DNA of 40,561 bases from an uncultured Prevotellaceae bacterium (GTDB lineage Bacteria; Bacteroidota; Bacteroidia; Bacteroidales; Muribaculaceae): positions 1-40,561 of the forward strand of contig CAMJZF010000009.1 in the NCBI GenBank assembly GCA_946410125.1, given 5' to 3'. Of this stretch, positions 1 through 40,561 are shown in pieces. The notes below the pieces were generated by a model, which was given only the letters and a program-made list of their open reading frames with translations, had not been told where the DNA came from and made no database searches. Within the stretch, counting starts at the first letter, position 1; every line of letters begins with the position of its first letter. The position numbers and the translations under genes were made by a program.

Positions 1-1331
1 TTTTTCATGTCGTTGATTTCCTCAAATTTCAGCGTCTTGGTTTTCCCCTTTGGGAGCCGCACAATGAAACGCAAGTCTTCGGAGTTATAGTTAAACGAAA
101 AGTTGTTGAAGTCTTTTTCACGCTTGCTCAATGCTTCGCTCAGGCTCACGGTGCGCAACTCATGGCAGAAGTCAAAGTTGTTCATGTCCATGTGCTCAAA
201 GCCATCGGGTAGGGTGATGCTCTTCATCGCATTGCTATAGAAGGCAGCCTTTTCAAGTATTTTAAGCTTCTTGCCAAGATCTACGGTGGCAAGATTATTA
301 CAGCCGTTGAAAGCGTCTTCTCCAATAACCTCTACTGCCGTCATCTTGATGCCGGTGAGTGCTGTGCAGTAATAGAATGCTCCCGAAAGAATTTCCTTTA
401 CGGTGGGAGGAACGGTGTAATTGCCTATTTTCAGGCTTGGGGGGCAGGCAATTAGTTTGGTCATGTCTTTGGAGAACAGAATGCCGTCCTTGACAGTGAA
501 ACTCTTGTTGCCGCTTGCAACTTTATATCCTTTGAGTGCCTTGCATGAATAGAAAGGGTTGCCGCTAATGTTTATGAGCGTTGACGGCAGGGTAACTTCT
601 TCAAGAGCTTCGCAATAGTTGAATGCTTTGTCGCTTAATGAGGTCATGCCTTCGGGCAGGTCAATCGTTGTGAGCGACTTGCAGCTACCGAATGCCTCAC
701 TGGCAATTGACTTTAGATGCTTGGGCATGACTATCCGTTTTAGGTTGTCGCAGTTAGCAAATGCGTAGGCTTCAATGCGTGCTACGTTGTCGGGAAGGGT
801 GATGCTCTCAAGTTTTTTACAATAACTAAAGGCACTGTTGCCAATTGTCGTTATACTGGCTGGCAAGTTCACCGTTCTTAGGTTCTCACACTCTTTGACT
901 ACCCTTTCGGGCACTTCTTTCAGGCCGTTGGGCAAGGTAATGGAACTAATGCTGTTACAGCTTTCAAATGCAGCATATCCTATCTCCTTCACACTGGCGG
1001 GAATATTGATTTCCTTGAGTTTCTTACAGCCGCAAAGTGCCCAGATGTCAATCTTTGTCAAGGTGTTGGGAAGCACAATCTCGGTCACATCTTCACAACC
1101 CGAGAAGGCCCAGCTGTCGAGTGTGGTCACGCTATAGTTGGTGCCCTTGTGGGTTACTTGAGCGGGTATCACGAGCTTGCCTTTTGGCAAGTGATCGTCG
1201 TCGATTTTAGAGACTTTCACGCTGACTGCATCGAGCGTGGTGTACTTGAGCCCTTTGTGCTGAAACTCTACTTGTGCCGTGGCTGCAAGGGCGATAGTTG
1301 CAATTGTCATGGCTATCAATATTTTTTTCAT
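1..1331 (-). CDS. BspA-like leucine-rich-repeat surface protein (3' end outside window)
   Basis: The reading frame starts at the ATG at 1329-1331 (minus strand) and runs off the window edge, so the C-terminus is missing. It opens with a signal peptide (MKKILIAMTIATIALAATAQ). About 400 residues of roughly 23-residue repeats follow, of the pattern I..AF..C..L..I.LP..L..I, which is the BspA/Treponema pallidum LRR type (LRR_5). Such proteins are secreted or surface-exposed in Bacteroidales and often bind host or bacterial partners. Whether it ends in a T9SS sorting tail cannot be seen here. A strong terminator (1401-1439) separates it from porN upstream, and a TATATTTG box at 1361-1368 suggests its own promoter. 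The family call is confident; the ligand is unknown. Confidence 0.85.
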   Translation of the reverse strand, partial: MKKILIAMTIATIALAATAQVEFQHKGLKYTTLDAVSVKVSKIDDDHLPKGKLVIPAQVTHKGTNYSVTTLDSWAFSGCEDVTEIVLPNTLTKIDIWALCGCKKLKEINIPASVKEIGYAAFESCNSISSITLPNGLKEVPERVVKECENLRTVNLPASITTIGNSAFSYCKKLESITLPDNVARIEAYAFANCDNLKRIVMPKHLKSIASEAFGSCKSLTTIDLPEGMTSLSDKAFNYCEALEEVTLPSTLINISGNPFYSCKALKGYKVASGNKSFTVKDGILFSKDMTKLIACPPSLKIGNYTVPPTVKEILSGAFYYCTALTGIKMTAVEVIGEDAFNGCNNLATVDLGKKLKILEKAAFYSNAMKSITLPDGFEHMDMNNFDFCHELRTVSLSEALSKREKDFNNFSFNYNSEDLRFIVRLPKGKTKTLKFEEINDMK

Positions 1332-1360
1332 AAAACAGATGATATTATTGGTTAAACATA

Positions 1361-1368
1361 CAAATATA
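1361..1368 (-). promoter_or_regulatory. Putative -7 box of the LRR gene
   Basis: On the minus strand the bases read TATATTTG, matching the Bacteroidetes -7 consensus TAnnTTTG, 29 bases before the LRR start codon. I see no clear TTTG -33 element 19-21 bases upstream, so this is a partial match only. Confidence 0.45.
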
Positions 1369-1400
1369 GTGGTTTTTTATAATTAAATTGGTTTTTTGTC

Positions 1401-1439
1401 AAAAAAAATCACGCGAGCCAGTGATTGGTCGCGTGATTT
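1401..1439 (-). terminator. Rho-independent terminator of the por operon
   Basis: Read on the minus strand, an 11-bp perfect stem (AAATCACGCGA / TCGCGTGATTT) with a 12-base loop is followed directly by a run of T. It lies 26 bases after the porN stop codon and ends the por transcription unit before the LRR gene. Confidence 0.9.
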
Positions 1440-1464
1440 ATAATTCTTATGATGAAGTTAATGT

Positions 1465-2589
1465 TTAACGCTTGCGGTTGCGCACCGAGCGGGTAGCGCC
1501 TTGGTTGCTCTTCACTTCTTTGGGCTTTGATGACTTTTTCTTTGCCTGTTTCTTGTTGTCATTGCTCTTGTTGCCACGCTTGGTTGAGCTCTTGCGAACA
1601 CTCTTGTTGTCATCTTTTTTATCGGTGGCGGTTTCTTCTTCAAGGGTTTCGCCGTTTTGCTCAGCCTCCAGTTTGCGCTTTGCATCAAGTTGTGCCTGGA
1701 GCTCTTGTCGTGAAGGTGCCCACAGGTCTTTGTCGAAGCGGTGCAGGCGCTCCTCTATCGAGTCTTGAGCGTGCTTCAAGGCTTGAGGGTCGGGGTAGAG
1801 CTGCATGAGTGATTGGTTGCGCAGGTTTTTCACCTTATAGATGTCGCCTTGATACATGTTGAGCTTGAAGAAGTCGTCAAGGTTGTAGCGCATGAGGTTG
1901 TTGTCATCGTCGGTGAAAACAAACTGCTGGGCGATGTAAGGCCTGATGTCGTTGAGCTTCACCCAGAACATTGGGAACTTTATGGGCTCGCCACCAAACT
2001 CATCCTGGCGGTGAAGCACGGGGCACAGGGCTTCCACGCGGGAGCGCATCTTGTTGGAGCGTGTGTCAAACGACCACTTCTCTATAATATAATAGCTCAA
2101 AATCTCATTGCCGGGTATGTCAGAGTCGTCGATGGCATAGAGGGGGTTCTTCTCGGTGCTGCCTTTGGCTTCGCTATAGAGCACGTGGAAGCGGTCGAGC
2201 ATCTCGGCAACCTTTATCTTATACTCATCGGTAAACATTTCTCTACCGTCGAGATACTCGTATGCCGAGATTTTGTTGTTGGCGAGTAGTCGCATGATAA
2301 TGAAGAACATGCTCTGACCATCCTCGTTTGGCTCCTCAGGATAGTAGAGAGCGGGATTTTTGCCCTTGGTAAGGTCAAGCACACGGTAAACGGTCTTGGT
2401 CCACTGCAGGTCGGCTTCACTTGGCTCGTTCTGTTCGAAGAATGCTTGCTGCCTGCCCGTTACTTTTACCGACCCGTCATCTTTCTTGTCATTGCGGCTC
2501 TTGCCGTCTCTCTTGACAACTTGGGCACTTGCACTCGTGCCTGCGATAGCCAGCGTTAATCCCAGTAATATAACTTTTAAGTATTTCAT
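1465..2589 (-). CDS. porN: Type IX secretion system protein PorN/GldN
   Basis: 374 residues with an N-terminal signal peptide (about residues 1-22, ending SASAQ). The body has the GldN/PorN pattern: a conserved alpha/beta core around residues 55-275 with W.K.VYRVLDL, YIIEKW and a PMFWVKLNDIR-like stretch. The tail after about residue 290 is low-complexity and Lys/Glu/Ser-rich. In Porphyromonas gingivalis PorN is periplasmic and forms a ring with the lipoprotein PorK under the outer membrane, contacting the PorM periplasmic arm. It is the last gene of the porTPKLMN run, 32 bases after porM, and is followed by a strong terminator. The highly charged tail of about 85 residues is the variable part; its role is unknown. 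The start ATG is directly followed by the signal peptide. Confidence 0.93.
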   Translation of the reverse strand: MKYLKVILLGLTLAIAGTSASAQVVKRDGKSRNDKKDDGSVKVTGRQQAFFEQNEPSEADLQWTKTVYRVLDLTKGKNPALYYPEEPNEDGQSMFFIIMRLLANNKISAYEYLDGREMFTDEYKIKVAEMLDRFHVLYSEAKGSTEKNPLYAIDDSDIPGNEILSYYIIEKWSFDTRSNKMRSRVEALCPVLHRQDEFGGEPIKFPMFWVKLNDIRPYIAQQFVFTDDDNNLMRYNLDDFFKLNMYQGDIYKVKNLRNQSLMQLYPDPQALKHAQDSIEERLHRFDKDLWAPSRQELQAQLDAKRKLEAEQNGETLEEETATDKKDDNKSVRKSSTKRGNKSNDNKKQAKKKSSKPKEVKSNQGATRSVRNRKR

Positions 2590-2621
2590 TATAATGAGTT
2601 TATGATGTGACTAAAATATTA

Positions 2622-4193
2622 TCAATTAATGATGAGCTCCATGGGCGAGAGGTCGCGGGTGATGCCGTCGGGACCCTTGGCCTTAATGCGAGAAATGTAG
2701 AATCGCTTGCCTCGCTGCAAGCGGCGGAAGCTGTTCCTCTGGCGCTCCGAGAAGCTGCTGCCTGCCGACACCTCGGGAATGGCATTGCCCATCGAGTCAA
2801 AAACGATGGTCTCGAAACTTACAACCTGGAACTCGATGTCGAGCAAGCCATCGTCGATGGCAGCATGCAGTCCACCAATATCCATGAGGGTGGCCTTAGG
2901 CATTCGGCCTCCCTTGAAGCGGTTGTCCCCGCCAAGGGCTATGTAGGGTGTCGGGTCGGGTAGCTTGCGTGCCTTGAATGTCGATGTGCCAACGTTGGTC
3001 CTTACGCCGTCTACCTCAACGCTAACCGAGATTACACACTCGGCTCCTACCTGGGCAGGGCGGGCTATCCATCCATCGCCGCTCTTGACGAGCGTACCGT
3101 TGGTCATCGATGCCGAAACGGTGCCGTTGCCAATGCCTGGTACTGAGATTGACACTGGGTTGTCGATACCGGTATAGAACACGTTCATCATCGTGGCGCT
3201 CACGGTGGCGATGGGGTCGATAACGGTGTAGCTCGACTTGAAGTCGCGCTTATAAATCTGTCCGTCGCGTCCCACTACCTCGATATGTCCCGAGTAGTCA
3301 AAGTTGCCTGAACGGCTGGTCCCTACCTCATAGATACCCTTGTTGTTGTTAAGTCTTGCTCCGTTGACATAGACAACTGGGCGCTGTGTAGAGTCGATGG
3401 CGGCAAGCACAATCTGTGATTGATATTTCGAGCCACGCATCACCACTCTTGACTGAGGTATTACAAATGCGTTAATCCAGTTCACCTTGAGCTCGCTAAG
3501 GTCGGTGTTGGTAAGTGCCAGCAAGTGGTTGAGAACCTCTCCCTCGGCATATCTCACATCGTTCTGCAGCTTTGACAGCAGTGAGATTGCTGCCACGGTG
3601 GGCATGTTTTCAAAGAGTGATTCTTCCCAAGTCTTGTTGCTCATTTCATCTCCCTTCACCTTGAACGGCTCGGTCGACAGAGCTTGCTCGATGTTGCGAC
3701 GCTTGTCGGGGTCATCGATGAAGTTCATTATATAGTCCTTGAACTGGTTGATTCTCATCCTCAGATTGGTGCCTCGGCGATTCTCGGGCGAGAGCATTAC
3801 CACATTGGCAGCGTCAAGGTTGTCGCGGTTCACTATGTGGTCAATATCGCCTGTGGGACCGTCGGCGGCTTTTACAATCATGGTTTTCAGGCTATCGATA
3901 TAGTAGAAAAGGGTGTCGGTAGCATTTCTCACATGGTTTCCCGAGTTGAGCAATGGCAGCCCGTTTTTAGGGTCTTTGTCATAGAAAGCCTGAAGCTGAG
4001 CCATTATCTGCATGTTGCGTGCGGTAATGGTTCGATTAGAGCGCTTGAGTCCTTCCTCGACCTGACTGAAACCGTTTAGCACGTCGTTCGAGACATTAAG
4101 CGCAAGCATGGCCGTCAAGACGATATACATGAGGTTTATCATCTTCTGACGTGGCGACATCTTCGCCAGTGACTGATTTCTTCCAGTAGCCAT
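2622..4193 (-). CDS. porM: Type IX secretion motor protein PorM/GldM
   Basis: 523 residues, the usual GldM/PorM length. One transmembrane helix lies near the N-terminus (about residues 17-36, INLMYIVLTAMLALNVSND), followed by a long periplasmic part made of a helical bundle and then beta-rich domains. The family is known to dimerise, cross the inner membrane once and reach the PorK/PorN ring. Together with PorL it forms the proton-driven motor of the T9SS. It sits 23 bases downstream of porL and 32 bases upstream of porN, so all three are very probably on one transcript. No missing or broken segment was seen. Confidence 0.95.
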   Translation of the reverse strand: MATGRNQSLAKMSPRQKMINLMYIVLTAMLALNVSNDVLNGFSQVEEGLKRSNRTITARNMQIMAQLQAFYDKDPKNGLPLLNSGNHVRNATDTLFYYIDSLKTMIVKAADGPTGDIDHIVNRDNLDAANVVMLSPENRRGTNLRMRINQFKDYIMNFIDDPDKRRNIEQALSTEPFKVKGDEMSNKTWEESLFENMPTVAAISLLSKLQNDVRYAEGEVLNHLLALTNTDLSELKVNWINAFVIPQSRVVMRGSKYQSQIVLAAIDSTQRPVVYVNGARLNNNKGIYEVGTSRSGNFDYSGHIEVVGRDGQIYKRDFKSSYTVIDPIATVSATMMNVFYTGIDNPVSISVPGIGNGTVSASMTNGTLVKSGDGWIARPAQVGAECVISVSVEVDGVRTNVGTSTFKARKLPDPTPYIALGGDNRFKGGRMPKATLMDIGGLHAAIDDGLLDIEFQVVSFETIVFDSMGNAIPEVSAGSSFSERQRNSFRRLQRGKRFYISRIKAKGPDGITRDLSPMELIIN

Positions 4194-4216
4194 TATCTAT
4201 ACTGATGTGTGAATTA

Positions 4217-5320
4217 TTACTCGTTGTTGAAATCTTGATAGGTGTCGTCAACTTGCTGGTTGTCGCCTCCCATGCCTGGCATCATGCCGCTTGCCATGGG
4301 GTTATACATGTTGACGGTCATCGCCTTAATCATTTTCTCATAAACACTGTTGAGCTGCTTCATGTAGCGAGCCATCTTCTCGGTCTCATCACAATAGCGG
4401 GCACTCTCGGCTGCCGATTTCTCATACATGTCGCGAATGTCTTTCAATCCACGGTTCACGCGGTCGATGCTTTCGAGTTGCGACGAGATGCTCTTGAGCT
4501 GAATCTCATAGATGGTGTTCAAGCCGCCCACGTTGCGGTTGAGCGACTCCATTTGCTCGATGTAGCCGTTGGTGTTTTCGGTGATGTTTTCGCTGTTGCT
4601 TGTAATGGCTTGGTAACTCGACAGCAGTGTTTGCTGAACGTTGTTAAGGGCAGTTGTAGTTTCGCCCAGGCGTTGCATTTGCTCACTGATGGTAGCCATC
4701 TGGCTCAAGTACTGCTGGGTGGCATCGGTGAGCTCTGCCATGCGTGAAAGCTGCTCGCTGGCACTGTTCATCTTGGCGATGCTGTCGCTCAGCGATTGGG
4801 TCTCTTCCTCGCTAAGCTGCAGGCCTTGGGGCAATCCCATCACCGATTTCACCTCTTGTGAACTCATCGACGCTATTGCTGCCGCCACCTCGGGGCTTGC
4901 CACTACGGTCGAGCCATCGGCAGGCACTTCGGCACTGATGGCAGGTGGCGTGCCACCGGCATTGATGGCAATCTCACCACCTTCGGCACCGTTAAGCTCG
5001 CCGTTGATAGTGACATTACCGCCAATTCCGCCTAAAGAAGGACGGTCGTCGGGGTCTCCTGTGTCGAGAATAGGGAACACGTCTTCCCAGTGGTACTCTT
5101 TCTCGGGGCGTTCAAAGGCAGTGATGATAAACATCAAAACCTCGGTACCCATACCAATGGTTAGCAGCAGGTTACCTGATGGAAGGTGAAGAATCTTGAA
5201 AAGCGCACCCCAGATAACGATAGCGGCACCTATACTGTAGGCAAAGTTGAAGAAGCGTTGAGTAATCATTTGTCTTCTTCTTTTGCGCTGAACTTTAGTT
5301 GTGTTTTTACCAGTAGCCAT
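4217..5320 (-). CDS. porL: Type IX secretion motor protein PorL/GldL
   Basis: 367 residues. Two transmembrane helices lie at about residues 23-44 and 50-69. The second carries a buried glutamate (E60, in GTEVLMF) that corresponds by position to the Glu essential for proton coupling in GldL. After the conserved FERPEKEYHWEDVFP segment comes a linker rich in Gly/Ala. A long cytoplasmic coiled-coil region (about residues 175-330) and a Met/Gly-rich tail follow. PorL forms the inner-membrane ring around PorM. It lies 68 bases after porK and 23 bases before porM. The cytoplasmic part appears somewhat longer than in P. gingivalis PorL (from memory). Confidence 0.94.
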   Translation of the reverse strand: MATGKNTTKVQRKRRRQMITQRFFNFAYSIGAAIVIWGALFKILHLPSGNLLLTIGMGTEVLMFIITAFERPEKEYHWEDVFPILDTGDPDDRPSLGGIGGNVTINGELNGAEGGEIAINAGGTPPAISAEVPADGSTVVASPEVAAAIASMSSQEVKSVMGLPQGLQLSEEETQSLSDSIAKMNSASEQLSRMAELTDATQQYLSQMATISEQMQRLGETTTALNNVQQTLLSSYQAITSNSENITENTNGYIEQMESLNRNVGGLNTIYEIQLKSISSQLESIDRVNRGLKDIRDMYEKSAAESARYCDETEKMARYMKQLNSVYEKMIKAMTVNMYNPMASGMMPGMGGDNQQVDDTYQDFNNE

Positions 5321-5388
5321 TTTCTTGCTATGTTAAAATTATAATGTGTGTGTTATTGTCTTTTCTTCTCTTGAGAGGGGAAATGTGG

Positions 5389-6834
5389 TTAATCGCAGCA
5401 GTTGTTTTTGCGTTTCGACTTGGTGAAGCCCACCTTGGAGCGCACGCAGCGGAAGCCTATGTAAGAGCGTTGCTCATTTTGATATTCCCACATGCGAATG
5501 TCGCTGCGAATGTTGTGAGCCACATCTTTCCAAGAACCGCCTCTCACGATTTTTCTTGACATCTTGTAAGGATCTTCCTTTGCCACATAGTAACGATACT
5601 CAGGGTTGAGGTCGTTGGTCATGCGGTCGATGCTCTCGGTATAGCTTGTCGAGGTCCATTCACTCACGTTTCCTGCCATGTCAAAGAGACCGTTGTCGTT
5701 AGGTTCGTATGTCCCCACCGGCGACGTGATGATGCTTCCGTCTCGCACATAGTTGCCCTCGTTGGGCTTGAAGTTGGCATAGAAGCACCCCTCGTCTTCG
5801 GTCAGAGGCAGGTTCCCGTCCCACGGATAGATGTTCTCGTTCTTTCCGGCACGAGCGGCATACTCCCACTCGGCTTCGGTTGGCAGGCGGAAAGGCTCGA
5901 TATAGACACCTTCCTTGCCAAGCGACTTCTTCAGGAATTCAGTACGCCAGTGGCAGAAGGCATTGGCTTGCTCCCAGCTTACACCAACCACAGGGTGGTT
6001 GTTGAAGTTGCCGTTGGCAAAGTACATGCGCACGTATGGCTCATTGTAACTGTTCTCAAAGTCATTTATCCAGCAAGTGGTATCGGGGAAAATGTTTACT
6101 ATATAAGTGTTTACAAAGTCAAAATCGCTCTGCAACGGGCGAGTTATAGTTTGGCGAATGATGCGGCCATCGTCATCGACAAAGGCGGTGTCCTTGCTAA
6201 TCGTCGGGTTGGTGGTGGGCACGGCGTGGTCGGTGTTATAGTCGCGAGTGGTTGGGTCAAAGCGGTTGCGACGCTTGGCTGCCTCGGTGAGGTTATAAAT
6301 CTCATAGCGGTAGTTCATCTGCCTTGGGTCAAGCTCCTTCTTTCCGGTGATGGGGTTGATGCGATAAACGCTCTCGATGGCGCGTTCCTCATCCTCGCTG
6401 GGGTTCTTCCATGGAATGTTGCGGCTCCAGTTGAGGTGGGGAGTGATGGGGTTGCCCTCTTTGTCCTCCTCGATTTTAAACTCCTCGTTGCCACCATAGG
6501 CGGGGTCGGCGAGGCGCTCACGGATGATAGAGTCGCGGACCCAATACACAAACTGCTTGTACTTGCTGTTGGTAACCTCATTCTCGTCCATCCAGAAGGC
6601 GTCAACGCTCACGCCACGGGCTGTTGAGTCGATACCCCACAGCGAGTCGCGCTGAGCAGGACCTTCTTTCATCGAGCCACAGTCAACGAGTACCATGCCA
6701 TAAGGCGTGGGCTCGGAGTAGTAAGTTGCTCCAACACCGGTGACTTCGCCGCCACCGCTGTTGATAGACCTGCGCACTCCACTGCATGACGCTAATGTTA
6801 CTATCGCTAAAAGAAAAATCAATAACTTTTTCAT
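5389..6834 (-). CDS. porK: Type IX secretion lipoprotein PorK/GldK (FGE-sulfatase fold)
   Basis: 481 residues with a lipoprotein signal peptide whose lipobox is LASC (C17). The rest has the formylglycine-generating-enzyme/sulfatase-modifying fold. Its hallmarks are visible: NEVTN near residue 85, RLPTEAEWEYAAR, DMAGNVSEW, and VRGGSW...GFRCV near the C-terminus. In T9SS this fold is structural rather than catalytic. PorK is anchored to the outer membrane and builds the large ring with PorN. An insertion between about residues 120 and 265 (charged, with ITGKKELDPRQM) is typical of GldK relative to plain sulfatase-modifying enzymes. It lies 55 bases after porP and 68 bases before porL. Confidence 0.94.
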   Translation of the reverse strand: MKKLLIFLLAIVTLASCSGVRRSINSGGGEVTGVGATYYSEPTPYGMVLVDCGSMKEGPAQRDSLWGIDSTARGVSVDAFWMDENEVTNSKYKQFVYWVRDSIIRERLADPAYGGNEEFKIEEDKEGNPITPHLNWSRNIPWKNPSEDEERAIESVYRINPITGKKELDPRQMNYRYEIYNLTEAAKRRNRFDPTTRDYNTDHAVPTTNPTISKDTAFVDDDGRIIRQTITRPLQSDFDFVNTYIVNIFPDTTCWINDFENSYNEPYVRMYFANGNFNNHPVVGVSWEQANAFCHWRTEFLKKSLGKEGVYIEPFRLPTEAEWEYAARAGKNENIYPWDGNLPLTEDEGCFYANFKPNEGNYVRDGSIITSPVGTYEPNDNGLFDMAGNVSEWTSTSYTESIDRMTNDLNPEYRYYVAKEDPYKMSRKIVRGGSWKDVAHNIRSDIRMWEYQNEQRSYIGFRCVRSKVGFTKSKRKNNCCD

Positions 6835-6889
6835 TATTCTATAGAATTGTTATCTTTTTGTGTTTGTTATCATTGCAAATAATGGGCAC

Positions 6890-7879
6890 TTACATTATTC
6901 TAATGCTCTTGTGCTTGTTTTTGTTCACCTCTCCCATGTTGAGCTTTACGTTATAGTTCAGTATCAGCTCGTGGCTGCCGTGAGTGGCTTTGTTTATCGA
7001 CGAGATGGGGTAATCAAAGGCATAACCCACAAAGAAATTCTTAATCTCAGCGCCAATCATCACGCTCACGGCATCTTTATATCGATAGGAAACACCTCCC
7101 GAGAGAAACTTGTTGTATCTCACGCGGGCGGTGGCTTCGGCTTGCCAAAACTTCAGGTCGGTCTTTACCATTACCGAGGGCTGTATTTCAAATAACGTGT
7201 TTTTTATCGGAATATTGCTACCTCCCATGAAATAAAAAAACCTGCCGGTGTCAAATTGGTACAAATCTTCTTCATTTTCTCCAGCCTTTAAGGTGATGGT
7301 GGGGGCTGTGACATGGGTCGCCGAGATTGCTGCCCAGAACCACTTGTGGGTAAACGACACGCCGGCGGCGACGTCAAGAGCACGACCGTCAACAACTCCC
7401 TTGGGTATTGCGTCGTCAACACTGGTGTGAGCGTCATCGTTCTCAGGAACTCTAATGCTGTCGCCTTTGAATGTCTGATTTAGAAGACCCACCTGAACAC
7501 CAACGCTTAGGGTTCCTCCAAGCATTTTCTTCTTCCATGCCAGTTGGGCTGCTATGGTCTGCGTGCTGAATAATCCCACGTTCTCCTGTTGTAGCATCAG
7601 GCCTGTACCCCAACGGCGGTTGAGAAACTTGAATGGCATGTCGGCCATGGCAAAGAAGTTCATTGGCGCGTGCTTGATGCCTAACCACTGCAGCTTGCTG
7701 CCGGCGGTGATGTGGATGAAGTCAACGTTTCCTATCGACGAGGGGTTATAGTAAGATGGCAACGCCCAGTACTGCGTTAACTGTGCGTCAATTTGAGCCA
7801 CTGCTTTAAAATGCAGGCTGGCAAGCAGCAATGCCATCGTTGCTATGATTGTCGATATGTGGGTTTTATGCTTTAGCAT
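6890..7879 (-). CDS. porP: Type IX secretion outer-membrane protein PorP/SprF
   Basis: 329 residues with a signal peptide (about residues 1-29, ending KAVAQ). The family signature QYWALPSYYNPSSIGN comes directly after it, followed by an outer-membrane beta-barrel pattern (alternating aromatic strands, VSYRYKDAVSVMIGAEIKNFFVGYAFDYPISS). PorP/SprF proteins are T9SS-associated outer-membrane proteins; some family members anchor cargo carrying type B sorting domains. The position directly ahead of porK matches the P. gingivalis porPKLMN order and argues that this is the core PorP. It starts 12 bases after porT. Confidence 0.93.
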   Translation of the reverse strand: MLKHKTHISTIIATMALLLASLHFKAVAQIDAQLTQYWALPSYYNPSSIGNVDFIHITAGSKLQWLGIKHAPMNFFAMADMPFKFLNRRWGTGLMLQQENVGLFSTQTIAAQLAWKKKMLGGTLSVGVQVGLLNQTFKGDSIRVPENDDAHTSVDDAIPKGVVDGRALDVAAGVSFTHKWFWAAISATHVTAPTITLKAGENEEDLYQFDTGRFFYFMGGSNIPIKNTLFEIQPSVMVKTDLKFWQAEATARVRYNKFLSGGVSYRYKDAVSVMIGAEIKNFFVGYAFDYPISSINKATHGSHELILNYNVKLNMGEVNKNKHKSIRIM

Positions 7880-7891
7880 AGTTTGTTTTTA

Positions 7892-8635
7892 TTACTCAAA
7901 ATAGAATGTGACTACTACCATATTGTTCTTTATCTTGCTCACACTCTTGGTAAAGACTTCCATGGCTGGATTGTCTTGCAGGTCGGGACGGTTTTTCTCA
8001 AGCAGGTTGCTCAAGCCAAAACAAAATTTCACCTCAGGACAAAGCTTGAAGAACGGAAGGTAGAAGTCACAGCCCATGCCCACTGTAAGCATCACGTCAA
8101 AGTCCTTGCAGCGCAGTTGCTCAGGGCGTTCTTTGCTCAAGTCATAGAGTGCAGTGACACCACCAGTTAAGTAGGGACGCACGTTGTGATAACGGCGAGT
8201 AGAAATCTTCAAGTCGATAGGCACAACGATATAAGTGGCCTTCACATTCTGGCTTTGTTTTCTGATATTTGGCTCTAATGCGTCTTCGGGAGCACTGGCG
8301 TTGAAAAATTTCACCACTTTGTTGCCAAAGTACATGCCGGGCGACAGGCGCAGGTTGAAGTGGTTAGAGAGCCTCAAGTCGGCAAGCACGTTGACGCAGA
8401 AACCTGGTGAGTGGTTCGGTACGTCGGCAAACCAGGCCTGCCCGTCTTCGCTAATATAGCCGTTGTTGGTAATCTTAAGGTCTTGAAAGTTAGCGCCTAC
8501 CGAGAAGCCATAATGAATGCGTCGCTGGTCGGCATACTGGCGGTTCAGGATTTTGTCGTTGTCCTGTGCCATCGCCGCAAGAGCGATGATTAAGAGAGCA
8601 AAAGTTGCAATATTTCGATAGTTGAGAATCTTCAT
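7892..8635 (-). CDS. porT: Outer-membrane beta-barrel protein PorT
   Basis: 247 residues from the ATG at 8633-8635. An in-frame TTG 18 bases upstream would extend it, but the signal peptide (MKILNYRNIATFALLIIALAAMAQ) fits the ATG. The mature part has the PorT pattern: HYGFSVGANF at the start, a DGQAWFADVP loop, PGF.V...DLRL, a LRLSPGMYFG strand and a closing MVVVTFYFE strand. PorT is an outer-membrane beta-barrel required for gingipain secretion in P. gingivalis. There it is encoded away from porPKLMN, whereas here it sits 12 bases upstream of porP. A generic PorT-family barrel cannot be excluded, but the loop and strand motifs and the location favour the true T9SS PorT. Confidence 0.82.
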   Translation of the reverse strand: MKILNYRNIATFALLIIALAAMAQDNDKILNRQYADQRRIHYGFSVGANFQDLKITNNGYISEDGQAWFADVPNHSPGFCVNVLADLRLSNHFNLRLSPGMYFGNKVVKFFNASAPEDALEPNIRKQSQNVKATYIVVPIDLKISTRRYHNVRPYLTGGVTALYDLSKERPEQLRCKDFDVMLTVGMGCDFYLPFFKLCPEVKFCFGLSNLLEKNRPDLQDNPAMEVFTKSVSKIKNNMVVVTFYFE

Positions 8636-8677
8636 CTTAACTAATAAACGCAATTTTTGTGCTGTTATTGCATTTTT

Positions 8678-9715
8678 TTACTTTTTGCTCATTTTGTTGC
8701 TTGTGACTTGGGCTATGGGTTTGGTAAAGTATTGATGAACTATCCATGATGTGACGATGATCAAGGGCAGGCACCAGGCGAAGCTATTATTATAAATTAT
8801 GATTCCAAATTTACCGAATAGGGGGGCTATAACATAGCAGAACACATTGTTAACTAATTGCTGAAGGATATAGATCTCAAAACTGATGCCGCCAAGCCAG
8901 AGCAGTAGTTTTGAGGTCAGGATTTTGCCTATCAATCCTTCATGCCCGTTGAGAAGGGCGCTTGTAGTGATGAGTAACATTACTGGTATCCACCACAATG
9001 GCGCGATGTAAAGTTGGTTGATGATGGGGTTGCCGGCATGGTGAACGACTATGAATGCCGCGAACACGGCAAGAGCCATCAATTCCAGCAGTGATGCATT
9101 GGCAAGGGATATGCCTTTCATCTTTTGGCGCAGGTCAAGGCGTGTGATGGTGGTTGCAAGCGCCATTCCCAACGTGTAATCGACGATACGGGTCACAGGA
9201 CAAGTGTGTGTGTAGCTAAGCCAGGGCCCTTCTGTTGAGTAACACACCACAACGAGTGTCAAGCAGGCAAGTCCCATCACGGTCCATATTTGTTTGAGCG
9301 AACTTTTTTCTATCCATTTCATCAATAGGGGTGTTGCCATGATGCAGGCAAGCAAGGTGCTTAAGAACCAAGAGTGGTTGTTATAGCCATAGTGGATTGC
9401 TGCAGATGGGAACCACGATTGAAGCAGAGTGATGTGAAATGCCAAGTCCCAGCCGTAAGTGAATTTGTGCATTAATGCGAGGTCTAACGCTATCATGCCG
9501 CCAAGAGCCAGCCAGTGGAGCGGGAAAATGCGCCACAGGCGGCGGTGGTAGAAGTCTTGCAGCTTGTGTGGGTGTAGTGCGGCAAGAAAACCGCTGGTCA
9601 TGAAAAAGAACAAGACACCACTGAAGGCCATCTGGTCAAATTGGGCTGTTGCAAAGTGAAAACGCACGATGCACAAAGCAAAGATTCCACGCCATGATGT
9701 GAGTGTCTTTATCAT
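8678..9715 (-). CDS. Acyltransferase family 3 membrane protein
   Basis: 345 residues, almost entirely hydrophobic, with about ten predicted transmembrane segments. The start SWRGIFALCIVRFHF holds the Arg-x10-His arrangement of the acyltransferase_3 (OafA/NodX) family. FFFMTSGF and FYHRRLWRIFPLHW follow, also typical. Such enzymes O-acylate extracytoplasmic polysaccharides, lipids or peptidoglycan. It follows the glycosyltransferase gene by 15 bases and precedes porT by 42 bases with no obvious promoter between, so it probably shares their transcript. Its substrate is unknown. A role in modifying a surface glycan to which T9SS cargo is attached is only a guess. Confidence 0.85.
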   Translation of the reverse strand: MIKTLTSWRGIFALCIVRFHFATAQFDQMAFSGVLFFFMTSGFLAALHPHKLQDFYHRRLWRIFPLHWLALGGMIALDLALMHKFTYGWDLAFHITLLQSWFPSAAIHYGYNNHSWFLSTLLACIMATPLLMKWIEKSSLKQIWTVMGLACLTLVVVCYSTEGPWLSYTHTCPVTRIVDYTLGMALATTITRLDLRQKMKGISLANASLLELMALAVFAAFIVVHHAGNPIINQLYIAPLWWIPVMLLITTSALLNGHEGLIGKILTSKLLLWLGGISFEIYILQQLVNNVFCYVIAPLFGKFGIIIYNNSFAWCLPLIIVTSWIVHQYFTKPIAQVTSNKMSKK

Positions 9716-9730
9716 GATAACTGATACACA

Positions 9731-10915
9731 TTATAGGATAGTAGTGTAATTGTTTTTACGGGTGAAAAGCCCTTTTATCCAATAGCAGCTGTTTATTATG
9801 GGGCGAAGTAAAATCATTACAGGGGTTGAAAACAGCAACAGCGGCAGCCGCAACAGGTAGCAGTTACGGAAGGTTGCCAGCATCGTCGGCAACCAGGTGA
9901 GCAGTAGAATGAGTGCGGCAGCCGCTATCACCATGAGGTTGGTGTAGTTGAAGGTTATAGCCACCACAATTGCCGCTACTCGCAAGTAATATAACAGCGA
10001 CATGAGCCCCTGGGTTATGAACTGAGACTTGAATTTTACGTGCTTCGACGTAAAGATGCGGCGCGACTTCAGGATGCTGAAGGCATGGGGCAGGTCGTCA
10101 AAGTGAGCCGTGACATAGCTTGCCGGCAACAGTTCAAGGCGGGTGTTCTTGGAATTGGCAATCTCGCTGACAAAGATGTCGTCATCGCCCCATTTCATCT
10201 CAAGCGACTTGGAGAAACCTTTGTTGTTGAAAAACACTTCCTTGCGATAGGCAAGGCTGTCGCTGGTGCCACGATAGGGCTTGCCGTCGATGGCGCTTAA
10301 CAGCCATTGCATGGCCACCGTCATCTCGTCAAATGTGCGATAGCTTTTCCCCAAGCCCTTGTCGTTGTCGTGTGAAAAATGGGAGAACCCGAGCACTATG
10401 TCAATTCCGGGACCAAAGTTGCGCATCATCGCCATGAGCCAGAGCTCACTGTGAATCTGGCAGTTGGCATTGGTAGTGAGTATTACATCATGTTGCGAGG
10501 CTTTTATGCCAAGCATCACGGCAAGCTTTTTACGGGAAAGGGAACGAGTCTGGTCGGGAACGGTAACAACTCTCAGGTGGTCAAAATAGACCATCATTTC
10601 ACCTATCAGGTCTTTGGTGCCGTCGACCGATGCGTCGTCAACGACTATTACTTCAAATGGAGACGGGTACTTCTGGCGCATCAGGGACGGAAGAAACTTG
10701 TTGAGCCATTTCTCGTCATCGTTGGCAAAAACCACAATCGACACCGATGGCAAGTCTTCGGGGTAGAGGTAACGGCGGGTGCGTTCATTATATTTTATGA
10801 ACTTCAACAACTTCATGCTGCGGTGGTTATACCACACCACCCACACTACCGACAGGAATAGCGCCAAGCCTAACAGGCACCAGAATATATAATGTAATTC
10901 AAAGGAAAAAAACAT
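9731..10915 (-). CDS. Membrane glycosyltransferase family 2 with atypical DXD
   Basis: 394 residues with one N-terminal transmembrane segment (about residues 9-28), a GT2 catalytic domain (about 55-285) and two or three hydrophobic segments at the C-terminus. Visible motifs are SVSIVVFANDDEKWL, VIVVDDASVDGT and a later WGDDDIFV acidic motif. The place where the metal-binding DXD is expected reads TTNANCQ, so both aspartates are Asn. It is the first gene of the run leading into porTPKLMN and has a near-perfect promoter at 10951-10982. It probably elongates a surface polysaccharide, but donor and acceptor are unknown. Confidence 0.85.
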   Translation of the reverse strand: MFFSFELHYIFWCLLGLALFLSVVWVVWYNHRSMKLLKFIKYNERTRRYLYPEDLPSVSIVVFANDDEKWLNKFLPSLMRQKYPSPFEVIVVDDASVDGTKDLIGEMMVYFDHLRVVTVPDQTRSLSRKKLAVMLGIKASQHDVILTTNANCQIHSELWLMAMMRNFGPGIDIVLGFSHFSHDNDKGLGKSYRTFDEMTVAMQWLLSAIDGKPYRGTSDSLAYRKEVFFNNKGFSKSLEMKWGDDDIFVSEIANSKNTRLELLPASYVTAHFDDLPHAFSILKSRRIFTSKHVKFKSQFITQGLMSLLYYLRVAAIVVAITFNYTNLMVIAAAALILLLTWLPTMLATFRNCYLLRLPLLLFSTPVMILLRPIINSCYWIKGLFTRKNNYTTIL

Positions 10916-10950
10916 TTCTAAAACTCTTCTTTACTATTGCAATTTCGCTA

Positions 10951-10982
10951 CAAAGGTAAGTAATAATTTGCGAGCAGGCAAA
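10951..10982 (-). promoter_or_regulatory. Promoter of the GT2-acyltransferase-por run
   Basis: On the minus strand, TTTG (10979-10982) is separated by exactly 20 bases from TACCTTTG (10951-10958). This is the Bacteroidetes housekeeping promoter layout (TTTG, 19-21 bases, TAnnTTTG). The start codon of the glycosyltransferase is 35 bases further on. Confidence 0.85.
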
Positions 10983-11070
10983 AAAAATATATTTCGAAGA
11001 TTTCAAGGGGAAAGAAAGATCCTATATTTACTGGTAAACTATTGAAAAAACTTAAAATGAACCGTTTTGT

Positions 11071-11102
11071 TTTGATTAATTGGCTTATTATTTCTAATTT
11101 TG
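11071..11102 (+). promoter_or_regulatory. Promoter of the YARHG gene pair
   Basis: TTTG (11071-11074), then 20 bases, then TAATTTTG (11095-11102), 30 bases before the ATG at 11133. It is divergent from the promoter at 10951-10982, so the 217-base gap 10916-11132 is a two-way promoter region. Confidence 0.85.
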
Positions 11103-11132
11103 CATTATTGCTAACCAAAACCACTTGTTACT

Positions 11133-12272
11133 ATGAAATCTAAATTGTCATTAACCATTTTGACATTCTTGTTTATTGCAATGCCAATCAATGCTCTCGA
11201 TAGAATATCAACCGCGAGTCACATTAGGGAAAATGTGGTTAAAGAGCTGTTTGACAATAACGTTCCTGCCGATTTGGCTCAGCGTGATGCAAAACGCCAG
11301 CTTTGTCTCTTGAAGAAGGAACTGCTCTTAGATGACAATCGGCACTGGAGCGATGGGCGATATGCTGTTGTTACGGCATTTGATGCGGCAAGCCAGCAGG
11401 TTGAACTATATTATGAAAATGTCTATGAGCCCGATGTCGACATTCTTCCCTCCCACATGCTCAAGGTGCGGGGCGGCAAAGTAACCACTGCCCAGGCTCC
11501 TCGTTTGATGGTTACTGTTGAGCAATATGGCAATTACAAGATGCTGGTCTATCGCAATGCCAAGCGTGAGCCTGTCTATGCTTTCTATAGCATGAACAAT
11601 GAACAGATAGCTGAGCACAACCAGGAGATTTTCATTTACTACTTGCTTGCGGGAAATTACAGGCTGCAGGGTGGTGAAAATTCAATTTTTGGCGTGAGAC
11701 AGGATTTTTATCAAGGCAGTGAGTATAACCGTGACCCGGGTATCTTCTCCTATTATGTCTACCCCGACTTCTCTTCAATTGATATCATTTATGGAAATGG
11801 CAGGGTGAGTCATGGCGATCCAAGCAGCCCCAAGTATGGTAAAATGCCTGGTGGGGGAGGGGCAGGTGCTCTTATGGGGCCCATGAGATGGAATGTGAAG
11901 TTTACATGCCAAGGGCTTGAGGTGAAAGTAGTAGACGATGAGCCCTTTGTGGACCATAACCCACGCCTTGACAATAAGGGTGTTAATGTGCTTGACAAGG
12001 TGCAGGGCCCATGGCAGGGTGTTGACGGAAAGTGGCCATTTGCGTCGGTCATTCCTCTCACTCATCAGCTCCTCAAGCTGTTCCCTAAAGATGTGCTTAA
12101 ACTTATGCGTGCCGAAATTGTTGCACGGCATGGTGGCTCATTCAGTGATGCCGGCATTCAAAAATACTTTAACCGACAGCCTTGGTACAAGAAAAGAAAA
12201 AAGGCTGGGTCTCTATCCGACATTGAGAAATTCAATGTGGCCCTTATCAAGCAAGTGCTGGCAGGAGAATGA
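11133..12272 (+). CDS. Secreted YARHG-domain protein, paralogue 1
   Basis: 379 residues with a signal peptide (about residues 1-21). The C-terminus carries a YARHG domain (about residues 322-375): MRAEIVARHG at 325-334 and the closing PWYKK at 350-354. YARHG domains are extracellular and of unknown function. The upstream 300 residues match no family I recognise but are clearly shared with the next gene. A central GDPSSPKYGKMPGGGGAGA stretch and a VQGPWQGVDGKWPFASVIPLTH stretch are nearly identical in both. Position 1 of the pair adds about 45 residues around DILPSHMLKVRGGK that the second copy lacks. A strong promoter lies upstream. Secretion is likely; the function is unknown. Confidence 0.8.
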   Translation: MKSKLSLTILTFLFIAMPINALDRISTASHIRENVVKELFDNNVPADLAQRDAKRQLCLLKKELLLDDNRHWSDGRYAVVTAFDAASQQVELYYENVYEPDVDILPSHMLKVRGGKVTTAQAPRLMVTVEQYGNYKMLVYRNAKREPVYAFYSMNNEQIAEHNQEIFIYYLLAGNYRLQGGENSIFGVRQDFYQGSEYNRDPGIFSYYVYPDFSSIDIIYGNGRVSHGDPSSPKYGKMPGGGGAGALMGPMRWNVKFTCQGLEVKVVDDEPFVDHNPRLDNKGVNVLDKVQGPWQGVDGKWPFASVIPLTHQLLKLFPKDVLKLMRAEIVARHGGSFSDAGIQKYFNRQPWYKKRKKAGSLSDIEKFNVALIKQVLAGE

Positions 12273-12368
12273 TGACTCTAAAAAGCTTTCTTTTTTGAGG
12301 TTAAGATTGTTTTTATTAGTGAACAGAGATACAAACAACCAATACCCACAAAATTATTATAAACTACT

Positions 12369-13370
12369 ATGAAACAAAGAATCTTCCTATTGGCCACTGC
12401 AATTGCCATCTTCACATTCGCTGGCAACGCTGTTTCCCGCTTTCCACAGGAAAAACAGATTAAAGCCCTATTTGAAAATGGCATTATTGCTCAACTTGAG
12501 CACCGCTTCGATAAGCGACAGGTGCTTGACACAAAGCAGTTCTTTACCAATCACAAACATCTTTCCTACGATGGTCTAGAACTAAGCCCTATTGAGTATA
12601 ATAATAAAGATGGTCTCACACTTTCTGTCGAGAAACTGGGCAATGACACCGTGCTTGTATATCGCAATGCCATTGACGACCCTGTTGAGGTCTATTACTA
12701 CACTAACCGTTTACACTCTGAGGTTGAATTATCAATCTACGTTCAGTATATCTTGGCTGGGAACTATATGCTCACCAATGGAAAGAATTCAATTTTCGGA
12801 CTGTGGCAAGATTTTTACACAGGAAGCAAGTATAACACCGATCCTGGAGTATATCGCATTACAAAAATGGGGAAAGACAAAATAGAGATTATCCATAGCT
12901 TTGAACGTGTGAGCGAGGGTGATCCTAACTCCCCCTATTATGGGATGCCAGGAGGTGGTGGTGCTGGCGCCATCTGCCCATTCTTAATGTGGGAGCTAAA
13001 GATTACTTCCGATGGCTTATTGGCCAAAGAGACTTATGGCAATAAATTTGTTGCCCACCACCCTCGTCTCGCAGATGGCAGCAACATGCTCACCAAGGTG
13101 CAGTGCCCGTGGAAAGGCATCGACGGCAAATGGGCGTTCACTTCGGTGATGCCTCTCACACACAAATTGCTCAGACTCTTTCCGAAGGATGCTCTCGAAT
13201 TAATGTACGCTGAAATCTTCGCTCGTCACGGCAACACCTTCGAAGATGACAAGTATCAGAAATACTTCGATGCTCAACCCTGGTACAAGAAGAACAGCAA
13301 CCCAACGGAACTTACCGACATCGAGCAATTCAATGCCGACCTCATCAACGAGGTGATAATGTCAATGTAA
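12369..13370 (+). CDS. Secreted YARHG-domain protein, paralogue 2
   Basis: 333 residues with a signal peptide (about residues 1-20). This is the tandem paralogue of the gene before it and shares its order of segments: an N-terminal helical part, a LVYRNA strand, SIFG.WQDFY.GS.YN.DPG, GDPNSPYYGMPGGGGAGA, PWKGIDGKWAFTSVMPLTH. A C-terminal YARHG domain follows (YAEIFARHG at 280-288, PWYKK at 304-308). It lies 96 bases after paralogue 1 and only 12 bases before ligA, so it may be co-transcribed with ligA. The function is unknown. The ordered, gap-free alignment supports a local gene duplication that has diverged considerably. Confidence 0.8.
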   Translation: MKQRIFLLATAIAIFTFAGNAVSRFPQEKQIKALFENGIIAQLEHRFDKRQVLDTKQFFTNHKHLSYDGLELSPIEYNNKDGLTLSVEKLGNDTVLVYRNAIDDPVEVYYYTNRLHSEVELSIYVQYILAGNYMLTNGKNSIFGLWQDFYTGSKYNTDPGVYRITKMGKDKIEIIHSFERVSEGDPNSPYYGMPGGGGAGAICPFLMWELKITSDGLLAKETYGNKFVAHHPRLADGSNMLTKVQCPWKGIDGKWAFTSVMPLTHKLLRLFPKDALELMYAEIFARHGNTFEDDKYQKYFDAQPWYKKNSNPTELTDIEQFNADLINEVIMSM

Positions 13371-13382
13371 CATTAACTTTTT

Positions 13383-15479
13383 ATGGATATTCAACGCAGT
13401 TTATTCGACGATTTTGAGAATAATGATAATGTGGTAGAGCCGAAGCCTGTGAAAAAGGTGCAGCTCACTGGCGACGAGGCACGCATTGTGGAGCTGCGTG
13501 AGTCGCTCAACCGCCACAACCACAATTACTATGTGCTCAATCAGCCAACAATAAGCGATCAGGAATTTGACCGCATGATGCGTGAGTTGCAAGACCTGGA
13601 GCAGAGGCACCCCGAACTTGCCGACCCATTGTCGCCCACTCAGCGTGTGGGCAGTGACCTCAGTCATGGATTTGAGCAGGTTCGGCACGAGCGACCCATG
13701 ATGTCGCTGAGCAACAGCTACAGCATCGAGGAGGTGCAGGACTTTCTGCGGCGTGCCAAGGACGGCTTGGGAAGTGAGCCGGTGGAGATTGTGGGTGAGA
13801 TGAAATATGATGGCACAAGCATTTCGTTGACCTATGAGAATGGCCGTCTGGTGCGTGCCGTGACACGTGGCGACGGCGTGCGTGGCGATGATGTCACAGC
13901 CAATGCTATCACCATCAGGAGCATTCCGCTTCAGTTGCCACAGGGACTTGACTATCCTGCAAAATTTGAGGTGAGAGGCGAGATATTGATGCCTTGGGCG
14001 AGTTTTGAACGGTTGAACAAGGAGCGGGCTTTCAACGAGGAACCTCTCTTTGCCAATCCGCGCAATGCGGCAGCCGGCACGCTCAAGTTGCTCAATAGTG
14101 CCGAGGTGGCACGCCGTGGCCTTGATGCCTATTTCTATTTCCTGCTTGGTGAAAACTTGCCTTATCGCACTCACACCCAGGCGATGGAAGCCTTGAGGTC
14201 GTGGGGGTTCAAGACTGCTCACACTCAAGTTCTTGAGTCAATCGATGCTGTGAGCTCTTTTATCGAGTTTTGGGACAAGGAGCGCAAGACATTGCCGGTG
14301 GCAACCGATGGCCTTGTGTTCAAGCTCAACGATATGCGTCAGTGGCAACGGCTGGGGGCTACTGCCAAGTCGCCACGATGGGCAATAGCTTATAAGTTTG
14401 CTCCCGAACGTGAATGCACAAAGCTCAAGTTTGTGAGTTACGAGGTGGGGCGCACAGGTGTCATAACACCGGTTGCCAATCTTGAACCGGTGCTGTTGAG
14501 TGGCACGATTGTAAAGCGGGCTTCGTTGCACAATGAAGATATAATACGGCAGCTCGACATTCATGATGGCGACATGCTTTATGTTGAAAAGGGTGGAGAG
14601 ATAATCCCTAAAATTGTGGGAGTGGAGTTAAAGCAACGTGAGCCGGGGGCAAAGCCTTTGGAGTTTGTGACTCATTGCCCGGTGTGTGGCACTCCGCTCC
14701 AGCGTGTCGAGGGCGAGGCGGCTTGGGTGTGCCCTAACAAGTGGGGATGCCCGCCTCAGATTACCGGTCGCATCGAGCATTTTGTGGCGCGTCATGCCAT
14801 GAACATCGATGGCATTGGCGAGGAGGTTGCGGTGCAATTGCACGAAAGCGGGCTGGTCAACAACATCGCCGACCTCTATGACTTGACGATTGATAAATTG
14901 CTGAAGCTTGACCGCTTCCAGCGCAGGAGTGCCGAACGCATCATGCGCGGTATCGAGCAGTCTAAGCAGGTGCCTTTTGAGAGGGTTGTTTATGCGCTTT
15001 CTATTCAGTTTGTGGGTGAAACTACTGCTAAGGTTCTTGCCCGAAATACCCATAATATTGACCGATTGATGGAGATGCCTGCTAAGGAGCTTGCTTCTTT
15101 TCCCGAAATTGGGCCAAAGATTGCTCAGAGTATTGTGGAATTTTTCTCCATCGACAGTAATCGCGATATCGTGGAACGGCTGCGATGGGCTGGGGTGCAG
15201 ATGGCTCTTAGCGAGCAGGAACTTGCTGACCGCACTACTAAACTCGAGGGCAAGAAAATTGTTATCAGTGGGGTCTTTGCCAAGCATTCGCGTGAAGAGT
15301 ATAAGGCTATGATTGAGCACAATGGAGGAAAGAATGTGAGCAGTATCAGCAAGGCAACTTCGTTCATTCTTGCTGGTGAGAACATGGGACCGTCCAAGCT
15401 CGAGAAAGCACAGAAACTGGGAATTGAAATCATTAATGAAGACCAATTCCTTGACATGCTTGAAAATGCGTCGGAGTAG
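13383..15479 (+). CDS. ligA: NAD-dependent DNA ligase LigA
   Basis: 698 residues, slightly longer than most LigA because of an N-terminal leader of about 30 residues. The adenylation domain has the catalytic lysine K141 in GEMKYDG, then RGDG...GDDVT and EVRGE. An OB domain follows, then a Cys4 zinc finger (C432, C435, C450, C456), helix-hairpin-helix repeats (about 470-600) and a BRCT domain (about 620-698). It seals nicks in DNA during replication and repair using NAD+. The leader contains QRSLF at residues 4-8, which resembles the pentapeptide that binds the beta sliding clamp. The ATG at 13383 is the only start that includes it. Confidence 0.97.
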   Translation: MDIQRSLFDDFENNDNVVEPKPVKKVQLTGDEARIVELRESLNRHNHNYYVLNQPTISDQEFDRMMRELQDLEQRHPELADPLSPTQRVGSDLSHGFEQVRHERPMMSLSNSYSIEEVQDFLRRAKDGLGSEPVEIVGEMKYDGTSISLTYENGRLVRAVTRGDGVRGDDVTANAITIRSIPLQLPQGLDYPAKFEVRGEILMPWASFERLNKERAFNEEPLFANPRNAAAGTLKLLNSAEVARRGLDAYFYFLLGENLPYRTHTQAMEALRSWGFKTAHTQVLESIDAVSSFIEFWDKERKTLPVATDGLVFKLNDMRQWQRLGATAKSPRWAIAYKFAPERECTKLKFVSYEVGRTGVITPVANLEPVLLSGTIVKRASLHNEDIIRQLDIHDGDMLYVEKGGEIIPKIVGVELKQREPGAKPLEFVTHCPVCGTPLQRVEGEAAWVCPNKWGCPPQITGRIEHFVARHAMNIDGIGEEVAVQLHESGLVNNIADLYDLTIDKLLKLDRFQRRSAERIMRGIEQSKQVPFERVVYALSIQFVGETTAKVLARNTHNIDRLMEMPAKELASFPEIGPKIAQSIVEFFSIDSNRDIVERLRWAGVQMALSEQELADRTTKLEGKKIVISGVFAKHSREEYKAMIEHNGGKNVSSISKATSFILAGENMGPSKLEKAQKLGIEIINEDQFLDMLENASE

Positions 15480-15555
15480 GGTGAATTTACTATCAGTTTT
15501 TGCCATGATGATAAAAAAAACGACAACTAATAGGCGATAACTGAAAACTAATCAC

Positions 15556-15563
15556 TATCTTTG
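15556..15563 (+). promoter_or_regulatory. Putative -7 box of the DUF4199 operon
   Basis: TATCTTTG matches TAnnTTTG, but no convincing TTTG lies 19-21 bases upstream. If used, transcription would begin near 15570, leaving a leader of about 7-13 bases before the ATGs at 15577 and 15583. Confidence 0.5.
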
Positions 15564-15576
15564 TGGTTTGGAACAA

Positions 15577-16125
15577 ATGACTATGGAGAAGAACAAGAAC
15601 GTATTTATCAAGAGCGCCGAACTTGGTGTGCCCTTTGGAGTGATGCTTATTGTGGCATCGGTGGCTTTCCTGTTTTCTGATAAAGCTCCGGTGGCGTCAA
15701 TGCTCACCATGGCAGTTGCCGTAGCGGCACCGGTGGTGATTTATTGCTTCCAGCGCAAGCGATTTGTTGAAAGCGATGGCTTTGCAACGTTCAGCGAACT
15801 TTGGACTTTGGGCATCTTCACTACAATAGGTGGCGCTTTGATATGTGCGCTTGTCACTTATGGCTTGATAACTTATCTGCGTCCCGACTTCCTTTATGAC
15901 CAGGCTCAGTTGATTGTTGATACCTATAGGCAACAGCCTTTTGAGAAGGCTCATGAGATAGCCGATGTGTTTGACAAGATGATAAAGCACAATATGTTGC
16001 CCACTCCCATCGACTTCTGTATGCAGATGTTCTGGCTCACTGCGAGCCTGGGGTGCGTGGGCGGAGCCGTAACAGCTTTTATTGCAGGTAAAATTCCATT
16101 AAAGAAAAACGATAATAATCAGTAA
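15577..16125 (+). CDS. DUF4199 family membrane protein
   Basis: 182 residues from the ATG at 15577. An ATG at 15583 is equally plausible, and an upstream TTG at 15568 is unlikely because it lies at or before the predicted transcription start. Four transmembrane segments are visible (about residues 15-30, 40-55, 75-100 and 145-168), with a soluble loop around residues 105-140 between the third and fourth. This is the DUF4199 pattern, a Bacteroidetes integral membrane family of unknown function. It is 12 bases upstream of a polyprenyl-type glycosyltransferase, a pairing often seen in Bacteroidetes, which suggests a role in the same membrane glycosylation step. Confidence 0.8.
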   Translation: MTMEKNKNVFIKSAELGVPFGVMLIVASVAFLFSDKAPVASMLTMAVAVAAPVVIYCFQRKRFVESDGFATFSELWTLGIFTTIGGALICALVTYGLITYLRPDFLYDQAQLIVDTYRQQPFEKAHEIADVFDKMIKHNMLPTPIDFCMQMFWLTASLGCVGGAVTAFIAGKIPLKKNDNNQ

Positions 16126-16137
16126 ATGACATAAATT

Positions 16138-17091
16138 ATGGATATTTCGGTTGTAGTACCACTATATAACGAGGCTGAGTCGTTGCCTGAATTGGCGGCT
16201 TGGATTGAAAAGGTGATGAACGAGCATGGATTCTCCTATGAAGTGCTTATGATTAATGATGGCAGCACCGATGACTCGTGGAAGGTCATAACAGAACTTA
16301 GCCACAAGAATCCTTGCATCAAGGGGGTGTGCTTCCGTCGCAACTATGGCAAGTCTCCTGCTCTTTACACCGGTTTTGAACGTGTGCAGGGCGATGTGGT
16401 AATAACTATGGATGCCGACCTTCAGGATTCTCCCGATGAAATCCCAGAGCTCTACCGCATGATTACCGAGGATGGCTATGACTTGGTGAGCGGGTGGAAG
16501 CAAAAACGCTATGACCCTTTGTCAAAAACCATTCCCACCAAGCTCTTCAATGCTACAGCACGCAAGGTGAGCGGTATTAAGAACTTGCACGACTTCAACT
16601 GCGGTCTCAAGGCTTATAGGCGCAATGTGGTAAAGCACATCGAGGTTTATGGCGACATGCACCGCTACATTCCTTATCTTGCCAAGAACGCAGGTTTTGA
16701 CAAGATTGGGGAGAAGGTTGTGCATCACCAGGCACGCAAGTATGGAAAGTCAAAGTTTGGTCTCGACCGTTTCGTTAACGGCTATCTCGACTTGATGACG
16801 TTGTGGTTCCAGTCTAAGTTTGGCGTTAAGCCCATGCACTTCTTTGGCTTGCTTGGAAGCCTGATGTTCTTCATTGGTCTGATAGCGGTGATTGTTGTGG
16901 GGGCTGTGAAGCTTTACAATATGTATGCTGGCAACCACTATATTCTCGTGACCGACTCGCCCTATTTCTACCTTGCGCTTACTTGCATGATTTTGGGAAC
17001 TCAGCTTTTCCTGACTGGATTCTTGGGCGAACTCATTGCCCGCAACTCGGCGGGACGGAACCATTATGAGATTCAGGAGGAGATTAAGTGA
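16138..17091 (+). CDS. Polyprenyl-phosphate glycosyltransferase (GT2, DPM1/ArnC/GtrB-like)
   Basis: 317 residues. The GT2 domain (about residues 1-225) has VVPLYNEAESL, MINDGSTDDS, the DXD motif in TMDADLQDSP and RRNYGKS. Two C-terminal transmembrane helices (about 240-262 and 280-305) are typical of GtrB/ArnC enzymes. The family transfers a sugar from a nucleotide donor to a polyprenyl phosphate at the inner membrane. It lies directly after the DUF4199 gene. Its last bases end 7 bases before the start I chose for the DUF6452 gene, so the four genes 15577-18423 form one likely operon. The sugar is not predictable. Confidence 0.9.
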   Translation: MDISVVVPLYNEAESLPELAAWIEKVMNEHGFSYEVLMINDGSTDDSWKVITELSHKNPCIKGVCFRRNYGKSPALYTGFERVQGDVVITMDADLQDSPDEIPELYRMITEDGYDLVSGWKQKRYDPLSKTIPTKLFNATARKVSGIKNLHDFNCGLKAYRRNVVKHIEVYGDMHRYIPYLAKNAGFDKIGEKVVHHQARKYGKSKFGLDRFVNGYLDLMTLWFQSKFGVKPMHFFGLLGSLMFFIGLIAVIVVGAVKLYNMYAGNHYILVTDSPYFYLALTCMILGTQLFLTGFLGELIARNSAGRNHYEIQEEIK

Positions 17092-17098
17092 TAGCCAC

Positions 17099-17575
17099 AT
17101 GGTTAAGTCTTTGAAACATATTGCTCTGCTTGCACTGGCGGTTTGTGCCACCGCAGTGGCTGTAACCTCATGCAACGATAACTGTATGGGCAATAGCAGC
17201 GGCATCCCGTTGGCGGCTTTCTATGAAGACGGCCAATCGGTGTCGGTGCTCAATCTCACTGTTTATGGCATTGGTGCGCCTAACGATAGTGCCATTATTC
17301 GCAACAAGGCTGCGACTCAGGTCTATCTCCCGTTGCGCACTTCTACGCCCAGCTGCGAGTATGTGTTGGATTATAACACCGAGGGTATGCCTAACGATAC
17401 AATCACTTTCAACTACGACATAATTCCTTATTTTGAGTCGCGTGAATGTGGTGCGATGTATAATTTCGACATCAAGGAATTCGCTTACACCCAGAATGCT
17501 ATTGACTCGATTTCCATCCCCAATTCGATGATAACTAATAGCGACGTTGTAACCATCAAGATTTTCATGAAATGA
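17099..17575 (+). CDS. DUF6452 family lipoprotein
   Basis: 158 residues from the ATG at 17099. The longer frame starting at 17036 would overlap the glycosyltransferase and put 21 residues ahead of the signal peptide, so I reject it. The signal peptide ends in a lipobox (AVTSC, Cys at about residue 24). The mature part is short and beta-rich with two further cysteines, like Bacteroidetes DUF6452 proteins. It overlaps the next gene by ATGA, which signals translational coupling. DUF6452 and DUF6048 genes are commonly adjacent in Bacteroidales. The function is unknown; the location is probably the inner face of the outer membrane. Confidence 0.75.
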   Translation: MVKSLKHIALLALAVCATAVAVTSCNDNCMGNSSGIPLAAFYEDGQSVSVLNLTVYGIGAPNDSAIIRNKAATQVYLPLRTSTPSCEYVLDYNTEGMPNDTITFNYDIIPYFESRECGAMYNFDIKEFAYTQNAIDSISIPNSMITNSDVVTIKIFMK

Positions 17576-18423
17576 AAAACTGCTTAGTATATATAAGTGT
17601 TATTGCCGTGATGGTTGCAACGGTGTCCTTGCCTCTCAGGGCACAGGAACAGCGCAAGGTTACTCCAGTGAAACCTGCTACCAACAAAGTGCTCACACCG
17701 CCCAAGGGAACCGATGAGAAGATAATTGAGCAATATCTCACTGGCGACACGCTTAATGCAAGGGCACAGGAGCGCAAGGACTCGCTGGCGCGCATCTATC
17801 CTCATTATCCCACACTTACCGAGCTGGCGGTGGGTCTAAACTTCGGCGACGCTTTGCTCATGGCGTTTGGGCAGAAGTATTCTTCCTTCGACATTCATGC
17901 CACGCTCAACATGTGGAATCGCTTCCAGCCGGTGCTGGTAGTAGGACTTGGACGTGCCAAGGAAACGCCAAGCGACATGAATTTCACTTACACTGGCAAA
18001 CTGTCGCCATATTTTAAGCTGGGTGCCAACTATAATTTCTTGTTCAAGAAAGAGCCTCAATATCAACTCTATGCAGGCGTGAGGCTGGGAGGTAGCTTCT
18101 TCAAGTACGACATTACCGATGTCAACATCGACAATCCCTATTGGGGCGAATATGGTAACAGTTTTGCGCTCAAAGGTGTAAGCTCCAACGCTCTGTGGGG
18201 TGAGTTCCTTTTAGGACTCAAAGTGGGAATTGCCAAAGCTTGGGCTCTGGGTTGGGAAGCTAAGTTTCATGGCATTTTTAAGGAAAAGAAAGTTGCCAGC
18301 GGCAAGCCCTGGTATATCCCTGGGTACGGCACACGCAACGGCAACTGGGCGTTTGGCATCTCTCTATACTACACCATTCCTTTAAGCCGTGACAGCTGGC
18401 CTATCATCGAAAAAAAGAAATAA
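17572..18423 (+). CDS. DUF6048 family outer-membrane protein
   Basis: 283 residues with a signal peptide (about residues 1-24, ending LRAQ) and a low-complexity linker rich in Lys/Pro/Thr. The second half alternates aromatic and small residues as in a beta-barrel (YQLYAGVRLGGSFFKYDI, GNWAFGISLYYTIPLSR). The start codon overlaps the DUF6452 stop codon by four bases, so the two are made together. The neighbours suggest a small envelope module of lipoprotein plus barrel. The function is unknown. Confidence 0.75.
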   Translation: MKNCLVYISVIAVMVATVSLPLRAQEQRKVTPVKPATNKVLTPPKGTDEKIIEQYLTGDTLNARAQERKDSLARIYPHYPTLTELAVGLNFGDALLMAFGQKYSSFDIHATLNMWNRFQPVLVVGLGRAKETPSDMNFTYTGKLSPYFKLGANYNFLFKKEPQYQLYAGVRLGGSFFKYDITDVNIDNPYWGEYGNSFALKGVSSNALWGEFLLGLKVGIAKAWALGWEAKFHGIFKEKKVASGKPWYIPGYGTRNGNWAFGISLYYTIPLSRDSWPIIEKKK

Positions 18424-18425
18424 AA

Positions 18426-18452
18426 GGGTCTTGCAAATATTTTGCAACACCC
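18426..18452. terminator. Hairpin between convergent genes
   Basis: GGGT-c-TTGCAAA, loop tat, TTTGCAA-c-ACCC: an 11-bp stem with one mismatch, directly after the DUF6048 stop codon and before the convergent flavoprotein gene. There is no long T run, so it may act as a weak two-way terminator or only as a stabilising hairpin. Confidence 0.5.
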
Positions 18453-18505
18453 TCACTTCTTCATTGTGACTTACCCTCTTCTTGCTCCTTAGGAGTCGGT
18501 GATTC

Positions 18506-19447
18506 TTATCCTAAGGCCGATAAGGCTTGCTCATATTCCAATACAAGACGTTGAATGACAGTTGCCACAGGCTCAATCTCATTGCCTTTTAACAGTGAAG
18601 CGGCTTGACCAATCTCAAGTTCGCCGTTCTCGATGTCACCGTCAAAGATGCCTACCTTGGTCTTCCCTATGCCTATGATTTCAAGCAATTCCTCGCTGCT
18701 GGCACCGCGGTTCTCGGCGGCCTCGATAGCATTGTAGAAGCCACCTTTAACCAAGCGGGTGGGGGAGAGCTTGCGTAGCAGTAGCTTGGTGTCACCCTCG
18801 TTAAGGTCGAGGCAGCGACGCTTAAAGGCTTCGTGGGCACCGCTCTCTTGTGTCAGCGCAAAGAGGGTCCCTATCTGCACTCCCTCGGCGCCAAGCACGC
18901 GTGTGGCAAGTATCGCTTCGCCGCTGGTTATGCCACCGGCGGCAATCAATGGTAACGATGTGGCACGGCGTGCGGCGGGAATGAGGCACAAGGTTGTGGT
19001 CTCTTCCTTGCCGTTGTGGCCACCTGCCTCAAAGCCCTCGGCAACAACAGCATCAACACCTGCTTCTTCACACTTGCGGGCAAAGGTCGACGATGACACT
19101 ACATGCGCCACCTTGATGCCGCGCTCGTGAAGCCAACTGGTCCATTTCTTGGGACTGCCGGCACTGGTAAACACCACGGGCACATGCTCTTGGGCTATGA
19201 CTTCCATTATCTCGGCACTGTTGGGCTTCATCAGTGGCACGTTAACGCCAAAGGGCTTGTCGGTTGCCGCCTTGCATTTCGCGATGTGCTCTTGAAGCAC
19301 CTCGGCGGTCATTGAGCCGGCGCCAATCAGTCCCAGCCCGCCAGCATTGCTCACCGCCGATGCCAAGCGCCATCCACTACACCACACCATGCCGCCGGCA
19401 ATGATGGGATATTCAATTCCAAATAGTTCGCTTACTCTACTTTGCAT
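18506..19447 (-). CDS. Nitronate monooxygenase / FabK-like FMN oxidoreductase
   Basis: 313 residues with a TIM-barrel flavoprotein pattern. It starts with YPIIAGGMVWCSGWRLASAVSNAGGLGLIG (2-nitropropane dioxygenase family). A central AEGFEAGGHNG motif and PLIAAGGITSG plus GAEGVQIGT phosphate-binding loops follow. Family members are nitronate monooxygenases or the FMN-dependent enoyl-ACP reductase FabK. The AEGFEAGGHNG segment resembles the FabK EGxESGGHxG motif, so a fatty-acid role is possible. Sequence alone does not settle which. It is transcribed alone, divergent from the acyltransferase at 19599. The start ATG at 19447 leads directly into the conserved N-terminus. Confidence 0.85.
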   Translation of the reverse strand: MQSRVSELFGIEYPIIAGGMVWCSGWRLASAVSNAGGLGLIGAGSMTAEVLQEHIAKCKAATDKPFGVNVPLMKPNSAEIMEVIAQEHVPVVFTSAGSPKKWTSWLHERGIKVAHVVSSSTFARKCEEAGVDAVVAEGFEAGGHNGKEETTTLCLIPAARRATSLPLIAAGGITSGEAILATRVLGAEGVQIGTLFALTQESGAHEAFKRRCLDLNEGDTKLLLRKLSPTRLVKGGFYNAIEAAENRGASSEELLEIIGIGKTKVGIFDGDIENGELEIGQAASLLKGNEIEPVATVIQRLVLEYEQALSALG

Positions 19448-19476
19448 ATATGTCGTGTTTTTAGTTATTCAGTTTT

Positions 19477-19484
19477 CAAAGATA
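19477..19484 (-). promoter_or_regulatory. Putative -7 box of the flavoprotein gene
   Basis: The minus strand reads TATCTTTG, 29 bases before the start codon at 19447. No good -33 element is visible. Confidence 0.45.
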
Positions 19485-19535
19485 CACACATTTTTTGAGA
19501 TTTCCCATAACAATTGGTGATTATTGCCATTTTTT

Positions 19536-19567
19536 CTTGTCGGTATTGCCGAGAAGTACTACTTTTG
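19536..19567 (+). promoter_or_regulatory. Promoter of the second acyltransferase
   Basis: CTTG (19536-19539), 20 bases, then TACTTTTG (19560-19567), 31 bases before the ATG at 19599. The -33 element deviates by one base from TTTG. Confidence 0.7.
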
Positions 19568-19598
19568 TGCGATTTTTCTATACCATTAAATATAATTG

Positions 19599-20612
19599 AT
19601 GACTAAACTCGATGACAACAGGCTTTATTGGATCGATGCAATTCGCTCTTTCGCTTGCCTGTGTGTGCTCCTGAACCACGCGGTAGGGCCTGCCGGTGCC
19701 AACAAGGTAGACGCAATAGCTCCATTCCAATATCTGGTGGTGGCTGGTGCCTCTGTGTTGTTTTTTATGATATCGGGGGCTTTGGTGTTCTATAAGCCCA
19801 AGCCATTGATTCCTTTTATCAAGCGCAGGATTACCAAAATTGCCGTCCCAATGGCCATTTGGACCATTGTGGCATTGATTGCCATGTGCCTTCGTCATGA
19901 CATGCAATGGTCGCAGTTGCCGCGAGCCATTTTGCTCATTCCCTTCACCCATCAGTTCTCTACTTATTGGTTCATTTATGTGATTTTTGGCATTTACTTG
20001 CTCACCCCCATGGTTTCGGCATGGCTTGAGCGGTGCTCTCGCGCCGAGGTGCGTCTGCTTCTTGTCATTGCATGTGTTGCCATGACAATTCCTTATTTTA
20101 CTATTGTTGACAAGGAGGTCTCCAAAGCGTTTTTTCTCGACACCGGCTCTCTCTATTATTTCGTGGGATATCTGTGGATTTGCCTGATGGGATATTATAT
20201 TAGGCGATATGTCAATATTGAGCGTTACAAGTGGTGGCACTATGCCATATTTGCAGCTGTGCTACTGCTTCCCTTGCTGTTGTTGTGGATTGGTGAGCCG
20301 CAGCAGCTGGTAAGGCGTCGCACCAACATCAACGTGGTGTTGCTCTGTGCCTGCTATTTTGTAATCATCAAGCACATGAAACTTGGCACTCGCACCAAAA
20401 AGGTGGTTTATCATTTCGCACAATATAGTTTTGGCATTTATCTGGTTCACAACCACATCTATAAATTCTTGCTTGCTCCCATGTTCTCGGGTTTGGACCT
20501 TCATTATACCATATCTATTCCTCTGGTTTTTGTTCTCGACCTTGTTATAAGTTACACTGTTGTTCACCTTATTTCTAAACTGCCGCATAGCCAATATCTT
20601 ATTGCGATTTAG
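19599..20612 (+). CDS. Acyltransferase family 3 membrane protein
   Basis: 337 residues from the ATG at 19599 (an in-frame TTG just ahead at 19596 adds nothing). About ten transmembrane segments. The N-terminal YWIDAIRSFACLCVLLNHA contains the Arg-x10-His pair of the acyltransferase_3 family, and FFMISGALVFYK and KRRITKIAVPMAIW follow. It probably O-acylates a cell-surface glycan; the substrate is unknown. It is a single gene between its own promoter and the promoter of the next small gene. It is not a close copy of the acyltransferase at 8678. Confidence 0.85.
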   Translation: MTKLDDNRLYWIDAIRSFACLCVLLNHAVGPAGANKVDAIAPFQYLVVAGASVLFFMISGALVFYKPKPLIPFIKRRITKIAVPMAIWTIVALIAMCLRHDMQWSQLPRAILLIPFTHQFSTYWFIYVIFGIYLLTPMVSAWLERCSRAEVRLLLVIACVAMTIPYFTIVDKEVSKAFFLDTGSLYYFVGYLWICLMGYYIRRYVNIERYKWWHYAIFAAVLLLPLLLLWIGEPQQLVRRRTNINVVLLCACYFVIIKHMKLGTRTKKVVYHFAQYSFGIYLVHNHIYKFLLAPMFSGLDLHYTISIPLVFVLDLVISYTVVHLISKLPHSQYLIAI

Positions 20613-20698
20613 CCGCTGAATAACCGTTGCAATAATAAAAAATCACCGGTTTAACTTAATTAAGCTTGGGTGGGAAAGTTGTTGGCACAGTTGTCCTC

Positions 20699-20706
20699 TA
20701 CCTTTG
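20699..20706 (+). promoter_or_regulatory. Putative -7 box of the 97-residue gene
   Basis: TACCTTTG, 38 bases before the ATG at 20745. TTG-containing sequence lies upstream but not at the ideal distance (nearest GTTG is 17 bases away). Confidence 0.55.
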
Positions 20707-20731
20707 CAGTGTAAAACAATTAATAAACTGC

Positions 20732-20736
20732 GGAGG
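20732..20736 (+). promoter_or_regulatory. Strong Shine-Dalgarno sequence
   Basis: GGAGG lies 8 bases before the ATG at 20745. Bacteroidetes genes usually lack such sequences, and the other genes in this window mostly do too, so this site stands out and fixes the start. Confidence 0.75.
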
Positions 20737-20744
20737 ACATCATT

Positions 20745-21038
20745 ATGAATAACATTTCAGCATCTTTATCGACAAGCGATCAGGTATTTGCCACTCTCGA
20801 AGTTGGTGGAAGAATTCTGGCAAGTGTGTGCAAGAGCAATTTCGCGTCTATCGACGATATAGTTCGTTTCATCTATTCGGTGGCTGGGCGCTTCATGGGG
20901 CTTGCAAAGCTCAACATTCGCAACAAAACTCAAGGATGGACAATGAACATGGCTCTTGCAAGCCGCCAAAATTCCTTTAAGCCGGCTTTGACTGCAGCTC
21001 TGCCTAATCAGTATAGGCAAGCATCACTGTTTAATTGA
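20745..21038 (+). CDS. Small unknown protein with C-terminal clamp-like motif
   Basis: 97 residues, no signal peptide or membrane segment. I recognise no named domain. The first 65 residues look like a compact alpha/beta fold (SDQVFATLEVGGRILASVCK, DDIVRFIYSVAGRFMGLAKL, LNIRNKTQGW). The last 25 are a flexible tail ending QASLFN. The QASLF near the C-terminus resembles the QxxLF peptide that binds the beta sliding clamp. I recall small Bacteroidales proteins of similar size and similar ends but cannot confirm homology. It has its own -7 box and a strong GGAGG ribosome site. The gene is real with good probability; the function is unknown. Confidence 0.75.
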   Translation: MNNISASLSTSDQVFATLEVGGRILASVCKSNFASIDDIVRFIYSVAGRFMGLAKLNIRNKTQGWTMNMALASRQNSFKPALTAALPNQYRQASLFN

Positions 21039-21054
21039 AAAAATATTTTTCCTG

Positions 21055-21078
21055 GCAGTAAAATCTATACTTTACTGC
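21055..21078 (-). terminator. Hairpin at the end of the metallophosphoesterase gene
   Basis: GCAGTAAA (21055-21062), 8-base loop, TTTACTGC (21071-21078): a perfect 8-bp stem that includes the minus-strand stop codon at 21072. On the minus strand it is followed by an interrupted A/T run. It could serve as a weak terminator between the convergent genes. Confidence 0.4.
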
Positions 21079-22166
21079 TTGCCATGAATGGTGGCAACTA
21101 TATATTCCGAACGGGTGCCTATGCGGTACTTGCCGCCCCAGATGCCCAGCCCCGAACTAACCCAGTAGCGGGTGTCGCCCTTCTGGCAAAAGCCCCACGC
21201 ATCTTCATACATTGAGTGAACAAGCAGGCTCACGGGCCACACCTGTCCCTCATGGGTGTGACCGCTCAGCTGGAAGTCTATTCCGTTGTGCTGCGATTCC
21301 TCAAGGTGGTAGGGCTGGTGGTCGAGCAGGATTATGAACTTGCTCTTGTCCACTCCTTCGAGCAGCTGCTTGGTGCTCTTGCGATTGCGCTTAGAGCGGT
21401 CGTCGCGGCCCACTATCACCAGGTCGCCCAGGCTGAGGGTGCTGTCGCGCAGTAGCTTGATGCCGGCTCGGTTGTAAAAGTCGAGAGAGCGGTCTATCCC
21501 GGTGATGTACTCATGATTGCCCAAGCATGCCACCACGGGAGCGTTGAGCTGGCGGAAGTCGGCAGCCATGTCCTCGTCGAGCAGCGGGCGCACATAACCG
21601 TCAATGATGTCGCCGGCAATGAGAATAAGGTCGGCTTTTTCCTCATTTATCATCTTCACCCAGCGTTGCCACTCGCCCTTGCGGTTGTGGTAGCCCAGAT
21701 GCAGGTCGCTAAGCATCACCACCTTCACAGGCTTCGTGAGTTGCTTGGCGGTAGTCAGCTCCAAGGGCTCTCTCACCTTGTTGTGATAGTGTAAGTTTCC
21801 ATAGATGAGCAGCCCTGCCACCACTGCTGTGATGGCTCCTGCGGTCCAGGCATTGTCGTGAAGCCACATCTTGGGCACTATGTGCACGAGTCTGCCCAGG
21901 TCAAGCAACACAAAGGCAAGAAGCAGGTACAGGAACACGATGAGCCACGAGGTGCTTATGTCGTAGGTTACCGATGCCATCCACAGGGGCATTCGGTCGA
22001 AAGTGCCCATGATTCCCGTGAACATCATCACCAGCGACGCTGTCATTAGCCCCACTACTGTCCACTTGCCCCATGTGGGCAATGGAAGTACCTGATAAAC
22101 ATGCCACAAAACGTAAACGTTGGCAAGCAATGCTATTCCTAAAACAATAAAAAATCCCATCTTCAT
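21072..22166 (-). CDS. Membrane-anchored metallophosphoesterase (calcineurin-like, YkuE-type)
   Basis: 364 residues. Four hydrophobic segments fill the first 145 residues. A calcineurin-like phosphoesterase domain follows with all metal-binding motifs: SDLHLGYH, LIAGDIIDG, LGNHEY, DHQPYH and SGHTHEGQ. Family members cleave phosphomonoesters or phosphodiesters, and membrane-anchored ones of this type have been linked to lipid precursors such as UDP-diacylglucosamine. Here the substrate is open. It is a single gene, convergent with the 97-residue gene and divergent from the nitroreductase. Two ATGs (22166 and 22160) are possible. Confidence 0.88.
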   Translation of the reverse strand: MKMGFFIVLGIALLANVYVLWHVYQVLPLPTWGKWTVVGLMTASLVMMFTGIMGTFDRMPLWMASVTYDISTSWLIVFLYLLLAFVLLDLGRLVHIVPKMWLHDNAWTAGAITAVVAGLLIYGNLHYHNKVREPLELTTAKQLTKPVKVVMLSDLHLGYHNRKGEWQRWVKMINEEKADLILIAGDIIDGYVRPLLDEDMAADFRQLNAPVVACLGNHEYITGIDRSLDFYNRAGIKLLRDSTLSLGDLVIVGRDDRSKRNRKSTKQLLEGVDKSKFIILLDHQPYHLEESQHNGIDFQLSGHTHEGQVWPVSLLVHSMYEDAWGFCQKGDTRYWVSSGLGIWGGKYRIGTRSEYIVATIHGKQ

Positions 22167-22194
22167 TGGTTGTGAAATATGCTGTTTTTGTGTG

Positions 22195-22202
22195 CAAAAG
22201 TA
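22195..22202 (-). promoter_or_regulatory. Putative -7 box of the metallophosphoesterase gene
   Basis: The minus strand reads TACTTTTG, 28 bases before the start at 22166. No clear -33 element at the usual distance. Confidence 0.45.
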
Positions 22203-22255
22203 GTGTTTTTAATTTTTATTCACGTCAACAAAACGTTTTTTTCAATTTAATTCAT

Positions 22256-22263
22256 TATTTTTG
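22256..22263 (+). promoter_or_regulatory. Putative -7 box of the nitroreductase-aroB run
   Basis: TATTTTTG, 19 bases before the ATG at 22283. The surrounding sequence is very AT-rich and the -33 element is unclear. Confidence 0.4.
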
Positions 22264-22282
22264 TCAAAATTTTTTTACTACA

Positions 22283-22885
22283 ATGGCACATTTTAAATTA
22301 TTAGTTTTTGCGACTATAACGCTTATGGCAAGTTTTTCAACAAGTGCTGAGGTGCTTCCTGCACCACAGACTACTGGCGGCAAGCCTCTCATGCAGGTCA
22401 TGAGTGAACGCAAGTCAAGCCGTGAATATCAAGAGAATCAATCGGTATCTAAGCAAGACCTCAGCAACATGCTTTGGGCGGCATGGGGTGTCACCCATGA
22501 CGGCAAGCGCACCGTTGCTACAGCCATGAACCGGCAGGAACTCTCGCTCTATGTTATCACTCCCACCGAGGTGAGCCGATATAACCCCGAGGCCAACACT
22601 CTCACTGTGGTCAACACAGGCGATTTCCGCAAGTATGCTACTCTTCAGGATTTTGCAGCCGTCGCTCCCATCAATATTGTGATGGTGGTCGACACTCAAA
22701 AGCAGAGCAAGCCCGAATTTCAGGGCTATACTGCGGGAGCAGCATCGCAAAACATTTATCTCTATTGCGCGCAGGCAGGATTGAAAACCGTGGTAAGGGC
22801 TGGTTACGACAAGGACAATCTGCCAGGCATTCTTAAGCTCCGTGACAACGAGCGCATTATCTGGGTGCAGACTGTGGGTAAATAA
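22283..22885 (+). CDS. Exported nitroreductase (SagB/ThcOx-like)
   Basis: 200 residues from the ATG at 22283. A frame upstream to 22166 is open but would bury the signal peptide, and it covers the likely promoter. The signal peptide is about residues 1-21. The rest is the nitroreductase/SagB-type FMN fold: PLMQVMSERKSSREY near the start, a LLWAAWG-like helix (LSNMLWAAWGVT), AGAASQNIYLYCAQAGL and a closing IIWVQTVG. Such enzymes use FMN and NAD(P)H. An exported version is common in Bacteroidetes, but its substrate is not known. It heads a run with DUF5715, HAD and aroB, with gaps of 12, 31 and 53 bases. Confidence 0.85.
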   Translation: MAHFKLLVFATITLMASFSTSAEVLPAPQTTGGKPLMQVMSERKSSREYQENQSVSKQDLSNMLWAAWGVTHDGKRTVATAMNRQELSLYVITPTEVSRYNPEANTLTVVNTGDFRKYATLQDFAAVAPINIVMVVDTQKQSKPEFQGYTAGAASQNIYLYCAQAGLKTVVRAGYDKDNLPGILKLRDNERIIWVQTVGK

Positions 22886-22897
22886 CTTTGTCTCATT

Positions 22898-23665
22898 ATG
22901 TTATTACGCAATTCCTGTTCCCTTGTGGCGGCGATGCTCATCGTTGCTCTTGCCTGCTTGCCGTCATGTAAAGAGGAGAGGCACTTTCACGACTATTTCG
23001 ACCAGAGCCAGCTCGATGTGATTGCCCAGATAGGTACAGCCAAGTCGAAACTTGCCGACCATCATCTCGACTATGACACCACGTGGGTCGATAGGTTTGG
23101 CTACCATCACATTCCTGTCGACACCCTGCTTGGCGACTACCGCGATATTTTTGATGACTTCAACGACATTCAAATTCCGTTTGCACGCAAGAATGGCATC
23201 GAGCCCATCAAGAACCTCCACGATGCCTACCGCCTCAAGCAGCCACTGGTGAAAATCGCTACTTGCGAAGCCTATTACCTCGACTCGCTCACTCATTCCA
23301 TGCCCTATCTGGTTCCTAAGGCTGCTAAGCTCCTTGAGGAGATAGGTTGTGCTTTTGCCGACTCGGTGAAAGCGCGGGGCGGCAGTGCCTATCGCATCGT
23401 CGTGACAAGCTGCACTCGTTCCAATTTCACTGTGGGCAAGTTGCTCAAGGTCAACCGGAATGCTTCTCCTAACTCTTGCCACATGTATGGCACCACCTTC
23501 GACTTGAGCTGGACTCATTATGAGCCTTACAATAACGACTATTACATTAACCGTGAGGACTTGAAGAACGTCCTCGCACATGTGCTGCTCCATTTCAAGC
23601 AGGAAAATCGATGCACTGTCCTTCATGAGCAAGGGCAATGCTGCTTTCACATTACTGTAAAATAA
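22898..23665 (+). CDS. DUF5715 lipoprotein, M15-peptidase-like
   Basis: 255 residues with a signal peptide ending in a lipobox (LPSC, Cys about residue 26). The second half has YRIVVTSCTRS, NASPNSCHMYGTTFDLSW and a closing HEQGQCCFHITV. The spaced His...Asp...His resembles the zinc site of M15-type D-Ala-D-Ala peptidases (SxHxxGxxxD plus a later His). DUF5715 is the Bacteroidetes family with this pattern. It probably trims or binds peptidoglycan peptides in the periplasm, but activity is inferred. It lies 12 bases after the nitroreductase. Confidence 0.75.
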   Translation: MLLRNSCSLVAAMLIVALACLPSCKEERHFHDYFDQSQLDVIAQIGTAKSKLADHHLDYDTTWVDRFGYHHIPVDTLLGDYRDIFDDFNDIQIPFARKNGIEPIKNLHDAYRLKQPLVKIATCEAYYLDSLTHSMPYLVPKAAKLLEEIGCAFADSVKARGGSAYRIVVTSCTRSNFTVGKLLKVNRNASPNSCHMYGTTFDLSWTHYEPYNNDYYINREDLKNVLAHVLLHFKQENRCTVLHEQGQCCFHITVK

Positions 23666-23696
23666 TTTAAATCACCATTATAACCCGCATAAAACA

Positions 23697-24437
23697 ATGA
23701 CAGAACAAAATGCTATTGCCAACTATCTGAAGTATACCGGCAAGAAATCGTTCAATTTTACCACAGCACTCATCGACATGGATGGCGTGCTCTTCGACTC
23801 AATGAAGAATCACACCCGCGCGTGGGTGAAGCTTATGAAAAAGAACGGCATCAAGTGCACCCGCGATGAGTTCTATATGTATGAAGGTATGACAGGACGC
23901 GACATCATCAAGATGAAATTTAAGAATGGCGCAGGAAAAAATGTCACCGACGACGAGGCTCAGGCTCTCTACAAAGTGAAGACTCGTTATTTTACCGAGC
24001 TTGGCGATGTTGAGGTGATTCCTGGCACTCTCGATGTGCTTAAGGCTCTCAAGGACATGGGCATCAAGTGTGTGCTGGTTACGGGGTCGGGCACTCATGC
24101 CATGCTCGATCGCATCGATACTGAATACCCCGATATTTTTGACGAGCAACGCGTCACGGCTACCGACGTAAAGCGGGGAAAACCCAATCCCGAACCTTAT
24201 CTTAAGGCTATGGCCAAGGTGGGAGTGCCGCCCAACGAATGTGTGGTGCTCGAGAATGCTCCCCTGGGAGTGCAGGCGGGACACACTGCCGGATGTTTCA
24301 CCATTGGCGTGACTACCGGACCCATCCCCGAGAAGGATATGTATAAGGCTGGTGCCGATATTGTTTATAGCGACATGGCTGCACTGCTCCAGGCAATACC
24401 CGCCCTCAACGAAGCCTTCAACCCCTTAAACTCTTAA
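23697..24437 (+). CDS. HAD-superfamily phosphatase / phosphoglucomutase-like
   Basis: 246 residues with the HAD motifs in order: DMDGVLFD (nucleophile D27, acid D29), VLVTGSG (motif II Thr), KRGKPNP (motif III Lys) and ENAPLGVQAG (motif IV region). The cap domain lies at about residues 40-105. Relatives include beta-phosphoglucomutase and small sugar-phosphate phosphatases. Which of these applies cannot be told. The last codons and the stop fall inside a run of an 8-base repeat (24426-24481), so the C-terminus could change length if the repeat slipped. Confidence 0.88.
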   Translation: MTEQNAIANYLKYTGKKSFNFTTALIDMDGVLFDSMKNHTRAWVKLMKKNGIKCTRDEFYMYEGMTGRDIIKMKFKNGAGKNVTDDEAQALYKVKTRYFTELGDVEVIPGTLDVLKALKDMGIKCVLVTGSGTHAMLDRIDTEYPDIFDEQRVTATDVKRGKPNPEPYLKAMAKVGVPPNECVVLENAPLGVQAGHTAGCFTIGVTTGPIPEKDMYKAGADIVYSDMAALLQAIPALNEAFNPLNS

Positions 24438-24481
24438 AATCTTAAACTCTTAAACTCTTAAACTCTTAAACCCTTAACCCC
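24426..24481 (+). repeat. TTAAACTC tandem repeat (7 units) at the HAD-aroB junction
   Basis: Seven 8-base units in a row: four exact TTAAACTC (at 24426, 24442, 24450 and 24458) and three one- or two-base variants. Unit 1 encodes the final HAD codons, and the stop TAA is inside the repeat. The array fills nearly all of the gap to the aroB ATG at 24491. Confidence 0.9.
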
Positions 24482-24490
24482 CTCCTTCCC

Positions 24491-25537
24491 ATGCCTTCTC
24501 TCCACTTCACCAATCAAGTAGATGCCACTCTCATTAAAATTATTGAGGGTGGCAGCTACAATCGTGTGGCTGTGCTTGTCGACGGCAACACGCGCCAGTT
24601 GGTCTTGCCTCGCGTGCAATCACTGGCCAATGCTCATGTCATCGAGATGCCCGCAGGCGACATCAACAAGAATCTCGACTCGCTCGCTCATGTGTGGGAG
24701 CAGCTCCAGTTGGGGGGAATGACACGTCATTCACTGCTCGTTAATCTTGGGGGAGGGGTGGTGACCGACCTCGGCGGACTGGCGGCAGCCACGTTCAAGC
24801 GAGGCATCAGTTTCGTTAACGTGCCCACCACCTTGCTGGGGGCGGTAGATGCCGCGGTGGGAGGCAAGACCGGCATCAATTTTGGCGGCTTGAAAAACGA
24901 AATTGGCGTCTTTGCTTCGGCGGCGGCAGTGGTGGTGAGCACCTGTTTCTTCTCTACCTTGCCACAGCAAGAGCTCATGTCGGGCTTCGCCGAGATGCTC
25001 AAGCATGCCATGCTCGACAGTGAATCTCAAGTCGAGAAAATTCTTGGCGTTGATCTTAATGATATCGACTGCGACCTCTTGCTCAGCATGCTACAAGAGT
25101 CTCTAAACGTGAAAATGCGCATCGTCCACCAAGACCCCACCGAGCATGGCATCAGGAAAGCTCTTAATTTAGGACACACCGTGGGGCATGCCTTCGAGAG
25201 CAAGGCAATGAACGAGGGGGCGCCCATTCCACACGGCTATGCCGTGGCATGGGGGCTCGTTGTCGAAGCTGTGTTGTCTCACATGCTGTTAGGGTTTAGC
25301 AGTGAGATGCTTTATCGCCTTGCCAGCTTTGTGAAAAGCAACTATGGTGCGTTTTATATCACCTGTGACCATTACGATGAACTCATTAACCTCATGCGCC
25401 ACGACAAGAAAACCATTGATGGAGAAATAAACTGCACACTCCTCTCCACTTGTGGAAACCCAATAATCAACAATACCATAACGACCGACAATATCAAGGC
25501 GGCACTCGACATCTACCGCGACCTGATGGGTATCTGA
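24491..25537 (+). CDS. aroB: 3-dehydroquinate synthase AroB
   Basis: 348 residues, typical length. Family motifs are all present: LVNLGGGVVTDLGG (NAD loop), VPTTLLGAVDAAVGGKTGIN, GFAEMLKHAML, LNLGHTVGHAFE (metal-binding His) and PHGYAVAWGL. It converts DAHP to 3-dehydroquinate, the second step of the shikimate pathway to aromatic amino acids. It is the last gene of the run starting at 22283. The ATG at 24491 follows a C-rich stretch with no Shine-Dalgarno sequence. Confidence 0.95.
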   Translation: MPSLHFTNQVDATLIKIIEGGSYNRVAVLVDGNTRQLVLPRVQSLANAHVIEMPAGDINKNLDSLAHVWEQLQLGGMTRHSLLVNLGGGVVTDLGGLAAATFKRGISFVNVPTTLLGAVDAAVGGKTGINFGGLKNEIGVFASAAAVVVSTCFFSTLPQQELMSGFAEMLKHAMLDSESQVEKILGVDLNDIDCDLLLSMLQESLNVKMRIVHQDPTEHGIRKALNLGHTVGHAFESKAMNEGAPIPHGYAVAWGLVVEAVLSHMLLGFSSEMLYRLASFVKSNYGAFYITCDHYDELINLMRHDKKTIDGEINCTLLSTCGNPIINNTITTDNIKAALDIYRDLMGI

Positions 25538-25598
25538 CCCCTCTTTTTGCATTCTACCATACATACATTTTTAATTATTGCTTTCGCTTAATATTAAT

Positions 25599-25689
25599 GC
25601 GCTTCGCGCTAAAATTATCTAACTTTTGTTTGCCCCAAAAAAAATTTTAGAGCCGCAGGCTCAATAATTTTAAGCGACGCAGGAGCGTC
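25599..25689. repeat. Cluster of GC hairpins within nested AT inverted repeats
   Basis: Three short perfect hairpins: GCGC-TTC-GCGC (25599-25609), GAGCC-GCA-GGCTC (25650-25662) and GACGC-AGGA-GCGTC (25676-25689). Around them are AT arms: TAAAATTAT (25610-25618) pairs with ATAATTTTA (25664-25672), and CTAAAATT (25609-25616) can pair with AATTTTAG (25643-25650). This looks like an intergenic palindromic repeat element. Confidence 0.7.
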
Positions 25690-25740
25690 CCTAAAAAAGA
25701 AGAGAGGTGGCTGTGTGTCCTTGTGTCTTATTTGCGAATT

Positions 25741-25780
25741 AGCCTCTCCCCTTGAGGGGGAGACCGAGAGGGGGCTACCA
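25741..25780. repeat. 40-bp repeat, copy 1
   Basis: An exact 40-base copy of 25804-25843. It begins AGCCTCTCCCCTTGAGGGGG and contains the internal palindrome TCTCCCC / GGGGAGA. I recall such CTCCCC...GGGGAG units as dispersed intergenic repeats in Bacteroidetes genomes. Confidence 0.9.
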
Positions 25781-25803
25781 TCTGTCCCACGATTTCCGGC
25801 GAC

Positions 25804-25843
25804 AGCCTCTCCCCTTGAGGGGGAGACCGAGAGGGGGCTACCA
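25804..25843. repeat. 40-bp repeat, copy 2
   Basis: Identical to 25741-25780 over 40 bases. The copies are in direct orientation with a 23-base spacer, giving a 63-base period. Confidence 0.9.
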
Positions 25844-25899
25844 GATGATTCTCTTGGCTTTCTTTGTGTGAAAAAATTATCAAAAAAAGCGCATAAATA

Positions 25900-25931
25900 T
25901 TTGAACGTTTCACTATCTTTTTTTAACTTTG
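25900..25931 (+). promoter_or_regulatory. Promoter of the adhesin gene
   Basis: TTTG (25900-25903), exactly 20 bases, then TAACTTTG (25924-25931). The adhesin ATG is at 26024, leaving a 5' leader of about 85 bases that also holds a 10-codon frame at 25975-26007. Confidence 0.85.
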
Positions 25932-26023
25932 CGCATCAATATCGTGATGATTTGAAACAAATCAATAAGTAACCATGAAATTTGAGAGTTATTTTCTATA
26001 TTATTAACCAAAACCGTTTTTTT

Positions 26024-29000
26024 ATGAACAAAAAACTATTATCTTTGTTACTCTTGGTGACGGCGGCTTTCACAACCGCTTTCGCTCAAGAGACATTGAC
26101 GGTCTATAACGGAACGAATACCAACGGCAATGTCCCAATTTATGGCTTGTACGTTGATGCTTTCCAAAAGTCAGAAACCGTCTTTGCTGCCGATTCCCTT
26201 GAGGCATTGGCCCCAGGTTCCACAATTACTGGATTGACGTGGTATCTTAATGCCGCTGTGAGTGAAGGTTGGACTAATGCCCAATTTATTATCTTCATGA
26301 AGGAAGTAAGCGCTACAACTATCGATGCTTACTATGGTACCGAAGGTGCTACTGTCGTGTATGAAGGACCTATTTCTCCCACCAATTTAGCTATTGAGTT
26401 TACCGAACCTTACACCTATCAGGGTGGTAACTTGCTAATTGGCGTTTATGTGACTGCTAAAGGTAGCTATAAGAGTGCTACATTTGTTGGCAAAACTGTT
26501 GAAGGCGCATCTGTTAGCGGCTATTCCAGCTCATCATTAGATGCTGTTACTACTTATCAGCGCAACTTCGTGCCTAAGACTACTTTCACCTACCTTCCTG
26601 CCGGTACCGCGGTTTATCACAAGCCCAAGAACCTTCAGGTTGGCAACATTACTCCTAACAGCGCAACCCTCACTTGGGAAGCTGGTGGTGAAGAGACTGC
26701 ATGGAACGTTGAGTACAAGAAGGCTGCCGACGAGGAGTGGACCTCGGCTCACGTTACCCAAATGACCTATGCCCTCGACGCTCTTACCAATGGCACCGTC
26801 TATGAAGTGCGCGTTCAGGGCGACTATGGCGATGGAAACCTCAGCCCATGGGCAACATCAACCTTTAACACTTTGTTGTGTGATGAAGACGAGATGGGCG
26901 ATGTGGCCTATGATATTTATGATGCCTATGGCGACGGATGGGGATCCTGCGTTCTGCAGATTGTTTCTAAAGACGCTGGTGTGGTAGTTCAATCATTGAC
27001 ACTTCCCGCAGGTGCAAACAAAGATCACATCACTGGAACAGTGAAATTGTGCTATGGTGTTGAGTATAACCTCGTGTGGATTGGAAACCAATACACCTAT
27101 GAGTGTGGTTTAACTCTCACTGCTCCCGATGGCACTGTTATCTATGATCACCCAGGCTCTTCAAGCAGCACTACTGGAACGGCCATCACTCCTGGCGTTA
27201 TCGCTACATTCACTATCAATCCTGTAACTTGCCCACGCCCAACTGAGTTGGCAGCAACCAACGTTGTGTTTAACGGTGCCACTCTCACCTGGACGCCTGG
27301 CAACGAGGAGCAGGATGCTTGGCAAGTGATTTACGCTGCAGGCGAGTTTAATCCCGACGAAATCAATCAGGCTCCGGTTGACGTGACTGGCGAGGCAACC
27401 CTCAACATCACTGGCCTCACCGAGAACACTACCTACACTGCCTACGTTCGTGGCAATTGCGGTGAGAATGACAAGAGCTCATGGAGCGAGCCTGTGACTT
27501 TCACCACTCCATTGCAGTTCCCAATTCCTACCGAGCTCACAATTAGCGACATTACCGCTACTACTGCCAAGGCTTCTTGGGCTGGCAATGCCGAGAGTTA
27601 CAACCTGCGTTACCGCCCCATCAACAAGGGCAACTATGTCCTTGACGAGAGCTTCGAGAGTGGCATTCCAAGCACTTGGACCAACCTCGACAGCGATGCC
27701 GACGGCAATAAATGGGCGGCTACCAGTCTGCAAGGTTCCGGGATTCCTTATTATGACGGACTGGCAGCTGCAGTGAGCGCAAGCTATATCAATGGTACTG
27801 GTGCCTTGACCCCCGACAACTGGCTCATCACTCCTCAGGTAACCTTCTCCGGCAAGCTGCGTTTTGCCATTCGCGACACTGGCTACCGTGAGACTTACGC
27901 CGTTTATGTGTCGACAGGCGGCACTGCAACCGATGACTTTGTTGCTATAGCTGAGTCAACCCAGACCACTGCCGAGTGGGTTGAGCACGAAATCGACCTG
28001 AGTGCTTACGAGGGACAGCAGGGCTACATCGCCTTCCGTCACTTTGACTGCACCGACGGCTACTTCCTGTTGCTTGACAAGGTGACCATTGGCACCGACG
28101 CTCCCGAGAGCGAGTGGACTACTGTTGAGAACGCAACCAGTCCTTACGACATGGAAGGTCTCACTCCAGGCACCCAGTATGAGGTACAGGTTCAAGGTGT
28201 TTATGCCGAGGGCAATTCTGACTGGACCGAGATTGTTAACTTCACAACTAACGACGGTCTTGATGTTCCCACTCAGCTGGCAGTAAGCGAGGTTACCCAT
28301 AACAGCGCAGTAGCCACTTGGGAGGGTACTCAAGAGAGCTATAACCTGCGCTACCGCAAGGCTGGTTCGGCCAACGTACTCTTCTTCGAGAGCTTCGAGA
28401 ATGGCCTTGACGCATGGACTCTCGTTGACACCGATGGCGACGGCAAGAACTGGCAGTTATTCAACCCCACCACATTCAATGATGGTGGCTATCCCGCCTA
28501 TGATGGCGACTATGCAGTGATGACTCGCAGCTGGCTCTCTGGGGCACTCACTCCCGACCAGTGGCTCATCAGTCCTAAGATTGACAACCTGGGCAGCATG
28601 CTCCAGTTCTTCGTTCACGACGATGGCGTTGGTGGCTATCCCGAGACTTACCAAGTTTATGTTTCTACCACCGACACTGAGATTGCAAGCTTCACTGCTG
28701 TGAGCGAGAAGATGCAGTCGCCAAGTGCAGTTGATTGGACCGAGGTGACTGTCGACCTGAGTGCCTACGCAGGCCAGGCTGGCTACATCGCCTTCCGTCA
28801 CTATGACTGCACCGACATGGATTATATGCTCATCGATGCTGTAAGCGTTCTTGGCGATGTGGTTCCTGCTGGCGAATGGACTGTTGTTGAAAATGTTACC
28901 AGTCCTTACACTATCGAGGGTCTTGATCCTGAGACTAAATATGAGGTTGAGGTGCAGGGCATCTTTGGCGAGAACACTACCGAGTGGACCGAGCCTGTTG

Positions 29001-29962
29001 AGTTCACTACTCTTGAGGCTCCTGTTCTGCCTGAGTACAGCGAGTTCTTTGTAGTGGGCGACTTCAACGAGTGGAACCAGACCGAGGAAGGTGGACGTGT
29101 TGAACTCGTGGCTAACGAGGAAGGCACCGAATATACCGCAACTCTCGACTTTGAGGCTGGCCAAGACTTCAAGGTTATCACTCACCTGCCCGATGTGACT
29201 CCTGCCGATGTGCTCGACTGGGTTTGGTTAGGCGCTAATGAGGACAATTACCTGATTGGCACCGACAAGCTCGATGTTAACATTCCATTGGTTAATGACT
29301 TAGAAGCTTTGAACTTCAAGATTGAGGAAGCTGGCAATTACACTATCACTGTTAAGGCTGCTCCTACTACCACTGGACTGATGGCACTGCAAGAGCCTCT
29401 CGTGATGGTTGTTACCAAGAATGAAACTCCTGCTCCTGAGTATAGCGAGTTCTATGTAGTGGGTGAATTCAATGGCTGGGATCAGACCGAGGAAGGTGGA
29501 CGTGTTGAACTCGTGGCTAACGAGGACGGCACAGAGTATACCGGTACTGTTGAGATGGTAGCTCAAGATGAGTTCAAGGTTATCACTCCTAATCCTAACC
29601 CAACAGGTGAGAATGATCAATGGATTTGGTTTGGTGGCGTTGATGAGAACCAAATGGGTTACTTCCTCATCGACAACGCTATGCTCGATGTGGAAATCTC
29701 GTTGATTAACGGATCTAATTTCCAAGTTCTGGCTGGTGGCGAGTACACCATCACCGTTAAGGCTCCTCAAGCCGACGGCACAAGAGCTCTGCAAGAGCCT
29801 CTCGTGATGGTTGTAACTATGAAGCCTACAGCAATCTCTACCATTAACAGTGACATGCGCAACGACAACGCTTGGTATGGAGTCAACGGCATTCGCTATG
29901 AGAACCGTCCAACCGTTAAGGGCGTTTACATCCACAATGGTAAGAAAGTCGTGATTAAGTGA
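26024..29962 (+). CDS. Large secreted adhesin: fibronectin III, cleaved-adhesin and SusE/F-like repeats
   Basis: 1312 residues from the ATG at 26024, which begins the signal peptide (residues 1-22, ending TAFAQ). The earlier TTG at 25982 is rejected. Several FN3 domains (bases about 26620-26870 and 27230-27510, and further ones after each adhesin domain) alternate with two cleaved-adhesin/choice-of-anchor J domains (about 27640-28095 and 28380-28860, with ESFE.G, W...D.DG..W and LTPD.WLI.P). Two repeats of about 130 residues starting YSEFF/YVVG(D/E)FN.W (29030-29430 and 29435-29825) resemble SusE/SusF starch-binding modules. The end (GVYIHNGKKVVIK) resembles a type A T9SS sorting tail. It is probably surface-exposed and binds glycan or protein. 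Confidence 0.85.
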   Translation: MNKKLLSLLLLVTAAFTTAFAQETLTVYNGTNTNGNVPIYGLYVDAFQKSETVFAADSLEALAPGSTITGLTWYLNAAVSEGWTNAQFIIFMKEVSATTIDAYYGTEGATVVYEGPISPTNLAIEFTEPYTYQGGNLLIGVYVTAKGSYKSATFVGKTVEGASVSGYSSSSLDAVTTYQRNFVPKTTFTYLPAGTAVYHKPKNLQVGNITPNSATLTWEAGGEETAWNVEYKKAADEEWTSAHVTQMTYALDALTNGTVYEVRVQGDYGDGNLSPWATSTFNTLLCDEDEMGDVAYDIYDAYGDGWGSCVLQIVSKDAGVVVQSLTLPAGANKDHITGTVKLCYGVEYNLVWIGNQYTYECGLTLTAPDGTVIYDHPGSSSSTTGTAITPGVIATFTINPVTCPRPTELAATNVVFNGATLTWTPGNEEQDAWQVIYAAGEFNPDEINQAPVDVTGEATLNITGLTENTTYTAYVRGNCGENDKSSWSEPVTFTTPLQFPIPTELTISDITATTAKASWAGNAESYNLRYRPINKGNYVLDESFESGIPSTWTNLDSDADGNKWAATSLQGSGIPYYDGLAAAVSASYINGTGALTPDNWLITPQVTFSGKLRFAIRDTGYRETYAVYVSTGGTATDDFVAIAESTQTTAEWVEHEIDLSAYEGQQGYIAFRHFDCTDGYFLLLDKVTIGTDAPESEWTTVENATSPYDMEGLTPGTQYEVQVQGVYAEGNSDWTEIVNFTTNDGLDVPTQLAVSEVTHNSAVATWEGTQESYNLRYRKAGSANVLFFESFENGLDAWTLVDTDGDGKNWQLFNPTTFNDGGYPAYDGDYAVMTRSWLSGALTPDQWLISPKIDNLGSMLQFFVHDDGVGGYPETYQVYVSTTDTEIASFTAVSEKMQSPSAVDWTEVTVDLSAYAGQAGYIAFRHYDCTDMDYMLIDAVSVLGDVVPAGEWTVVENVTSPYTIEGLDPETKYEVEVQGIFGENTTEWTEPVEFTTLEAPVLPEYSEFFVVGDFNEWNQTEEGGRVELVANEEGTEYTATLDFEAGQDFKVITHLPDVTPADVLDWVWLGANEDNYLIGTDKLDVNIPLVNDLEALNFKIEEAGNYTITVKAAPTTTGLMALQEPLVMVVTKNETPAPEYSEFYVVGEFNGWDQTEEGGRVELVANEDGTEYTGTVEMVAQDEFKVITPNPNPTGENDQWIWFGGVDENQMGYFLIDNAMLDVEISLINGSNFQVLAGGEYTITVKAPQADGTRALQEPLVMVVTMKPTAISTINSDMRNDNAWYGVNGIRYENRPTVKGVYIHNGKKVVIK

Positions 29963-30028
29963 GAGAATAACTGAACTTGTTCAAGTTATTCCGAGCGTGA
30001 ACGACTTAGAGCGAAGCTCAACGTTCTT
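29953..30028 (+). repeat. 76-bp tandem repeat, copy 1
   Basis: It starts inside the last codons of the adhesin gene (GATTAAG, includes its stop). Two hairpins: A, GAATAACT-GAAC-TT-GTTC-A-AGTTATTC (29965-29991), and B, GAACG...CGTTC with inner GAGC-GAA-GCTC (29999-30026). Confidence 0.9.
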
Positions 30029-30104
30029 GATTAAGTGAGAGAATAACTGAGCTCGCTCAAGTTATTCCGAGCGAGAACGACTTAGAGCGAAGCTCAACGT
30101 TCTT
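30029..30104 (+). repeat. 76-bp tandem repeat, copy 2
   Basis: Directly follows copy 1, with 72 of 76 bases the same. In hairpin A (30041-30067) the inner stem is GAGC-TC-GCTC: 29975 A/29980 T of copy 1 became 30051 G/30056 C, so the pair is kept. The other two differences are in the loop and outside the stems. A 7-base start of a third unit (GATTAAG) follows at 30105. Confidence 0.9.
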
Positions 30105-30120
30105 GATTAAGCCATTATTA

Positions 30121-30157
30121 AAAAAAATGCACTCGCAGCGCGGGTGCATTTTTTTTT
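30121..30157 (+). terminator. Rho-independent terminator after the adhesin gene
   Basis: An A run, then TGCAC-T-CGC-A-GCGCGG-GTGCA (stem TGCAC/GTGCA with inner CGC/GCG), then nine T. The A and T runs extend the stem. This is a strong terminator. Confidence 0.9.
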
Positions 30158-30200
30158 ACCCTTCAAGATTCGGGCGATTAGCCGTTTTTTCCTATCAAGA

Positions 30201-30232
30201 ATTGTGTAATTAGTCGTTTTTTGTTACATTTG
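30201..30232 (+). promoter_or_regulatory. Promoter of the dockerin-protein gene
   Basis: ATTG (30201-30204), 20 bases, then TACATTTG (30225-30232), 23 bases before the ATG at 30256. Confidence 0.75.
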
Positions 30233-30255
30233 CACAATCATTAATATATTAAATC

Positions 30256-32568
30256 ATGCAATTTATGAAGAAATCGTTATTACTACCCATTTTTATGCTG
30301 GTGGCAGCGGTGGCCGGTGCGGCAACCTTTCCTGCAAGTTACTATACCGTGGCTCCCGAAACTGCGGTACTCGTGGGCGACGTTAACAGTGACGGCTTTG
30401 TCACCAGTGCCGACGTGACCGCCATCTATGACATTTTGCTCGGCGTTAACAATACTTTCGCGGCGACCAGTGACATAAATGGCGACGGCTATGTCACCAG
30501 TGCCGACGTTACGGCTGTCTATGACGTGCTCCTCAGTGGCAGCGGGCCCTCACCGGTCACCTCTATTACCATGAACAACTACGTTGGTGTAACGTCGTCG
30601 GCACCTCCTGTGCAGCACACTTGGAAGAACAATGAGGACGTGATTTTCATCGCTCTCGACGGGGTGGAGCAGAATATGTATGTGCTGGTGCGAAGCGGTG
30701 GCAAGTGGACCCTCAAGGACATCAACGGCAACAGCAAGGCAGGCTTTAAGACCTCGGGCACCATCAAGGCGGCTTGGGTGCATAACGCCGACTATGCCAA
30801 CGCTCAGGTGTGGAACATCGCTGTGCCCGTTGATCTCGCCACAGGCAGTGGAACCTATACTTGCAGTGGCACCACCGTGGCAATTAATCTTAACCTCACC
30901 TTGATGGAGAGCAAGCTCGAAGTGATAAACCCCTCTCAAGGCGATTTTGTGACCAACTATGATCACGTTGCAGGCATTACAAGCATTACTGAGGGAAACT
31001 TTTATACTGAGCCTAAGGCACCGGTGACCCACTTTGTCACCTCAGGCAACACTACCTTTGGCTATGCTTATGGCATCATGCGGAGCTATGACTACTATCA
31101 TTACCTGAGTCAAGGCAAGACGGGCTATAAGAGCGAAATGACCTATCCCTTGACTCCGGGCAAGACGCATTTTATTTACAGCCCCGATGCTTACTGGTCG
31201 ATATGGACACGCGACTTCTCGATGATTTACTACCATGCCTTCGACAATATCACCAGGATTACCTTGAACAACACTGGCAGTGTGGTGTATATGCCTGTGG
31301 GGGCATCTATCAACTTCATCCCACAAGAGGCTGGCGTCACCGTGTGGGACGGTATCTTGCAGTCCTTTAGCTCGTCTAACACTACCAGCGTGAAATGCTA
31401 TGAATACAACACTGCCCACACCATCACCATCGAGGCAATGGAGGTGGGAACATCGACGGTGAGCTTCCGTTACACCTCGCCAGGCGGCGGCACCTACAAC
31501 TACCAGTTCACCGTGAAGGTAGAGCCATCGATATGGGTTGCAGGCTCGCAGCTCAATGCCAGCGGGGTGAAGGTGCCAGCCATCTACTACAACAATAAAG
31601 GCACAAGCCATCCATCTATCAGTGGTGCCACCGGCGACCAATGGGTGGAGCGCTTTGAGGTGGGCAATGGCAATGGCTTTGCATGGGTCACCAATGGATC
31701 GAAAAGCGAGATTCACCGCAGCACCAACCCCTACGCTTATGGATCCTTTATCAAGCGCTATGACGTGAAAAGTGCCACTCCATGGCTCTATGCCGACAAG
31801 AGTGGAAACGTCTATTATCTCTCCAACTACAGCAGTGGTAATTACATGATATTTAAGAACAATGGCTTGGTGTTTGACACTAACACTGACGATAAACCAG
31901 AATTTGTCAAAGCCGACTATCAGGCGGGCAAAGTTGCAATGATTTTCAGCAACAGTGATGGCATTAATTTCGTTCAGGATGTGGTTACGGGCACTATAAC
32001 ATCGCAAGACGAGAGCTATTATTTGCCACCAACCGACCCCAACCAGACTTATGGAGGACGAGTGTCGTTTTGGTATGAGAATCTTGCTGTTGACCATGGT
32101 ATAGCGGTAGTTAAGAAGCTCAAAGACGTTGCCAAGCTTGTAGGTTATGAAGTGGATCACACTTATAGCAAATGGGTGGATTGCTACCTCTCGGGCACAT
32201 CAACCACCTCGGTGAATTATAATTACAACTTAATTCCCAATGCATCTTCTAAAGAGATATTCCTTACCAGTGCCAACAAGATTTGCTATGTGGATAATCT
32301 GGCAACCGGCAAAATAGCAGTGGTCAACAGCGGCGCAAGCAGTGCCGATCTTTATAACACAGGCCTGACTAACATGGTCATGTGCCGATATAAAGACGGA
32401 TTCTTCTACGGCGTGAGGAAAGTCACTGCCTCCAACGGCAACGTGACTTACTATCTCTTCCACGAAACGTTTAATAACGTGATTGGAGGCGTCTACACGC
32501 AGCGAAAGATCGACTTGCCACAAAGCTTCGAGCTCAAGGACGTGTACCTTGAGACCACTCGCAACTGA
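30256..32568 (+). CDS. Secreted protein with N-terminal dockerin repeats
   Basis: 770 residues; the start is 30256, or 30265 giving a tighter signal peptide (about residues 4-23). Directly after it are two dockerin type I/EF-hand loops, DVNSDGFVTSAD (residues 42-53) and DINGDGYVTSAD (73-84), each followed by a short helix (VTA.YD.LL). Dockerins bind calcium and dock to cohesins in clostridia; in Bacteroidetes their partners are mostly unknown. Dockerins usually sit at the C-terminus. The remaining 670 residues form a beta-rich region that I do not recognise, with an Ig-like part (about 350-430) and a region that reads like a repeat of beta blades (about 450-760). No T9SS sorting tail is seen at the end. 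It lies alone between the adhesin terminator and a convergent terminator. Confidence 0.8.
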   Translation: MQFMKKSLLLPIFMLVAAVAGAATFPASYYTVAPETAVLVGDVNSDGFVTSADVTAIYDILLGVNNTFAATSDINGDGYVTSADVTAVYDVLLSGSGPSPVTSITMNNYVGVTSSAPPVQHTWKNNEDVIFIALDGVEQNMYVLVRSGGKWTLKDINGNSKAGFKTSGTIKAAWVHNADYANAQVWNIAVPVDLATGSGTYTCSGTTVAINLNLTLMESKLEVINPSQGDFVTNYDHVAGITSITEGNFYTEPKAPVTHFVTSGNTTFGYAYGIMRSYDYYHYLSQGKTGYKSEMTYPLTPGKTHFIYSPDAYWSIWTRDFSMIYYHAFDNITRITLNNTGSVVYMPVGASINFIPQEAGVTVWDGILQSFSSSNTTSVKCYEYNTAHTITIEAMEVGTSTVSFRYTSPGGGTYNYQFTVKVEPSIWVAGSQLNASGVKVPAIYYNNKGTSHPSISGATGDQWVERFEVGNGNGFAWVTNGSKSEIHRSTNPYAYGSFIKRYDVKSATPWLYADKSGNVYYLSNYSSGNYMIFKNNGLVFDTNTDDKPEFVKADYQAGKVAMIFSNSDGINFVQDVVTGTITSQDESYYLPPTDPNQTYGGRVSFWYENLAVDHGIAVVKKLKDVAKLVGYEVDHTYSKWVDCYLSGTSTTSVNYNYNLIPNASSKEIFLTSANKICYVDNLATGKIAVVNSGASSADLYNTGLTNMVMCRYKDGFFYGVRKVTASNGNVTYYLFHETFNNVIGGVYTQRKIDLPQSFELKDVYLETTRN

Positions 32569-32594
32569 TTGTTCTGAACCACAACAATAAAAAG

Positions 32595-32631
32595 GAGTGG
32601 CGGAGTGCTCACAAGGAGTGCTCCGCCACTC
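32595..32631. terminator. Bidirectional terminator hairpin
   Basis: GAGTGGCGGAGTGCTC / loop acaag / GAGTGCTCCGCCACTC: a 16-bp stem with two G-T wobbles, between the convergent dockerin and lipoprotein genes. The plus side continues TTACTTTTATT, and an A-rich run precedes the stem for the minus side. Confidence 0.8.
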
Positions 32632-32639
32632 TTACTTTT

Positions 32640-32672
32640 ATTCTCTTCCCTCTCACTCTTCCCTCTCACTCT
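32640..32672. repeat. Short TCTTCCCTCTCAC direct repeats
   Basis: Two adjacent copies of TCTTCCCTCTCAC plus a partial third (TCTCAC) lie between the terminator and the 3' end of the lipoprotein gene. No function is suggested. Confidence 0.6.
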
Positions 32673-33508
32673 CACCTGTAACTGATTTTTACCGTGAGTT
32701 TTGGGCTCGTGGCAACGGTATAGGCAGTGACGTAACCGTCGGCATCAACGGTGTAGGTGACCGGGTAACGCTTAAGCTCTATCTGGTGAGTCTCGGGGTC
32801 TTCTAAGCCGTCCTTGAGCACAGCACCTGGCAGCAGGTTACTTGTGGCTCCAAAAAGGCCTGCGTTGCGCAACACCTCACACACGAGGGTTGTGAAAGAT
32901 AAGGCGTTGTTAGAGTAGATATCGATGCCAGCCTTGTTGGGCACCGATGATGTGTAGTCATAGGCCACGCTGTCGGTTTGGGTGATGTCGGCGAGCTTCC
33001 AGTGATTGAGTTTCCCGTCACTCCAGTCCCAGGTTGTGAGGGTGGTGTAAGACGGATTTACCTCTTGTGCCGATTCTATTTGGTTATTGTAGTCATAGGC
33101 AAGGTGGGCTGCGGTGCGGTTGGTGCTCACGTTGTTCATGTGGGTGATGGCACCCTGGCTGTTTACTTCGAAGGAATAGGTAACAGGCTGAATCTTCTTC
33201 TCGCAGATTATGGCTCCGTTGTTGTAGTCGATGTGGATTGTTTCCTTGTTAGTCTCGCTTCCTGTCTTGTCGCGATAGGTGGCAGTGATTTTTACCACAT
33301 GGTTGTTGCCGTCGTAGTCGACCACTGCAACCGATGAACCGCCACTTTCCTGAGAGCGCTCAATCTTTGAGATCATCTTGTGCCCGGCAGGCAACTGCGG
33401 GTATACCATGCTAAACTCACGTGTAAAATCGTTCTTGGGCTCATCGTCGCTGCAAGCTGTAACGCTCATTGCTATCAACGCTATTGCAAGATATTTAATG
33501 TATTTCAT
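32672..33508 (-). CDS. Lipoprotein, DUF4595-like
   Basis: 278 residues from the ATG at 33508; an ATG at 33532 lies too close to the -7 box to be likely. A signal peptide ends in a lipobox (VTAC, Cys19), followed by the acidic SDDEPKND that marks surface-directed lipoproteins in Bacteroidetes. The mature protein is beta-rich: repeated Y-D/N-x-x-G-like strands (VAVVDYDGNNHVVKI, LAYDYNNQIES, YTVDADGYVTAY) as in DUF4595 and RHS-like repeat proteins. The function is unknown. It is divergent from the MATE transporter gene. Confidence 0.7.
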   Translation of the reverse strand: MKYIKYLAIALIAMSVTACSDDEPKNDFTREFSMVYPQLPAGHKMISKIERSQESGGSSVAVVDYDGNNHVVKITATYRDKTGSETNKETIHIDYNNGAIICEKKIQPVTYSFEVNSQGAITHMNNVSTNRTAAHLAYDYNNQIESAQEVNPSYTTLTTWDWSDGKLNHWKLADITQTDSVAYDYTSSVPNKAGIDIYSNNALSFTTLVCEVLRNAGLFGATSNLLPGAVLKDGLEDPETHQIELKRYPVTYTVDADGYVTAYTVATSPKLTVKISYR

Positions 33509-33543
33509 AGCTAATATCATGTTTTGGTTCATATTATTGGTTG

Positions 33544-33551
33544 CAAAGTTA
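33544..33551 (-). promoter_or_regulatory. Putative -7 box of the DUF4595-like lipoprotein gene
   Basis: The minus strand reads TAACTTTG, 35 bases before the ATG at 33508. This placement argues for that start rather than 33532. The -33 element is unclear. Confidence 0.5.
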
Positions 33552-33621
33552 GCAAAAGTTTTCAGTTGCAGTCATCGGTTGTCATTTTTTTTTCGTTATT
33601 TTGCACCGTTTTTCGAAAAGG

Positions 33622-34932
33622 ATGAGACTCTCAAGAATAAATAGGGAGATAATGAGCATATCGCTGCCGGCGATAATTGCCAACATTGCTGAGCCGTTGC
33701 TGGGATTGCTCGACACGGGCATTGCCGGGCATCTCGGGGCGCCGCAGTTTATTGGTGCTGTGGCAGTGGGGGCAATGATGATGAACGTGCTGTACTGGAA
33801 CTTCGGGTTTCTGCGCATGGGCACATCTGGCCTCACGGCTCAGGCATTTGGCAGTGGCTCACATCAGGCTCAGGTGGACACCCTGCAGCGCTCTTGTGCC
33901 ATTGCACTGATTGCGGGCTTGGCGATGGTTGTGCTTCAGGCTCCTCTTTGCTGGATTTTGTTATGGATAATGAGCCCTGGTGCCGAGGTATCGGCTCTTG
34001 CTTCTACCTATTTTGGCATTGTGGTGTGGGGTGCTCCCGCAGTGCTTGTAACGATGTCGATTAAGGGCTGGCTGCTGGGTATGCAAGACTCACGCAGCCC
34101 CATGCTTATCTCGGTTGGAGTAAACGTGCTCAACGTTATAGTCAGCCTTGTTGCGGTCTATGTCCTGAAAATGGGGTTCAAAGGTATTGCTGTAGGAACG
34201 CTTGCATCGGTGTGGGTGGGCGTGATTTATGCCTGCTGGCGTGTGCGTGGCAAGTTTGCCTCTATCGTCAGGGACTTGCATCTTAAAAGTGCCTTGAATT
34301 TCAAGGGTAGCGGCCGCTTTTTCAAGGTGAGCAGCGACATCTTTGTGCGTTGCATCTTCATGCTTGTGGTCAATCTCTATTTTATTCGTGCCGGAGCTCT
34401 CGGTGGCGACTTGGTGCTTGCCGTCAACACCATGATGCAGCAGTTGTTTCATCTTTATAGCTATTTCATGGATGGCATCGCATTTGCCGGCGAGGCGGTG
34501 GTAGGCAAGTATTATGGTGCTCGTGACTATCGTCCCATGCACCGTTGCGTGCGATGGCTTTTTGTATGGAGTACGGTGCTCACTCTGGTGTTTGTTGTCG
34601 CCTATGCCGTTTTCCCCCGTTTCATTTTCACCCTGTTTACCAGTGAGAGTGATGTGGTAGAGGTGGCAATGTTCTATTACTGGTGGTGCTCAATAGTGCC
34701 GTTGGTGAGCATGGCGGCATTTGTGTGGGATGGAGTGTTTATAGGCATCACTGCCACGCGTGGAATGCTCACGGCGGTGGCAACTGCCTGTGCTTTGTTC
34801 TTTGTGCTCTATTTTAGCTTGCCTTCTTCTTTGGGCAACCATGCCTTGTGGATTGCCTTTGTTGCCTTCCTCGCTACCCGAAGCATAGTACAAACGGTCC
34901 TCTGGTCTCGTTTTACCAGAGGACTCGCATAG
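33622..34932 (+). CDS. MATE family efflux transporter (DinF-like)
   Basis: 436 residues from the ATG at 33622; the frame is open up to a TTG at 33601, but the ATG fits the conserved start RINREIMSISLPAIIANI. Twelve transmembrane segments in two halves are visible. N-terminal EPLLGLLDTGIAGHLG and GTSGLTAQAFG match the DinF branch of MATE exporters. These use Na+ or H+ gradients to expel drugs or metabolites; the substrate is not predictable. It ends 20 bases before the convergent BspA-like gene, with no hairpin between. Confidence 0.9.
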   Translation: MRLSRINREIMSISLPAIIANIAEPLLGLLDTGIAGHLGAPQFIGAVAVGAMMMNVLYWNFGFLRMGTSGLTAQAFGSGSHQAQVDTLQRSCAIALIAGLAMVVLQAPLCWILLWIMSPGAEVSALASTYFGIVVWGAPAVLVTMSIKGWLLGMQDSRSPMLISVGVNVLNVIVSLVAVYVLKMGFKGIAVGTLASVWVGVIYACWRVRGKFASIVRDLHLKSALNFKGSGRFFKVSSDIFVRCIFMLVVNLYFIRAGALGGDLVLAVNTMMQQLFHLYSYFMDGIAFAGEAVVGKYYGARDYRPMHRCVRWLFVWSTVLTLVFVVAYAVFPRFIFTLFTSESDVVEVAMFYYWWCSIVPLVSMAAFVWDGVFIGITATRGMLTAVATACALFFVLYFSLPSSLGNHALWIAFVAFLATRSIVQTVLWSRFTRGLA

Positions 34933-34952
34933 TGCAATTTTCAAAGTAATGG

Positions 34953-37900
34953 TTATTTGACCAAGACTTTAGTTGTCATGCCGTCGGCAACTACAATGTA
35001 GATGCCTGGTGTGACATGAGTGATATCACCGTAACCTACTTGCACACCATTGAGATTGAATACTTTCACGTTGCTTGCTCCGGCAACATTGATGGTGCTC
35101 CCTTGGGTTGAAATCGACGGCTGATTGATGTTAACACTCTGAATCGCATCGGTGTCAAATTCCTCAATCTTGAAGAAATTCTTCCACAAGTAATGATTCA
35201 TATAGTCGTCCTTACTGCCGATGGGTACGAGCAGAGTGGCATGCTGCTCAACTTGATAGTCGAAAGTATAAACCGTGATTTCAGGCGGATTGACCGCAAA
35301 TGAGTAAATGGTGTCGAGTGAGGTGCAATTCTGGAATGCCCTTGATGGCACTTGAGTGACATTCTCGCCAATTGTAAGAGTCCTCACGTTTTTGTTACCA
35401 ATAAGAAAACCGGTATGGTAACTGTCATATTCGATATTTCGACCGATATAAACATTTTCAATACCTGTTGTGTAGAATACGTCATGACCCAACGACAGTG
35501 TGTTGTCGCTATCGTCGATAGTTAACGACTTTAAGGAACTGCACATCCTGAACGCATCGGTATCAATACTGTTGATACCGTCATGGATTTTAACTTTTGT
35601 AAGACCTTGACAATTATAGAAACTTCCATTTCCTATTTCTTGAAGGCTTTCGTTGAACTGGATGTCGGTCAACGATAAACAGCTATGGAAAGCTTTGTCT
35701 CCAATAGTGCGCAGGTTGTTGCTGAAAATGATATTGTTAAGCTCGACGCAATGGCTGAATGCTCCATATCCTATTTCGGTTACATTGTCGGGTATTACTA
35801 CTGCCGGCAGTTTGTCGCAACCACTGAAGCAGTCTTGTGGCAGGACGTTAAGGCTATTGCTTAACCTAACCGAAGACAAGGTGCTACAAATCGCAAAAGC
35901 AGCTTTACCTATCTCAACTACATTGTCGGGTATGAAAATTTCGGTTAGTGCTTCACATCCCATAAATGCGCATTCAGGAATTGCTGTCACTTTGTCGCCA
36001 ATAGTTACTGCCTCAATAGTTTTGAAATTGTAGAAAGCCGAATCGCCGAGACTGCGTCCCATATATAGGTTTTTGATAGGGCAAAGCTCAAAAGGAGAGT
36101 GAGAAACCGTGTGCCAATTCACATTCTCGGTGTAATACTTAAAGGGTAGGGGTTCATCGCCATCCTCAATAGCGAGATTATTTAGAGACGTACAGCCTTT
36201 GAATGTCAATTGGCCTATAGTTGGCACCGACGCTGGAATATTGATTGATTCTAAGCTGTTGCAGTCCAGGAATGCTCTCTCTCCAATGTAATCGACAGTT
36301 GAAGGTAGTGTGATGCCATGCAGCCTATGGCATCCCTCAAAAGCCATAGACCCAATGCTTCTCACAGCAGCAGGCATCTCAACTCTTGTAATAGAAGCAC
36401 ATTCATGAAAAGCATTAGAACTGATTGTGTCGATTGTGGTTGGTAAAATTATCTCAAGAATATTACTGCTCTTGTCTATAAAGTTACTGCCAATTTGGTC
36501 GTTTTTGGTAACAAAATTCTTGTAGTAAACATCTCCACCCTCCACTACATTGGCGTTCTTGATGTCGAGGAATCGCAGGTTTGGCATGTTCCTTATTGCC
36601 AAGACATCGGTTCCATTAATGTCACCTGAGAGTTTTAGGCAATAGATGTTGCCAAGATTCTCTTCACCAATAGAATCGAGTAAAGCTCCACTGTTACCGA
36701 GGGCAATGCGGGTGGCTTGGTAGCTATAGGTGTTGATTGAATTGTCGCGGTGCTTTGGCGAAGCGGTGAAAGTGTAACTACCCTCATGAACAATGTTGTT
36801 GGTAATGTCCTTGTTGTGTTTTGTTACAATGCCAAAGGTGAAGTCATTGATTTTGTCAACTACTACATTTTCATTCTCGGCAATGTCAAAGCCATCATTA
36901 TCAATTCCATTGACAGTTATGATCTTGTCACCTTCAACACTAATTGTTACAGGATACAATTTTATGCCATTGTCCATAGAGTAAATGGTATCGGTGGTAG
37001 CCCATTTCTCATCAGCGGCGTAGAGATGGGCACATCCGTTTGGAACCTCAACCGAGACGACATTGATGTCGCTTGCCGAAGATGGAGGGGTTGTGGCATG
37101 TGAAAAGATGCGCAGATTGGTGTCGCCTTTAAAGACGTTGGAGCCAAGGGTGTTGACATTTTCGCCAAGGGCCGCTTTTTGGAGTGACGTCATGTTTTGG
37201 AATGGAGAGTTGCCATTGTAGGTCACGTTTCGACCCATGTAAAGCTCTTGCAACGGACATCCTCCCAAAGGGTTGAAACGACCATTGTCTCTTATGGTTA
37301 TTGGCGTTTCGCCATCACCAATTGTAAAGGTTTTCAGATTGACGCATTCATAGAATGCCGCCTCATCAACAATTTGCACACTCGATGGAATGACAATGGA
37401 TTCAAGAGCTGTGCATTGTGAAAAGGCATTAGTGGGAATGTAACTCACGCCTTCCTCAATTGTCACACTTGTCAAGTTGCTACATCCTCTAAAGGCACTG
37501 CCTTCGAATGTGGTTATGCTGGCAGGAATTGTAATTTCATTCAATGCTGTGCAAGTCGAGAAGCAGTTGTTCTTAAGGGTATTTAATGTGGGTGGTAGTG
37601 TGACGCTCTCCAACTTGGAGCACAACAGGAACTCACCTGCAGGAATTGTTTTAACCCATGGCCCAATCGTGAGTGATTTTACTCCTGCTGCACGGAATGT
37701 GCCTCCCGTTGTGGAGCGTCCGTAATAGATGGTGTCGAGCGGACAATTGGTGAATGGGGAAACTCTATTGTTGTCGACCAATGCTGTCTCGAGGGTTGTG
37801 TGGGCATCATTGATGATTAGTTTGGACAACGAGGTACAATTAGCAAAAGCACACGACAAGATGGATGTCACGTTCTCAGGAATAATTAGTTCCTTGATTG

Positions 37901-38675
37901 AAGAGCAACCGGCAAAAGAATAATCTGAGATTTCTGAAACGCTTTCAGGAATCACAACGCTCTCGAGAGAACTGCACCCATAAAAGGCAAATAATGCGAT
38001 AGAAGTTATGCTCGGTGGTAAATTTATGGTTTTCAAACTTGAACAGTAGGAGAAAGCCGAGCTTTGAATTTTAGCAACATTCTCGCTCATGGTTACGTCG
38101 ATAAGCCCTGAACATTTGTTAGCCAGCCCGCTTGGAATTGAAGTTACATTGTTGCCAAGGGTAATGTGCTTTATGCTTCCCATATTATTAAAAGGGGAAT
38201 TGTTCTTATAATAGATGTAACGCCCAAGATATATGTCCTCAAGAGGACAACTTTCGAAAACAAGATTGTTATTTTGGAAGTTAAAGGTGAGGGTGGTTGC
38301 TGCGTCTTCTACTATCAGTTCGGTCAATGAATTGCAATGGGCAAAGGCACTCTGGTTAATGCTGGTAATGCTGGCAGGAATTGTAAGCCGTGTCAATGAT
38401 GTGCAATCGTGGAATGCCGAATCGCCAACGGCAGTGACAGAATAAGGCACACCATTGTTATTGACCGTTTCGGGCAATCTAAAATTGGTAATGCCACTAT
38501 AATTGCCATCGGCATCTTTAGATAGATATGTGATGGTGACACTTGTGCCGTCGCCGTTGATATTATAGGCAAGGCCGTCGCTCATGAAGTCGAAAGCTGT
38601 TGCATTCATTGTTGCCGACAAGAGTAGTGCAAGCAGCAAAGCTCGGGGCTTGATTGTGTGGAATGTAGTTTTCAT
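34953..38675 (-). CDS. BspA-like LRR surface protein with T9SS sorting tail
   Basis: 1240 residues from the ATG at 38675 (the 14 residues before it in the open frame have no ATG and are rejected). Signal peptide about residues 1-28. Two blocks of about 23-residue BspA-type LRRs (bases about 37110-38480 and 35270-36480) flank a non-repeat region of about 200 residues (36480-37110) that may be an Ig-like domain. The end, NVKVFNLNGVQVGYG...PGIYIVVADGMTTKVLVK, is a clear type A T9SS C-terminal sorting domain. It should leave the cell through the machinery encoded at the left of the window. Ligands are unknown; BspA relatives bind fibronectin or fibrinogen or help coaggregation. It is of the same family as the truncated gene at 1-1331. 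Confidence 0.92.
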   Translation of the reverse strand: MKTTFHTIKPRALLLALLLSATMNATAFDFMSDGLAYNINGDGTSVTITYLSKDADGNYSGITNFRLPETVNNNGVPYSVTAVGDSAFHDCTSLTRLTIPASITSINQSAFAHCNSLTELIVEDAATTLTFNFQNNNLVFESCPLEDIYLGRYIYYKNNSPFNNMGSIKHITLGNNVTSIPSGLANKCSGLIDVTMSENVAKIQSSAFSYCSSLKTINLPPSITSIALFAFYGCSSLESVVIPESVSEISDYSFAGCSSIKELIIPENVTSILSCAFANCTSLSKLIINDAHTTLETALVDNNRVSPFTNCPLDTIYYGRSTTGGTFRAAGVKSLTIGPWVKTIPAGEFLLCSKLESVTLPPTLNTLKNNCFSTCTALNEITIPASITTFEGSAFRGCSNLTSVTIEEGVSYIPTNAFSQCTALESIVIPSSVQIVDEAAFYECVNLKTFTIGDGETPITIRDNGRFNPLGGCPLQELYMGRNVTYNGNSPFQNMTSLQKAALGENVNTLGSNVFKGDTNLRIFSHATTPPSSASDINVVSVEVPNGCAHLYAADEKWATTDTIYSMDNGIKLYPVTISVEGDKIITVNGIDNDGFDIAENENVVVDKINDFTFGIVTKHNKDITNNIVHEGSYTFTASPKHRDNSINTYSYQATRIALGNSGALLDSIGEENLGNIYCLKLSGDINGTDVLAIRNMPNLRFLDIKNANVVEGGDVYYKNFVTKNDQIGSNFIDKSSNILEIILPTTIDTISSNAFHECASITRVEMPAAVRSIGSMAFEGCHRLHGITLPSTVDYIGERAFLDCNSLESINIPASVPTIGQLTFKGCTSLNNLAIEDGDEPLPFKYYTENVNWHTVSHSPFELCPIKNLYMGRSLGDSAFYNFKTIEAVTIGDKVTAIPECAFMGCEALTEIFIPDNVVEIGKAAFAICSTLSSVRLSNSLNVLPQDCFSGCDKLPAVVIPDNVTEIGYGAFSHCVELNNIIFSNNLRTIGDKAFHSCLSLTDIQFNESLQEIGNGSFYNCQGLTKVKIHDGINSIDTDAFRMCSSLKSLTIDDSDNTLSLGHDVFYTTGIENVYIGRNIEYDSYHTGFLIGNKNVRTLTIGENVTQVPSRAFQNCTSLDTIYSFAVNPPEITVYTFDYQVEQHATLLVPIGSKDDYMNHYLWKNFFKIEEFDTDAIQSVNINQPSISTQGSTINVAGASNVKVFNLNGVQVGYGDITHVTPGIYIVVADGMTTKVLVK

Positions 38676-38822
38676 AAATATGTCATTTTTAGAGTTGGCT
38701 TGTATTTTGGTCGCCACTAAATTACTGATAGTTTTTGGTAATTACAAAGTTTTCATGCCCTTTTTTAAAATCTTGGTCAAGATTGAAACTCTGAGACCTT
38801 GGTGGGGACGTTTTCGCCACCT

Positions 38823-39464
38823 TTATTTATTTGGCTTGGCTATTCCAAAGGTGATGAAGTCCTCGGTGTCCGAGAGTTTTTCGGTCGACGCGTTAAGCAA
38901 TCTAATTATAAATTGTTTGCCAAATTTTTTCATTTCGCCGCTATTATTGTCGCGAAGCTTGCTGAGTTCCTGCGCCGGGATTTTAATGAGGTAGGAGTGC
39001 TCGCCATATTTGTCGGCAGTGAAGTTGACATATCCCTGGTCGGCCGATACGGTTCCTTTGAAAGCTGTGAGCTTGGCGGTGTTATATATTCGCCTCTTCT
39101 TTTGGATTTCAAGCGGAATGATTTGGAATAATCGCTTTGGACTACGTTTGTTGTCTTCCCAAGCAATGATAATATACAAGTCATTTTCATAGGCCGATGC
39201 GTCGAGCGTGACTGGCGATGCTGGACCTTCAATCTGATAGTACTGGCTCCCCTTGGCAATACCCAGCAACGCTAAGCCGGCATTGGCTGTGGTGCGAAGT
39301 TTGGAATGTTCAATCTCAAGCGGAATGCCTTCGGTTGCGCTGGTTACTAAAATTGCCTCTTGTTCAAATTCGGGTTCGGGAACGCTGATTGAGGCTTGGT
39401 CGATTTGTGCGCTTGCTGTGAGAGAAGCAAGGAATAAGAGCCCAGAAATGAGAATCTGTTTCAT
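38823..39464 (-). CDS. Secreted protein of unknown function
   Basis: 213 residues from the ATG at 39464 (an upstream in-frame ATG at 39488 would only lengthen the region before the signal peptide). The signal peptide is about residues 1-20, ending TASAQ. The rest reads as beta-rich, with long alternating strands (LYIIIAWEDNKRSPKRLFQIIPLEIQ, HSYLIKIPAQEL). I recognise no family. There is no lipobox and no sorting tail. It lies between the RNA candidate's terminator (58 bases upstream) and the BspA-like gene, on the same strand as both. The 147-base gap 38676-38822 contains a small perfect palindrome AATCTTG-GT-CAAGATT near 38770 but no clear terminator. Confidence 0.65.
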   Translation of the reverse strand: MKQILISGLLFLASLTASAQIDQASISVPEPEFEQEAILVTSATEGIPLEIEHSKLRTTANAGLALLGIAKGSQYYQIEGPASPVTLDASAYENDLYIIIAWEDNKRSPKRLFQIIPLEIQKKRRIYNTAKLTAFKGTVSADQGYVNFTADKYGEHSYLIKIPAQELSKLRDNNSGEMKKFGKQFIIRLLNASTEKLSDTEDFITFGIAKPNK

Positions 39465-39522
39465 GTTGTGAGAATAATTCAAAGCCATTTTAGATTCCTC
39501 GGAGTAAAGGCTGTTAGTAAAT

Positions 39523-39616
39523 AAAAAAGACGTGGGAATCTGTACTTTAGCTTACCCCGTCTTCAGGCCTTCGCATTGCCCCTCTATCAGGATAAGCAAC
39601 GCAGTTAGCCCACGTC
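39523..39616 (-). terminator. Terminal stem and T run of the RNA candidate
   Basis: On the minus strand an 8-bp stem CCCACGTC (39529-39536) pairing with GACGTGGG (39609-39616) is followed by TTTTTT (39523-39528). The large enclosed loop is itself structured, so this is part of the RNA fold as well as a likely 3' end. Confidence 0.65.
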
Positions 39617-39866
39617 AATGTGAAGATATAAATGCCACATATTGCCTCAAAACAGATAACATGTAGACAAAATATTCACTCAACGTGGACGCTCACTTCG
39701 TTGCCGTTTCTTCCGATAGAGTTTCAAAGTTGCGAAGTTTGAAGACCGAAGATAACGCCGTTAGTAAACGTCCGTTTATTAAAATGTTAAGACGCATAGC
39801 TTGAGCATCAATTAATGCTTTTTGTCTGCATCTTGACCCGCCGCCCTCTCTTGAGCTAACCGAGTC
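39523..39866 (-). ncRNA. Candidate structured non-coding RNA, about 340 nt
   Basis: This minus-strand segment starts just after a perfect promoter (39872-39903) and ends at a hairpin plus T run. No convincing gene lies within; the only open frame is 69 codons without recognisable features. Pairings seen: a terminal domain closed by GACGTGGG/CCCACGTC (39609-39616 with 39529-39536), inside it GCTTATCC/GGGTAAGC (39590-39597 with 39550-39557). A long-range 8-bp pair joins the 5' end to this domain (CGGTTAGC at 39855-39862 with GCTAACTG at 39602-39609). AAGATGC/GCGTCTT pairs lie in the 5' third. It does not show the RNase P, tmRNA or SRP RNA signatures. The terminal domain, a stem with an internal bubble and T run, is 6S-like in shape only. 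Confidence 0.6.
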
Positions 39867-39871
39867 GATTG

Positions 39872-39903
39872 CAAAAATAAGAAAAATTTTGTGAAATGCC
39901 AAA
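39872..39903 (-). promoter_or_regulatory. Promoter of the RNA candidate
   Basis: On the minus strand TTTG (39900-39903), exactly 20 bases, TATTTTTG (39872-39879): a perfect Bacteroidetes promoter. It is divergent from the dus promoter 45 bases away. Confidence 0.8.
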
Positions 39904-39947
39904 GACTCAAAGGGATTTTTTCATGGATGCGATAAGTCTCCGCTTTT

Positions 39948-39980
39948 TTTGTGAATGTCCCAAAAAAAGAATTATCTTTG
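39948..39980 (+). promoter_or_regulatory. Promoter of dus
   Basis: TTTG (39948-39951), 21 bases, TATCTTTG (39973-39980). The ATG is only 10 bases further on, so the mRNA should have a very short or no leader. Confidence 0.8.
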
Positions 39981-39990
39981 CATATTAATT

Positions 39991-40561
39991 ATGAAGATAG
40001 GAAACATAGATTTAGGTGAACGTCCTGTGGTGCTGGCACCAATGGAGGATGTGACCGACTTGTCGTTCAGGATGATATGCCGTGAGCAGGGTGCCGACAT
40101 GGTGTATACCGAGTTTGTGAGTGCCGATGCTGTTATTCGCAACATCGACAGCACTTTGCGCAAAATGATTATCAATGCCGGCGAGCGTCCTGCGGCGATT
40201 CAAATCTATGGCCGTGAGGTTGGCCCCATGGTCGAGGCGGCACGTATTGCCCAGGAGGCGAAACCCGATGTCATAGACTTGAATTTTGGCTGCCCGGTGA
40301 AGAAGGTGGCTCACAAGGGTGCCGGTGCCGGGATGCTGCGCAATGTGCCACTCATGCTTGAGATAACTCGCGAGGTGGTAAAGGCTGTTGATGTGCCGGT
40401 TACAGCTAAGACACGCCTGGGCTGGGACTGCAACAACAAGATAATCGTGGAGCTTGCCGAGCAGTTGCAGGACTGTGGCATAAAGGCTTTGACAATTCAT
40501 GGACGCACTCGTTCGCAGATGTATAACGGAGAGGCCGACTGGACTCTTATTGGAGAGGTTA
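39991..40561 (+). CDS. dusB: tRNA-dihydrouridine synthase, DusB-like (3' end outside window)
   Basis: 190 residues are visible before the window edge; a full DusB has about 320-340. It starts MKIGNIDLGERPVVLAPMEDVTD, the classic FMN TIM-barrel opening. DLNFGCPVKKVAHKGAGAGML has the catalytic cysteine, followed by VPVTAKTRLGW and ALTIHGRTRSQMYNGEADW. The enzyme reduces uridines in tRNA D-loops with FMN and NADPH. The DusB assignment rests on CPVKKV and GAGAGML; DusA or DusC are less likely. It has its own promoter, and the ATG at 39991 lies a few bases after the expected transcription start. Confidence 0.9.
   Translation, partial: MKIGNIDLGERPVVLAPMEDVTDLSFRMICREQGADMVYTEFVSADAVIRNIDSTLRKMIINAGERPAAIQIYGREVGPMVEAARIAQEAKPDVIDLNFGCPVKKVAHKGAGAGMLRNVPLMLEITREVVKAVDVPVTAKTRLGWDCNNKIIVELAEQLQDCGIKALTIHGRTRSQMYNGEADWTLIGEV

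Follow-up and report, generated by a model that had tools for sequence, protein, structure and literature searches.

A multi-copy structured RNA of Bacteroidales, absent from Rfam, as a probable transcription-attenuation leader

The locus and its structured RNA

The sequence analyzed here, referred to as the window, is a stretch of 40,561 nucleotides from an uncultured Prevotellaceae bacterium; the features discussed below are collected in Table 1. A gene-free stretch, already pointed out in an earlier note on this DNA, separates the minus-strand gene of a secreted protein from dus, which carries a Pfam Dus match. A minus-strand promoter of the form TTTG-N20-TATTTTTG lies in this stretch and diverges from the dus promoter (TATCTTTG at 39973, plus strand). 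It is followed after about 345 nt, with no gene inside, by CCCACGTC and a run of T, so that both the promoter and the terminator recognized in the earlier note are in place. A pattern scan of the minus strand between 38600 and 39990 found a single instance of TAnnTTTG, the TATTTTTG of the leader itself. The secreted-protein gene would therefore need read-through, and perhaps so would the gene of a BspA-type leucine-rich-repeat surface protein that comes behind it on the same strand and is possibly cotranscribed with it. The product of the first gene had no match in a Pfam scan, and its N terminus, judged by eye, makes it likely to be exported.

The minus strand between promoter and terminator folds with −120.7 kcal/mol compared with −88.6 kcal/mol for shuffled sequences (z = −6.3), and none of 100 shuffles equals it, which bears out the proposal of a structured RNA. 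The complement on the plus strand likewise folds well (z = −4.75), and the strand is therefore decided by the promoter, the terminator and the relatives rather than by folding energy. From 5' to 3', the elements of the RNA are K, A, the 5' strand of P2, H, E, F, the 3' strand of P2, G, B, a tip hairpin, C, G', the 5' strand of P3, F', E', H'', the 3' strand of P3, D and the U run.

Table 1. Coordinates of the leader and its neighbors in the window. The pairings are predicted.
Feature	Position	Strand	Remarks
BspA-type leucine-rich-repeat surface protein gene	34953-38717	minus	1254 codons; Pfam LRR_5
Secreted-protein gene (led gene)	38823-39488	minus	up to 221 aa; likely start 39464
Post-terminator hairpin	39484..39511	minus	GGAATCT complementary to AGATTCC in the terminator domain
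Strand D and U run, intrinsic terminator 3' arm and tail	39519..39536	minus	
Terminator end, CCCACGTC then TTTTTT	39536-39523	minus	
Switch 3' half	39550..39604	minus	G' 39604-39596, P3 5' strand 39597-39590, F' 39588-39582, E' 39575-39569, H'' 39565-39559, P3 3' strand 39558-39550
Strand C, terminator stem 5' arm	39608..39616	minus	B or K can hold C instead
Strand B	39683..39696	minus	partner A (local state) or C (rod state)
Switch 5' half	39699..39758	minus	P2 5' strand 39758-39748, H 39746-39740, E 39737-39731, F 39721-39715, P2 3' strand 39714-39703, G 39705-39699
Strand A	39764..39773	minus	partner B (local state) or D and U run (rod state)
5' domain, local hairpin P0	39835..39866	minus	from the fold of the window copy
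Strand K, GGTTAGCTC	39861-39853	minus	alternative partner GGGCTAACT, 39611-39603 (C/G' region)
Promoter TTTG-N20-TATTTTTG	39872..39903	minus	TATTTTTG at 39879-39872; TTTG at 39903-39900, about 20 bases earlier
dus	start ~39991	plus	Pfam Dus match

Searches against known RNA families

No Rfam 15 model matches anywhere in the window at the gathering cut-off, in keeping with the earlier description of the RNA as unassigned. When E values up to 10 are admitted around the element, seven implausible matches appear, none of them to 6S, 6S-Flavo or Bacteroidales-1; the best ones at the element, SCARNA24 (E 0.28) and GAIT (E 0.23), were dismissed as chance. Rfam searches of 18 further loci at the gathering cut-off yielded tRNA and TPP only, both outside the element, and a search of 20 loci at E up to 1 yielded one tRNA, again outside the element. 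Neither ARAGORN nor Rfam finds a tRNA or tmRNA at the element, which agrees with the earlier statement that tmRNA signatures are absent; for RNase P and SRP RNA the corresponding statement is upheld by the lack of an Rfam match. Searches of open-access PMC text brought up no description of the family apart from one possible fragment, HMP2_1881 (see below), and we call it novel as far as those searches and Rfam go.

Copies and distribution of the family

Comparison of sequences and predicted structures indicates that the segment at about 39866-39523 (minus strand) is one copy of a strongly conserved, multi-copy RNA family of Bacteroidales. For the terminator domain, we built a covariance model, R1, from 44 sequences; it covers 99 positions. 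It matches 94 of the 99 genomes of the window's taxonomic family at E up to 1e-5, with a median of 4 and a maximum of 19 copies per genome and a total of 517, so that the expectation of conservation in related genomes is confirmed. In the order, at least 81 of 295 genomes, counting the source genome, have a match at E up to 0.001; this is a lower bound owing to strict filters and a limit set on the number of candidates. Among 198 genomes drawn from the phylum, the own genome alone matches at E up to 1e-5; the 20 other genomes listed from this sample belong to the same class and none is marked as the same order. In the window itself R1 has one strong match of 92 bits, and its weak matches, one on the complementary strand of that site (E 0.0022) and two more (E 0.055 and 0.16), are taken as chance. 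When weak matches are counted as well, the copy numbers at E up to 0.001 are 11 in Paraprevotella clara, 9 in Bacteroides caecigallinarum, 4 in B. bouchesdurhonensis, 3 in Xylanibacter rarus, and 2 each in Phocaeicola oris and Hallella mizrahii.

Similarity at the DNA level reaches 13 of 61 genomes (E up to 0.001, own genome included), in two of which, G030 and G033, it covers the bases adjoining dus and excludes the RNA. The source genome holds two further partial copies. One of them, L002, is cut by a contig end; the other, L003 (G000:C133:705-888), is degenerate, keeping the 5' half and lacking the 3' half with the terminator domain. Elsewhere, the copy L015 (G028:C157) is degenerate, interrupted and rearranged, and like L003 it has no R1 match.

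A degenerate pattern of the terminator domain retrieved at least 119 stretches from genomes sampled one per species and 6 from viral contigs. By a T-run rule and inspection by eye, 106 of the genome stretches and one of the six viral ones (L031) were judged to be members; the non-members are 11 stretches without the element, one that breaks off (L075) and one cut by a contig end (L137). Ten loci from the window's relatives bring the members to 117, of which 111 were aligned, the other six (L037, L040, L064, L096, L100 and L116) being left out for a cut or irregular 5' side. Among the titles listed, members occur in Bacteroides, Phocaeicola, Parabacteroides, Prevotella, Paraprevotella, Alistipes, Paludibacteraceae and Muribaculaceae. 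Two members among the 80 titles listed (L047 and L076) are on metagenome-assembled contigs titled Clostridia and are perhaps misbinned. Copies are also found on two Phocaeicola plasmids and one Bacteroides finegoldii plasmid, and a match in a 4.3-kb phage record spans 72% of the query. Several AT-rich stretches among 12 more inspected by eye follow the same plan with very different letters.

Position of the element relative to promoters and genes

The promoter box of the window copy recurs in nearly all copies of the family. TAnnTTTG occurs upstream of 104 of 107 copies compared with 168 of 1920 random windows of the same length, and 71 of these 104 have a TTG or TTTG box at 17–22 nt. In the 110 nt behind the terminator, the same pattern is found in none of 110 copies compared with 100 of 1920 random windows. 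A same-strand open reading frame of at least 60 codons starts within 150 nt behind the element in 86 of the 105 aligned copies that have at least 300 nt of sequence there, compared with 382 of 930 random positions; the median distance is 67.5 nt, with quartiles of 56 and 78.5 nt. Nine members have their start codon immediately after the U run or within its last bases, 5–7 nt from the first U; six of these nine are among the 19 copies missed by the rule above, which leaves 13 of 105 without a near reading frame. Annotated coding sequences on the plasmids start 68 and 84 nt behind the match. With a same-strand reading frame behind it and no TAnnTTTG in between, the element is best read as the 5' leader of an mRNA.

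The led genes differ widely. When a rough signal-peptide rule is applied, 54 of the 86 led proteins look exported, compared with 193 of 524 mechanically called background reading frames. A Pfam search of 71 of the 86 near proteins returned 75 families, among which leucine-rich-repeat and Ig-like domains are the most frequent and none is common; among the best 25 of the 75, LRR_8 was found in 5 proteins, LRR_5 in 4 and Big_2 in 4. GtrA and DegT domains also occur. We considered naming a signal from the led genes and rejected the attempt, as their functions point to no metabolite or shared signal.

Some loci deserve separate mention. The viral-collection contig IMGVR_UViG_3300021319_000137 (85.7 kb; L031) contains, within 390-2381, a full leader copy and behind it a gene with elongation-factor-Tu domains (Pfam GTP_EFTU), which begins 16 nt after the start of the U run. 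In rumen and gut Prevotella-like genomes (L011, L058, L064, L065, L102, L110, L111, L143 and L149), what follows the leader is often a gene for a short peptide whose N terminus is of a conserved SRREFFKRAAKG type; at several of these loci the next reading frame contains a CxxxCxxC motif, which we take to be radical-SAM-like. Five loci of Alistipes/Rikenellaceae type (L070, L073, L084, L121 and L129) have a short led protein whose start codon coincides with the end of the U run; that of L121 has a weak DprA match (DNA_processg_A, E 7.8e-5, under the Pfam cut-off).

A further conserved segment lies between the terminator and the led gene. In many relatives it presents GGGGAGTCT in a hairpin loop, complementary to AGACTCCC in the terminator domain, and this pairing gives z = −7.3 for 53 members in the swap test described below. 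GGGA or GGGG occurs within 70 nt behind the terminator in 73 of 111 copies compared with 424 of 1920 random windows. The segment would be transcribed too late to influence termination and may serve the read-through mRNA.

Two predicted, mutually exclusive sets of pairings

Base pairing predicted from the sequences falls into two sets. The local set consists of A.B, P2, P3 and the terminator stem C.D; the rod set consists of A.D, H.H'', E.E', F.F', G.G' and B.C. Strands H, E and F lie inside P2 and their partners inside P3; on geometric grounds, the full local set and the full rod should therefore exclude each other. In the rod, both strands of the terminator stem can find other partners. We also considered a docked form that would combine closed P2 and P3 with paired E.E' and F.F', and judged it sterically hard.

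The pairings were assessed by an alignment-free swap test, which compares the duplex of a copy's own strands with duplexes formed with the strands of other copies, using 53 of the 111 members at less than 75% identity. In the rod set, the z values are −27.5 for H.H'', −25.8 for F.F', −13.5 for E.E', −5.7 for G.G', −4.6 for A.D and −1.0 for B.C, the last being uninformative because B.C hardly varies. In the local set they are −10.7 for P2, −8.0 for P3, −6.4 for A.B and −4.8 for C.D. Six control pairings gave −3.8, −3.8, −0.6, −0.4, +2.3 and +2.9; the two at −3.8 are the 5' strand of P2 with the 3' strand of P3, which are opposite each other in the rod, and H with F. Since controls reach −3.8 twice, A.D, C.D, G.G' and A.B stand only moderately above the background. 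By this comparison of sequences, helices H, F, E, P2 and P3 are firmly supported, and G.G', A.B, C.D and A.D moderately so.

The strand K near the 5' end offers another way to hold C. For K.K', examined in 50 of the 101 copies that have a usable promoter box, the native duplex has −12.9 kcal/mol compared with −10.8 kcal/mol after swapping (z = −7.4, n = 50), and it reaches −8 kcal/mol or lower in 37 of the 50 relatives. The 8-bp long-range helix that the earlier note had drawn from the 5' end to the terminal domain is most likely this pairing of GGTTAGCTC with GGGCTAACT, an assignment made here.

Covariation is also seen in alignments of relatives. For the rod without A.D, alignment A3 (52 sequences) has paired letters in 83.9% of cells compared with 72.8% after shuffling and 33–47% in slid registers, and both sides have changed at 24 of 37 pairs; the F helix is paired in just 61% of cells, in a region that aligns poorly. 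In alignment A4 (44 sequences kept from 54 prepared), the terminator domain is paired in 99.0% of cells compared with 95.3% after shuffling and 40–55% in slid registers. The C.D stem is paired in 99.4% of cells in these 44 sequences and is followed by a T run, the latter partly by selection, as it was required for family membership in most cases. Many conserved letters in the alignment of relatives are left unexplained by pairing.

The same matching is found among paralogues of one genome, where the H and F strands differ from copy to copy and each is matched to its own partner. The native partner is strictly the best for H in 14 and for F in 12 of the 15 copies compared (16 were parsed out of 32 fetched). 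The minimum-energy fold has at least 15 pairs between the two halves, that is, the rod, in 49 of 52 sequences, and its median energy is 13.4 kcal/mol below that of the summed local folds (52 sequences). With the rod computed as the more stable form, the outcome in the cell should depend on speed and helpers.

Proposed mechanism and alternative explanations

In the sequences of relatives the element lies between a promoter and a same-strand reading frame, an intrinsic terminator precedes the reading frame, and a conserved alternative pairing, strongly supported for H, E and F and moderately for A.D and G.G', would exclude that terminator. These features lead us to consider it likely that this RNA family, absent from Rfam, consists of cis-acting leaders that work by transcription attenuation. 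We infer that both sets of pairings form in the cell, that the choice between them is regulated with the rod as the ON state, and that the signal, possibly a ligand, a protein, an RNA acting in trans or the speed of the polymerase, acts on strand exchange. Several observations weigh against this reading: the controls of the swap test come close to the moderately supported helices and B.C shows no signal there, the F helix is poorly paired in alignment A3, 13 of 105 copies lack a near reading frame, the led genes have no function in common that would name a signal, and the conserved segment behind the terminator arises too late to act on termination.

A possible course of events is as follows. 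RNA polymerase would start at the TAnnTTTG promoter and produce the leader of about 345 nt, whose 5' half, made first, would fold first into the local hairpins P0, A.B and P2. The emerging strand C would then be free either to join B or K or to stay unpaired until D is made. Pairing of C with D would form the intrinsic terminator, and a short RNA would end at the U run. Alternatively, the 3' half could zip into the 5' half in the order in which it is made, that is, G.G', F.F', E.E' and H.H''. In the resulting rod, C would be bound to B or K, and D to A, the terminator would be blocked, and the secreted-protein gene would be transcribed.

The first alternative is a free-standing regulatory RNA. 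Here the product itself would be the terminated rod, about 345 nt long, with a role in trans or as a binding site for a protein; C.D would do no more than stop its synthesis, and the downstream gene would be incidental or reached by leak-through. The element's own promoter and strong terminator, the rod as the lowest-energy fold in most sequences, and the 13 copies without a reading frame of 60 codons close behind are all in line with such an RNA. It is nevertheless difficult to reconcile with the tight spacing of the same-strand reading frame, the nine start codons at the U run, the lack of TAnnTTTG behind the terminator, the conserved hairpin between terminator and reading frame, and the different genes behind different copies, and we regard it as unlikely. 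The earlier picture of an unassigned structured RNA holds for the promoter, the terminator, the conservation, the covariation and the lack of an Rfam 15 match, but the RNA is better read as a leader than as free-standing, and it is larger than described.

Processive antitermination and factor loading are known from put RNA, EAR RNA and NusG paralogues of the UpxY kind. If the element belonged to this class, the rod would stay with RNA polymerase or recruit a factor, and later terminators would be passed as well. A large, conserved, promoter-proximal RNA before genes of surface or polysaccharide type (those with GtrA and DegT domains) would suit this role, as would the many conserved letters beyond pairing. 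Such RNAs have no need of a terminator of their own, many of the led genes are single short reading frames, and the Rfam models of epsC/EAR and JUMPstart do not match; this explanation appears somewhat less probable still than a free-standing RNA.

It could also be argued that the element is a dispersed repeat spread by mobile elements, structured and without a present regulatory role, given the many copies per genome, several of them at contig ends and some truncated or rearranged (L003, L015), and its occurrence on plasmids and a viral contig. A repeat of this kind would hardly keep its hypervariable strands matched copy by copy, even among paralogues, or its position relative to reading frames, and we consider it very improbable. 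A Bacteroidales 6S-type RNA, suggested in the earlier note by the general shape of the terminal domain, is barely credible given the absence of 6S and 6S-Flavo matches (E up to 10) around the element and of any Rfam match within it at the further loci, and the presence of as many as 19 copies in one genome, with different genes behind them; the 6S-like domain is the terminator half of the two-state structure.

Returning to the attenuation leader, a broader reading would have the whole leader act as an order-wide, multi-copy strand-exchange switch, in which the hypervariable matched strands are an address code for each copy against cross-pairing with its siblings, and a single signal governs, one copy at a time, a large regulon made up of surface and accessory genes. 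We offer this extension tentatively and think it rather more apt to fail than to hold.

The element stands before many surface-protein and other genes of gut Bacteroidales and probably switches their transcription. A family with no Rfam entry, present in nearly all sampled genomes of the window's taxonomic family and in up to 19 copies each, would count as a common type of leader in these gut bacteria. It would offer a handle on how their surface proteins are controlled, and its copy-specific matched strands constitute a natural experiment in cotranscriptional strand exchange.

Comparison with known systems

In the Bacteroides thetaiotaomicron transcriptome, 13.5% of mRNAs are reported to have a 5' UTR longer than 100 nt and about 2% of these long 5' UTRs are predicted to bear a riboswitch (PMC7366714). 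Structured RNAs of Bacteroidetes already in Rfam include 6S-Flavo (RF01685), Bacteroidales-1 (RF01693) and Bacteroides-1 (RF01694), to go by the part of the source consulted (PMC2864571); none of the three matches the element. The FopS/GibS small RNAs of Bacteroides, in the portion of their description used here (PMC11697453), resemble the element in being multi-copy in Bacteroidales with a promoter and a Rho-independent terminator. Unlike the element, which is about 345 nt long and lies before reading frames, the FopS RNAs are described there as about 65–70 nt long and trans-acting, built of one hairpin preceded by a single-stranded seed (PMC11697453).

HMP2_1881 is an uncharacterized 108-bp candidate from a human-microbiome screen that was expressed in 13 of 13 finds (PMC8040213). 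It occurs mostly in Bacteroidetes and near radical SAM genes, and its length is about that of the terminator domain; in the passages considered here it is described without a two-state or leader reading (PMC8040213). In view of the radical-SAM-like reading frames near some copies, HMP2_1881, compared by its description only, may be a fragment of this family.

The nearest mechanistic relatives are riboswitches and attenuators of transcription whose terminator and antiterminator exclude each other, such as the purine-sensing yxjA riboswitch (PMC9756952). They share with the element the position in a 5' leader, an intrinsic terminator stem, an alternative pairing that takes the strands of the terminator, and cotranscriptional strand exchange, which for the element is a proposal of the present work. 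The element differs from them in being without a known aptamer, in an alternative fold that is a whole-length rod of several long-range helices, in having some helices that are hypervariable yet matched in each copy, and in the diversity of the led genes. An attenuator leader as a kind is known, and what is new, as far as tested, is the family and its copy-specific matched strands.
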